NCBI GenBank assembly: GCA_016212395.1
Contig: JACRGF010000006.1
Location: forward strand, 1 to 41,442
Length of the DNA stretch: 41,442 nt
Direction of reading: 5' to 3'
Origin: Microcaldota archaeon
GTDB lineage: Archaea > Micrarchaeota > Micrarchaeia > Burarchaeales > JACRGF01
A program made the translations under genes and the position numbers. Under the pieces are notes generated by a model. That model made no database searches, had not been told where the DNA came from, and saw only the letters and a program-made list of their open reading frames with translations. This document shows positions 1 to 41,442 of this stretch, in pieces (within the stretch, counting starts at the first letter, position 1; each line of letters opens with the position of its first letter).

Positions 1-129
1 ATGGGAACTCTCAGAAACCAGAAAGGAGCAGGAATCTACGAAGTGCTTGCATCAATGGTTGCGACTTGGAACTTGCAGGGAATCAACCCGCAGGTTGCGT
101 TAATTGCTGCAATGCGAGGGAGCAGCTAA
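1..129 (+). CDS. Transposase C-terminal fragment (partial at window edge)
   Basis: Frame 1 reads from the first base to a TAA at 127-129, giving 42 residues beginning MGTLRNQKGAGIYEVLASM and ending in the pattern ATW-LQG-NP. This kind of tail (TLRN, then a helix, then a TW/LQGxNP segment) occurs at the C-terminus of DDE transposases, but I cannot assign an IS family from 42 residues. The opening ATG is probably internal, because the gene runs off the window. The identical fragment occurs in opposite orientation at the other end, which supports mobile DNA over a host gene. Confidence 0.6.
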   Translation: MGTLRNQKGAGIYEVLASMVATWNLQGINPQVALIAAMRGSS

Positions 130-140
130 ACACTTACCAA
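1..140. repeat. Left copy of a 140-bp perfect inverted repeat (insertion sequence end)
   Basis: Bases 1-140 are the exact reverse complement of 41302-41441, compared base by base. The match stops at 140: the left copy continues tcaag while the inverted right copy continues aaacc. The repeat holds the last 42 codons of a transposase-like ORF, its stop, and 11 further bases ending in cacttaccaa, so position 140 is probably the outer end of an insertion sequence. The rest of the element lies outside the window. Confidence 0.95.
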
Positions 141-170
141 TCAAGACAAGTTTTTTAAGCAGGCTCACAC

Positions 171-180
171 TTTATATAAC
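171..180 (+). promoter_or_regulatory. TATA box of the ankyrin lipoprotein gene
   Basis: The sequence tttatataac is centred about 26 bases before the ATG at 201, the usual archaeal distance from TATA box to transcription start, so the mRNA is probably leaderless. It lies 30 bases inside the insertion sequence boundary, in host sequence. Confidence 0.6.
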
Positions 181-200
181 GCGGTTTTTTCAGGTGCGTT

Positions 201-1154
201 ATGTCCTTATCCATTCAAGGCAGACGATTGGCTTTTGCATTCGCATGCGCAGTGCTTAGTTCATGTGCCTATTCTGCCACTCCGCTGAAAGCACGTTCGG
301 CGCATACTGAATGCGAGCAGCACGTGCCGCAATCGCAACTTGCTTCGTGCAAAGATCAAATAGAAACCGTACGCCTTCTCGTAGAGAAAGGCGTCAGCCC
401 CGGCAGCCTGGATGGTTACCTGCAGACTATGCTTCTACACGCTGCTGAAACCAGGCAAGCTGAAATAGTCCAATTGCTGCTTGAAAGAGGAGTTGACCCA
501 AATTCAGAAACCGACGGTTGGACTCCGCTGCATCACGCTGCGGCAAACGGCGACGTTCAAATTATCTCTATATTACTGCAGAAGGGCGCGAAAATAGAAG
601 CTAAAGACGATTCGCGCAGGACTGCACTGCATACAGCGGTAGCTTACGGCCACCTTGAAGCAGTGCGCCTGTTGCTCGGGCGCGGTGCGAATCCAAACAC
701 TGCAAGCAACAACTCTTGGTCTCCTCTCCACTCTGCAGCATCGCAAGGCTACACTGAAATCACCTTGCTGCTGCTTGAAAAAAGTGCAAATCCGAACGCT
801 GAAGATTCCACTCACTGGGTTCCGCTGCACTACGCTGCTGAAAAAGGCAATGTTAAACTAATTCGAGCACTGCTTGAAAAAAAGGCAGATCCATTCATCA
901 AAAACAATGACGGCATGACTGCATTGGACTTAGCGCGCCATCACGACCACCCTGCTGTTGTGCAGTTGCTTGAAAAAGCAATGGGAAAGAAGAGCGAAGC
1001 AGAAGCACAACCGGCAAGCAGCGTGCTCAGGCAACTGCGTCCGTTCTCCAACACGAGCTTGTTCAAGAGGCTTGCAATGCTTCATGCCCGCCAGCCCGCG
1101 CAAACAGCTTCGCGCAATTTTCAAAGACGCGTCATTCAAAGAACACTCTGCTGA
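201..1154 (+). CDS. Secreted ankyrin-repeat lipoprotein
   Basis: A 317-residue protein. Residues 1-26 are a signal peptide ending in a lipobox-like LSSC, so Cys22 may be lipidated and the protein held outside the membrane. Residues 45-260 are ankyrin repeats: one degenerate unit (VRLLVEKGVSP), then five to six clear ones with the TPLHHAA, GDVQIISILLQKGA and TALHTAVAYGHLEAVRLLLGRGA consensus. The last 55 residues are basic and unstructured, without a second membrane segment. Ankyrin repeats bind other proteins, so an exported one suggests contact with a partner outside the cell, possibly a host cell; that is inference. A TATA box 26 bases upstream supports this start. It is the first host gene after the insertion sequence end and is transcribed away from it. 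A second, cytoplasmic ankyrin protein lies at 34.5 kb. Confidence 0.85.
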   Translation: MSLSIQGRRLAFAFACAVLSSCAYSATPLKARSAHTECEQHVPQSQLASCKDQIETVRLLVEKGVSPGSLDGYLQTMLLHAAETRQAEIVQLLLERGVDPNSETDGWTPLHHAAANGDVQIISILLQKGAKIEAKDDSRRTALHTAVAYGHLEAVRLLLGRGANPNTASNNSWSPLHSAASQGYTEITLLLLEKSANPNAEDSTHWVPLHYAAEKGNVKLIRALLEKKADPFIKNNDGMTALDLARHHDHPAVVQLLEKAMGKKSEAEAQPASSVLRQLRPFSNTSLFKRLAMLHARQPAQTASRNFQRRVIQRTLC

Positions 1155-1220
1155 AAACAATTGCGACGACGCAAATTCACACAATTCATATACTCTCATA
1201 TATACTCCTATTATTCTTCT

Positions 1221-1230
1221 TTTTAAACAA
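1221..1230 (+). promoter_or_regulatory. TATA-like box of the zincin gene
   Basis: ttttaaacaa is centred about 25 bases before the ATG at 1250, fitting a leaderless transcript. A second AT-rich stretch (catatatact, about 1197-1207) lies further upstream and could serve instead. Confidence 0.45.
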
Positions 1231-1249
1231 GCTCTTCTCTTTTAGACGC

Positions 1250-2428
1250 ATGAAGGCGGCAATGGAGCAAGTTCAGCAGCCTCGTGCGCGCGCTTGCGAC
1301 CGCAGGCCTTCGATTATTTCAAAGTTGAAGAATAAGGTTTTGGTTTCAGGGCTCGCGGGCTTTCTGGGAATTGCGGGCACTCTCGGGATTTGTGCTGCTT
1401 TTGGGCATTCGCGTGCGTTTCATGCTCCAAACAGTGATGTTGAAAAAACCGTTCGCGTTGTCAGCGCTTTTCCTTTAAGCGTTTTCCTTTCATGGCGCTC
1501 TGCAGCCATTCTCGATGAAGAGTTTCGCAAGCTTGCGCTCGGGCTTTCGGACGTGGCGTCTCCGCCTCTCACTATTGCTTTAACTCCAGAGCAGAAGGCA
1601 GCGTTTCCACCGCACGTTGCGCAGCAGGCGTTCGTTGCAAAGCTTTTCCTGAAGCACATCATCGCAGAACTTCCGGACGCACTCGAGCGCCTCGGCTTGT
1701 CGTCTGTTCCGAAAGAAGAAATAGCGAAGAAACTAAGCGAATTGAACGTGAACGTGCTTTCGCACGAAGCGTGGGTTTCAACTTTCGGGAAAGGCTCGCG
1801 CGCTGTCGGGTTTTACTTCAACGGAGCCATTCACGTGAAGCTATGCAGCCTGGAGGAAATGGAAAAACAGTCTCCTGCTTCGCTGCTCGACACGCTCCTG
1901 CACGAAACGCTGCACTTCTTGTCCGGCGGAGTGGAATGCCAAAGCCACGAGTCGAAAACGCTGCACGAGTCCTTAACTTCAATTATTGCAATGCAGCTGC
2001 TGTTCAGCGACGCAAGCATTCCCACTGAATTCAAATTAGTAGCCAATTTGGATAAAGAAGCAGTGAAGGAAGGCGCGCGCGACAAGTGCGATGCTCTTTG
2101 GCTTGGCGACGAAGCATCCCCTTCTTACTCCCCGCTTTCCTTGAACGACGAAGTGCAGGAATGGGTTGCACGCGTCAGCTTCCGCTTGCTGCTCGACGCG
2201 TACTTTTCAGGAGACTTTTCGGAAGTGGAAAAGAAAACAGACGCTGTCTTCGGGCCCGGCGCGTTAGCTTTGTTCTTCCCAGCTCCTGACCTTGAACTCG
2301 ACTTGCTGGATTACAACGTGCTCCGCGCAGTTTCAAAAAGAATTTCGCGGGACGTCCTGCTCGCTTCGGAAAAACTTTCCTGCGAAATTGAAGAAGCAAC
2401 TTCACCAGAAGGCGGTCTGCATGAATAA
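1250..2428 (+). CDS. Membrane-anchored putative zinc metallopeptidase
   Basis: A 392-residue protein of no recognised family. One hydrophobic segment at about residues 31-52 (VLVSGLAGFLGIAGTLGICAAFG) follows a positively charged N-terminus, so I expect a single anchor with the remainder outside the cell. At about residue 217 is HETLH inside LLDTLLHETLHFLSGG, the HExxH signature of zincin proteases. A third zinc ligand could be one of the Glu or His residues in CQSHESKTLHESL just downstream, as in gluzincins, but this is not certain. An AT-rich box 25 bases upstream supports the start, and MEQ at codon 5 is an alternative. The stop codon overlaps the first echo of the next gene's start. Function is inferred from the motif only. 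Confidence 0.7.
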   Translation: MKAAMEQVQQPRARACDRRPSIISKLKNKVLVSGLAGFLGIAGTLGICAAFGHSRAFHAPNSDVEKTVRVVSAFPLSVFLSWRSAAILDEEFRKLALGLSDVASPPLTIALTPEQKAAFPPHVAQQAFVAKLFLKHIIAELPDALERLGLSSVPKEEIAKKLSELNVNVLSHEAWVSTFGKGSRAVGFYFNGAIHVKLCSLEEMEKQSPASLLDTLLHETLHFLSGGVECQSHESKTLHESLTSIIAMQLLFSDASIPTEFKLVANLDKEAVKEGARDKCDALWLGDEASPSYSPLSLNDEVQEWVARVSFRLLLDAYFSGDFSEVEKKTDAVFGPGALALFFPAPDLELDLLDYNVLRAVSKRISRDVLLASEKLSCEIEEATSPEGGLHE

Positions 2429-2568
2429 TGATTTCGAGTTGCAGCAGAGCTCTGCAAATCGTTTTCCGTTTCGTTCGTGCGAGGCTAGTCCAATGAATGA
2501 GTGGCGGTTTCGAGTTGCGATCGCATCATGCAGTTGTTTTTCTTTTCGTTTGCGAGAGGTTGGCTTTA
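2421..2568 (+). repeat. Two degenerate echoes of the start of the following HEAT gene
   Basis: The real gene starts at 2569 with codons for MNNDFEWQQ. At 2421 the sequence encodes MNNDFELQQ, with the same bases apart from a few changes over about 30 nt. At 2493 a more decayed copy begins atgaatga and shares tttcgagttgcga. The units start 72 and 76 bases apart, so the region looks like an old threefold tandem repeat in which only the last unit is a working gene start. The two spacer halves (roughly gttttt-cttttcgt-tgcgag) also resemble each other. The track ORF that begins at 2497 results from reading through the second unit. Confidence 0.7.
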
Positions 2569-3243
2569 ATGAATAACGATTTCGAGTGGCAGCAAGAATT
2601 GTTCAAACTGCGCAGCGCTAAGCCCGCTGACCGCATTTCAGCAGCCCGCGCGCTTTCTTCCAACCCCGAGCCGCGTTCTTCTTATTTTCTCGCGCAAGCG
2701 CTTTACGACGAGCACCCGTTCGTGCGAAAGATTGCAGCACTCGGGCTTTCACGCATTGGAAACGAATGTGCAGTAGCTTCGCTCGTGCGCGTAATTGCTT
2801 CGAAAAACTTTGAAGTGGACAAGGAAGCAGTCGAAGCTCTTGAAAACACGCGGAGCGCTAAAGCAGTAAAACGAATAGTGCAACTCTTAAACAACCCGCA
2901 ACTCCGCCCTGCAGCATTGTTTACAGTACGCCTGATTGCAAACGCGTTTTACAAAAGGCAGGAAACAAGCACTGAAGCAGCGCTCGAATTGGCAAAAGCA
3001 GGACTGCTCCTTTTATTCAATTCAACAAAGCCTTGCGATGAGAAGGAAAAAAAACTTGCAGAAGAAGCCCGCGTTTCCCTCGTGAAGCTCAAGCGCTTGA
3101 AAGAACGCGACCAACGAGATTTGCAAGCGAAAACGCTTCAACTGCAAAAAACCATTCCAACTTCCCCTTGCGCACCCTGCAAAGTAATCGACATAAACAA
3201 ATACCGACCGCCGACACAAACGCGCACGCCCGTAGCGAAATAA
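2569..3243 (+). CDS. HEAT-repeat protein
   Basis: 224 residues from the ATG at 2569. I prefer this start to the track's ATG at 2497, because the extra 24 residues come from an upstream echo and are unlike the rest. Residues 20-125 hold HEAT-like helical repeats: KPADRISAARAL, HPFVRKIAALGLSRIG, and EVDKEAVEALENTRSAKAVKRIVQLL. These build a curved scaffold for protein-protein contact, as in PBS-lyase-type HEAT proteins. The C-terminal third is basic and ends in a flexible Pro/Thr-rich tail. No catalytic residues are visible. It follows the membrane zincin on the same strand with a 140-base gap filled by echoes. A distantly similar protein is encoded at 39.6 kb. Confidence 0.75.
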   Translation: MNNDFEWQQELFKLRSAKPADRISAARALSSNPEPRSSYFLAQALYDEHPFVRKIAALGLSRIGNECAVASLVRVIASKNFEVDKEAVEALENTRSAKAVKRIVQLLNNPQLRPAALFTVRLIANAFYKRQETSTEAALELAKAGLLLLFNSTKPCDEKEKKLAEEARVSLVKLKRLKERDQRDLQAKTLQLQKTIPTSPCAPCKVIDINKYRPPTQTRTPVAK

Positions 3244-3296
3244 GCAATGCACATTTTCTTTCATTATGCTCACTACCATAACGCGTATTATTCTGC

Positions 3297-3304
3297 TTTA
3301 AATA
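3297..3304 (+). promoter_or_regulatory. TATA box of the following unknown gene
   Basis: tttaaata lies about 30 bases before the GTG at 3330 and 39 before the ATG at 3339. It is a good archaeal TATA match in the short gap between two same-strand genes, so the downstream gene probably has its own promoter. Confidence 0.5.
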
Positions 3305-3329
3305 CTCTCGTGCTTGCATCCATCCATCG

Positions 3330-3962
3330 GTGAAGGGCATGGCCATGAAACCGAACCTCCTCCCACAAGCTGGTTTTGCGTGCCCTTCTCCCACTCCTCA
3401 ACGTTCCCAGCAGGCGCTTGGGCAACAACCCCGGCTTCCAGGCCCTTTAACTTCCCGCCCTAAACAGTCTGCTGTTGCTGCCACAGAATCGCGTTTGCTC
3501 GCGCTCAAGCTTGAAGGCTTGGCGTTCAAAATACGCGCGTTGAACGAGTCTTCAAAGAAAAACAGCAGAGACAGGCTCGTTCTCTTGCGTGGCGAAGACT
3601 TCGTGCTCGTCCAGCCTTCTGAAGGAAAAGTGTTGAAGAAACTCGGCTCGCTGAAAGAACGCAACGGAACGCCTTCCCTTTCAATTTCTTCCGAAGACTT
3701 GAACTTGAACAGCGCGCAAGCGAAAGGAACAGCATTCAACATCGTGCAATCAGGCGAGTACGGAGTTTCATTCAAAATCGAGGACTCTGAAGTGTCGCGA
3801 ATAGAAAAATTCACTGCACTCGTAGACGCAGACGGTTGCTTCGAGCACGTTGAAGGAGTAGACGCGAACGGAACAATCGCGTTCTTCATCCACTTGAAAG
3901 CATTAAGCAAAGCAATACTCAAAGATTCGAACGAGCAAGAATTAAAGACAGGAACGAACTAG
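3330..3962 (+). CDS. Unrecognised protein with a disordered N-terminus
   Basis: Up to 210 residues if the GTG at 3330 is used; ATG codons at 3339 and 3345 are equally possible. Residues 1-50 are rich in Pro, Gln and Ser and probably disordered. Residues 50-205 look folded, with alternating strands and charged turns (DRLVLLRGEDFVLVQPSEGKVLKKL, then FTALVDADGCFEHVEGVDANGTIAFFIHL). There is no signal peptide, membrane segment or familiar motif, and I do not recognise the family. Base and codon use match the neighbours. It ends in a T-rich convergent gap before the TldD-like gene. Confidence 0.7.
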   Translation: MKGMAMKPNLLPQAGFACPSPTPQRSQQALGQQPRLPGPLTSRPKQSAVAATESRLLALKLEGLAFKIRALNESSKKNSRDRLVLLRGEDFVLVQPSEGKVLKKLGSLKERNGTPSLSISSEDLNLNSAQAKGTAFNIVQSGEYGVSFKIEDSEVSRIEKFTALVDADGCFEHVEGVDANGTIAFFIHLKALSKAILKDSNEQELKTGTN

Positions 3963-4036
3963 TTTTTCAGTCAAACGAATTTTTTTTGGGAAGCGCGCGT
4001 TCTGCGGAAATAAATAGTTTTTTTTGTTCAACAACT
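3959..4036 (-). repeat. Echoes of the TldD gene tail
   Basis: The minus-strand TldD-like gene ends with codons for KFVEQKK and TAG at 4069. Beyond its stop, minus-strand bases 4036-4012 read gttgttgaacaaaaaaaact, close to that tail. Bases 3985-3959 (attcgtttgactgaaaaac, then tag) resemble it a third time, the last one overlapping the stop of the plus-strand gene. Part of the likeness is A-richness, so the third copy is tentative. Confidence 0.45.
3980..3987 (+). terminator. Oligo-T terminator
   Basis: A run of eight T follows the stop of the unknown gene at 3962, with a shorter T run at 3963-3967. Archaeal RNA polymerase ends transcripts at such runs. The site lies between convergent genes. 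Confidence 0.5.
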
Positions 4037-4068
4037 TTCAACGAAACGCGCTCGAGCGCGCTTGAAAA

Positions 4069-5823
4069 CTATTTTTTCTGTTCAACGAATTTCGGGGGCG
4101 GGAGCAAGTGCTCTGCTTTTTCGTAATCGTTCCTCCTCGCGATTTCCGCGCTTTTCAAAAGCGCGTGCGGGGCTATCTCTTCCGATGTAACCCATCCTGA
4201 CTCTGCACCGCAGTGCCCAGTCATGCCTCCCTTGTCGCTTCCGCAAGCGACTATCTGGCTCAACAACTGGTAAGGCGTTCCGATAACTACCGCATCTCGC
4301 ACTCTCTCTACTCTCCCGTCAACGTAAATCCTGAACGTTTCTTTTGGAATGAATTTAAAGTGCCCAGTGTTAGTGTCTACTTCGCCTCCTTCAGACCCGA
4401 CGCAGTACAAACCGTACTCTAACTCTTTCTCCCTGCAAATTTCCTTCAACTGTTCAACAAGCTGTTCAAACGTTTTTCTCTTTCCTCTGCTGGCTTCTAT
4501 CTTCATGTTGCTCATTCGCGGAGTAGGAATGCCTGAATCCGCTTCTTCTTCTTTTCCAATCACGCTGCCAGCCCGAGCGTGTCCGTTTGATTTTACCCCT
4601 TTTTTTCCAGCAGTACCGCGCGAGTGCAAATAACTCTCCAAAACTCCTCTTTTCACGAGCACAACGCGCTGTGCACGCACTCCCTCGTCGTCATACTCGT
4701 ACGAGCCCCACCTTCCCTTGAGCGTCGGGTCGTCTTCAACTCTCACGAACGGAGGTGCAATTTTCTTTCCAATCATTGCTCCAAAGCTTCCAGCATCATC
4801 TTCCACTCCAAGCCTGTGCGCTTCAAGGCCGTGGCCTATTGCCTCGTGCCAGCACACGCCGTGCATTTCGCCGTCCAAGAGAACAGGGTAAACGCCTGGC
4901 TCTTGCTTCGGCGCTTTGCGCAGTTCGGCGAGCTTTGCCACAAGATTTTCAGCCTTTTCATAAATCAAAGCCAAGTCAAGCTTGCTCGGGTCGCGCAAGT
5001 TGAACTGCATTCCAAGTGAATGCTCCTTGCCGTCCAGCACCATTTTGGCATCAAGCGATATCGTCAAGTAAAACTCGCTTGTTTTTATCCGCGTGCCCTC
5101 TGAATTCAGGAAAAACTTTGACTGCTTTTCTACAGAAACGCGCGCGTTGGCAGCAGTTATCCATTTTTTTCTGGCCATCTGTGAAGTCAAAAACTTTAAA
5201 GCGCCAACCAATTCAGATGCGTCGAACTCTGCAAGCTCATCTGTTCGAATGTCAACAATCCTCTCTTCTTCGGATAACACTGTCAATTCTTTTTTTTGCT
5301 TTCCAATTTCTTCAGCGTACGAACTCACTGCTGCGCTTACTGCATTCAATGAACTTCTCCACAACGCCCGCCTCAGCGAGTTGTAATCGTTTTCAAGCGG
5401 AGTGCTGGTATTGCAGTCACAACCCGACCCGCTTCCTTTCTTTCCCCCAACTTTTGCAGCGGTCGTCAACTCGTTGTGCGTTCTCAAATTATCTGAAACC
5501 AGCGCGCCGTCGTTAATCACTATCTTCCTTTCTTCAAACAACTTGAACATGTACGATATCAAGCCAGGGTGGAACTTAACTTTTTTTCCAAACAATTCTT
5601 CCTCAAACTCGTGCCTCATGAACCTGCGCGTTTCCGCCCGCATAGCCCGAAAAACAGTTTCAGCGTCAAGCAAGCACGGCCGTGCCACTCTGCCTGCAAC
5701 AGTTTCAACCAACGCCCGAACGCCAGCGAATTTGCGTCGTGCGACGGCATCCTCCCCACTGTTGTAACACGTTATTTCCCCTTGCCGGCCTGCCCTCCCA
5801 CCAGCAACAACGCTACCCTTCAT
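4069..5823 (-). CDS. tldD: TldD/PmbA-family metalloprotease
   Basis: 584 residues from the ATG at 5823. The track start at 5862 would put the TATA box inside the gene, while 5823 lies 28 bases after it. TldD and its partner PmbA (TldE) form a protease that unfolds and cuts small peptides; TldD carries the metal site. The signature HEAIGHGLEAHRLG (HExxxH) is at about residue 330 and is followed by the conserved VEDDPTLKGRWGSYEYDDEG and GVLESYLHSR blocks. The C-terminal part (GSEGGEVDTNTGHFKFIPKE...VVIGTPYQLL) also fits the family. It is longer than usual (about 450-480 residues): there is an N-terminal extension of roughly 80 residues and a low-complexity insert near residue 130 (GKKGSGSGCDCN). 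No PmbA-like partner lies in this window. Confidence 0.9.
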   Translation of the reverse strand: MKGSVVAGGRAGRQGEITCYNSGEDAVARRKFAGVRALVETVAGRVARPCLLDAETVFRAMRAETRRFMRHEFEEELFGKKVKFHPGLISYMFKLFEERKIVINDGALVSDNLRTHNELTTAAKVGGKKGSGSGCDCNTSTPLENDYNSLRRALWRSSLNAVSAAVSSYAEEIGKQKKELTVLSEEERIVDIRTDELAEFDASELVGALKFLTSQMARKKWITAANARVSVEKQSKFFLNSEGTRIKTSEFYLTISLDAKMVLDGKEHSLGMQFNLRDPSKLDLALIYEKAENLVAKLAELRKAPKQEPGVYPVLLDGEMHGVCWHEAIGHGLEAHRLGVEDDAGSFGAMIGKKIAPPFVRVEDDPTLKGRWGSYEYDDEGVRAQRVVLVKRGVLESYLHSRGTAGKKGVKSNGHARAGSVIGKEEEADSGIPTPRMSNMKIEASRGKRKTFEQLVEQLKEICREKELEYGLYCVGSEGGEVDTNTGHFKFIPKETFRIYVDGRVERVRDAVVIGTPYQLLSQIVACGSDKGGMTGHCGAESGWVTSEEIAPHALLKSAEIARRNDYEKAEHLLPPPKFVEQKK

Positions 5824-5846
5824 GACTAGATTTATACGCGAACGTT

Positions 5847-5856
5847 GTTTAAAAAC
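5847..5856 (-). promoter_or_regulatory. TATA box of the TldD gene
   Basis: On the minus strand the sequence is gtttttaaac, centred 28 bases before the ATG at 5823. This argues for a leaderless transcript and against the longer ORF start at 5862. Confidence 0.6.
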
Positions 5857-5966
5857 GTGCACTATGGCGGTTATACTCTAATTCATACTCCTGCTTTAAA
5901 ACGAAAACAACATATTTTAATACGCCGAGATGCAAAACAAGTATTGCTTTGAAAGAGGAGGTTTTC

Positions 5967-7004
5967 ATGATTGCTAGAGCAGTTCCCCCAGTGTTCCTTG
6001 ACTTGGACAGGACAGTCATCCGCGGAGTGGGCACTAGAATCCTCGCCAGAAATGTTCCCAGGCAACAGGACGAATATGTTCGCCTCGCAATGGCGTTGAT
6101 GGAGCCGCTTGCTAAACGCAGTGGAAAACCGTTGCTTCCGCGTTCTCTCGCAAGGCAGTATATTGAAGCGAGAAGAGCGTGGGCTTTAAAACAGCGCCGT
6201 GACCCACATGCTGAAACTCCACTCTATGCTGAAGGGGAAGAACACTTGTTTTTCTGCACTCCAACGCGCATTACCGACTGCGCGGAATTCGGGTTGTTCC
6301 GCGCGTGGCGCGACGCGAAAATTTCCGGGACAGACTTCAAGCGAATCCGCGACCGTGTGCTCGAAGGCATGACTAAACAACAACTCCAATTAGCGCAGGA
6401 AGAAGTTGAAACCGCTATAAATACTGGCGTGAAGGAATTTGTCGACTGGTATAAAAGCATTCGCGGAATCGTTTTGATCGCGACGAACACTTGGAAGCCT
6501 TTAGCGCAAGCAGTTGCCAAAGCAGTTGGCGTTGGCCTTGTTGTAGGCGACGAGCCGGAATTTTCCGAAGGCGCGTTCACTGGAAACGTTGAGTTTGTTG
6601 GAAACAAGTGGGACGCTGCATTGAAACTGCTCGAGCAAGCGACTGGAGCAGAACGCAATGTGCTCGCGGCAACCTGCGGAACCATTACTGACATAAGCGT
6701 AGTCTATGCTGAAGGGCGTTCTTCTACTGTGGACGGCAGCAGAACTCCTCGTTTTGTTTCAGTTTGCCGTATTCGAGATGAAAGACGCGCGTTCAGAACA
6801 CCTCCAGACGCGCGCCCTCGGGCTGTTTCTGTTTCTTTCATTGCAGTGGACGATTCTCCGAGCCAGCTTGCTGACGCCCAAAAAAAAGGCGCGTTTGCAA
6901 TAGGCATAAACGTCCCGAAACGCGACCGGAACGCTGCAAAGTCTGTTTCCTTGGCGAGCGACTGGACGGACTTGCAGGTTCTCGTCTCTTCCATCATCTC
7001 CTAA
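5967..7004 (+). CDS. HAD-superfamily phosphatase
   Basis: 345 residues from the ATG at 5967. The strong ribosome binding site gaaagaggag lies 6 bases upstream, so the track start (TTG at 5949) is too early. HAD enzymes move phosphate through an aspartate intermediate. Motif I is FLDLDRTV at about residues 10-17 (DxDxT pattern with nucleophile Asp), motif II is around VLIATNTW (about residue 175), and motif IV is AVDDSPSQLADA (about residue 303). The segment SEGAFTGNVEF before the last part resembles the SerB/HAD-IB group, so a small-molecule phosphatase is likely. The stretch between motifs I and II is a large helical cap, and there is an unusual insert around residues 245-280. The substrate cannot be told. 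The gene is divergent from tldD. Confidence 0.8.
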   Translation: MIARAVPPVFLDLDRTVIRGVGTRILARNVPRQQDEYVRLAMALMEPLAKRSGKPLLPRSLARQYIEARRAWALKQRRDPHAETPLYAEGEEHLFFCTPTRITDCAEFGLFRAWRDAKISGTDFKRIRDRVLEGMTKQQLQLAQEEVETAINTGVKEFVDWYKSIRGIVLIATNTWKPLAQAVAKAVGVGLVVGDEPEFSEGAFTGNVEFVGNKWDAALKLLEQATGAERNVLAATCGTITDISVVYAEGRSSTVDGSRTPRFVSVCRIRDERRAFRTPPDARPRAVSVSFIAVDDSPSQLADAQKKGAFAIGINVPKRDRNAAKSVSLASDWTDLQVLVSSIIS

Positions 7005-7078
7005 AATGTTTCCAAAGCGAAAGTTTTTTTAAGCGCGGGAGAGGAATAACCTCTTCTGTTTCTTCAAGGCGTTCGCTC

Positions 7079-8356
7079 ATGGCAACACAACCTCCTGCCA
7101 CGGCAGTGAAAAACACTGCAACTGTTATTCCTTCCCTTCGCGTAGCAGTAAGTCCAGCGTGCAACTTCAACTGCGTCTACTGCCCGCCAAACAAGGGCGA
7201 GCACCGTGACCTTTCAACGCGCTTGAGAAGGCAATGGGACTCAAAGAGAATGGCGCAAATAACTCGAGTTTATTCAAAGCTCGGAGCTCCAAGCATCCGC
7301 GTTACCGGCGGAGAGCCGTTGCACCCTGCAGCGTTCGCGCGCGTCCCGCCTCTTGTTGAAGCAGCTGCAGACGCTGGCGTTGAAGTGCGGGTGAACACTA
7401 ACGGCTACTATGTTGAAGAAAACCTTTCCACTCTTGTTGCAATGCGCGGTCAAGCCACAGCAGGCTTTATGCTTTCAGTCAGCCTTGATGCTACTGACGC
7501 GCGAGAGTTCGCGTTGCTCACGCAAAGCAGTGAGGACGCGTTCGATAAAGTAGTGCGCGGGGCAAGGAAAGCGCGAGACGCGGGCATTCCTGTCCTAATC
7601 AACATGGTGTTGATTGACTTGGACAAGCCTGACAGGCTCGCGCGTGACCCGCACATAATGCTTCCGCGAGTAATAGACAAAATGCTGAAAATGGCCGAGT
7701 TCTGCATTGCTGAAGGATTCGACTTGAAAATCCTCGACTTGAACTGGTACTCACAGCCAGGCAAAATGTTTTGGGAGTCAAATTACTCGAGTGCTACTCT
7801 TGCGTTGGAAGAGTTTTTGAAAGCAGTAGAAGACGAGCGCATTCCCGCGCACGTTCAGTCAAAAATAGTGCGCGAGCCAGGCAACTACGGAATTCCCATG
7901 CCCACGTTCTGGTTCGAGAGCGCGCGCGGAAAGCGAGTGAGCGTCACGTTCAAAGACAGCGAACTCGGAACAACTTACAGCTACTACTGCTATTCATGCT
8001 CGTTGATTCCAAAAACCGGATTGATTCACGCTGAAATGTGCCAGGAAGGATTATACCAATCCGTTCTAACGAGCAATCAAATTATAACTGCATGCAGGCA
8101 CAAGCAAAGCGAACTCGCGACAGACTTGATCCACCAACGAACAGATGCTGACATCAAAGGCGCGCTGCGCAGCTTCCTCACGTGCTTCACGCTCGGTTTT
8201 TTCCAGCCAGTAAAAAACATGGCGCACGAATTAAGATTCCCGCGCACATGGAAAATGCTCGAGCAGTTCCACGCTGAAGTCGCATCAACCCCTCAAACTA
8301 AGCTGGTTGTAGTTAATGAAGAATTAGGGCGACGCAATAGAAAGAAAAGACGTTGA
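7079..8356 (+). CDS. Radical SAM protein, MoaA-like fold
   Basis: 425 residues. Cys28, Cys32 and Cys35 in SPACNFNCVYCPP form the CxxxCxxC motif that holds the 4Fe-4S cluster and cleaves S-adenosylmethionine. GGEP at residues 77-80 binds the SAM amino group. Further conserved-looking elements are VNTNGYY, FMLSVSLDA and INMVLID, as in the MoaA-type barrel. The C-terminal part has a cysteine group (YYCYSCSLIP and AEMCQEG, about residues 302-325) that might hold a second cluster, but the spacing differs from MoaA. No molybdenum cofactor genes are nearby, so I would not call it moaA. The substrate is unknown. The downstream gap to the convergent winged-helix gene is T-rich. Confidence 0.85.
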   Translation: MATQPPATAVKNTATVIPSLRVAVSPACNFNCVYCPPNKGEHRDLSTRLRRQWDSKRMAQITRVYSKLGAPSIRVTGGEPLHPAAFARVPPLVEAAADAGVEVRVNTNGYYVEENLSTLVAMRGQATAGFMLSVSLDATDAREFALLTQSSEDAFDKVVRGARKARDAGIPVLINMVLIDLDKPDRLARDPHIMLPRVIDKMLKMAEFCIAEGFDLKILDLNWYSQPGKMFWESNYSSATLALEEFLKAVEDERIPAHVQSKIVREPGNYGIPMPTFWFESARGKRVSVTFKDSELGTTYSYYCYSCSLIPKTGLIHAEMCQEGLYQSVLTSNQIITACRHKQSELATDLIHQRTDADIKGALRSFLTCFTLGFFQPVKNMAHELRFPRTWKMLEQFHAEVASTPQTKLVVVNEELGRRNRKKRR

Positions 8357-8423
8357 ACTGTTTTTTTCCGTTTTGCGCGAGAATGAGCCTGATTTCCTTT
8401 TACTGCTGCACGACGCAAAAAAC

Positions 8424-8453
8424 AGTTTTTTTTTTCTTTTCGTGCTATGTGCT
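8424..8453 (-). repeat. Echo of the tail of the winged-helix gene
   Basis: On the plus strand 8424-8453 reads a long T run, then cttttcgtgctatgtgct. The true gene tail at 8462-8487 reads a T run, then ctttttgtgctgtgcgt. The two are about 40 bases apart and differ at only a few positions. The poly-T part is low complexity, but the shared gtgct-tgtgc section is not. Confidence 0.45.
8426..8435 (+). terminator. Oligo-T terminator of the radical SAM gene
   Basis: Ten consecutive T in the gap between convergent genes, about 70 bases after the radical SAM stop. A run of seven T at about 8362-8368 is an earlier candidate. Confidence 0.5.
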
Positions 8454-8461
8454 GACACTGC

Positions 8462-9451
8462 TTATTTTTTCTTTTTGTGCTGTGCGTAAACTTCCTTCAG
8501 CCTCTTTTCTTGCTCTGCCAAATGCTTGCTGCCTCTCTTTGAAGCCAGTTTCACTCCGTCCTTGAAAATGTCGAGGAACGTTGCCTTGTTGTTTGCAGCA
8601 ATATCATATGAATCCACTTTCAGCCAGCACCTTGTCCTGAACCTGTTGCCCCGCATGTACAAGTAGCACGTCCTCGGCTCGTCAACTTCAGTCATGAGCA
8701 TGTTCACTCCGTGAGGATAATCGACAAACCGCGCGTCAACATTCGGCAGCGAAATCACGCGCTTCACGTTCTGCAAAGCAGCCTTGCACTCTTCCAAAGC
8801 CAAGTCTGCGTCGTTGTAAGCATCAAGCACCCAGCCGAACGCGTACTCTATCTGCATGTTCGTCAAGCTCAAAATCTTCAATTCTTTTCTCCTCAACGTG
8901 CGCTCCCACAACCCGTCAACGTAACGCGCAAGCGAATCGAACTTTTCCACTTTCTGCCTTGCCTTCACTATGCCCGGAGTGTAAAAAATAGTTGGAAACC
9001 TTCCCGTAGAATAATAAACGCTCGCGCGCTGCAACTCGCTTCCAAGCGAGTGAAACAACCCATCAACGTCCATCGTCTCAATCAATGGCTTCGCTTCAAT
9101 CGCGTGCATTCCACTCAAAAACCCGCTCACTTTCCTAGTGACTGCCTCTGCCTCTTCAACTTTCCTCAAGTGCGAATCCTTCTTCGATTCTATCGCGTTC
9201 GTTATCCCGTCAACATCCACGACGTAATTCGCAGACTCGCGCCTGCCCACAAGCCCTAATTTTATCAAAAACTTCAACTGGCTGAACAAGTTAGGAGTCT
9301 GAATCATTTTCCCGGTAAGCACGGCATACGCCTTTTCAATGCTCTTCGGATTGCTTTTTTCGCTGTCCTTATTCAAGTTGTAAATAGACATTAAAATTTC
9401 GAACTGCTGATTCGTTATGCCCAGCCAATCAACAATTTCTTCAACGTCCAA
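8462..9451 (-). CDS. Winged-helix protein of unknown role
   Basis: 329 residues from a TTG at 9451. I choose this start because the strong ribosome binding site ggaggtgg sits 6 bases before it; the track start at 9730 crosses a TATA box and the neighbouring lipoprotein gene. The first 90 residues (DVEEIVDWLGITNQQFEILMSIYNL ... NLFSQLKFLIKLGLVGRRESANYVVDVDG) look like a winged-helix DNA-binding fold as in TrmB-type archaeal regulators. The remaining 240 residues are helical and then mixed, with no motif I recognise (YYSTGRFPTIFYTPG, TCYLYMRGNRFRTRCWLKVDSYD), and end in a lysine tail. It may be a regulator with a sensor domain; this is inference. An ATG at 9535 is a weaker alternative start. 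Confidence 0.7.
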   Translation of the reverse strand: MDVEEIVDWLGITNQQFEILMSIYNLNKDSEKSNPKSIEKAYAVLTGKMIQTPNLFSQLKFLIKLGLVGRRESANYVVDVDGITNAIESKKDSHLRKVEEAEAVTRKVSGFLSGMHAIEAKPLIETMDVDGLFHSLGSELQRASVYYSTGRFPTIFYTPGIVKARQKVEKFDSLARYVDGLWERTLRRKELKILSLTNMQIEYAFGWVLDAYNDADLALEECKAALQNVKRVISLPNVDARFVDYPHGVNMLMTEVDEPRTCYLYMRGNRFRTRCWLKVDSYDIAANNKATFLDIFKDGVKLASKRGSKHLAEQEKRLKEVYAQHKKKK

Positions 9452-9564
9452 AGCAATCCACCTCCAGCCACACTTGAAACGTTTCGAGTTTTCGGTTTTC
9501 AGTTTTGAGCGCACTGAACACAACCGCCCACACATGACGTAATGAATTAGCCTATACTGCCTGC

Positions 9565-9574
9565 TATATAAATA
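9565..9574. promoter_or_regulatory. TATA box in a divergent promoter region
   Basis: tatataaata lies between the minus-strand winged-helix gene and the plus-strand lipoprotein gene. It fits the plus-strand gene (TSS near 9595, then a short leader with gaggt and the ATG at 9618). The near-symmetric sequence could also serve the minus strand, giving a leader of about 90 bases. Confidence 0.55.
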
Positions 9575-9617
9575 CTTTTTGCTTTCAATTTGTTTCAAGA
9601 AAGACGAGGTTTTGCGC

Positions 9618-10068
9618 ATGAACAAGTTTTTCGCGTTTTCAATTTCATTCGCTCTACTGCTTTTTTCAGGCTGCACTCTCGTGCCAGGCGTAAACGGTTC
9701 AGACTCAAATCTAGTCGGCGAGTGGCGCATCTATTCTGAAAAATTTTTTACGACGAAGGCGGAAGCAATTCCTTGCAAACTCCAGTAACCCGCAAGCTAG
9801 AGCTGGCTTCTTTCGGATCATGGAATTTCGGCGATTCTTCAGGCACGTGGAGCGTTGAAGAAGCGAGCGAAGAGGACTGGAAAGAATGGGGCGTTGAACC
9901 GTACGGGCCGACTAAAAAACTTGTTTTAAACGGCTGGAGCGGCGATAAAGCAAGCGGCCCTATAGAAGAATCTGATGAGCGAATCGACTTTTTTTGGTGA
10001 TTTACCGTGCCGAACCTCCGATAGTGAACAACGCTGGGCAAGTTCAAATAAAGTTTGGCCACGTTTGA
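9618..10068 (+). pseudogene. Lipoprotein gene broken by two single-base frameshifts
   Basis: The ATG at 9618 follows an aagacgaggt ribosome binding site. The protein starts MNKFFAFSISFALLLFSGC, a signal peptide with lipobox FSGC. Frame 1 reaches LVGEWRIYSEKFF and then shifts at a run of six T (9744-9749). One extra T would give FFYDEGGSNSLQTPVTRKLEL, which joins the next ORF exactly. That ORF stops at FFW at a run of seven T (9989-9995); one extra T there would give FFLVIYRAEPPIVNNAGQVQIKFGHV and a stop at 10066-10068. Repaired, the protein would have about 149 residues and one conserved-looking domain (LVGEW ... GTWSVEE). Both lesions are a missing T in a homopolymer, so sequencing error is as likely as real decay. 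I do not recognise the domain. Confidence 0.7.
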
Positions 10069-10104
10069 ACCCTGCTTGCACAAGACAACGCGCGAAAAAG
10101 AAAA

Positions 10105-10115
10105 TTTTATTAAAC
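10105..10115 (+). promoter_or_regulatory. TATA box of the LonB-like ATPase gene
   Basis: ttttattaaac is centred about 28 bases before the GTG at 10138, indicating a leaderless transcript that starts at the GTG. Confidence 0.55.
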
Positions 10116-10137
10116 GCATAATTCATCTTCTCTACTC

Positions 10138-11550
10138 GTGTGGACTACATCTGAAATAGCAATCCCTTCCAACCCGCTAGATTTCATCATCGGCCAAGAC
10201 GAAGCAGTTTCATTCGCGCGCATTGCAGCCAAGCAACGCCGAAACCTCCTGCTCGTAGGGCCTCCGGGCACTGGCAAGAGCCTCATTGCACAAGCGCTCG
10301 CGCACTTGCTCCCGCGCCCGTTGCAGGAAGTTTCCGTGCTTCACAACCCGAGCACTCCTGAAAAGCCGATTCTTGAAGTTCGCTCGCAAGAGCAAATCGC
10401 GAGCGAAGCGAAAACTTTCCACGAAGGAAAAATCGTTTCACTCACGCAAGTTCCATTCCAAGTGCTTGAACGCCTGGGCTTCAAGTGCAAGCGGTGCGGG
10501 TTGACGAGCGACGTAAACGCTTCAGTGTGCCCTGACTGCGGGGCAGACAAGTACAAGAAGGAAACAACCTTGCTCGACGAGTTCACGTTCAGGTTCGACG
10601 CTCCAATCAAGCTCGAAAAAACAGTCCACACTACAATACAAAAAAACGGGCGCGAAGAACGCGCTGCGTTCGAACGCTCTGACGACGGAAAAATATTTCT
10701 GTACGATGGCGAAGCGCTCGCGAAGATAGAAAAGGAACGCCAGCGAAAGCCGCGCAAAATCCTTCTTTCACTGGAAAGAAAAACGTTCGTGCAAGCAACG
10801 AGCGCGAGCGAAACAGAACTGCTTGGGGACGTGAAGCACGACCCGTACGGCGGACACCCGAAAATCGGCTTGCAACCGTTTGAATGCATCGTGCCAGGCG
10901 CTGTGCATGAAGCGCACGAAGGCGTTTTGTTTATAGACGAGTTGAGCACGCTTGGCAGGCTCCAGAAATTCATTCTAACTGCAATGCAGGACAAGCAATT
11001 CCCAATAACTGGAAAAAACGCTTCCTCTACAGGCGCGAGCGTGCGCGTTGACAGCGTGCCCTGCGACTTTATCCTCGTGGGCGCGATAAACACTGCTGAA
11101 GTTCCAAGCCTCCTGCCAGCACTCCGCTCGCGCATTACAGGAAACGGGTACGAAGTGCTCTTGAAAGCAACAATGCCTGAAAACAAGCAGAACAAAGAAA
11201 AGCTCGTGCAGTTCATAGCGCAGGAAATACGCAAGGACGGCAAGATTCCACACGCGGACAAGCAGGCTGTTGAAAAAATAATTTCAGAAGCGAAAAACCG
11301 CGCGAAGCAAATCGACGACAAGAACGGTTACACTCTCCGCCTCCGCGAACTAAGCGGGCTGGTGAAACTTGCTGGAGACCTCGCAGTCTCTGAAGAAGCC
11401 AATGCAATTCAAGCAAAACACGTCGAGCAAGCGCTCGAACGAAGCAAGACAATAGAAGAACAAGCAACAGAACAATACGGCTCGCTGTGGAAAACACAAG
11501 CAAGCGACTACTCAACGAAAAAAAGAAAAAACTCTACAGACGTTGTGTGA
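10138..11550 (+). CDS. LonB-like AAA+ ATPase with zinc ribbon, lacking the protease domain
   Basis: 470 residues. The ATPase matches the archaeal LonB type: IGQDEAVSFARIAAKQRRNLLLVGPPGTGKS (Walker A, about residues 19-48), HEAHEGVLFIDELSTL (Walker B, about residue 265), the sensor-like FILVGAINTAE, and PALRSRITGNGYEV. In LonB the insert between Walker A and B carries two membrane helices. Here it carries a zinc ribbon instead (CKRCG ... CPDCG, about residues 119-139), followed by a charged region. The lid (GYTLRLRELSGLVKLAGDLAV) is present, but the protein ends soon after, without the S16 Ser-Lys protease domain; LonB is about 620-650 residues. It is probably a soluble unfoldase or remodeller. 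The GTG start lies 28 bases after a TATA box. Confidence 0.85.
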   Translation: MWTTSEIAIPSNPLDFIIGQDEAVSFARIAAKQRRNLLLVGPPGTGKSLIAQALAHLLPRPLQEVSVLHNPSTPEKPILEVRSQEQIASEAKTFHEGKIVSLTQVPFQVLERLGFKCKRCGLTSDVNASVCPDCGADKYKKETTLLDEFTFRFDAPIKLEKTVHTTIQKNGREERAAFERSDDGKIFLYDGEALAKIEKERQRKPRKILLSLERKTFVQATSASETELLGDVKHDPYGGHPKIGLQPFECIVPGAVHEAHEGVLFIDELSTLGRLQKFILTAMQDKQFPITGKNASSTGASVRVDSVPCDFILVGAINTAEVPSLLPALRSRITGNGYEVLLKATMPENKQNKEKLVQFIAQEIRKDGKIPHADKQAVEKIISEAKNRAKQIDDKNGYTLRLRELSGLVKLAGDLAVSEEANAIQAKHVEQALERSKTIEEQATEQYGSLWKTQASDYSTKKRKNSTDVV

Positions 11551-11554
11551 ATGC

Positions 11555-11610
11555 GCAAGCAAGCCACCACTCAAAACCAGATAAACAAAACAACTGCAAA
11601 ACTACTATGA
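11555..11610 (+). repeat. Echo of the tail of the LonB-like gene
   Basis: The gene's last 55 bases (11496-11550) begin acaagcaagcgactactcaa and end in a tga. The 56 bases after it begin gcaagcaagccaccactcaa and end in actatga. The first 20 bases differ at three positions. The middle sections are both A-rich and align loosely. The offset is 59 bases. The leading block is not low complexity, so common origin is likely. Confidence 0.6.
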
Positions 11611-11661
11611 ACACCAACCCTCTTAAACACTTTCACACAAAAAAATAAACTATCGATACGT

Positions 11662-11787
11662 TTGGACCTGTAGTTCTGATTCGAACGACAAATCGTTCGA
11701 ATTCACTACACGTCCTCTGCTTCGACTGTGGTCGAAGTCTGTCGCAAACCTCGTGGTTTGCTCCATCGCTTCGCTTGGACCTGTAGT
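11662..11787 (+). repeat. Hairpin array flanked by a 13-bp direct repeat of the tRNA-Val 5' end
   Basis: ttggacctgtagt occurs at 11662-11674 and again at 11775-11787; the second copy is the real start of the tRNA-Val gene. The 100 bases between them are almost wholly hairpins: ttcgaacga/tcgttcgaa with loop caaa, cttcgac/gtcgaag with loop tgtg, gcaaacc/ggtttgc with loop tcgt, and a short cttcgc-type arm. The layout looks like a target-site duplication around an inserted palindromic element, or a partial duplication of an interrupted tRNA gene. Confidence 0.7.
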
Positions 11788-11883
11788 CGAAAGTTTTATT
11801 GCTTTAACGGCATTAAAACCGATACTGGTTAAGACGCCACCCTTACAAGGTGGAGATTCGGTGTTCGATTCACCGCGGGTCCA
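11777..11883 (+). tRNA. tRNA-Val (anticodon TAC) with a D-loop intron
   Basis: The acceptor stem ggacctg pairs with cgggtcc (11876-11882, one G-U), followed by discriminator a at 11883. The anticodon arm ccacc-cttacaa-ggtgg gives anticodon TAC, and the T arm is cggtg-ttcgatt-caccg. The D arm is split: gtc at its 5' side and tactggttaagac at its 3' side are separated by 34 extra bases (about 11789-11822) that form a hairpin (gttttattgc with gcattaaaac, one mismatch). Removing them leaves a standard 73-nt tRNA without CCA. The exact splice points are uncertain by a few bases. The same 5' end occurs again 113 bases upstream. Confidence 0.85.
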
Positions 11884-11886
11884 TTA

Positions 11887-11955
11887 AAAGTTTTCAGTTT
11901 TGGAGTTTTGCAGTTTTCAGTTTTGGAGTTTCGGAGTTTTGCAGTTTTGAGTAGT
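11887..11955 (+). repeat. Tandem low-complexity agttttcagttttggag repeat
   Basis: Between tRNA-Val and proS, units of the form agttttcag, agttttggag and agtttcggagttttgcag follow each other with a higher-order period near 24-31 bases. Related cagttttgag stretches, or their complement, occur beside the other interrupted tRNAs (about 13424, 39250, 39315, 39500) and at about 9500. No function is evident. Confidence 0.6.
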
Positions 11956-11962
11956 TTCGTGC

Positions 11963-13378
11963 ATGGTGTTGGGAATGAAGTTTGACAAGAATAATTTCAG
12001 CGAGTGGTTCGGGAAGGTTCTCGAGGAAGCGGACGTCATCGACTTGCGTTACCCTGTGAAAGGCATGCCTATTTACAAGGCGTGGGGCTTTTCGATTTTA
12101 AGGAATTGCTTTAAAATGCTTGAAGGCGAGTTGAACGCTTCAAGCCACCAGGAAATGCTTTTCCCACTGCTAATTCCTGAAGACCAGTTTGCGCGCGAAG
12201 GCGAGCACATTAAGGGTTTTGAAGCTGAAGTGTTGTGGGCTACTCACTCAGGCTTGGAGAAAATGGACCGCAAGCTCGCAGTACGCCCCACGAGCGAGAC
12301 TGTAATGTACCCAATGTTCGCATTGTGGGTGCGCACTCACGCCGACTTGCCGTTGCGCGTTCACCAAACGTGCTGTGTCTACAGGCAGGACACGAAAATG
12401 ACGCGTCCCCTCATTCGAGGAAGGGAAATTTACTGGAACGAAGCGCACTGCGCGCACGCGACAGCTGAAGACGCTGAATCGCAAGTGAAAAAAGCGCTTG
12501 AAATATACGGAGACTTTTACAAAAAATTATGCGTTCCGTTCAAAGCGCTCAAAAGGCCTGATTTCGACAAGTTCCCGGGCGCGGAATACTCTATTGCCCT
12601 TGATGTTGTAATGCCTGACGGCAGGGTGCTGCAAGCTGCTACAGCGCACAATTTGGGGCAAAACTTTTCCAAAGTCTACGGCATTACGTTCGACGACGAG
12701 AAAGGCGCGAAGCAGCACGCGTTCCAAACTACTTATGGAGTGAGCATGCGCTGCCTCGCAGTAGTAGTTGCTTTGCACGGGGACGACAAGGGATTAGTGC
12801 TCCCGCCGGCGATAGCGCCAGTTCAAGTGATTATAATCCCCATTCTTTCAAAAGACGAGAAACAGCCAGTGCTTGAAAAATGCAGGCAGATAAAAAAACA
12901 ATTAATTGCTGAAGGCGTGCGCGTTGACATAGACGAGCGCGAAACTCGCCCAGGCGACAAGTACTACTACTGGGAAGCTCGAGGAGTTCCAGTGCGCATA
13001 GAGCTCGGCCCGCGCGACTTGCAGAATGGGCAGGCAGTAATTGCAACGCGCTTGGGAGAAAAAAAGCAAGTGAAGCAAGAGCAAGTCGTTGAAGAAACAA
13101 GGAAAGCGCTTGCGCAAACAGAAAAAAAACTGTTTGAAAACGCATCCGAAAAACTCGGGCAGCAAACAAGCAAAGCAACAACGCTCGAGCAACTCAAGCA
13201 AACAATTGAAGAGAAAGGCGGTTTCGCGAAAGCAGGCTGGTGCGGCTCTCAAGAATGCGCTGAAACAATAGAGAAGCAAACTACTGCAGAAATACGAGGA
13301 AAAGAAAAGGAAGAAAAAGCAAAATGCATCGCGTGCGGAAAGCAAGGAAGCACGGTTTATATAGCTAAAGCGTACTGA
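11963..13378 (+). CDS. proS: Prolyl-tRNA synthetase, archaeal/eukaryotic type
   Basis: 471 residues. It charges tRNA-Pro with proline in the cytoplasm. Class II synthetase features are in order: the N-terminal FSEWFGKVLEEADVIDLRYPVKGMPIYKAWGFSI block typical of archaeal ProRS, motif 1 around SSHQEMLFPLLIPE, RPTSETVMYPMFALWVR, motif 2 in REIYWNEAHCAH, and motif 3 in GVSMRCLAVVVALHGDDKGLVLPPAIAP. The anticodon-binding domain follows, and a C-terminal zinc-type domain carries Cys in CGSQEC and CIACG, ending in the Tyr common at the end of this subfamily (KAY). Length is normal for the family (about 470-480). ATG at 11975 (MKFDKNN) is a possible alternative start. It sits between two interrupted tRNA genes. 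Confidence 0.95.
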   Translation: MVLGMKFDKNNFSEWFGKVLEEADVIDLRYPVKGMPIYKAWGFSILRNCFKMLEGELNASSHQEMLFPLLIPEDQFAREGEHIKGFEAEVLWATHSGLEKMDRKLAVRPTSETVMYPMFALWVRTHADLPLRVHQTCCVYRQDTKMTRPLIRGREIYWNEAHCAHATAEDAESQVKKALEIYGDFYKKLCVPFKALKRPDFDKFPGAEYSIALDVVMPDGRVLQAATAHNLGQNFSKVYGITFDDEKGAKQHAFQTTYGVSMRCLAVVVALHGDDKGLVLPPAIAPVQVIIIPILSKDEKQPVLEKCRQIKKQLIAEGVRVDIDERETRPGDKYYYWEARGVPVRIELGPRDLQNGQAVIATRLGEKKQVKQEQVVEETRKALAQTEKKLFENASEKLGQQTSKATTLEQLKQTIEEKGGFAKAGWCGSQECAETIEKQTTAEIRGKEKEEKAKCIACGKQGSTVYIAKAY

Positions 13379-13439
13379 AGCAAAACAACCCAAAACTTAA
13401 CCAACAAAACCTCTAAACCCAAAACTGAAAACATTTAAT

Positions 13440-13558
13440 AGCCCCGTCGTCTAGAGCCTTGAATGACAAATCATTCAAGATTTGTCTGCAAGGCAGACAA
13501 TGGTCAAGGATAGTGGGCTCTGGACCCATTGACATCGGTTCGAATCCGGTCGGGGCTA
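13440..13558 (+). tRNA. tRNA-Gln (anticodon CTG) with a D-loop intron
   Basis: The acceptor stem agccccg pairs with cggggct (13551-13557), discriminator a. The anticodon arm gtggg-ctctgga-cccat gives CTG, and the T arm is tcgg-ttcgaat-ccgg type. The D-loop is interrupted after gtctag by 46 bases (about 13455-13500) and resumes at tggtcaaggat; removal gives a 73-nt tRNA whose sequence matches the TTG isoacceptor at 39.3 kb almost base for base. The insert is two hairpins: cttgaatga/tcattcaag with loop caaa, and ttgtctgc/gcagacaa with loop aag. Its 5' ccttga can pair with tcaagg just past the 3' junction, as expected for the central helix of a bulge-helix-bulge splice site. Confidence 0.88.
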
Positions 13559-13582
13559 AACTTTTTTTAGAAATAGTTTGCG

Positions 13583-14848
13583 TTACTTCTTTTTCTTTTT
13601 AGCTGCAGCCTTCTTCGCCTGCTTTTTTCCTGCTTGCTTTTCCAGCTTTATTTCTTCGACTATCGCTTGTATTTGCTTTTGTTCTGCTGGTTTTTCTTCC
13701 ACTTTCTTCGGGATAGTCTGCTTGAGCTTGTAAAGCATTTCGTCTATCTTCTGGAGTTCAGCGTCTTGAATCGAGAGTTTAGTTTGAATGTCGCGCGTTA
13801 TCGCGTCTGTTCCAGCTGCCTGCGATTGCACTGGCAGTGATTGCGGCGATTGTGTTTTTTGCCCGCTTTCTCCTTCGTTTTTTTCTTTTTCTTCTCCGCC
13901 TACTTCAGTGATTATTGTTTCTTCGAACGCGCCAGCGTTTTTTTCAGCCATCCTGTCGCGTGCTATTTCCCTCATCGTCGGCTGGGAGTAATCATCTGAA
14001 GCGTCTCCGCCTGTCTGCCTGCCTCTCCCGAAAACAAACACTACCACCAGAATTAATGCAAGCATTATCGCTGCGACTGCGATTGAAGAGTATTCAGACA
14101 GTTGCTGAAGCAAGTTTTTCTCTGCAACTGCTACTGCTGTTATTGGCGTTGAAGTGCTCGTCAGGCTCTCGGCGAAAGTAGTCGCGGCTTCCTCTGCCAA
14201 GTATTCTTCGCTTGGAATAACGTAATCAATTTTTCCAGGCCTTGTCACTACAAAACGCGCTTCACCATTCTCGTCCGTAACCATTCCGACTATAGTGCCG
14301 TTCACTACCGCGTTTACCGCCTCGCCTGCAATCGGCTTTCCAGAGCTTGAAACAATCTGCACATTCAAAGTATCGCCAACGCGCGCTTTCCCTGGCACGC
14401 GCACCGTTGCAAGCGAAGGAGACACTTTCACTTCAACAATGCTTCCCTTCGAAACTTTTTCAAACTCGCAGCCAGTAGTAAAAGAAACGTTTTTCTCTCC
14501 TCCAGCTGGAACGCCCTTTGCTTCACACGAAACACTGCTTCCAGAAATTTTGCATTCAAGCGTTTCCCCGCTGCTTTCAGGCTTGAAGAAAGAACTAGTT
14601 GCGCAGTCTATTGGAAGCTGGACGGCTATCTCCACGCTCTTCACGTCAGTCTTCCTCTCGTTTTCCACAGTCAACACTTCGGTAGTAACACAGCTCGGCG
14701 TGAGCGTTCGAGTAGCAGAGTTGAATATGTTCTCGCACTGTTGCGTCACGTTGCTTGAAACACTCACTTTCTCCGAGTTCAAAGCTTCGCTGAAAACTAG
14801 AGGCGAAAAGAACAACGTCAATATGATTAGCATTATGGTCGTCTTCAC
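13583..14848 (-). CDS. Membrane-anchored envelope protein with Ig-like domain and cytoplasmic coiled coil
   Basis: 421 residues from a GTG at 14848, about 27 bases after a minus-strand TATA box (ttaaatag); ATG at codon 6 is an alternative. Residues 1-20 are a signal peptide. Residues 20-225 are extracellular, with paired cysteines and NVT/NVS glycosylation sites. Residues about 150-205 (ATVRVPGKARVGDTLNVQIVSSSGKPIAGEAVNAVVNGT) look like a beta-sandwich of the carboxypeptidase-regulatory or Ig type. A membrane helix lies at about 255-278 (SIAVAAIMLALILVVVFVFG). The C-terminal 140 residues are cytoplasmic, highly charged, coiled-coil-like (IQDAELQKIDEMLYKLKQTIPKK) and end in a poly-lysine tail. 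A surface receptor or structural role is possible, but no family is recognised. Confidence 0.75.
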   Translation of the reverse strand: MKTTIMLIILTLFFSPLVFSEALNSEKVSVSSNVTQQCENIFNSATRTLTPSCVTTEVLTVENERKTDVKSVEIAVQLPIDCATSSFFKPESSGETLECKISGSSVSCEAKGVPAGGEKNVSFTTGCEFEKVSKGSIVEVKVSPSLATVRVPGKARVGDTLNVQIVSSSGKPIAGEAVNAVVNGTIVGMVTDENGEARFVVTRPGKIDYVIPSEEYLAEEAATTFAESLTSTSTPITAVAVAEKNLLQQLSEYSSIAVAAIMLALILVVVFVFGRGRQTGGDASDDYSQPTMREIARDRMAEKNAGAFEETIITEVGGEEKEKNEGESGQKTQSPQSLPVQSQAAGTDAITRDIQTKLSIQDAELQKIDEMLYKLKQTIPKKVEEKPAEQKQIQAIVEEIKLEKQAGKKQAKKAAAKKKKK

Positions 14849-14870
14849 GAAGTAGTTTTATGGCGTCTCC

Positions 14871-14880
14871 CCCTATTTAA
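14871..14880 (-). promoter_or_regulatory. TATA box of the envelope protein gene
   Basis: Read on the minus strand, ttaaataggg is centred about 27 bases before the GTG at 14848. On the plus strand the divergent Mre11-like gene has its own T-rich box (ttttattttt, 14911-14920) about 22 bases before its GTG. Confidence 0.5.
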
Positions 14881-14935
14881 ATGTTTGCCGAGCAACTCTT
14901 TTTCCAAAGCTTTTATTTTTCGGAGTGTGGAGAGC

Positions 14936-16120
14936 GTGAAGGTTGCGATAGTGTCGGATTTTCATTTGGGCTACGCGCGTTTCGAGGATGACGCGTTCAA
15001 GCAGGCGCGCGAAGCATTCGCCAAAGCAGTAGAATTCGGCGACGTGATTATCCTCGCAGGTGATTTGTTCGACTCTAAAATTCCAAAGCCGGAAACTCTC
15101 TCGCAAGCGTTCGAAATTTTCGAGCAGGCGAAAAAAAAAGAGTGGAAGGCAAAAAAAATCGAGGGAACGTGCTGCCTTCCAGTCGTCTGCGTTCACGGCA
15201 CGCACGAGCGCCGTGGCAGGGAATTCGTCAACCCCATCCAGACGCTTGAAGCAGCAGGCTTTCTCAACAACGCTCACGAAGGAAGAATAGTTTTCGAGCT
15301 CAACGGGGAAACGATTGCAGTCCAAGGCTTGGGCGGAGTCCCAGACGATTATGCGAAAGCTGCGCTTGAAAAGAAAAATTTCACTCCCATTCAAAGTGCT
15401 TTCAATGTTTTCGCGTTTCACCAGACTCTGGCAGAACTCGTGCCTGCAGCGAAAGACTTGCCGGGCGTTGAAGACTTGCCTGAAGGCTTTGACGCGTACG
15501 CGTGCGGGCATTTTCACGCGCGCAAGACAATGCAAGCTGAAGGCAAGCTGATAATAATTCCAGGAAGCACTGTTGTCACGCAAATGAAAAAGGAAGAAGA
15601 GGAAGCGAAAGGATTCTACTTGCTCGACACGAAAACAAAAAAAACAGAATTCGTCAAAATAAACTCGCGCCAGTTTCATTTCCTCGAATTGAAACTAGAT
15701 AATGCGACTGTTGAAGACGCTAGAAAAAAAATACTTGCTGAAATCGAGCGTGTTATTGATGCTTCAACGCTCAACCCAATTATTCGCTTGAAAGTTTCAG
15801 GGACTCTCGCGAAAGGCTTGGAGCCAAGCAACCTTGCAGTGAACGGGATGGAACGCGAGTTTTCAGGGCGCGCTCACGTTGAAATAGACAAGCAACTGTC
15901 CTCTGACTCGCTGAAAGAAAAAATAGATTTTCTGAGAAGCCTGCGGGGCCAGAAAGCTACAGTGCGCGAAATGGGCTTGACTGTGCTGAAAGAAAAACTC
16001 AAGGCTTCAGGCAGCAAGCTAAAGCCCGAGCAAGCGGAAGAATTGTTCGACTCGCTGTGCGAAGGCAGCGAGCAAGCTTTAAAAAAACTAGTGAAAGAAA
16101 CACACAGCAAGGCAGAATAA
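14936..16120 (+). CDS. Mre11/SbcD-like DNA repair nuclease
   Basis: 394 residues from the GTG at 14936 (MKVAIVSDFHLGYARF). The 17 residues the ORF track adds before it cover the promoter. Calcineurin-type phosphoesterase motifs that bind two Mn ions appear in order: SDFHLGY (motif DxH), LAGDLFDS (GDxxD), GTHERRGR in place of the usual GNHD/E, and YACGHFHAR (GHxH). Mre11 trims DNA ends at double-strand breaks together with Rad50. The C-terminal half (residues about 240-394) contains the helical region that in Mre11 meets Rad50. No Rad50, HerA or NurA gene is in this window. The Asn-to-Thr change in the GNHE motif deserves a check, because that Asn is usually a metal ligand. It is followed 17 bases later by a small membrane protein gene. 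Confidence 0.85.
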   Translation: MKVAIVSDFHLGYARFEDDAFKQAREAFAKAVEFGDVIILAGDLFDSKIPKPETLSQAFEIFEQAKKKEWKAKKIEGTCCLPVVCVHGTHERRGREFVNPIQTLEAAGFLNNAHEGRIVFELNGETIAVQGLGGVPDDYAKAALEKKNFTPIQSAFNVFAFHQTLAELVPAAKDLPGVEDLPEGFDAYACGHFHARKTMQAEGKLIIIPGSTVVTQMKKEEEEAKGFYLLDTKTKKTEFVKINSRQFHFLELKLDNATVEDARKKILAEIERVIDASTLNPIIRLKVSGTLAKGLEPSNLAVNGMEREFSGRAHVEIDKQLSSDSLKEKIDFLRSLRGQKATVREMGLTVLKEKLKASGSKLKPEQAEELFDSLCEGSEQALKKLVKETHSKAE

Positions 16121-16137
16121 ATTCAGAGGCGGTAAAA

Positions 16138-16332
16138 ATGGATGAAGACAAGGCAGGCATTCAAATCGGCAGGTTGATACTCTCCCTCGCAATGGGTGGC
16201 ATCATCGGCTATACTCTCTACTCCTCCTGGATTTTCGACGACTGGTTCGGAATACCTGACTACGCGGCAATACTAATAGGGTTTATTGCATTCCTCATCG
16301 TCTACCTGCTGTTCACTTACGCGGTGAAATAA
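16138..16332 (+). CDS. Small membrane protein, two helices
   Basis: 64 residues from the ATG at 16138, preceded by the ribosome binding site gaggcgg; the ORF track's longer start overlaps the previous gene. It has two hydrophobic segments: residues 11-30 (GRLILSLAMGGIIGYTLYSS) and 42-63 (YAAILIGFIAFLIVYLLFTYAV), joined by a short acidic loop. There is no recognised family. It is 17 bases behind the Mre11-like gene and probably on the same transcript, though a role in DNA repair does not follow from that. Confidence 0.75.
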   Translation: MDEDKAGIQIGRLILSLAMGGIIGYTLYSSWIFDDWFGIPDYAAILIGFIAFLIVYLLFTYAVK

Positions 16333-16340
16333 ATAGAATT

Positions 16341-17729
16341 TTACTTTCTTTTTTCTTTTCTCTCCAAGTATTCAGCGTAGCCTGCAGCGTGTTTTAATGC
16401 TTTCATTGCCGCATTCGGAGAGTGGTAAGTGGGCACGCCGTACGAGTCGAGAATCCTGCAGTGAACGTCCGTGTATTCCCCTCCAGTTGCGACTATTATA
16501 ATCGGTTTTTTTCTTTCATCAGACGCTTTAATTATCGCGTTCACGACGTTCGAGTCCAGCCCGACTGTCTGGAATAAGGTTATTACTATAATCACGTCCA
16601 CGTTTTCGTCTTCAAGCAAAGCGTCGAGCGCGAGTTCGTACCTTTTCGAGTCAGCGTCGCCAACCAAGTCAAGCGGGTTTCTTACAGTCACGTAATTCGG
16701 AAGTTTTTCAACAAGCTTCTTTTTCGTGTCGCTCGAGAGTTCAGCGAGCTTCAATCCCGTTTGCTCTGCAGCGTCTGCAGCAAGCACTCCGTAGCCCCCT
16801 CCGTTAGTCATTATGCCTATTCTTTTTCCTTTCGGGAGAGGCTGGTCAAATATTTTTGAAAAGTAGAATAGTTCCATTAATGTTTCCGCTTCGATTATTT
16901 TCGCCTGCTTGAACAACGCCTTGTACGCTTCACTAGAGCCTGCGAGTGCTGCGGTATGCGATTTCGCAGCAGCAGCGCCTCCAACGCTTATTCCCGCCTT
17001 AATCATGATTACTGGTTTTTTCACAGTGACTTTTTTTGCTGCTTCAAGAAACTCCCGTCCTCTCTTTACTCCTTCAACGTAGCACACTATTATTTTTGTT
17101 TTCTCGTCGTTGCCCAAGTACTCGAGCAGCATCGTTTCGTCTATCACTGAAGCGTTTCCGTACGAAACGAATTTTGAAACGCCAAGCCCAGCGCGCGCAG
17201 CCAAGTCGAGAATACACCCGCCTACTGCACCGCTTTGGCTCATGAAGCTCACTCCGCCAACATGCGGCCTGCCCATTTTATACACTGGCAGGAAAACGCT
17301 GTCCACTCTCGACGACGGGTTTAACACGCCCAAGCAGTTCGGGCCTATCACTGCAATTCCGTACTTTCGAGCGATTTCCTCAATTTGCTTTTCGCCTTCA
17401 ACATTCCCAACTTCACTAAACCCGCCTGAAATTATCACTGCGCCTTTCACCCCATTCTCCCCGCACTCGCGCAACGCGCTTGGAACGAATTTAGCCGGAA
17501 CAGCGAAAATCGCGCAGTCAATCTTTCCTTTCACTGCTGAAACGCTCGGGTAGCACTTCAATCCGATTATCTCTCTAGCATTCGGGTTGATAGGGTAAAT
17601 TTTTCCAGCAAAGCCAGAGTCAATAAAATTCTTTACAATCGCATGGCCGACTTTATTCGGCTCGCGTGACGCTCCGATTATCGCAACGCTCTTCGGGTTA
17701 AAGATAGACTCTAAATTCATTTCCATCAC
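16341..17729 (-). CDS. acdA: ADP-forming acyl/acetyl-CoA synthetase, alpha subunit
   Basis: 462 residues. It converts acyl-CoA, ADP and phosphate to the free acid, CoA and ATP, the archaeal route from acetyl-CoA to acetate. The N-terminal CoA-binding Rossmann domain begins NPKSVAIIGASREPNKVGHAIVKNF. The succinyl-CoA synthetase-like ligase domain follows (GPNCLGVLNP, SFMSQSGAVGG). KSHTAALAGS at about residue 257 carries the catalytic histidine that becomes phosphorylated. Length matches the separate alpha subunit of hyperthermophile enzymes (about 460). The GTG start abuts the stop of the beta-subunit gene, so the two are translationally coupled; ATG at codon 2 or 4 is possible. Energy conservation by fermentation is the likely role. 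Confidence 0.93.
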   Translation of the reverse strand: MMEMNLESIFNPKSVAIIGASREPNKVGHAIVKNFIDSGFAGKIYPINPNAREIIGLKCYPSVSAVKGKIDCAIFAVPAKFVPSALRECGENGVKGAVIISGGFSEVGNVEGEKQIEEIARKYGIAVIGPNCLGVLNPSSRVDSVFLPVYKMGRPHVGGVSFMSQSGAVGGCILDLAARAGLGVSKFVSYGNASVIDETMLLEYLGNDEKTKIIVCYVEGVKRGREFLEAAKKVTVKKPVIMIKAGISVGGAAAAKSHTAALAGSSEAYKALFKQAKIIEAETLMELFYFSKIFDQPLPKGKRIGIMTNGGGYGVLAADAAEQTGLKLAELSSDTKKKLVEKLPNYVTVRNPLDLVGDADSKRYELALDALLEDENVDVIIVITLFQTVGLDSNVVNAIIKASDERKKPIIIVATGGEYTDVHCRILDSYGVPTYHSPNAAMKALKHAAGYAEYLERKEKRK

Positions 17730-18356
17730 TTACTCTACTATTCTCACGTCAACAACATCATACCCTTTCTCGTGCACAATTACAGGGTTCAAATCCAGTT
17801 CTTTCACTTTCTCTTCTTTCACCATGAGCTTGCTCACTTGCATCAACAATTTTCTTATTGCAGTAACGTCTGAAGGAAGCGTCCCGCGCACTCCAGTTAG
17901 CAACGGGTATGTTTTTATTTCGCGAATCATTTCATCAGCATCTTGTTCAGTTATGGGGCAAATTCTGATTGAAACGTCTCGCAACACTTCAACAAACACG
18001 CCTCCAAGCCCGAATATTACGAGTGGCCCGAACTGCGCGTCCCGCTTTCCTCCCACGATAAGCTCTACTCCTTTGCGCGCCATTTTCTGAACAAGCACTC
18101 CATCAACTTTCGCGCTTCCTGCATTGTGAATTATTTCGTCGAACGCGTGCTCGAGCGTTTTTTCACTAGTTATTCCAACGCGCACGCATCCCTTGTCGCT
18201 CTTGTGAGAAATTTCCTTGGAAACAACTTTCAACACTACTGGAAAACCCATTTTTGCTGCAGCTTTCTTTGCTTCCCTCTTGTCTCTCGCAATGCTTCCG
18301 CTAATAACTTTCACGCCGTATTTTTCAAGCAGCCCCACCGCTTGAACGTAATCCAT
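17730..18356 (-). CDS. acdB: ADP-forming acyl/acetyl-CoA synthetase, beta subunit (ATP-grasp)
   Basis: 208 residues, close to the usual beta length (about 230). It is an ATP-grasp nucleotide-binding subunit: AKKMGFPVVLKVVSKEISHKSDKGCVRVGI holds the conserved ISHKSD block with the second phosphohistidine site, and FGPLVIFGLGGVFVEVLRDVSIRICPI and LDLNPVIVHEKG are conserved family blocks. The ATG at 18356 has agagg about 8 bases upstream. The gene lies 22 bases after a membrane-anchored winged-helix protein gene and directly before the alpha subunit, forming a three-gene minus-strand operon. Confidence 0.93.
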   Translation of the reverse strand: MDYVQAVGLLEKYGVKVISGSIARDKREAKKAAAKMGFPVVLKVVSKEISHKSDKGCVRVGITSEKTLEHAFDEIIHNAGSAKVDGVLVQKMARKGVELIVGGKRDAQFGPLVIFGLGGVFVEVLRDVSIRICPITEQDADEMIREIKTYPLLTGVRGTLPSDVTAIRKLLMQVSKLMVKEEKVKELDLNPVIVHEKGYDVVDVRIVE

Positions 18357-18378
18357 ATTTCAAACCTCTTTTCTTCGC

Positions 18379-19281
18379 TTAAAACTGCGGCTTTAACGCA
18401 AAATAAGCAACGGCAATAGCAGCGACAACAACAAGCAATACTGCAAGCTTCCCGTACTTTCCAGCGTAATACTGCACGCGCGCCTTCATTTTCATCGTCG
18501 CGTCAATCTTCACCGGGCCATCTGAAACTTTTTCAGGAACAGCAACCACTGCAGGCAACGCTTTCACCACTTCTTTCTTCTTCAACTCTCCAGCAGCAAG
18601 CCTTTCCTCTTCGCTTGGATTAACTATCACTGGCGTTGGCGGCTCGAGCATTTCTTCTGGAGAAGCATTGATTTTTTTAGGAAGCTTTTCACCCATTGTT
18701 GCAGGTTCGTCTGAAACGAGTTCGCTCGCAATATTCTCGTCTCCTGCAGGCGCCGGGGAAGGTTCGCGTTCCTCTTCTTCCCTTGCCTGCACGAGCGCCT
18801 TCGTGTACCCTTTCGCCTGGTCTGTCTTCGCGTAACCCTGCTCTGTAAGCATTACTTCAATGCGCGGACTCGGCGAAGCACCAGTCCCGCTCTTTATAAC
18901 GTAATCAATCATTCCCAACTTCGACAGTTTGTAAAGCCTGAACGCCAAGTCCCCAGAGCGAATGTTCAACTGCTGTTCAAGCTTTTCAGGCTCCTTGAAA
19001 CCTAAGCCAGCATGGCTCATCACCGCCATGTCCAACGCGTCCATCTCGCCTGCACTCTTCTCGTCAGCCATCGCGAGCACGCGTTTGCCTTCCTCAGTCA
19101 AACTAACGGGTGTAAAGCCCAGCGACGTTTGAATGTCCACGTAACCCTTGATTTTCAAAGTGCCAAGCACGTTCGCAGCCCCGAACAAAGAAGAATTAAT
19201 CTTCGGCCCGAAACGCTCGACAACACTCTCACCATCAATCTTTTCCAAAACCGCCAAGTCAAGAAAATTCAATTCCTTCAA
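18379..19281 (-). CDS. Membrane-anchored winged-helix protein
   Basis: 300 residues from a TTG at 19281, with aaggtg about 9 bases upstream and a TATA-like tttaaatatt about 35 bases upstream. The track start at 19440 runs through that promoter and gives an untypical N-terminus. Two winged-helix-like units fill residues 1-150: LKELNFLDLAVLEKIDGESVVERFG ... FTPVSLTEEGKRVLAM, and LDMAVMSHAGLGFKEPEKLEQQLNIRSGDLAFRLYKLSKLGMIDYVIK ... VMLTEQGYA. A Pro/Glu-rich linker (about 155-265) leads to a C-terminal membrane helix (KLAVLLVVVAAIAVAYFAL) with a short outer end. It is a tail-anchored DNA-binding-type protein. It is co-transcribed with acdBA, so it may be their membrane-linked regulator; this is inference. 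Confidence 0.75.
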   Translation of the reverse strand: MKELNFLDLAVLEKIDGESVVERFGPKINSSLFGAANVLGTLKIKGYVDIQTSLGFTPVSLTEEGKRVLAMADEKSAGEMDALDMAVMSHAGLGFKEPEKLEQQLNIRSGDLAFRLYKLSKLGMIDYVIKSGTGASPSPRIEVMLTEQGYAKTDQAKGYTKALVQAREEEEREPSPAPAGDENIASELVSDEPATMGEKLPKKINASPEEMLEPPTPVIVNPSEEERLAAGELKKKEVVKALPAVVAVPEKVSDGPVKIDATMKMKARVQYYAGKYGKLAVLLVVVAAIAVAYFALKPQF

Positions 19282-19511
19282 AACAACACCTTGAAAACAA
19301 AATTTCCCGCACGAATATTTAAATGTTTGGCATGCGCCCCGCCTAAACAACTGCAAAACCCTGAGAAACAAACCACTCAAAACCACTGCAAAACGCATTG
19401 AAACAAGACACTGCAAAAAACTAGCGCGTGCATGCCCCACGCGTGCTTAAAAAAACTTGCTGTCGATACTAAACCAGTTGCGATTCTTTTGTTTTTCGGA
19501 GTTGGTTTCAA

Positions 19512-20762
19512 ATGAAGTTCACTTTCCTCGGCGCATCCCGCGAAGTCGGCAGGAGCGCAGTTCTTTTCGAGTGCGACAAGCGCGTGATGCTCGACTGCGG
19601 AATCAAAATTCACGGAGAAATGACTGAACGCCCGAAAATTCCGAAGCAACGCGTTGACGCGCTCGTGCTCTCCCACGCGCACTTAGACCACTCAGGCTAC
19701 GCGCCTGCATTGTTTGAAAACGCAAGCCTCCCCGTCTACGCTACTTATCCTACTCAAGCGCTGTGCGAATTGCTGCTTGAAGACTCTGTGCGCGTGCAGG
19801 AAAAACGAGGCTTGGAAATCCCGCTCTTCTCAAAAAAGGCAATGAAAAAATGCCTTCACTCGTTCGTCCCTCTAGTGTACGAACGCAAGCACTCGCTCAC
19901 AGACAAGACGAGCATTACAATGCACGACGCAGGCCACATTCCAGGCGCAGGCATAGTCGAGTTGAACAGCGCGGACAAGAAAGTAGTCTACACCGGCGAC
20001 TTTAAAATGCAGGAAACATTTTCCCACGAAGGCGCACAAACAGTGGAAGATGTTGACGTTCTAATCACCGAGAGCACTTACGCTGGCAAAGAGCACCCTG
20101 ACAGGCAAACGGTGGAGCAGCAGTTGTGCTCTGAAATAGAAGAAACCCTCGAGCAAGGAGGCATTGCTTTGCTCCCGTGCTTTGCAGTGGGCAGAAGCCA
20201 GGAAATACTCCAGCTTTTGTATGACTACAACCCTGAATGGAAGCCTTACGTCGACGGAATGGCAGTGCGCGCTACCCGGCTTATTCAAGAATACCCGAGT
20301 TACTTGAAGGACGCGCGATCGCTCAACAAAGCGTTCCGCAATGCGCAAGTAGTCACTAACCCAGGAATGCGCTTCAAGGCATTGAGAAAGCCAGGCATAA
20401 TCGTTTCCCCTGCAGGCATGCTTGAAGGCGGGCACGCCATCTGGTACTTGCAGAAACTCATTGGAAGAAACGCGAAAATAATTTTCACAGGATTTTCAGT
20501 GCAAGACACGAACGGCTGGCTTCTCATGAACAAAGGCATGATTCACGCAGACGGACGGGAAGTGCGCGTGCCAAACCCCGTGCGCTACTTTGACTTGAGC
20601 GCGCACGCTGGAGAAAAAGACTTGCTCGAATTCGTGCAATGCGCAAACCCGAAAAAAATCTTCTGCATCCACGGCGACCACTGCTCAGGCTTCGCAGAAC
20701 AATTAAGAGAAAAAGGATTCGACGCAGTCGCGCCCATCGCAGGAGAACAATTCGAGTTTTAA
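19512..20762 (+). CDS. Beta-CASP metallo-beta-lactamase RNase (archaeal RNase J/aCPSF2 type)
   Basis: 416 residues. The metallo-beta-lactamase core has SREVGRSAVLFE, the zinc motif LSHAHLDHSG (HxHxDH), HDAGHIPGAG and YTGDFKMQETFSHEGA. The beta-CASP cap and its motifs follow: LITESTYAGKEHPDRQ, GGIALLPCFAVGRSQEILQLL, IIVSPAGMLEGGHAIWYL (motif B region) and FDLSAHAGEKDLLEFVQ plus CIHGDHCSG (motif C histidine). This family cuts or trims RNA in archaea, either as a 5'-3' exonuclease or as an endonuclease. There is no N-terminal KH domain, so it is not aCPSF1. Length fits aCPSF2/RNase J-like proteins. The ATG has cggagttgg a few bases before it. The gene converges with 20759-21142, overlapping its stop by 4 bases. 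Confidence 0.9.
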   Translation: MKFTFLGASREVGRSAVLFECDKRVMLDCGIKIHGEMTERPKIPKQRVDALVLSHAHLDHSGYAPALFENASLPVYATYPTQALCELLLEDSVRVQEKRGLEIPLFSKKAMKKCLHSFVPLVYERKHSLTDKTSITMHDAGHIPGAGIVELNSADKKVVYTGDFKMQETFSHEGAQTVEDVDVLITESTYAGKEHPDRQTVEQQLCSEIEETLEQGGIALLPCFAVGRSQEILQLLYDYNPEWKPYVDGMAVRATRLIQEYPSYLKDARSLNKAFRNAQVVTNPGMRFKALRKPGIIVSPAGMLEGGHAIWYLQKLIGRNAKIIFTGFSVQDTNGWLLMNKGMIHADGREVRVPNPVRYFDLSAHAGEKDLLEFVQCANPKKIFCIHGDHCSGFAEQLREKGFDAVAPIAGEQFEF

Positions 20763-21142
20763 TGCAGTTGCTCCCTTTTCTTGACTACCTCCATGTATTC
20801 TACCATTATTTCTTTAGTACCAAACAGCCTGCTGTACGTCACATCTCTTTCCAGCATGTTCGAGTACACTGTTGAAAGAATTTGAAGCCCAAACTCGCGA
20901 ATTTCACGCGAGTTCATTTCAACTATTGCTTGCAAGTTGCTTTCATTCATTTCAACTACTGCACTTACAATTCCTTCGCATGCAGTAGTCCACATCATGT
21001 ATTCAGGAGACACTTGCCTAATTTGCCCTCCTGTTCGCGCTCCGTGCACTTGCGCTACAATAGCAAAAACTTCAAACAAGCTTAATTCAGGTTCGGGCTC
21101 AACGCCATTTCCGCACTCGATGCAGTAATTAATTTGTTCCAA
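20759..21142 (-). CDS. Unrecognised protein overlapping its upstream neighbour
   Basis: 127 residues from a TTG at 21142, the first possible start after an in-frame TGA. The first 61 bases overlap the end of the 21082-21852 gene in another frame. The sequence is largely helical and acidic (LSLFEVFAIVAQVHGARTGG, IVSAVVEMNESNLQAIVEMNSREIREFGLQILSTVYSNML) with an N-terminal CIEC. No strong ribosome binding site precedes the TTG, so translation may rely on coupling. Alternatively the two frames were once one gene and a frameshift separates them. No family is recognised. Confidence 0.55.
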   Translation of the reverse strand: MEQINYCIECGNGVEPEPELSLFEVFAIVAQVHGARTGGQIRQVSPEYMMWTTACEGIVSAVVEMNESNLQAIVEMNSREIREFGLQILSTVYSNMLERDVTYSRLFGTKEIMVEYMEVVKKREQLH

Positions 21143-21852
21143 GGCTCGCGTTCATAGTTCAATGCAACCAAATCAACTTCGCCACTGCTTCTAAGTTGTG
21201 CTCCTCTCACTCTCTCCATTGTCTGGTGGATAACATTGCACACGTCAGCTTGTTTTGCCTGTTTTCTTAAAACTTCAAGCGTTTCCTGCTTGCTTTTTCC
21301 TATTGTTTCAAGCTTCGCGCTTTCAACTGCTTTCACTGCGAGCGCAACAGCAACAATCACGTCCCCCAGCACTCTCCCCTGCTCATTCAACTTTCGAATA
21401 GACTGTTGAACATTCCTCCCATTTGCAACGTTCAAAACAAGCTGTTTGTCTTCAGCATTCAAGCCTTTCCCTAAAACTCCAAGCGAACCGTCGAAAGCAA
21501 TATCGCACGCGAGTTCAGCAAGCTTTCCCTTGCTCAGCACTCCTTGTCCCTCGTGGTTCCTGAAAACAATCGCTCTCTTCTCCATCCCCGCTTGCTCGTT
21601 AAAGTAAACGTAAGACAATGAAGCGCCAGGAATGTTTGTAACAACGTTTTCAACTTCAATTACTTTCACGCCCCCAACATTAGTGACAGACGCTATTTCT
21701 CCTGTTGCAACGCTTCCATCCTGAGGCCCGAAAAAGAAAAACACGTTTCTAGTTTCAAGAAACGCTGCAACGCGCAAATTGTCCGTCCACGCTTCTCCAT
21801 CCAAATGCAAGTCTACCTTGCATTCGCTCTTAATTATCTTATCTGCTGCCAC
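21082..21852 (-). CDS. Unrecognised cytoplasmic protein
   Basis: 256 residues from a GTG at 21852 (MAADKIIKSECKVDLHLDGE), chosen because agaggggag lies 9 bases upstream; the track start is a TTG at 21888. Residues 1-100 are strand-rich (WTDNLRVAAFLETRNVFFFFG, GEIASVTNVGGVKVIEVENVVTNIPGASLSYVYF) and might form a small beta-barrel or PH-like fold. Residues 110-230 are helical (LVLNVANGRNVQQSIRKLNEQGRVLGDVIVAVALAVKAVES). There is no signal peptide or known motif. It is in a minus-strand set with a 36-residue mini-gene before it and an overlapping ORF after it. Confidence 0.65.
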   Translation of the reverse strand: MAADKIIKSECKVDLHLDGEAWTDNLRVAAFLETRNVFFFFGPQDGSVATGEIASVTNVGGVKVIEVENVVTNIPGASLSYVYFNEQAGMEKRAIVFRNHEGQGVLSKGKLAELACDIAFDGSLGVLGKGLNAEDKQLVLNVANGRNVQQSIRKLNEQGRVLGDVIVAVALAVKAVESAKLETIGKSKQETLEVLRKQAKQADVCNVIHQTMERVRGAQLRSSGEVDLVALNYEREPWNKLITASSAEMALSPNLN

Positions 21853-21890
21853 TAACGGGTGCTCCCCTCTACCCTTCAAGCACCCCAAAA

Positions 21891-22001
21891 CTATTGCTTG
21901 AACTTTTCAGCAAGCTGGCTTTTCCTAACAGTCAAAGCGTCCCTTCCAGCAGGTGCACTGCCTGTTTTCTCTCCCGCCTTGCTTTTCGAAAACCATGCCA
22001 T
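21891..22001 (-). CDS. 36-residue mini-gene at the head of a minus-strand set
   Basis: The ATG at 22001 opens a frame reading MAWFSKSKAGEKTGSAPAGR and ending in LAEKFKQ with TAG at 21891-21893. It is too short for the ORF track. It is basic, with a coding-like mix of residues, and lies 38 bases before the GTG of the next gene. caaagtgg precedes the ATG and ttaaatag lies about 45 bases upstream. It could be a leader peptide or a small protein, and I cannot exclude chance. Confidence 0.4.
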   Translation of the reverse strand: MAWFSKSKAGEKTGSAPAGRDALTVRKSQLAEKFKQ

Positions 22002-22087
22002 AAAACCACTTTGAAATAAGAAGACTATTATGCCTTTTCAACTATTTAACTTAGCATGTATAATCCAATTTATTCAGAGGTGTGCAG

Positions 22088-23248
22088 TTGAGCCTGCGAG
22101 TTTGCCAGTTGGACCCGTTGTTTTACCCTTACGTGGGTGGTTCAGAGAAGGTAGTGTTCGAGTACAGCAAGCGCTTGGTTGCAAGCAAGAAATTCGACGT
22201 TACTGTGCTCACTTCAACTCTCCCGAACGCAAAGCAACGTACAGAAACAATAAACGGAATAAAAATCGTGCGCACTCCCTCTCTCTACCTCTCGAAGCTC
22301 CCTTCATTCATGCCCCCGCCTTACACGCTCTCCCCCTTCTTCTTGCCTGACTTGCTCAAGCAGAAAGCGGATTTCTTTCACATTCACAACCGCTACTGGT
22401 ACACTCCTGAAGCAGTTGCTTCAGCGAAATTGAAAGGAAAACTCGTTCTCACTCTTCACAACGGCAAGCCTGAAGGCATTTCTCCAATGACCGACTTCTT
22501 CGGCCAGTTGTTCGACTTTGCCTGGGGCTACCAGCTCATGCGCTTGTGCGACAGAATAGTGTGCGTGAGCGACTGGGTGAAACGCGCGACTGTCCCGCGC
22601 GACTGCTGGCATAAGGCAACCGTAGTTTACAACGGAGTTGACGTTGAGAACTACAACCCGAAAAAAAACAGGGAGAAAATACGAAAAAAATTTAATGCTG
22701 GCGACGCTCCTTTGCTTCTCTCTAACGGCCGCCTCGTTCAACAGAAGGGCTTCAAATTTTTGCTCGACGCTTTCGCAAAACTAAAAAAACTCCCTAAATT
22801 CAAGCAAGCGAAACTAGTTATTATAGGAAAAGGACCGTTGAAGGAAGAACTGCTCAAGCAATGCTCGCGAGAAAACATTTCAAACTCTGTTTTCTTTGTC
22901 ACTGGAATTCCAGAGGAAGAACTGCCTCTTTACTATGCCGCGTGCGATTTGTTCGTGCTTCCAACTCTCTGGGAGCCGAGCGCAGTAGTATTGTACGAAG
23001 CGCTCGCGAGCGGCAAGCCAATTCTTACTACCGACGCTGGAGGCAATCCTGAAATCGTTGACGAGAAAAGCGGAGTAATAGTGCCCAAGGCAGACAGCAA
23101 GCATTTACTCGAAAAAATGATTGAGTTGCTTGAAGACGACAAAAAAAGAAAGCAAATGGGCGCGAGCGGTAGAAAGCGGGCTGAAAAAAACTTTACGTGG
23201 GACGTTTGCGCTAAAAACTACGCGAAAGTTTACGAAAGCTTGGTTTGA
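22088..23248 (+). CDS. GT4-family glycosyltransferase
   Basis: 386 residues from a TTG at 22088, with agagg 7 bases upstream; the track's GTG at 22082 would overlap that site. GT-B fold retaining glycosyltransferases of the GT4 group move a sugar from a nucleotide donor to a lipid, glycan or protein. The N-terminal LDPLFYPYVGGSEKVVFEYSKRL block is the acceptor-side glycine loop. LFLLSNGRLVQQKGFKFLLDAF-like sequence (RLVQQKG) begins the second Rossmann domain. FVLPTLWEPSAVVLYEALASGKPILTTDAGGNPEIV has the EX7E pair that holds the donor. It ends in an amphipathic NYAKVYESLV helix that is echoed twice downstream. A role in surface glycan or N-glycan assembly is likely; donor and acceptor are unknown. 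Confidence 0.9.
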   Translation: MSLRVCQLDPLFYPYVGGSEKVVFEYSKRLVASKKFDVTVLTSTLPNAKQRTETINGIKIVRTPSLYLSKLPSFMPPPYTLSPFFLPDLLKQKADFFHIHNRYWYTPEAVASAKLKGKLVLTLHNGKPEGISPMTDFFGQLFDFAWGYQLMRLCDRIVCVSDWVKRATVPRDCWHKATVVYNGVDVENYNPKKNREKIRKKFNAGDAPLLLSNGRLVQQKGFKFLLDAFAKLKKLPKFKQAKLVIIGKGPLKEELLKQCSRENISNSVFFVTGIPEEELPLYYAACDLFVLPTLWEPSAVVLYEALASGKPILTTDAGGNPEIVDEKSGVIVPKADSKHLLEKMIELLEDDKKRKQMGASGRKRAEKNFTWDVCAKNYAKVYESLV

Positions 23249-23249
23249 C

Positions 23250-23328
23250 GAATACGCGAAAGTCTACGAAGAACTCGCGAAGTAAAAATTTGCATGAACA
23301 CGCAAAAGTTTATGAAAGCTTGATTTGA
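23250..23328 (+). repeat. Two echoes of the glycosyltransferase tail
   Basis: The gene ends NYAKVYESLV plus tga at 23248. Bases 23250-23285 encode EYAKVYEELAK plus taa. Bases 23296-23328 encode EHAKVYESLI plus tga. Each echo keeps the tacgcgaaagtttacgaaagc-type sequence with silent or conservative changes and its own stop codon. The changes are mostly synonymous, so the copies may be the remaining 3' ends of paralogous glycosyltransferase genes lost by recombination. Confidence 0.8.
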
Positions 23329-23349
23329 AATTCTTTCAAGGTTTTTTTC

Positions 23350-23502
23350 ATGAAAGCCAAATGCCACGAGTGCGGGACTGAATTCAATTTAGACGCTGAA
23401 GAAGGAGACGAAGTCAGGTGCCCGTCGTGCGAACTGTTGTTGCGCGTAGTGATAAAAAGCGTGAACGCCTACAGGTTCGAGACAGTGGAAGAAGAAAAAT
23501 AG
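23350..23502 (+). CDS. LysW-like small zinc-ribbon protein
   Basis: 50 residues, too short for the ORF track. It starts MKAKCHECGTEFNLDAEEGD and continues RCPSCELLLRVVIK; the four Cys in CxxC...CPxC spacing make a zinc ribbon. Size and layout match LysW-family carrier proteins (about 54 residues), which hold amino-acid intermediates of lysine or arginine synthesis on a C-terminal glutamate. Those end in EDWGE; this one ends in TVEEEK, so the carrier function is doubtful, and it may be a free-standing ribbon for nucleic acid or protein binding. caagg lies about 10 bases before the ATG. Its stop is 7 bases from the convergent multi-winged-helix gene. Confidence 0.7.
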   Translation: MKAKCHECGTEFNLDAEEGDEVRCPSCELLLRVVIKSVNAYRFETVEEEK

Positions 23503-23509
23503 CACGTTT

Positions 23510-25342
23510 TCACGCTGAAGCTTCAAGTTCGTGAAGTAGCCTTCCAAACTTATCGTTCCGGTTTACTATTTTTTCTATGCCTCTTCCGTCCGCTCCGTTC
23601 TCGAGTGCTTTCAACGCGGCGCGCCTAATAGTTCCTTCATGTTCTCCAAACTTTCTGAACAACCCGTTGCTTGAAAGCAGTTCCCACTCTGGCGCCATCA
23701 ACGCTCTCCGCTGGCCTGCGTCCAATCGTTCCCACACTTTTCTCCTTGCTTGTTCAATTTCCCCGTGTTCGCCGACAATGCGTTCTGCCCTGTAATCTTT
23801 TTGTTGCTCAAGTTCTATCCTCTTCGGCCACCTTCCATTCTTTCTCCTGAATTTTATGAAAACTTCAACGAGTTCTTCCAGCTTGTCTCGTGTTGAGTAC
23901 CTCCTCTTGCAAGTGATTTCTCCAAAACCATTCGCCTTCAAAACCGCGTTCGCGTTCCGAATGTGCACGCTAACACAGTTCCGGTGTATTCCAAGCGCGT
24001 TTCCCGCGTCATCAGTAGTCGCGTTTGGTTTTTTCCTGAAAAAACTGTACGCTTTTCGCTGTGCTGGAGTCAAAAGCAATTCCGGGCGCGTTTCAGTTGT
24101 TTCAAGCCCGAACGCTTTCGCAAACTCTTCGTGCACTGAATACCTTGAACTCCACTTTCCCGTCCTCTTGAAAGGCGCGGGCAGTTTTCTTTTCCTGCAC
24201 GCTTGCGTTATCACCTGCATTTTATCTCCCACGTTCCTCTGCACAATGCCCATCTTCCCCGCAATCTGAATTCTCGTGAGGTTCGGATTTTTAGCGATGA
24301 GTTCAATCAACTCCGCCTGCCTTGAAGTAAAATGCGTTGAAAGCGCTAATTTTTTCTCGCTTTGCGCTTCCTCTTCCGTTCCCTCATTTTCTTCTCCTTT
24401 TGTTTTGCCTTCCCTCAAAACTGCTTTTTCAAACTCTTGTGAAAGCGAGTAATGCGCTTCCATGCGCACGCTATGCTTTTCAAAAGCCTGCAATCCAAAC
24501 AATACAGCGCGCTCGCTTATCAGTCCCAGCGTAGCGTACACAGTGCTCGCGTTTAATTCAAAACGTTCAGCCATTTGCTTTATAGTAACGCCTGGATTTT
24601 CACGCACGTGTTCAACCATTTTTTGCTGTGCTTCAGAGAAAACGCCCAAGCAAATCCTGCTTTCAAGAGTCAACCCGAAGTGTTTCGCGAAACGCGCAGT
24701 GACTTTGTAAAGCGTTGGGTTCCTCCCTCTTTTTTCTACTGGATTTGGAAAACCGTAACTCCTGCACTGTTCCCTCAAACTGTAACACAACTGGTGTTTT
24801 ACTTCTTTTGCACTCGCGCCCGTAGCTTTCGCAATCATGCCCACTGTAGCATAACCTCTGCTTGCCAGGAACAACAGCGTTTTCACTTGAGCCCGCATGA
24901 ACACGTCGCGCAAATTGTAATGCGTTCCAACTTTCGGTTTTTTCTCATTTGCTTCAAACAATTCCGGGTTCAACGCAAGCCAGTAAAAACCGCCGCCAGT
25001 CGCCTTTTTGCCATTAAACGTTTTTACTACCACTGCATTCTGCCCGTACTCCCGCCTAAACTTTCTGTTTAAACCATTCCAAACATCCTTCACTTTTGCA
25101 ATGCCGTCGAACACGCTGTCCGAAGGCAGAACAACTCTCCCAAGCAAAGCGGAAAGCAACTGCTTCTCACGCGCGTTCAACTCTACACGCAAACTATCCA
25201 AATCAGCTCGCGTTATCCTTCTCGCAGCAACCGCCTTCACAATTCCTTCTGCTTCCGCCCTTCTCCCAGCTAAGCGTTCAATAGCATGCGCTCCAGCAGC
25301 AGGCTTTGCACCATGTTCAATCCTTTCAAGTTTCTCATTCAT
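23510..25342 (-). CDS. Multi-winged-helix protein A
   Basis: 610 residues from the ATG at 25342 (MNEKLERIEHGAKP). Paralogue of 25397-27130. Residues 60-155 share a unique opening domain with it (VVLPSDSVFDGIAKVKDVWNGLNRKFRREYGQNAVVVKT ... FYWLALNPELFEANEKKP). At least four helix-turn-helix or winged-helix units follow: RAQVKTLLFLASRGYATVGMIAKATGAS, SEAQQKMVEHVRENPGVTIKQMAERFELNASTVYATL, SRQAELIELIAKNPNLTRIQIAGKMGIVQRNV, and TPAQRKAYSFFRKKPNATTDDAGNALGIHRNCV. Each is followed by a short wing and a Y(S/K)-type end (LYKVTARFAKHFGL, HYSLSQEFEKAV, RYSVHEEFAKAFGL, RYSTRDKLEEL). A unique 120-residue C-terminal region follows. It is probably a DNA-binding protein touching several sites. Its promoter carries the 30-bp block shared with the paralogue. 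Confidence 0.8.
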   Translation of the reverse strand: MNEKLERIEHGAKPAAGAHAIERLAGRRAEAEGIVKAVAARRITRADLDSLRVELNAREKQLLSALLGRVVLPSDSVFDGIAKVKDVWNGLNRKFRREYGQNAVVVKTFNGKKATGGGFYWLALNPELFEANEKKPKVGTHYNLRDVFMRAQVKTLLFLASRGYATVGMIAKATGASAKEVKHQLCYSLREQCRSYGFPNPVEKRGRNPTLYKVTARFAKHFGLTLESRICLGVFSEAQQKMVEHVRENPGVTIKQMAERFELNASTVYATLGLISERAVLFGLQAFEKHSVRMEAHYSLSQEFEKAVLREGKTKGEENEGTEEEAQSEKKLALSTHFTSRQAELIELIAKNPNLTRIQIAGKMGIVQRNVGDKMQVITQACRKRKLPAPFKRTGKWSSRYSVHEEFAKAFGLETTETRPELLLTPAQRKAYSFFRKKPNATTDDAGNALGIHRNCVSVHIRNANAVLKANGFGEITCKRRYSTRDKLEELVEVFIKFRRKNGRWPKRIELEQQKDYRAERIVGEHGEIEQARRKVWERLDAGQRRALMAPEWELLSSNGLFRKFGEHEGTIRRAALKALENGADGRGIEKIVNRNDKFGRLLHELEASA

Positions 25343-25364
25343 TTCAAAACAAGCAACTGTTAAT

Positions 25365-25394
25365 GCGTTTCCTGGTTTAAAAGAACAGCAGTTT
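25365..25394 (-). promoter_or_regulatory. Conserved 30-bp promoter block, copy 1
   Basis: On the minus strand it reads aaactgctgttcttttaaac and then aggaaacgc, upstream of the ATG at 25342. It contains a TATA box (ttttaaac) at the right distance. Copies 2 (27139-27168) and 3 (28146-28175) are identical except for a single position. A further 21 bases downstream (atttcaaaacaagcaactgtt on plus) are shared with copy 3. Conservation well beyond the TATA box suggests a specific regulator site or recent duplication. Confidence 0.75.
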
Positions 25395-25396
25395 GT

Positions 25397-27130
25397 TCAA
25401 GAAGGGGCTATCGTCTTTCCGTTCACATTTCCAAACCCGTGCTTTGAAAGCATGCCGTTCAACGCTGCAATTTTTTCCCGAATCGCTTGCTCGCTTACTC
25501 CCAACTTTCTCGCCGCGCCTGCAACAGTGGAGTTTCGGGTTTCTTGGAAATAACCGTAAACTTGAGCAGTCGTTATTTTCAGTGCATCCGGTTCTTGAGC
25601 GGGTTGCTCTACTGTTTCTTCGCCTTTCCCGAAAAACATTTTCTCAAACTCTTGCGAAAGCGAATACGTTCCTCCATGCATCCTGCTTTCAATGCTGAAC
25701 GGGTTTGGAAGCTCGTGCTTCGCGCACTTTCTTTCTATTGCTTTTATTTTCTGGTGCGTTGAATTATTGCACATTTCAAGCGCTTCATTCATTTCGCGCA
25801 TTACAGCGCCAGGCTTGCCTTTCAAAAACATTATCACTTCAACCTCTTTTTCTGCAAAATACATTGAAAGCTCGTGTTTTTCTTTCGCTTCAAGCTTTAC
25901 TGCACAGGCAAACTTTCGCGTGAGAAAAAGATGATGCGCGCTAGAAACTCCGCTCCTGTAACTTGCAATTGCCTTGTAGCCGAGCAAGTCCGCCTTCCTG
26001 TTAATGTTTTCAACGAGCAACGCGACGTTGTGCGCGCTGCACGCGAGGAACTCTCCTGCTTGCGCTCTCGTGCTTTTCGGATTGCCAGCCAAAAACTCTA
26101 CGAGCTTTCTCTCTCTTTCAGAAAAAATTTCCAAGCTGATGCCGTTGCCCAGCTTCATTTCAAACAAGCTTGAAAACTCTCCGCCCACACAGTAAAGAGT
26201 TGGGTTTGCCTCCTCGCCTGTTATCGCTTGCGGCAATCCGAACCTGCGACATTCCCTGTTTATCGCCGAAGTAACGTAAGTGTAAGCGGTTTCCAGCTTT
26301 ACTCCAGTAGCTTTCGCAATCATTTCAACGCTCGAATACTCGTGTGTTGCAACGTATTCGAGAATGCGCGCCTGCGCTGGCCTGAAAACATCGCGCACTC
26401 CAAAATGAATTCCTGCTACTGGCTTTCTCTCTTCCGCTTCAAATAATTCATTGTTCAACGCAAGCCAGTAAAACTTTCCAGCCTTTGCCCCCCCGCCATC
26501 CAGCGTTTTCACGAGCACAGCGTCCGCGCCGCACTCTCTTCTGAACTCTTGGTTGAGCGCGTTCCACACTTCCCTTGCTCTCGAAACGGTTTTGAAAACA
26601 TCATCAGAAGGCAATACTATCCCGTGAAACAATTTCCGCAAAAACTGCCTTTGCCTCGGAGTAGTATGAACACGCAAACTGTAAACATCTTCTTCCACTA
26701 GCTTTCCATTCCTTTCACGCGCCATGCCTTCAGCAAGCACTCCCCCTGCAATTGCGTGTTCTGGCAGTGCCACTAGAGCGGCACTTGTTTTTTCAATCGT
26801 TGTTGAACCTGATATTTCACGCGCGCTCGGAGCATCCAATTCTCCCAAAATCCGCGTATCTGAATCTCTTGTTCTCGTACAGACAAGCGCCTCACTTAAA
26901 ACTCGTTCCCCGCGTGTTTCCATCACTTCAGCCCGTGGCGGTTTTTCTTTTTGTTCAGGAAATACTTGTTTATGGCGTTCACGTTCTGCTGGTTGTGGTG
27001 CTCTGCCTGCCTGCTTTTCAGCTCGCATTCTCTCCTTTTCTCTCGCCAGCCTTAAAGCTCCTTGCTCTCGCGCTATTCGCGTTGCATGCCTTCCAGTCAC
27101 AATGTCGTTCCACGCCATTAGAATCAGCAT
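25397..27130 (-). CDS. Multi-winged-helix protein B
   Basis: 577 residues from the ATG at 27130. The track start at 27205 passes through the conserved promoter block, so it is wrong; ATG at 27118 is the next option. Residues 1-155 are charged and disordered (EREQGALRLAREKERMRAEKQAGRAPQPAERERHKQ). The opening domain shared with protein A follows (IVLPSDDVFKTVSRAREVWNALNQEFRRECGADAVLVKTLDG ... FYWLALNNELFEAEERKP), then repeated winged-helix units: PAQARILEYVATHEYSSVEMIAKATGV, SERERKLVEFLAGNPKSTRAQAGEFLAC, AEKEVEVIMFLKGKPGAVMREMNEALEM, and TTAQVYGYFQETRNSTVAGAARKLGVSEQAI. Tails LYCVGGEFSSLF and TYSLSQEFEKMFFG match those of A. It is likely DNA-binding. A and B are the product of an old duplication. 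Confidence 0.8.
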   Translation of the reverse strand: MLILMAWNDIVTGRHATRIAREQGALRLAREKERMRAEKQAGRAPQPAERERHKQVFPEQKEKPPRAEVMETRGERVLSEALVCTRTRDSDTRILGELDAPSAREISGSTTIEKTSAALVALPEHAIAGGVLAEGMARERNGKLVEEDVYSLRVHTTPRQRQFLRKLFHGIVLPSDDVFKTVSRAREVWNALNQEFRRECGADAVLVKTLDGGGAKAGKFYWLALNNELFEAEERKPVAGIHFGVRDVFRPAQARILEYVATHEYSSVEMIAKATGVKLETAYTYVTSAINRECRRFGLPQAITGEEANPTLYCVGGEFSSLFEMKLGNGISLEIFSERERKLVEFLAGNPKSTRAQAGEFLACSAHNVALLVENINRKADLLGYKAIASYRSGVSSAHHLFLTRKFACAVKLEAKEKHELSMYFAEKEVEVIMFLKGKPGAVMREMNEALEMCNNSTHQKIKAIERKCAKHELPNPFSIESRMHGGTYSLSQEFEKMFFGKGEETVEQPAQEPDALKITTAQVYGYFQETRNSTVAGAARKLGVSEQAIREKIAALNGMLSKHGFGNVNGKTIAPS

Positions 27131-27138
27131 GAATTTAG

Positions 27139-27168
27139 GCGTTTCCTTGTTTAAAAGAACAGCAGTTT
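27139..27168 (-). promoter_or_regulatory. Conserved 30-bp promoter block, copy 2
   Basis: Same block as at 25365, differing at one base. The TATA box ttttaaac is about 25 bases before the ATG at 27130, which supports a leaderless start there. The stop codon of the upstream gene (tga at 27174) lies 5 bases before the block, as the stop of protein B lies just before copy 1. Confidence 0.75.
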
Positions 27169-27173
27169 TCCGT

Positions 27174-27995
27174 TCAAGCAGTTGCCAGTTGTCGCTGCAG
27201 TTCAAGCAAGTACTCTATTTCTCTTTCCCGCTTGATGGCTTTCAAAGCTTTCCTCCTAACTCGAGCGCTTGCTTTTTCACAATCCGCGATACGCTTGAGG
27301 ATTTTTTCCGCGGAGTTGCTCTCGCGCCCGCTTTCCGCCTTCAGCAATGCGAGAGCTTCAACAACTTTATCATCAGCAGCTTCAACCAAGCTCCTTTCAA
27401 GCTCTACTTTTTTTCCACTTTGCGCGCTTGCCGCCCTAAGCACGACGCGCGTTCGCTCGACGACTTGCTCGAGCGTTCCGTCCCTCTTCGCCTTTTCCAA
27501 GCCCGTAATTTCAGGGCTTGAATCAACCGCGTCCGCGAACAAGTACACTTCATCCTCGAATACGAGGTTTCCAGTTAACGGGCTTACAATCAATTCCATC
27601 AACCTTGCGAGGAAACTTTTCTGCGGCTCTGCGTTGCGCAAAACTTCCCGCGCTGCCTGCTTGAACAACTGTTCAAAAAGCGGTTGCTTCAACGAGAAAA
27701 ACTCGTTGCCCCGTTCCCTCTGCTGAACTTCCAACAGCTTCTCGTAAAACGCCTTCAGCACTTCATTCCTAGAAACGCGCCTGCCCGTCTTCTTGAACAC
27801 TGCCTCGCTCAGCCTGTCAGCCTTCTCTGTTAAAAGCCGTTCAGAAAAAACGTTTTCAGCAGCACGCTTTCCAGCAACGCGTTCTATAGACTGCCGAATA
27901 AGCCACAAGTAATGCTGTTCAGCAATAACACTGCGGGCAGTACCCTGCACTCCCCTTGCTGAAATTAAGCAATCCCCCTGCATAACAAACCCCAC
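27174..27995 (-). CDS. Unrecognised alpha-helical protein
   Basis: 273 residues from a GTG at 27995; ATG at 27983 is an alternative. A TATA-like tttttatag lies about 30 bases upstream. The protein is nearly all helix and strongly charged (KKTGRRVSRNEVLKAFYEKLLEVQQRERGNEFF, EKILKRIADCEKASARVRRKALKAIKREREIEYLLELQRQLATA), with a coiled-coil-like C-terminus. The middle (SFLARLMELIVSPLTGNLVFEDEVYLFADAV) could be a globular domain. No family is recognised. It sits between the broken third gene head and protein B, ending right at the conserved promoter block, so it belongs to the same duplicated neighbourhood. Confidence 0.6.
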   Translation of the reverse strand: MGFVMQGDCLISARGVQGTARSVIAEQHYLWLIRQSIERVAGKRAAENVFSERLLTEKADRLSEAVFKKTGRRVSRNEVLKAFYEKLLEVQQRERGNEFFSLKQPLFEQLFKQAAREVLRNAEPQKSFLARLMELIVSPLTGNLVFEDEVYLFADAVDSSPEITGLEKAKRDGTLEQVVERTRVVLRAASAQSGKKVELERSLVEAADDKVVEALALLKAESGRESNSAEKILKRIADCEKASARVRRKALKAIKREREIEYLLELQRQLATA

Positions 27996-28078
27996 ACAAC
28001 GCTAAACGATAAAACAAGCTAACTATAAAAACATTCTCAAACAACGCAACCAGCACCTGCTGCCCAGCATTCCCCATT

Positions 28079-28126
28079 TTAACGCTTGGCACCCTCCCCC
28101 CTAATCCCTTCAAGCAGTTCGTTCAT
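28079..28126 (-). pseudogene. Orphan head of a third multi-winged-helix gene
   Basis: Downstream of promoter copy 3, the ATG at 28126 opens MNELLEGIRGEGAKR and stops at 28079. The real protein A starts MNEKLERIEHGAKP, and the DNA of the two is clearly related. The rest of the gene is missing: what follows is the promoter region of the 273-residue protein. This is a truncated remnant; whether the 15-residue peptide is made is unknown. Confidence 0.7.
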
Positions 28127-28145
28127 TTCAAAACAAGCAACTGTT

Positions 28146-28175
28146 GCGTTTCCTCGTTTAAAAGAACAGCAGTTT
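28146..28175 (-). promoter_or_regulatory. Conserved 30-bp promoter block, copy 3
   Basis: Same block as copies 1 and 2 apart from one base, with the 21-base downstream part also shared with copy 1 (28125-28145). It stands in front of the orphan gene head, so it now drives either a 15-residue peptide or a longer transcript into the helical protein gene. Confidence 0.75.
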
Positions 28176-28205
28176 CAATTATTCTCCACTGTTTTTTTTT
28201 TCCTT

Positions 28206-29687
28206 TCACTTTTTTTCTTTCCCGAACAGCAAGTTCAATCCTTTCAGCAATGCTTCTACTGAAACTATTACAATGTCTGTTCCCGCGCTTGCTGCGCTCA
28301 CTTCCCTCCCGTCTTTCTCGAGCTTGATTTTCACGTCTACCAACGCGTCTGTTCCGCCAGTCACTGCGTCCACGTGGTAAGAGGAAAGCTTTACGTTCGT
28401 TCCTCCCAACGCGGTTTCTATCGCGTTAATGGCAGCATCAACAGGCCCGTTTCCAATTGCAGCGCTCACTTTCTCGATTCCGTTAATGTCAAGTTTTACT
28501 GAAGCAGTTGGAGTCAAGTTGCTTCCAGTAAGCGACACGAGCTCTTTTAACTTCACGTGCTGTTCCACAGGCGTCTGCAGAACGTCGAACACTATCACTT
28601 GAAAGTCAGCGTCAGTCATTTCCTTTCCAGAGTCTCCTATTTTTTTCACTTTAGAAAAGATTTCTTCCAACTGCTGCGGAGTAGCTTTCACTCCCAAGTC
28701 CTTCACTTTCAATTCTATTGCTTTCCTCCCGCTGTGCTTGCCTAATTGAATTCTCCTCTTCTGCCCAACCATTTCTGGAGTGATGGGCTCGTAAGTGCCT
28801 TCAGCCTTCAAAACTCCGTCAACGTGAATCCCGCTCTCGTGCGCGAACGCGTTCCTTCCCACGAGTGGCTTGTTGCCGGCAACAGGAACTCCAGTAAGCA
28901 CTGAAACGAATTCAGACAACTCGCTCATTTTCCTCGTGTCCAACGTGTCCACGTTGTAGAAATACTTCAACCCGACAGCCACTTCATCAAGAGGCGCGTT
29001 CCCAGCGCGTTCACCCAACCCGTTCACAGTACAGTGAAGTTCGCGCGCTCCAGCCCTGTAAGCTGCCAGCGTGTTTGCAACTCCGCACGCCAAGTCATTG
29101 TGCCCGTGAAAACCAAGCCTCACTTTCAAGCTCTTGCGAAGCTCTTGCACTGCCTCGAACGCCTTTTCAGGGCAGAATACGCCGACAGTATCGCACAAGC
29201 ACACTCTGTCTGCTCCTGCCTTCACGCTCTCGCTGAACAACTTCTTCAAGTAACTCATTTCAGTCCTGCTCCCGTCCTCTGCAAGCACGTCAACTATAAG
29301 CCCGTGCTTTTTCGCGTGCTCAACGCACTTTACAGTGTCAGCAAGCACTTTCTCCGGAGTGCTCCGAAGTTTTTTCTCTATGTGCAACTTCGAAGTGGAA
29401 ATAACCAAGCAAATCGCGTCAACATCGCAAGAAAGCGCGGCATCAATATCGCCAGTCAACCCACGGCAGAAGCTGGCAACTTCAGCTTTCAAGCCTTCCT
29501 TAGCCATTCGCTTTAACGCCTCGCGCTCGCCCGCGCTCGCAATCGCACTCCCTCCCTCAATAACATCCACGCCCACTTCATCAAGCTTTCGCGCGATGCT
29601 CACCTTCTTGTCTATAGTAAGCGTCAAGCCAGGCGTCTGCTCGCCGTCACGCAACGTCGTGTCCAAAAAGAAAACTTTATCACTCAC
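28206..29687 (-). CDS. leuA: 2-isopropylmalate synthase family enzyme (LeuA/CimA/homocitrate synthase)
   Basis: 493 residues from a GTG at 29687, with gagggtgg 6 bases upstream; the ATG at 29708 used in the track lies before that site. The enzyme joins acetyl-CoA to a 2-oxo acid. The DRE-TIM barrel opens VFFLDTTLRDGEQTPG; GFHGHNDLACGVANTLAAYRAGA carries the metal-binding HxH-type site, and HCTVNGLGERAGNAPLDEV is the second signature. FAHESGIHVDGVLK and GKHSGRKAI are family blocks, and the C-terminal LeuA regulatory domain (about 380-490) is present, so feedback control by an end product is likely. Substrate (2-oxoisovalerate, pyruvate or 2-oxoglutarate) cannot be fixed by eye. No leuBCD genes are in the window. 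A LysW-like protein 5 kb away is a weak hint of lysine synthesis. Confidence 0.88.
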   Translation of the reverse strand: MSDKVFFLDTTLRDGEQTPGLTLTIDKKVSIARKLDEVGVDVIEGGSAIASAGEREALKRMAKEGLKAEVASFCRGLTGDIDAALSCDVDAICLVISTSKLHIEKKLRSTPEKVLADTVKCVEHAKKHGLIVDVLAEDGSRTEMSYLKKLFSESVKAGADRVCLCDTVGVFCPEKAFEAVQELRKSLKVRLGFHGHNDLACGVANTLAAYRAGARELHCTVNGLGERAGNAPLDEVAVGLKYFYNVDTLDTRKMSELSEFVSVLTGVPVAGNKPLVGRNAFAHESGIHVDGVLKAEGTYEPITPEMVGQKRRIQLGKHSGRKAIELKVKDLGVKATPQQLEEIFSKVKKIGDSGKEMTDADFQVIVFDVLQTPVEQHVKLKELVSLTGSNLTPTASVKLDINGIEKVSAAIGNGPVDAAINAIETALGGTNVKLSSYHVDAVTGGTDALVDVKIKLEKDGREVSAASAGTDIVIVSVEALLKGLNLLFGKEKK

Positions 29688-29877
29688 GCTAACCACCCTC
29701 GAAAACATAAACCTGAAAGCGAAAACGTGAAAACTCTCTCCGCTCGCGCTAACCCCCCATTAAAACCAAATTCCGTAAATCCTTCAAAAGCTAGAGAAAA
29801 AGCGCAACGCATCCTATGCAAGTTTTTCTGGAATAATCAGACCACCAATTTTCAGTAAATATTTTTGTGCAATACCA

Positions 29878-31209
29878 TTATTTAAACCTGCTGATATCAA
29901 CGAGCAACACTGTTGCTTCGTCAATCCACTTCTCGTAGTTTTCCCGCAGCCCCTTGGGAATGCCAAATTCTTTTCTACCTTTTTTCACAGTACCGTGTTC
30001 GCGTAGACTCGTTGCTATGCGCGCTTCAAGCAATCGTATTACTGTATCATGCAAGCCAGGGTCAACGCCTTCACTCAAATTCAATTTCTTAAAGTAATAC
30101 TCTGCAGCCTCGCGATAACCAAATGTTCCAGCGTTGCCTTTTTCAGCTTGTTCTATTCGCTCGCTCCTGACTTTCTCGGCAACTTCTTCCAAGTCAAGCG
30201 CATACGTTTTTCCAAACATTTCAACGTTGATCGTTTTCTTAACTTCAACTTTCGGTGCTTCAGCCGGCTTGTCTGCCAAGGGTTGCATTTGCGCGACTTC
30301 CCTGTTCCCAGCAAGTTCGAGAGCAAGCGCGCCTGCAACCTCTCTCCGTTCTTCAGCACTCAAGCTCGCAGGCAAGCCTTGCTCCAAGCGAAGGCGCAAA
30401 TACTCTTGTTCAGGCAACTCGTCAGGCTTTCCAGTCCTAAGCTCTGCTTTCACATCTTTATGCAAGAAGAAAGCCCGTCCGCCTACTTGAACCTCGCGCA
30501 ACTCGCCGTTCCGCACTCCTTCCTCCACCACCATGTGCGCAACTCCAGCCAACGCTTCCCTCAAAACCCGCGATGCGTCCGTTCCCTCGAACGCTCTAAA
30601 AGCTGCTCGTTCCAGCGAGACAGCTTCTTTTCCTAATTCAACCGCCTGTTTTTCCAGTCCAGCAGCTTCCTCGCCAAACTTGGCGCTGCCCGCAACGTCT
30701 CCTGCTGCACGCGCGTCATTTTCCCAAATGCGCAGGTTATCCGCCTTTCCACTTTTTTCATGCGCTTCCTCACGCCTCGCGCGAGCAACGATGCCGTATC
30801 TCCCAGCTTGCCCTCCGAACGAAGAGATTCCCTTAAAATCAGCCTTAGCTTCTTCAACGCCTATTTTCTTCCACTCTTCATAAGCCCCGCCGGCAGCAAG
30901 CGCGTACATTTTCTCTGCAAGCGCTTCAACAGACGTGCAGACAAGCCACGGGTTGCCCAGCAACCTCCTCATCTGCCCTTTATCCCATATGGGTACATTT
31001 CGTCCTCCTGAAAGAAGCCACTCTGCAGACATGTATGCTTGTGGATTGCTTATGAAACTGCTCGCGTTAATCCTGACTGTCTGCATTCCGCCATCTTTGG
31101 AATACGCCAGCTCAAGCTCAACCGTTTTTTTAGCAAAATCAATTTGCGCCTTCCAGCCGTTGCCCTCCAAAACCCTCGGCGCTGCAGCAAGAACCTGAAA
31201 TAAAAACAT
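29878..31209 (-). CDS. Unrecognised large helical protein
   Basis: 443 residues from the ATG at 31209, which has tgaggagtg 5 bases upstream; the track's TTG at 31224 lies before that site. Residues 1-130 are mixed (WKAQIDFAKKTVELELAYSKDGGMQTVRINASSF, SAEWLLSGGRNVPIWDKGQMRRLLGNPWLVCTSVEALAEKMYAL). Residues 130-240 are charged helices with heptad character (KFGEEAAGLEKQAVELGKEAVSLERAAFRAFEG). Residues 320-443 contain KTINVEMFGKTYALDLEEVAEKVRSERIEQAEKG and a helical end. There is no membrane segment or known motif. It follows the 31267-32376 gene by 57 bases on the same strand, probably one transcript. Confidence 0.7.
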   Translation of the reverse strand: MFLFQVLAAAPRVLEGNGWKAQIDFAKKTVELELAYSKDGGMQTVRINASSFISNPQAYMSAEWLLSGGRNVPIWDKGQMRRLLGNPWLVCTSVEALAEKMYALAAGGAYEEWKKIGVEEAKADFKGISSFGGQAGRYGIVARARREEAHEKSGKADNLRIWENDARAAGDVAGSAKFGEEAAGLEKQAVELGKEAVSLERAAFRAFEGTDASRVLREALAGVAHMVVEEGVRNGELREVQVGGRAFFLHKDVKAELRTGKPDELPEQEYLRLRLEQGLPASLSAEERREVAGALALELAGNREVAQMQPLADKPAEAPKVEVKKTINVEMFGKTYALDLEEVAEKVRSERIEQAEKGNAGTFGYREAAEYYFKKLNLSEGVDPGLHDTVIRLLEARIATSLREHGTVKKGRKEFGIPKGLRENYEKWIDEATVLLVDISRFK

Positions 31210-31266
31210 GCCAACACTCCTCAACTGCTTAATACCCTCAATAAAACTTTATTAACTATTCTTTTT

Positions 31267-32376
31267 TCAACTCAAGTGCTCGAGCATCCACTGTTCACCA
31301 CCGCTCATTTCTTCAGGCTTTATTTTCGAAAGAACTTCGAGAACCTGCCCGCCTGCCTTGCGTGATTTTGCCATGAGTTTTTCGAACGCTTCCACTTTCT
31401 CCCAAGTTTGAACAGACGCGCTCGTGCTGTTCAAAGTTGCAGCCAACTCCAGCAACTCGACTCGTTCTTTTAATAGCCTGGCGTTATCAACGTTCGCGAG
31501 TGCAAGCAGTTTTTCAGCAACAGCTTTAATTTCAACTATGCTCAATGATTTCCATTTACCTTCATCGCAAGCGTTCACCTCTCTTGTAAACACGTTCAAC
31601 TCGAACACTGCGAGCACGCGCAAGTCCATCCTCAACTCGTGCGCGAGAAGCAGTTTTATTCCCGCCTCACCGCGCGCTAATTCCATTGCTCTCTCGAAAA
31701 CTGGGCTGTGCAAAGCTCGTTCTAATGCTTCATCGCGTTCTTCAACAAGCAATAACCCGCGCGTTGCTCTTTCCACCACTCGCCTGGCTGTTTCAGCGAC
31801 TAACGCAGGTATTCTCAACTTGTGAATGTAATCAACGAGTGCTTTTTGAACGCGTGCCACTCTTTCCGGAGATTCTCCGCATTCGCGTTCACACCAGTTT
31901 CTTACTTCGCCTGCCAGTTCTCTCAATGCGTCCATAGTTTGTTCAGGCACGACGAACCTCGGGTCCAAGTCAGCGCGAGTGACAACACTCGGAAGCCTGA
32001 GTGCAACGTGCCCGCCAAAAACTTCAAGCACTCCACACTCCCCACAATTCCCACTGCCAGTTGCCTTGATTAATGGAGGAAGATCGTCGAAATACCTTCC
32101 AGCCTCGCGCAGTTCCCTTAAAACAACGCGCGTTTCACGCTCTACACCACTACTGTCATCGCACCGCCCGCAATAATTTTTAATCACTTTTTTAATGTGC
32201 CCAGGGTCCCGTACGTCTGCCTTATTGTGTGCCATGACGTCTATTTGCGGCACGAGGTGTCTAAACAAGGTTTTAACGTTAACACACTCTTTTGAAGTGC
32301 AAGCAACTTCCCTTCTTCTCAAAATTCGCTCTAAGACTCTGTACCTGTGGCTTGGGCCTTGCGCTAAGTTGCTCAT
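31267..32376 (-). CDS. Unrecognised protein with CxxC pairs
   Basis: 369 residues from the ATG at 32376, about 29 bases after a TATA box, so leaderless. Residues 60-115 contain NYCGRCDDSSGVERETRVVLREL and SGNCGECGVLEVFGGHVALRLPSVV, two CxxC pairs that could hold one zinc. Residues 140-369 are helical and charged (ALRELAGEVRNWCERECGESPERVARVQKALVDYIHKL, PVFERAMELARGEAGIKLLLAHELRMDLRVLAVFELNVF). It might bind nucleic acid or protein through the zinc part, but I do not recognise it. It is upstream of, and probably co-transcribed with, the 443-residue protein. Confidence 0.7.
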   Translation of the reverse strand: MSNLAQGPSHRYRVLERILRRREVACTSKECVNVKTLFRHLVPQIDVMAHNKADVRDPGHIKKVIKNYCGRCDDSSGVERETRVVLRELREAGRYFDDLPPLIKATGSGNCGECGVLEVFGGHVALRLPSVVTRADLDPRFVVPEQTMDALRELAGEVRNWCERECGESPERVARVQKALVDYIHKLRIPALVAETARRVVERATRGLLLVEERDEALERALHSPVFERAMELARGEAGIKLLLAHELRMDLRVLAVFELNVFTREVNACDEGKWKSLSIVEIKAVAEKLLALANVDNARLLKERVELLELAATLNSTSASVQTWEKVEAFEKLMAKSRKAGGQVLEVLSKIKPEEMSGGEQWMLEHLS

Positions 32377-32400
32377 TACTCTTATTTTACTGCAAAACGA

Positions 32401-32410
32401 GTATAAAAAC
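32401..32410 (-). promoter_or_regulatory. TATA box of the CxxC protein gene
   Basis: Minus-strand gtttttatac, centred about 29 bases before the ATG at 32376. It lies 25 bases past the stop of the upstream gene on the same strand. Confidence 0.6.
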
Positions 32411-32434
32411 TATTCACATTCCTGGCTATGCGCG

Positions 32435-33625
32435 TTATACTTTCTGCCTTGCTTCCCAAACTACGTTAGCGACTATCCTCGCGTTCGCTTCTATCGCCAC
32501 GTCGCTTTCCTCAATAGCTTGTTCAAGCACGAACCCGTTCATTTGCCTTGTTGAAACCGTATAATTCACTCCGTCTATTTCAACAACTCCAGGCAACTCG
32601 AGTGTTGCGCTTCTGAAAACAATTTCTTGCATTGGAGAAAGCCGTTCATCCAAATACGCTGAAGCTGCGGATTCATTCGAGGAGAAAGAGAACGTCAAGT
32701 TCAAGCGCGAAGGAGAAAATTCAACCGAAGCGTTTTCACCCAAAATCGTTTTCACGTCTCGCGTGAGCAATGCAGATTCAGTAAAGTTTTTTTCAACTAC
32801 TACAAACTGCCCGTCCATTTTCTCGACGTAAGACAAGTTTTTCAAGAGTTCAGCAGACTCGTTTGAAGGCTGTTCGCTCAAAACAACTAAAGGAATTCTT
32901 TCAACAGTATACTTGAGTTTTTTTGCTTGGGAAAGAGTTTTGCTCAACTGCGTTTCGTCAAAATTGCGTTCTTCCCACGAGAACAGCAAGCTCGCCTTGT
33001 AATCCGAGCCGAGTTTTTTGACTTTCACTGCGAGCGTGGCAGGCTTTTCGTCCGGAATAAGCTGCGGGTTGTACTGCGTCACTTCACTGCCTTGAATGCT
33101 TGCAACCAGCTTCAGCGTGACGTTCGCGCCAACGTCCAATCGAGGGTCGAGCACGAGCGTAGTGTATCCATACGTTGAAGCAATGCGCTTTCCGCTTGCA
33201 GTGTCAAACTCTACTGTTGTAGGAAAAGAAAGCGTTGCAGTAGCAACAAAACGCACTCCCGTCTCGCTTATTTCTCTAGCAATGCTGTTTGCAGTTTCGC
33301 TTGAAGCCAAGTTCAACGAAGTCATGTTCTCGGACAGTTTTGAAACGTACAATACTTTCCCCTGCGTTTTCAACTCGCCAAGTTTTTCTTCAAACTCAGG
33401 AGTAGAACCTGCAACTACGAGTTCCCGCGAGAAAGAAGAAACGCTTGCGTTCACGAACGCAGTCCCCAACACTACCTCCTGCACTGCCTGCTGCACTCCT
33501 GCATCCTGCCCTTGCGAGCTAGGAAGAGACTGGGGCCTGAACGCGAAAACCTCGAGCATGAACACGAGCACGACTCCAACGACTATTACCTTTATTATGT
33601 TTTCTTTCGTAAAATAATTCTGCAT
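32435..33625 (-). CDS. Membrane-anchored surface protein of unknown role
   Basis: 396 residues. A short N-terminal cytoplasmic part and membrane helix (IIKVIVVGVVLVFMLEVFAF, about residues 10-30) are followed by a long outer region with many N-glycosylation sequons (NAS, NMT, NVT, NES, NLS, NFT, NLT, NYT). Strand-rich repeats of about 90-100 residues share the shape EFEEKLGELKTQGKVLYVSKLSENMT and QAKKLKYTVERIPLVVLSEQPSNESAELLKNLSYVEKMDGQFVVVEKNFT, so it may hold repeated small alpha/beta domains. There is no catalytic motif. It is divergent from the FKBP gene with a 72-base gap, and the two may share a promoter region. Confidence 0.75.
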   Translation of the reverse strand: MQNYFTKENIIKVIVVGVVLVFMLEVFAFRPQSLPSSQGQDAGVQQAVQEVVLGTAFVNASVSSFSRELVVAGSTPEFEEKLGELKTQGKVLYVSKLSENMTSLNLASSETANSIAREISETGVRFVATATLSFPTTVEFDTASGKRIASTYGYTTLVLDPRLDVGANVTLKLVASIQGSEVTQYNPQLIPDEKPATLAVKVKKLGSDYKASLLFSWEERNFDETQLSKTLSQAKKLKYTVERIPLVVLSEQPSNESAELLKNLSYVEKMDGQFVVVEKNFTESALLTRDVKTILGENASVEFSPSRLNLTFSFSSNESAASAYLDERLSPMQEIVFRSATLELPGVVEIDGVNYTVSTRQMNGFVLEQAIEESDVAIEANARIVANVVWEARQKV

Positions 33626-33697
33626 ACCTGCTCTTTTTGAGGGGCAAGTTTTTTAATTGAAACAGTTTTTTCAGAATAGCAATAGGGGGTTTTTAGC

Positions 33698-34390
33698 ATG
33701 GCTGAAAGCGGAGACTTCGTCAAAGCAGAATACACTGGAAAAAGAGTTGCAGACGGAAGAATATTCGACTGCACCAGCGAAAAGACTGCGAAAGAAGCAG
33801 GCATTTACAGCGAACACATGAAGTACGGGCCTGCAGTAATCATTCTCGGAAAGCAGACTGTCATTCCCGGCTTGGACGAGGCTCTGCAAAACGCGAAAGT
33901 AGGCGAGCAACAGACTGTTGAAATTCCTCCAGAGAAAGCGTTCGGAGTGCGGGACCCTGCACTCGTGCGCGTAATTCCCATTTCGGAATTCAAAAAGCAA
34001 GACATCCAGCCCTACCCAGGCATGGTGCTGAACTTGGACAACGCACCGGCGACAGTGAAAAGCGTGAGCGGAGGACGAGTAATGGTTGACTTGAACCACG
34101 CGCTCGCAGGCGACGCAGTCTCTTACACGTTCAAAATAACCGAGAAAATAGAAGGAACAGAAGCGAAAGCAAAAGCATTGCTTGAAAACTCGAGCTTGAA
34201 CGGCGAAGTAAAACTTTCGAAAGAAGTGCTCGAAGCAAAATTCGCGCCTTCAGTGAAGAAAGACTCTGAATTCCTAATGAACAAAGCAGGCTTCGTAACA
34301 GCAGTGCTCGCATTCCTCCCAGACGTAAAAAAAGTCAGCGTAATAGAAGAATACGAAGCAGGAAAAACAGAAGAAAAAGAAAAAAAGTAA
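33698..34390 (+). CDS. FKBP-type peptidyl-prolyl isomerase, archaeal FKBP26-like
   Basis: 230 residues. It speeds cis-trans turns at proline bonds and helps proteins fold. The FKBP core is DFVKAEYTGKRVADGRIFDCTS ... YGPAVIILGKQTVIPGLDEALQNAKVGEQQTVEIPPEKAFGVRD, interrupted by the insert-in-flap region with chaperone activity (DPALVRVIPISEFKKQDIQPYPGMVLNLDNAPATVKSVSGGRVMVDLNHALAG), and closes with DAVSYTFKI. The extra C-terminal domain (residues about 150-230) is that of the long archaeal FKBPs. A poly-Lys/Glu tail follows. There is no signal peptide, so it is cytoplasmic. A T-rich TATA-like stretch (ttttttaatt) lies about 45 bases upstream. The tail sequence is repeated twice after the stop. 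Confidence 0.92.
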   Translation: MAESGDFVKAEYTGKRVADGRIFDCTSEKTAKEAGIYSEHMKYGPAVIILGKQTVIPGLDEALQNAKVGEQQTVEIPPEKAFGVRDPALVRVIPISEFKKQDIQPYPGMVLNLDNAPATVKSVSGGRVMVDLNHALAGDAVSYTFKITEKIEGTEAKAKALLENSSLNGEVKLSKEVLEAKFAPSVKKDSEFLMNKAGFVTAVLAFLPDVKKVSVIEEYEAGKTEEKEKK

Positions 34391-34462
34391 ACTTGAAAAA
34401 AAACAGAAGGCAAAGAAAACGATAGAAAGAAAAAAACAGCTGAAAAAGAAAAACAATAACGT
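34361..34462 (+). repeat. Three tandem 34-bp units formed by the FKBP tail and two echoes
   Basis: Unit 1 (34361-34394) is the gene's end, with taa at 34388-34390. Unit 2 starts at 34395 with tag at 34423-34425, and unit 3 starts at 34429 with taa at 34457-34459. All share the frame gaaaaa(a)acag-aag, then aaagaaaa, then a stop codon near the end, and the period is exactly 34. Much of it is A-rich, but the fixed period and placed stop codons argue for duplication. Confidence 0.65.
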
Positions 34463-34516
34463 GAAAGACAAATTCAGCTAGAAACTTCAACGTTTTCCTG
34501 CCTTGCACTATTCTTA

Positions 34517-34906
34517 TTAAACTGCCCGCTTTTTTCTAAGCGCTTGGTCTAATCCTTTCAATTTCTGGCGTGCTCCGTCTGAAGCTTTTCCGCTTGCAGT
34601 CCGCAATTGCAGGGATGCGATGCCACTGCTCGTTGGATTGCCTGCTTTTTTAAGCATTCCAATGATATTTGCATTTCCACCGCTTGCATAATCCCTCGCT
34701 GTTTTACCCTTGTTATCCACTGCGTTCACGCTCGCCTTGTGGCCAAGCAGAATTCGAACTATAGTCGCATGCTTTCCGATTACAGCATGCATGAGCGCAG
34801 TCTTGCCTTCCGCGTCTTTCGCGTTAACGTCCGCTCCTTCAGCAATTGCTTGCCTGACGCCTTCATTGTCCCCAGCCCTCGCGCACTCAAAAATGTTTCC
34901 AGCCAT
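34517..34906 (-). CDS. Small cytoplasmic ankyrin-repeat protein
   Basis: 129 residues from the ATG at 34906 (MAGNIFECARAGDNEG). The track start at 34945 would include the TATA box, while 34906 is 28 bases after it. It has two to three ankyrin repeats: NIFECARAGDNEGVRQAIAEGADVNAKD, GKTALMHAVIGKHATIVRILLGHKASVNAVD, and a shortened GKTARDYASGGNANIIGMLKKAG. The last 40 residues are basic (SGKASDGARQKLKGLDQALRKKRAV). There is no signal peptide, unlike the ankyrin lipoprotein at 0.2 kb. It probably acts as a protein-binding adaptor. It converges on the FKBP echo region. Confidence 0.85.
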   Translation of the reverse strand: MAGNIFECARAGDNEGVRQAIAEGADVNAKDAEGKTALMHAVIGKHATIVRILLGHKASVNAVDNKGKTARDYASGGNANIIGMLKKAGNPTSSGIASLQLRTASGKASDGARQKLKGLDQALRKKRAV

Positions 34907-34927
34907 GCATATCCTTGCGGATAGACT

Positions 34928-34937
34928 CATTAAAAAC
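34928..34937 (-). promoter_or_regulatory. TATA box of the small ankyrin gene
   Basis: Minus-strand gtttttaatg is centred about 27 bases before the ATG at 34906 and fixes the start at codon 14 of the track ORF. Confidence 0.55.
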
Positions 34938-35003
34938 GTTCGCAATCTTCATTGACGTGCAGCAAACAATAAGCACTTAACTCTTTTTCTCCAATTTTTT
35001 CTT

Positions 35004-38000
35004 ATGAGTGAAAAAAACTTTTCTCTCTTTTTTCTTGTCTGCCTGGTTTCGAGTTTGGCTGTCGCAGGACAGTTTTTTTCAATTTCCCTGCCTTCATGCG
35101 ACGACTACTGCGCGGGCAGCGTGAGCTACGCGAGCGGAAGCTACAACTCTGAAACAGGCGCCTGTTCTTACGCGTCAGCAACCCACTGCAGCAACGGGTG
35201 CGACGAGAGTGGAACAGCGTGCGCTCAAGGAACAACGGGAAGTGAAAGCACGCGCACGACAACTTCAACAACCACTGATTCAAGAGAAACAACTGAAACA
35301 GAAGGAACAGCGTCTGGTTCAACTGCTGATTCGAGCAGGACAACGACTGTTTCAACTGAAACTAATTCTTCAACATCTCGTTCAACTGATTCAAGCAGGA
35401 CAACGTCAACAACTGGAACCGGAGCGACAACGTCGGGTTCAACAACTTCCACGCGCTCGTGCCCCAACTACTGCGCTGACAACGCGCTTTACTCGCGCGG
35501 AACGTTCAATTCAGACTCGAACGAATGCGTTTATTCTTCCCGCACTGTTTGTGCTTACGGTTGCAATGCTGGAGGAACTACATGCGCTTCAACAGCTTCA
35601 GCAACTCCAACTGACTGTTCAGCTTACTGTGCAAACAAAAACTATTACGGCAGGGGAAGCTTCAACACTGCAACAGGAAAATGCGCTTACGCTGTTACGA
35701 TCGCGTGCGATTACGGTTGCAACGCTCAAGGAACAGACTGCGCGCCTGCAAGCAGAACTATTACAATAAATGAAACAACAACTTCAAACGCTTCTCGTTC
35801 AACAACCGTCACGTCAAACGCAACAGCAACAAATGCTTCTCGTGCAAATGCAACTTCAAACGCTTCACGCACGATTGCTTCGAACGCTTCAACAACTTCC
35901 TCTAACGCTTCACGCGCAATAATCGTTTCATCAAACGAAACAATTTCTTCCAATGCTTCTCGTGCAGTTTCAGCAACTTCTTCTAATGCTTCTGTTTCAA
36001 GAGCGTGCTTGGATTACTGTGCTGACGGGTTTTTCTATTCGAAAGGGAATTACAGCGCGCGCTTGAACGAGTGCGTTTACGGCAATCGTCTTGCGTGCGA
36101 GTTCGAGTGCGTTGAAAACGAAACTGTTTGCGCTGAAGAAACCGGAATGGGCGGGGCGCAGCCTGATTTTGAAGTGAAAAACGTTTCTGCAAAAAAACAA
36201 AAGTATCGCTTGGGAGAGAAAATAGAGGTTTTTGCGGATATAGAAGAAATGGAAAATGCCAAAGCGGTTCGCGAGTTTTCAGTGCAGTGGTTCATTAACT
36301 CGACGCCGTTCAAGGACGAACGGATGGCTAACTTCAGCAACAGGGAAAAGAGGAAAGCAAAGTTTGAGTTTACTCCGGAAAAGCCAGGTGTTTACAAGAT
36401 TGAAGTTTTTGCGGACAGCAAGAACGATTTTAATGAAAAAGCAGAGTCTAACAACAAGAACAGCGTTATTTTGAGCGTGCTTGAAGAATACGCTGAACTA
36501 GATTCTGACGAAGACGGCGTGAAAGACTTGCAGGACAAGTGCCAGCAGACTCCCGACGGCATTAAAGTGGACGAGAACGGATGTCCAGCGTGCAAGATTG
36601 ACTCGGATGGAAGCAATTATTTCGAGCAAGGCGCAGTCGGCTACTTTATTTGGGGAGAAGAAATAATGCCTGCAAACCCGAAAGAATACCCTGGAGGATT
36701 CAAAATAGCGTCCACGCTCGATTATGAAACTCCGTTCGAAGACGTTTGCTCTTACGACGGAAAATCAGTGTGGGAGTACTCATGCGACGTTGACGAAAAC
36801 GAGTGCGTTGACGTTGCTGGCAGCAGCGATTTTCTCTACTACCTCGCGTCAGGAAGCTTGAGTGAAGGCAAAAAATGGAAGCTGGAAGAAGCTTACTGCG
36901 TCATCCACCCTGCTACTCCAATTGAAGGCGGGAAAACTGTTTTGGAAAGCCACGCGTGCACGTGCGGTTGCGCGAACGGAGCGTGCAATGAAGAAATCGA
37001 TTCAGATAAGGACGGAACGTTTGATTGCAAAGATGATGATGACGACAACGACGGCGTTGCAGACAATAACGACAACTGCCTTCTGGCTGTGAACGCGAAC
37101 CAGCTTGACACTGACAATGACGGGAAAGGCAACGTGTGCGATGATGACGACGACAACGACGGGTGCGTTGATTCTGACGATGACTCGCCTCTAGTGAAAG
37201 GCCCTGACAAGGACAAGGACGGGATTGCGAATTTTTGCGACAACTGCTGGGAAGAAAAAAATGCATTGCAACAGGATTACGATGGCGACGAAGTGGGCGA
37301 CGTGTGCGACAACTGCCAGTTTACTTTCAACGACTTGCAGATAGACTCTGATGGAGATGATGTCGGCGACGCTTGCGACAACTGCAAGAATGCGAAGAAC
37401 GCAAACCAGAATGACAATGACAATGACGGGCTTGGAAACGCGTGCGACAATTGCCCTAATAATGTCAACGCAAACCAAGCGAATGTAGATAATGACGATG
37501 AAGGCGACGCGTGCGATTGCGACGACGTGCAGCAAGCAGGCTCTGAAACAGGAGTGGACTGCGGCGGAAGTTGCCAAGCGTGCGTTGCGTGCACATGGTG
37601 CGGAAACCAAGTGACTCCAATCCGCATTCGAGGTGATCCAAACACTAATGACAATCTAATCGACGTAGTGTTCGTTCCAGGCACTGAACTCAATGCTACG
37701 ATGAACGTTTACCAAACTCGCGTCATCAATGCAATCCGCTATTATTACTTGACGATGGACGAGCGCAGTGTAGACCCGATTCCTGCGAACTACAAGAACT
37801 TGTTCAACTTTTATTATTACAACGGAGGGTTCGGGCAAATGCCTCCTCCTTGCGCTGGAACGCTTCCAGCAAACTTTTGGGCTGACGCGCCGTTCGCAGA
37901 CACTGGCGCAATAATGACTGTAACGTGGACTGCATGCACGAACGTATTGTACCCCCCAAGCCATTTTTCCGCTCAAGCAAACATGGGCGACTTGATTATT

Positions 38001-39224
38001 CACGAGAGTGGCCATGGAATTTACGGGCTGAGGGACGAGTACTGCGGGAACACTGCTTACGGACAGCAGGCTGACGCTCCAAACATTTGGAGCAGCCTTG
38101 CAAACTGCCAGAACGACGCTGCAGGCGAGCCTGGCTGGAACTTGGGAAACTGCAGGCAGATTCAAGACGTGAACGCGCTCGGGCAAGTAACGTGCCAGAA
38201 AAACTATTGGAGGTACGATCCTGATGCTCCGACGAATTCTTACATGATTGCGTGCGGTGGAAACGGATGCCCCACTGTCGCACCAAACTCTAACTACCAG
38301 TTTTGGGAGGCTGAAGCAAGGCACGTGAACTGGGCGTACGACAACTGGCCTGTCGGAGACACTAAAGGATTTTTGGTTAAATTGAATTTGCGTGACGGAG
38401 TGATGACTGAGTTGAGTTCTCAAGTTGTTTCAAGCCATCCTAACGTCGGGTTGCAGGCAAGAGACTTTACAGTCGAATTGATTGCTGAAGACGGAACTCT
38501 CATGCAGTCTTTCGGAATGGCTGACCCGAGAATACAATTTGGTGAAGAAAGCGTTTACTACAACGAAATAGACTTTCCGTTGTTGTTCGCGTGGCATGAA
38601 GGCTTGCGGAAAGTCGATATTCTCAACAGTTCGACGAACGAGTTCGTGCTTTCAGTGGACTTGCTTAAAGCAATCAGCAGTTTCTGCGAGCAAAACCCTT
38701 CAGAGAAGGAATGCAGTGTGCACGTGGGAAGCGTTGACGTCGTAAACGTAAACCCCGGTGCTGCAACTGGCGGCGTTAGCGGAACAGTTTCAGTGAACAA
38801 CGCGCAAGTAGTGTTCACTCAAGTGAACGGGCAAGTGAATTTCGGAACAGAAGGAACGCAGGCAGTCATCATTCTCGTGAACAAAGAGAAAGGAAAAGCA
38901 ACAATAGAATCAAGCAACCAGACTGCTGAAACTAACGAAACGCTGAAAATAGATTCCGGCAACCTCTACGTGAACGGAAAGCAAGTGAAAGCAAGCCCGC
39001 ATTCTGCAGTTGCAAAAGCGAAAGAAAAAGAAGGCATTAGCGTGGAAAGCGTTGAATTATCAACTAAAAACAGCAAGCCTGCTTATACGATTACCGGAAA
39101 GAAAAACGTGAAAATCCTTGGAGTGCTCCCAACGACAACGCAAGCGAGAGTGCAAGTGAACGCTGAAACGAACGAAGTGGAAAAAGTTTCAAAACCATGG
39201 ATAGCCAACTTTGCAACAGATTAA
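35004..39224 (+). CDS. Giant secreted M64-like metalloprotease with Cys-rich, CARDB and thrombospondin type 3 modules
   Basis: 1406 residues. Signal peptide at 1-21. Four related modules of about 44 residues, pattern CxxYC...C.Y....C..GC...GT.CA, lie at about 31-74, 152-195, 204-247 and 334-377. They are joined by Ser/Thr-rich linkers, one dense in NAS/NAT glycosylation sites (SNASRSTT, TSSNASRA). A CARDB-like domain (PDFEVKNVSAKKQKYRLGEKIEVFAD ... SNNKNSVILSV) spans about 390-490. Thrombospondin type 3 repeats, calcium-binding DxDxDG, fill about 660-860 (DTDNDGKGNVCDDDDDNDGC, DSDGDDVGDACDNC). The protease domain (about 880-1120) has HESGHGIYGLRDEY near residue 1000, the HExxHxxxGxxDEY pattern of peptidase family M64 (IgA protease-like). 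About 280 beta-rich residues end it, with no C-terminal membrane helix. It is likely cell-surface bound or released, and degrades outside proteins. Confidence 0.88.
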   Translation: MSEKNFSLFFLVCLVSSLAVAGQFFSISLPSCDDYCAGSVSYASGSYNSETGACSYASATHCSNGCDESGTACAQGTTGSESTRTTTSTTTDSRETTETEGTASGSTADSSRTTTVSTETNSSTSRSTDSSRTTSTTGTGATTSGSTTSTRSCPNYCADNALYSRGTFNSDSNECVYSSRTVCAYGCNAGGTTCASTASATPTDCSAYCANKNYYGRGSFNTATGKCAYAVTIACDYGCNAQGTDCAPASRTITINETTTSNASRSTTVTSNATATNASRANATSNASRTIASNASTTSSNASRAIIVSSNETISSNASRAVSATSSNASVSRACLDYCADGFFYSKGNYSARLNECVYGNRLACEFECVENETVCAEETGMGGAQPDFEVKNVSAKKQKYRLGEKIEVFADIEEMENAKAVREFSVQWFINSTPFKDERMANFSNREKRKAKFEFTPEKPGVYKIEVFADSKNDFNEKAESNNKNSVILSVLEEYAELDSDEDGVKDLQDKCQQTPDGIKVDENGCPACKIDSDGSNYFEQGAVGYFIWGEEIMPANPKEYPGGFKIASTLDYETPFEDVCSYDGKSVWEYSCDVDENECVDVAGSSDFLYYLASGSLSEGKKWKLEEAYCVIHPATPIEGGKTVLESHACTCGCANGACNEEIDSDKDGTFDCKDDDDDNDGVADNNDNCLLAVNANQLDTDNDGKGNVCDDDDDNDGCVDSDDDSPLVKGPDKDKDGIANFCDNCWEEKNALQQDYDGDEVGDVCDNCQFTFNDLQIDSDGDDVGDACDNCKNAKNANQNDNDNDGLGNACDNCPNNVNANQANVDNDDEGDACDCDDVQQAGSETGVDCGGSCQACVACTWCGNQVTPIRIRGDPNTNDNLIDVVFVPGTELNATMNVYQTRVINAIRYYYLTMDERSVDPIPANYKNLFNFYYYNGGFGQMPPPCAGTLPANFWADAPFADTGAIMTVTWTACTNVLYPPSHFSAQANMGDLIIHESGHGIYGLRDEYCGNTAYGQQADAPNIWSSLANCQNDAAGEPGWNLGNCRQIQDVNALGQVTCQKNYWRYDPDAPTNSYMIACGGNGCPTVAPNSNYQFWEAEARHVNWAYDNWPVGDTKGFLVKLNLRDGVMTELSSQVVSSHPNVGLQARDFTVELIAEDGTLMQSFGMADPRIQFGEESVYYNEIDFPLLFAWHEGLRKVDILNSSTNEFVLSVDLLKAISSFCEQNPSEKECSVHVGSVDVVNVNPGAATGGVSGTVSVNNAQVVFTQVNGQVNFGTEGTQAVIILVNKEKGKATIESSNQTAETNETLKIDSGNLYVNGKQVKASPHSAVAKAKEKEGISVESVELSTKNSKPAYTITGKKNVKILGVLPTTTQARVQVNAETNEVEKVSKPWIANFATD

Positions 39225-39282
39225 AGCAAAACCAGCCAAAAGCACGCACGCAAAACTGAAGACTCTAAACTAAAGACTATTA

Positions 39283-39489
39283 TAGCCCCGAGCGGATTTG
39301 CGAGTCTCCAGTTCCCAGTTTTGAGTCCTGAAGGTTTTTCGAACCGCTGTCAATGGGTTTCCTTCCCGTGAGGTGCGGTTCTTTTTTCTTTTCTTTTTCC
39401 GCACCCTGCGCTTTTTCTTTTCTTTTCAGCGAGAAAAGAAAAAGGGCGGGCCCAAAGCCCACTATCCTTGGCCACTAGACGACGGGGCT
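39283..39489 (-). tRNA. tRNA-Gln (anticodon TTG) with two introns, anticodon loop and T-loop
   Basis: On the minus strand the acceptor agccccg (39489-39483) pairs with cggggct (39290-39284), discriminator a at 39283. gtctagtggccaaggat is an intact D arm. The anticodon arm reads gtggg-ctttgg and is then broken by about 93 bases (39359-39451), resuming as acccat; the break is at the canonical position after base 37. The T arm reads agcgg-ttcgaa and is broken by about 41 bases (39297-39337) before t-ccgct. With both removed the product is a 73-nt tRNA that matches the CTG isoacceptor at 13.4 kb apart from the wobble base and a few others. The large intron has two long purine/pyrimidine hairpins. 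Splice points may shift by one to three bases. Confidence 0.88.
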
Positions 39490-39607
39490 GTAAAATTGTT
39501 TTGAGTTTCGCAGTTCTGGGTTTCGGTTTTGAATTGTTTTTGCAGTCGTCTTGTCTCGTGCTTTCTTTTTTTTTGTATGAATACTTATATATTCCCCTAT
39601 TATTTTC

Positions 39608-39617
39608 GTTTTTAAGC
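39608..39617 (+). promoter_or_regulatory. TATA box of the HEAT-like gene
   Basis: gtttttaagc is centred about 29 bases before the GTG at 39641, consistent with a leaderless start at the GTG. A second AT-rich box (cttatatatt) lies at about 39584-39593. Confidence 0.5.
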
Positions 39618-39640
39618 GCTGGGCGCTTCTCTTTCTCTTT

Positions 39641-40162
39641 GTGAGCGGTTTTGCAACTGCCCGCGCTCGCGTGTTCAACCGTGCTGGAAACGGTGGAGCG
39701 CAATTGTTTGATTTGGAGAAAAGGCGTTTTGAAAAGTTGTTTGAAAAAACTGAAGTGTTTGCGGAGAGGCTGAAGGACAAGCATTGGTTCACGCGCGTGA
39801 GCGGGTTGAATGGATTGTTTTTGTCCGGGAAAGCTGAAGCGTTCCCGTTCCTATTGAAATCGCTTAAAGACAACGACTCGCGCGTCAGCACTGAAGCGTT
39901 TTACCTCGTGCTCGAGTTTTTGAAGGAGAAAGGAAGCGTGCCGTTGATTTACTCTTTGAACGACGAGTGCAATTTTGTTCGTTTTGCTTCAGCGTTTTTG
40001 CTTGGAAAAAAAGCAGGCGGCAGCGCTGTTGAAGCGCTTCAAGCAAGGCTTCAAAAGGAGGAAGACGCGAGAGTGAAAATCGCTCTCTTGTTGGCGCTCC
40101 AGCAATGCATTCGCGCGCGTTACGACGAAGAATGCAAGAGAGGCGAAAAATTGTCCGCGTAA
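39641..40162 (+). CDS. HEAT-like repeat protein
   Basis: 173 residues from a GTG placed about 29 bases after a TATA box. Residues 30-155 hold four helix pairs of HEAT type: DKHWFTRVSGLNGLFLSGKAEAFPFLLKSL, DNDSRVSTEAFYLVLEFLKEKGSVPLIYSL, DECNFVRFASAFLLGKKAGGSAVEALQARL, and EEDARVKIALLLALQQCI. It is a protein-binding scaffold with no catalytic site. It has the same general class as the HEAT protein at 2.6 kb but no close sequence match. A TATA-preceded gene follows. Confidence 0.75.
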   Translation: MSGFATARARVFNRAGNGGAQLFDLEKRRFEKLFEKTEVFAERLKDKHWFTRVSGLNGLFLSGKAEAFPFLLKSLKDNDSRVSTEAFYLVLEFLKEKGSVPLIYSLNDECNFVRFASAFLLGKKAGGSAVEALQARLQKEEDARVKIALLLALQQCIRARYDEECKRGEKLSA

Positions 40163-40190
40163 TAACCTGCTGGGTATAAATACGAGTTTT

Positions 40191-40200
40191 TGCATATATT
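40191..40200 (+). promoter_or_regulatory. TATA box of the last full gene
   Basis: tgcatatattc-type sequence, centred 26 bases before the GTG at 40222, the usual leaderless distance. Another box, gtataaatac, lies at about 40174-40183. Confidence 0.5.
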
Positions 40201-40221
40201 CATGCTAATTCTCGTTTACGG

Positions 40222-41250
40222 GTGTTCAAAGTTATGGCGTCAATGCGAGGTTATCAAAGGGGGCAAAGACAGTTGCCTGCACTGAAGTTCCCATTAGGCG
40301 TAGTCACTAAAGATTTTTTGAAAACCTACATTTACGGCTTGGCTTCTAATTATACAGGTGTAACTCGCGCTGAAATAATCGAGTCTTCAACGCGCGAACT
40401 AAAAACTCTCGTGGCAAAAGCAATGCAATCGCTTGTTGAAAGCAAACGAGTTTTAGTTCTCAGAAAGGACGCCGTGCCAAGTTATGCTACAGTTCAAACA
40501 GTTGGAAAGCGATTGGCTGAAGTTGATCCGTTTGCTTCTCCTGTAAATCTTCAGAACATGCAGGACGCGATACTTGAAGCGCTTTCCTGCGTTCGTGAAA
40601 CTACTGAAGCCCACTTGTTTGATTTTTTCAAAGGCAAACTCCTCGTTTTGATAGCGAGAGCGGACAGGGAATTAAAAGAAGAAGGAAAAATAAGGATGTT
40701 TGAGGATTGTTATGAAGTTGCTTACACATCCCGCCCGTTCAAGTTGCGCCAGCCGCCCCGCAGCCCTTACACTCAGCAAGACGTTACGCGGTTTGTTTTG
40801 AAATTGTTGGTTTTAGGAGACAAGAAATGGGAGGAAGTAAAATCACAGTTTGACGGCATTCCTCCAGACAAAAGAAGCGTGGTTTTAGAACAAGCGACTG
40901 AATCTTTAAATGGTTTTATAGCTCGTGGGTTTGTTCGCTTCCAGGATGGCGTGTATTGCTTGAACCCGCATTTGAGCAAGCACGCATGGAATGTTCATGA
41001 CGCTGTGAAAGCGTACTTCAATGCAAACCGGCAGCCCGTGCGTTCTGATTTCGTAGAGCAAAAAGTCGCGCAAAGCATCAATTTGAATGGTGCGTCTGAC
41101 GAAGACAAGCTTCTGCTAGTGTTTGCTGCTCTCGCGCAACTCGAACAACTCGAGTTCATAACTTCATCGAGGCAGCAAATCAATTCAACGAGCGGACAAA
41201 TATTAATTACAGTGTGGACTCCGACGCAGAAACTACTGAACGGCGGATAA
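40222..41250 (+). CDS. Unrecognised protein, possibly winged-helix
   Basis: 342 residues from a GTG at 40222; ATG at 40234 is the alternative. The segment FLKTYIYGLASNYTGVTRAEIIESSTRELKTLVAKAMQSLVESKRVLVLRKDAVPSYATV (about residues 32-95) looks like a winged helix with its wing. The pattern comes back twice: MQDAILEALSCVRETTEAHLFDFFKG ... ADRELKEEGKIRMFEDCYEV, and VTRFVLKLLVLGDKKWEEVKSQFDGIP ... ESLNGFIARGFVRFQDGVYCLNP. So it may be three tandem winged-helix units with no other domain. I cannot name a family. It is the last host gene before the right-hand insertion sequence copy and converges on the transposase fragment. Confidence 0.65.
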   Translation: MFKVMASMRGYQRGQRQLPALKFPLGVVTKDFLKTYIYGLASNYTGVTRAEIIESSTRELKTLVAKAMQSLVESKRVLVLRKDAVPSYATVQTVGKRLAEVDPFASPVNLQNMQDAILEALSCVRETTEAHLFDFFKGKLLVLIARADRELKEEGKIRMFEDCYEVAYTSRPFKLRQPPRSPYTQQDVTRFVLKLLVLGDKKWEEVKSQFDGIPPDKRSVVLEQATESLNGFIARGFVRFQDGVYCLNPHLSKHAWNVHDAVKAYFNANRQPVRSDFVEQKVAQSINLNGASDEDKLLLVFAALAQLEQLEFITSSRQQINSTSGQILITVWTPTQKLLNGG

Positions 41251-41301
41251 TGCTTGTTTCGAGTGGTTTTGACTGGGTTTTGATTTGTTTCGCTTAGGTT
41301 T

Positions 41302-41441
41302 TTGGTAAGTGTTTAGCTGCTCCCTCGCATTGCAGCAATTAACGCAACCTGCGGGTTGATTCCCTGCAAGTTCCAAGTCGCAACCATTGATGCAAGCACT
41401 TCGTAGATTCCTGCTCCTTTCTGGTTTCTGAGAGTTCCCAT
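41302..41441. repeat. Right copy of the 140-bp perfect inverted repeat
   Basis: Exact reverse complement of 1-140. The host side of the boundary is cgcttaggttt, with no similarity to the left flank. One more base (41442) belongs to the element but has no partner within the window. Confidence 0.95.
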
Positions 41442-41442
41442 G
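41313..41442 (-). CDS. Transposase C-terminal fragment (partial at window edge)
   Basis: Minus-strand twin of 1-129: the same 42 residues and a TAA at 41315-41313, entering from outside the window. Both copies point their 3' ends inward, so the two elements lie in opposite orientation around the 41-kb segment. Identity over all 140 bases means either recent transposition or one repeat shared by both ends of an assembly contig. Confidence 0.6.
   Translation of the reverse strand, partial: MGTLRNQKGAGIYEVLASMVATWNLQGINPQVALIAAMRGSS

What the first reader, a model, noticed from the sequence alone, without database searches (positions are those of the whole stretch)
10138..11550. LonB-type ATPase in which a zinc ribbon replaces the membrane insert and the protease is missing
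Archaeal LonB is membrane-bound with an S16 protease domain. This protein keeps the ATPase and lid but has CKRCG...CPDCG in the insert position and ends after the lid. It may be a soluble unfoldase or nucleic-acid-linked remodeller derived from LonB.
Basis: partly seen in the sequence, partly recalled or inferred. Interest (0 to 1): 0.6.

Follow-up and report, generated by a model that had tools for sequence, protein, structure and literature searches.

The report
Zinc-ribbon Lon-like ATPase beside dnaG
This gene makes a water-soluble, ATP-powered ring protein that is an ancient sister of the archaeal LonB protease but has a zinc-binding domain instead of a membrane anchor and no protease; in several archaeal groups its gene sits directly behind the gene for DnaG, an RNA-binding part of the RNA-degrading exosome, so it probably remodels RNA-protein complexes rather than digesting proteins.

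Summary
Window 10138-11550 encodes a 470-aa AAA+ ATPase. Its closest sequence and structural relative is archaeal LonB. A domain with an invariant C-x2-C-x10-C-x2-C ribbon sits where LonB has its transmembrane insert, and there is no S16 protease. It is neither a fragment nor a local oddity. It is an ancient paralogue family (48-60% identity) in Micrarchaeota (inferred to be the window's phylum), Thermoplasmatota, Methanobacteria, Methanopyri and Altiarchaeota. Almost always it coexists with a true, membrane-inserted LonB, which this genome also carries. A tree separates the two families by one 100/100 branch; which state is older is unresolved. New here: the gene lies immediately downstream of archaeal dnaG, on the same strand, in 50 of 53 Thermoplasmatota genomes, in all Methanobacteria loci examined, in Altiarchaeota and Methanopyri, and in 10 of 15 genomes of the window's own order. 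The window genome has lost this linkage. Archaeal DnaG is an RNA-binding cap subunit of the exosome (PMC4227792). Best reading: a soluble ATP-driven ring that remodels ribonucleoprotein or nucleic-acid complexes handled by DnaG. The family, the anatomy and the dnaG linkage are shown. The mechanism is inferred. No description of the family or the linkage was found in the searched open-access library.

The parts
10138..11550 (+). Coding sequence of the zinc-ribbon LonB-like AAA+ ATPase (470 aa, GTG start, stop included)
   Evidence: conserved full length in relatives
10258..10281 (+). Walker A GPPGTGKS (residues 41-48)
   Evidence: G41, P43, G44, G46, K47, S48 invariant or nearly so in 57 sequences and shared with LonB
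10378..10773 (+). Inserted domain (residues 81-212) in the place of the LonB membrane insert: helix, zinc ribbon, flexible linker, beta hairpin, helix
   Evidence: no PDB fold match at E<=0.001
10486..10539 (+). Zinc ribbon C117-x2-C120-x10-C131-x2-C134
   Evidence: four Cys invariant in 57/57 sequences, identical spacing; weak zinc-ribbon/rubredoxin-type Pfam matches
10927..10941 (+). Walker B LFIDE (residues 264-268)
   Evidence: L264, D267, E268 invariant, same in LonB
11089..11133 (+). Sensor 1 N318 and arginine-finger segment R330-S331-R332
   Evidence: invariant, same in LonB
11185..11445 (+). LonB-type AAA+ lid (residues 350-436), with R401/R403 in the sensor-2 region
   Evidence: PF20436 match; R403 shared with LonB
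11446..11547 (+). C-terminal tail (residues 437-470; conserved E440...YGS...) where LonB would continue into the S16 protease
   Evidence: no protease downstream

Best explanation
A distinct, ancient archaeal paralogue of LonB that is a working, soluble AAA+ ring ATPase. Shown by sequence and model: intact Walker A, Walker B, sensor 1, arginine finger and lid; a zinc-ribbon domain in place of the membrane insert; no peptidase. Shown by comparative genomics: its gene forms a two-gene unit with archaeal dnaG. Inferred: the ring hydrolyses ATP to grip and thread or pull substrate protein segments, as LonB does before proteolysis. Because it has no peptidase, the outcome is unfolding or disassembly, not degradation. 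The zinc-ribbon insert, on the side where LonB is anchored to the membrane, docks the ring on DnaG or on RNA. The likely task is ATP-driven remodelling of ribonucleoprotein or nucleic-acid complexes handled by DnaG, most plausibly at the exosome (release of proteins from RNA, or assembly and disassembly of the DnaG-bound cap).
For: Family and anatomy. All catalytic ATPase positions are invariant over 57 sequences from several phyla. Paralogy with LonB in the same genomes. dnaG linkage: dnaG immediately upstream on the same strand in 50/53 Thermoplasmatota genomes with both genes, with the 3 exceptions lying on different contigs; in all 16 further loci examined, including Methanobacteria L193-L197 and L111, Altiarchaeota L114 and Thermoplasmata L133; in the great majority of non-Micrarchaeota genome-contig loci including Methanopyri L128; and in 13 of 95 genomes of the window's phylum, 10 of them among the 15 same-order relatives, with 10 more within 6 kb. 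Gaps are mostly 36-180 nt. DnaG identity: NF003108, 551.7 bits. DnaG as an exosome RNA-binding cap subunit: PMC4227792. Every Methanobacteriota genome with the ATPase also has the exosome subunit Rrp41.
Against: No physical contact between the ATPase and DnaG or the exosome has been tested. In the window's own genome dnaG is on another contig (C40:9136-10527). DnaG and Rrp41 are also present in most genomes that lack the ATPase (families f9 and f13; most of Methanobacteriota), so the ATPase is dispensable for DnaG or exosome function in general, and co-occurrence itself is uninformative. Archaeal DnaG has also been discussed as a replication or repair protein (PMC2643942), so the link does not single out RNA. 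Translocation and ring formation are inferred from LonB, not shown.
Confidence: 0.5

Rival explanations
1. DNA-side remodeller: DnaG acts here in replication or repair and the ATPase, a cousin of MCM and ComM rings, remodels or translocates on DNA with it.
For: Structural neighbours after LonB and LonC include BchI, MCM and ComM helicases. In Methanobacteria the next gene is a Xer-type tyrosine recombinase and the one before dnaG is a small Toprim protein (PRK04017). dnaG is adjacent to PolB3 or near RPA in other lineages and a replication/repair role was proposed (PMC2643942).
Against: Sequence is far closer to the protein-unfolding LonB than to MCM/ComM (E 1e-83 against weak partial matches). 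The recombinase neighbour is seen only in part of the lineages. Published biochemistry ties archaeal DnaG to the exosome (PMC4227792).
Confidence: 0.2
2. Ribosome-assembly or translation remodeller: the zinc ribbon binds rRNA or ribosomal proteins and the ring acts in ribosome biogenesis.
For: The zinc-ribbon profile's faint best PDB resemblances are many rRNA-binding ribbons (eL40, eL37, Nop10). [quoted passage not shown]
Against: Those matches are at E 0.01-0.6 and typical for any short ribbon. No ribosomal genes recur next to it.
Confidence: 0.12
3. Regulatory or adaptor subunit of LonB: it co-assembles with LonB ATPase subunits or feeds unfolded proteins to LonB.
For: 46% mean identity of ATPase cores, shared interface motifs, and almost every genome examined that has it also has LonB.
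Against: No linkage to lonB; LonB is present without it in whole families (f9) and in most Methanobacteriota. LonB is membrane-anchored and carries its own ATPase and protease. G303 has this ATPase without a detected LonB.
Confidence: 0.08
4. A truncated LonB pseudogene or an assembly artefact.
For: Ends after the lid; scores below the LonB cut-off.
Against: Full-length, stop-free, 48-60% identical members in over 100 genomes of several phyla, invariant catalytic and zinc residues, own conserved insert and tail.
Confidence: 0.01

Closest known systems
Archaeal LonB protease (TIGR00764; T. onnurineus LonB, PDB 3k1j/4zpx)
   Same: AAA+ core with the same motifs, LonB lid, insert between Walker A and Walker B; best sequence and fold match.
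   Different: Insert is a zinc-ribbon domain without TM helix, and there is no S16 protease domain; separate clade, 100/100.
Bacterial LonC (MtaLonC, PDB 4fw9)
   Same: Next closest fold (E about 1e-12); Lon-type AAA+ module.
   Different: LonC keeps a peptidase (PDB descriptions); no zinc ribbon was noted; about 17% identity.
Mg-chelatase BchI / ComM (YifB) / MCM AAA+ rings
   Same: Same wider AAA+ branch; partial Pfam and Foldseek matches.
   Different: Much weaker similarity; different inserts; no LonB lid.
Archaeal DnaG (exosome cap subunit) as genetic partner
   Same: Adjacent co-directional gene in several archaeal groups.
   Different: Not homologous; physical partnership untested.

Membership tests
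Archaeal LonB protease | LonB-type AAA+ ATPase core (Walker A/B, sensor 1, Arg finger) | tested here: met
Archaeal LonB protease | LonB lid domain (PF20436) | tested here: met
   residues 372-436, E 1.6e-4, 22.0 bits against gathering 22.4; phmmer alignment to 3k1j runs to residue 448
Archaeal LonB protease | Transmembrane insert between Walker A and Walker B | tested here: not met
   0/32 family members against 14/14 LonB
Archaeal LonB protease | S16 protease domain with [E/D]GDSA[S/T] active site (signature from PMC2605481) | tested here: not met
   absent from the ORF and from all six frames of the window; present in the genome's true LonB
Archaeal LonB protease | Curated TIGR00764 cut-off | tested here: not met
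   350.9 against 516.6 bits
Archaeal LonB protease | Falls inside the LonB clade | tested here: inconclusive
   Separated by one 100/100 branch; rooting with LonA/YifB/MCM/RuvB failed
MCM / ComM / Mg-chelatase ATPases | Full-length family match above cut-off | tested here: not met
   Only partial domain matches: PF01078 3.1e-16 on the P-loop region, PF00493 27.0 bits; YifB TIGR00368 47 bits against 362
Exosome- or DnaG-associated cofactor | Conserved operon with dnaG | tested here: met
Exosome- or DnaG-associated cofactor | Physical association with DnaG, Csl4 or the exosome | not testable with these tools
   needs pull-down or complex prediction
Exosome- or DnaG-associated cofactor | Found only where the exosome is found | tested here: inconclusive
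   All Methanobacteriota genomes with it have Rrp41, but so do nearly all without it; exosome-lacking lineages could not be sampled

The most novel reading that the evidence does not exclude
A protein-threading AAA+ ring of LonB type, without protease and membrane anchor, serves as the ATP-driven ribonucleoprotein remodeller of the archaeal exosome through DnaG: an archaeal counterpart in role, though not in kind, of the helicase cofactors of the eukaryotic exosome.
Probability: 0.3. Interest if true: 0.82.

Novelty: new variant of a known kind. Interest (0 to 1): 0.62.

Why it matters
A conserved archaeal ATPase family whose closest curated model is 'LonB protease' lacks both the protease and the membrane anchor, so automatic annotation would mislead. 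Its tight, cross-phylum gene pairing with dnaG offers a concrete, testable lead to an energy-dependent partner of archaeal DnaG and the exosome, whose role and partners are still debated. It also shows that a protease-type ring has become, or has always existed as, a stand-alone remodelling ring with a nucleic-acid-type zinc ribbon.

Tried and rejected
Rooting the LonB/zinc-ATPase tree with E. coli LonA, YifB, RuvB and the own MCM: outgroup branches saturated (length about 10), result discarded. E. coli YcbZ did not align well and was not used. Phylogenetic profiling against DnaG and Rrp41: both near-universal, so uninformative beyond 'ATPase genomes also have them'. Fold search with the insert alone: no PDB match at E<=0.001. 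Phage records: no match; plasmid records: only ordinary haloarchaeal LonB plus weak bacterial matches. Literature: no paper on a zinc-ribbon LonB paralogue or a dnaG link in the held library. A guessed M. thermautotrophicus locus name (MTH892, from memory) returned nothing. Pseudogene or artefact rejected on conservation. A difference in how far the DnaG profile matches (C-terminal part) between Thermoplasmata with and without the ATPase was seen but is confounded by phylogeny and was not used.

Full report
1. The observation. The ORF at 10138-11550 (+) encodes 470 residues. It matches TIGR00764 'ATP-dependent protease LonB' at 350.9 bits, below the curated cut-off of 516.6. The best solved structures by sequence are T. 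onnurineus LonB (3k1j, 4zpx; E about 1e-82), in two blocks, residues 3-79 and 214-448, with an unmatched stretch between them. That stretch contains the CKRCG...CPDCG ribbon. Aligned with 14 LonB proteins, it occupies the place of the LonB membrane insert. All 14 LonB inserts hold a TM-grade hydrophobic stretch and no cysteine. All 32 members of this family tested hold at least four cysteines and no TM-grade stretch. The protease is absent: the genome's own LonB matches nothing significant in the window beyond 11478, and no Lon active-site signature occurs in six frames.

2. A true LonB exists elsewhere. Genome G000 has a separate gene at C60:63242-65167 with the S16 domain (PF05362, 103 bits) and the TM insert. 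In almost every relative examined that has the zinc-ribbon protein, a LonB is encoded by a separate gene, and so it is in 16 of 17 genomes reached in other phyla (G303 shows no LonB hit).

3. A family, not a fragment. Members at 48-60% identity occur throughout the window's class, except in two large families (f9, f13) in which no member was found among the listed genomes. Several of these genomes have contigs of the same length and coordinates as records titled Candidatus Micrarchaeota, from which I infer that the phylum is Micrarchaeota. Members also occur in Thermoplasmata, Methanomassiliicoccales, DHVE2/Aciduliprofundum, Methanobacteria, Methanopyri and Altiarchaeota. In whole-genome samples, 19 of 150 genomes of the Methanobacteria phylum and 54 of 145 Thermoplasmatota have it. 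The scan showed only the best 80 of 577 loci, so Halobacteriota, Thermoproteota and Asgard archaea are untested.

4. Anatomy. In 57 sequences the four ribbon cysteines, Walker A (G44, G46, K47, S48), Walker B (D267, E268), sensor 1 N318, R330/R332 and the lid arginines R401/R403 are invariant, and the ribbon spacing is x2-x10-x2 in 57/57. The core motifs are the same in LonB. An AlphaFold2 model has mean pLDDT 87.4. The insert is a helix, the zinc ribbon, a disordered linker (142-156), a beta hairpin and a helix; folded alone it gives the same elements (pLDDT 83.5). Against the PDB the whole model matches LonB (E 3e-34), then LonC (1e-13 to 1e-11), BchI, MCM and ComM. The insert alone has no match at E<=0.001.

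5. Phylogeny. On ATPase-core columns only (insert excluded), 32 zinc-ribbon ATPases and 14 LonBs are separated by one 100/100 branch. Mean identity is 62% within the zinc family, 67% within LonB and 46% between them. Both families span the same phyla, so the split is older than those phyla or was spread early. Polarity is not resolved: distant outgroups were saturated. 'Derived from LonB' is therefore plausible but not shown.

6. Gene neighbourhood: the main new result. In loci from other phyla the gene immediately upstream on the same strand is archaeal dnaG (NF003108, 551.7 bits). In a whole-genome sample of Thermoplasmatota this holds for 50 of 53 genomes with both genes; in the 3 exceptions the genes lie on different contigs. 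In one search the gene at position -1 lies on the same strand in all 16 loci; dnaG is recognised there from the printed sequences (L193, L195, L199, L133), (L111, L114) and from the coordinates for most of the rest. In Methanobacteria the order is small Toprim protein (PRK04017), dnaG, ATPase, Xer-type recombinase. In the window's phylum linkage is partial: 13 of 95 genomes have dnaG directly upstream, among them 10 of the 15 same-order relatives, and 10 more have it within 6 kb. With genomes of about 1 Mb, chance would give well under one directly adjacent pair (my estimate). In the window's genome dnaG is at C40:9136-10527 and the ATPase instead lies between unrelated genes, with a prolyl-tRNA synthetase downstream.

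7. What it most likely does. Archaeal DnaG is an RNA-binding cap subunit of the exosome that enables rRNA tailing (PMC4227792); a replication or repair role has also been proposed from gene context (PMC2643942). A LonB-type ring without protease and membrane anchor, with an intact ATPase and a zinc ribbon where LonB is anchored, is best read as a soluble ATP-driven remodeller working with DnaG. Shown: family, anatomy, catalytic conservation, paralogy, dnaG linkage. Inferred: ring assembly and substrate threading (from LonB), docking through the insert, and action on exosome-bound ribonucleoprotein. Against over-reading: DnaG and Rrp41 occur in nearly all genomes that lack the ATPase, so it is an accessory factor at most.

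8. Known or new. By defining features it is not a LonB protease: no S16 domain, no TM insert, below the curated cut-off. It works on a LonB-type ATPase chassis. No paper describing the family or the dnaG link was found in the held open-access library; subscription papers and orthologous-group catalogues could not be checked. I rate it a new variant of a known kind.

Noticed in passing
L207 (G012:C15), L210 (G023:C3), L211 (G058:C7): The true LonB of several relatives is interrupted by a full intein inserted after ...HDPLQ (HDPLQT in one) and before SGGLGTP, in the conserved block ahead of Walker B; the G012 chunk matches TIGR01445 intein_Nterm (49.4 bits, cut-off 24.5).
   Followed up: partly
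L209 (G029:C7 about 143.3-144.5 kb, +) and L208 (G029:C7 about 52.7-54.1 kb, -); likewise L213 and L212 (G006): At the same LonB site the intein is split into two separate genes: an N-half ending in an intein N-terminal region (TIGR01445, 31.6 bits) and a C-half beginning with an intein C-terminal motif (TIGR01443, 18.3 bits against 15.6), 90 kb apart on opposite strands in G029. LonB there probably matures by protein trans-splicing. The listed match coordinates suggest the same in G001, G033, G037 and G052.
   Followed up: partly
G303:C1 (genome of L118): A single-contig genome with the zinc-ribbon ATPase but no LonB hit.
   Followed up: no
L193-L197, L111 (upstream of dnaG): A small Toprim protein family (PRK04017, weakly RNase M5-like) is a recurrent third member of the dnaG-ATPase unit.
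   Followed up: partly
window 16341-18356 (-): Succinyl-CoA-ligase-like subunit and ATP-grasp_5 subunit encoded as two adjacent genes, as in ADP-forming acyl-CoA synthetases.
   Followed up: no
window 7079-8356 (+): A radical SAM protein resembling MoaA in its first 180 residues only, far below the MoaA cut-offs.
   Followed up: no
window 8462-9730 (-): A 422-aa ORF next to the ATPase with no match in Pfam or NCBIfam.
   Followed up: no
window 35004-39224 (+): A 1406-aa open reading frame, not examined.
   Followed up: no
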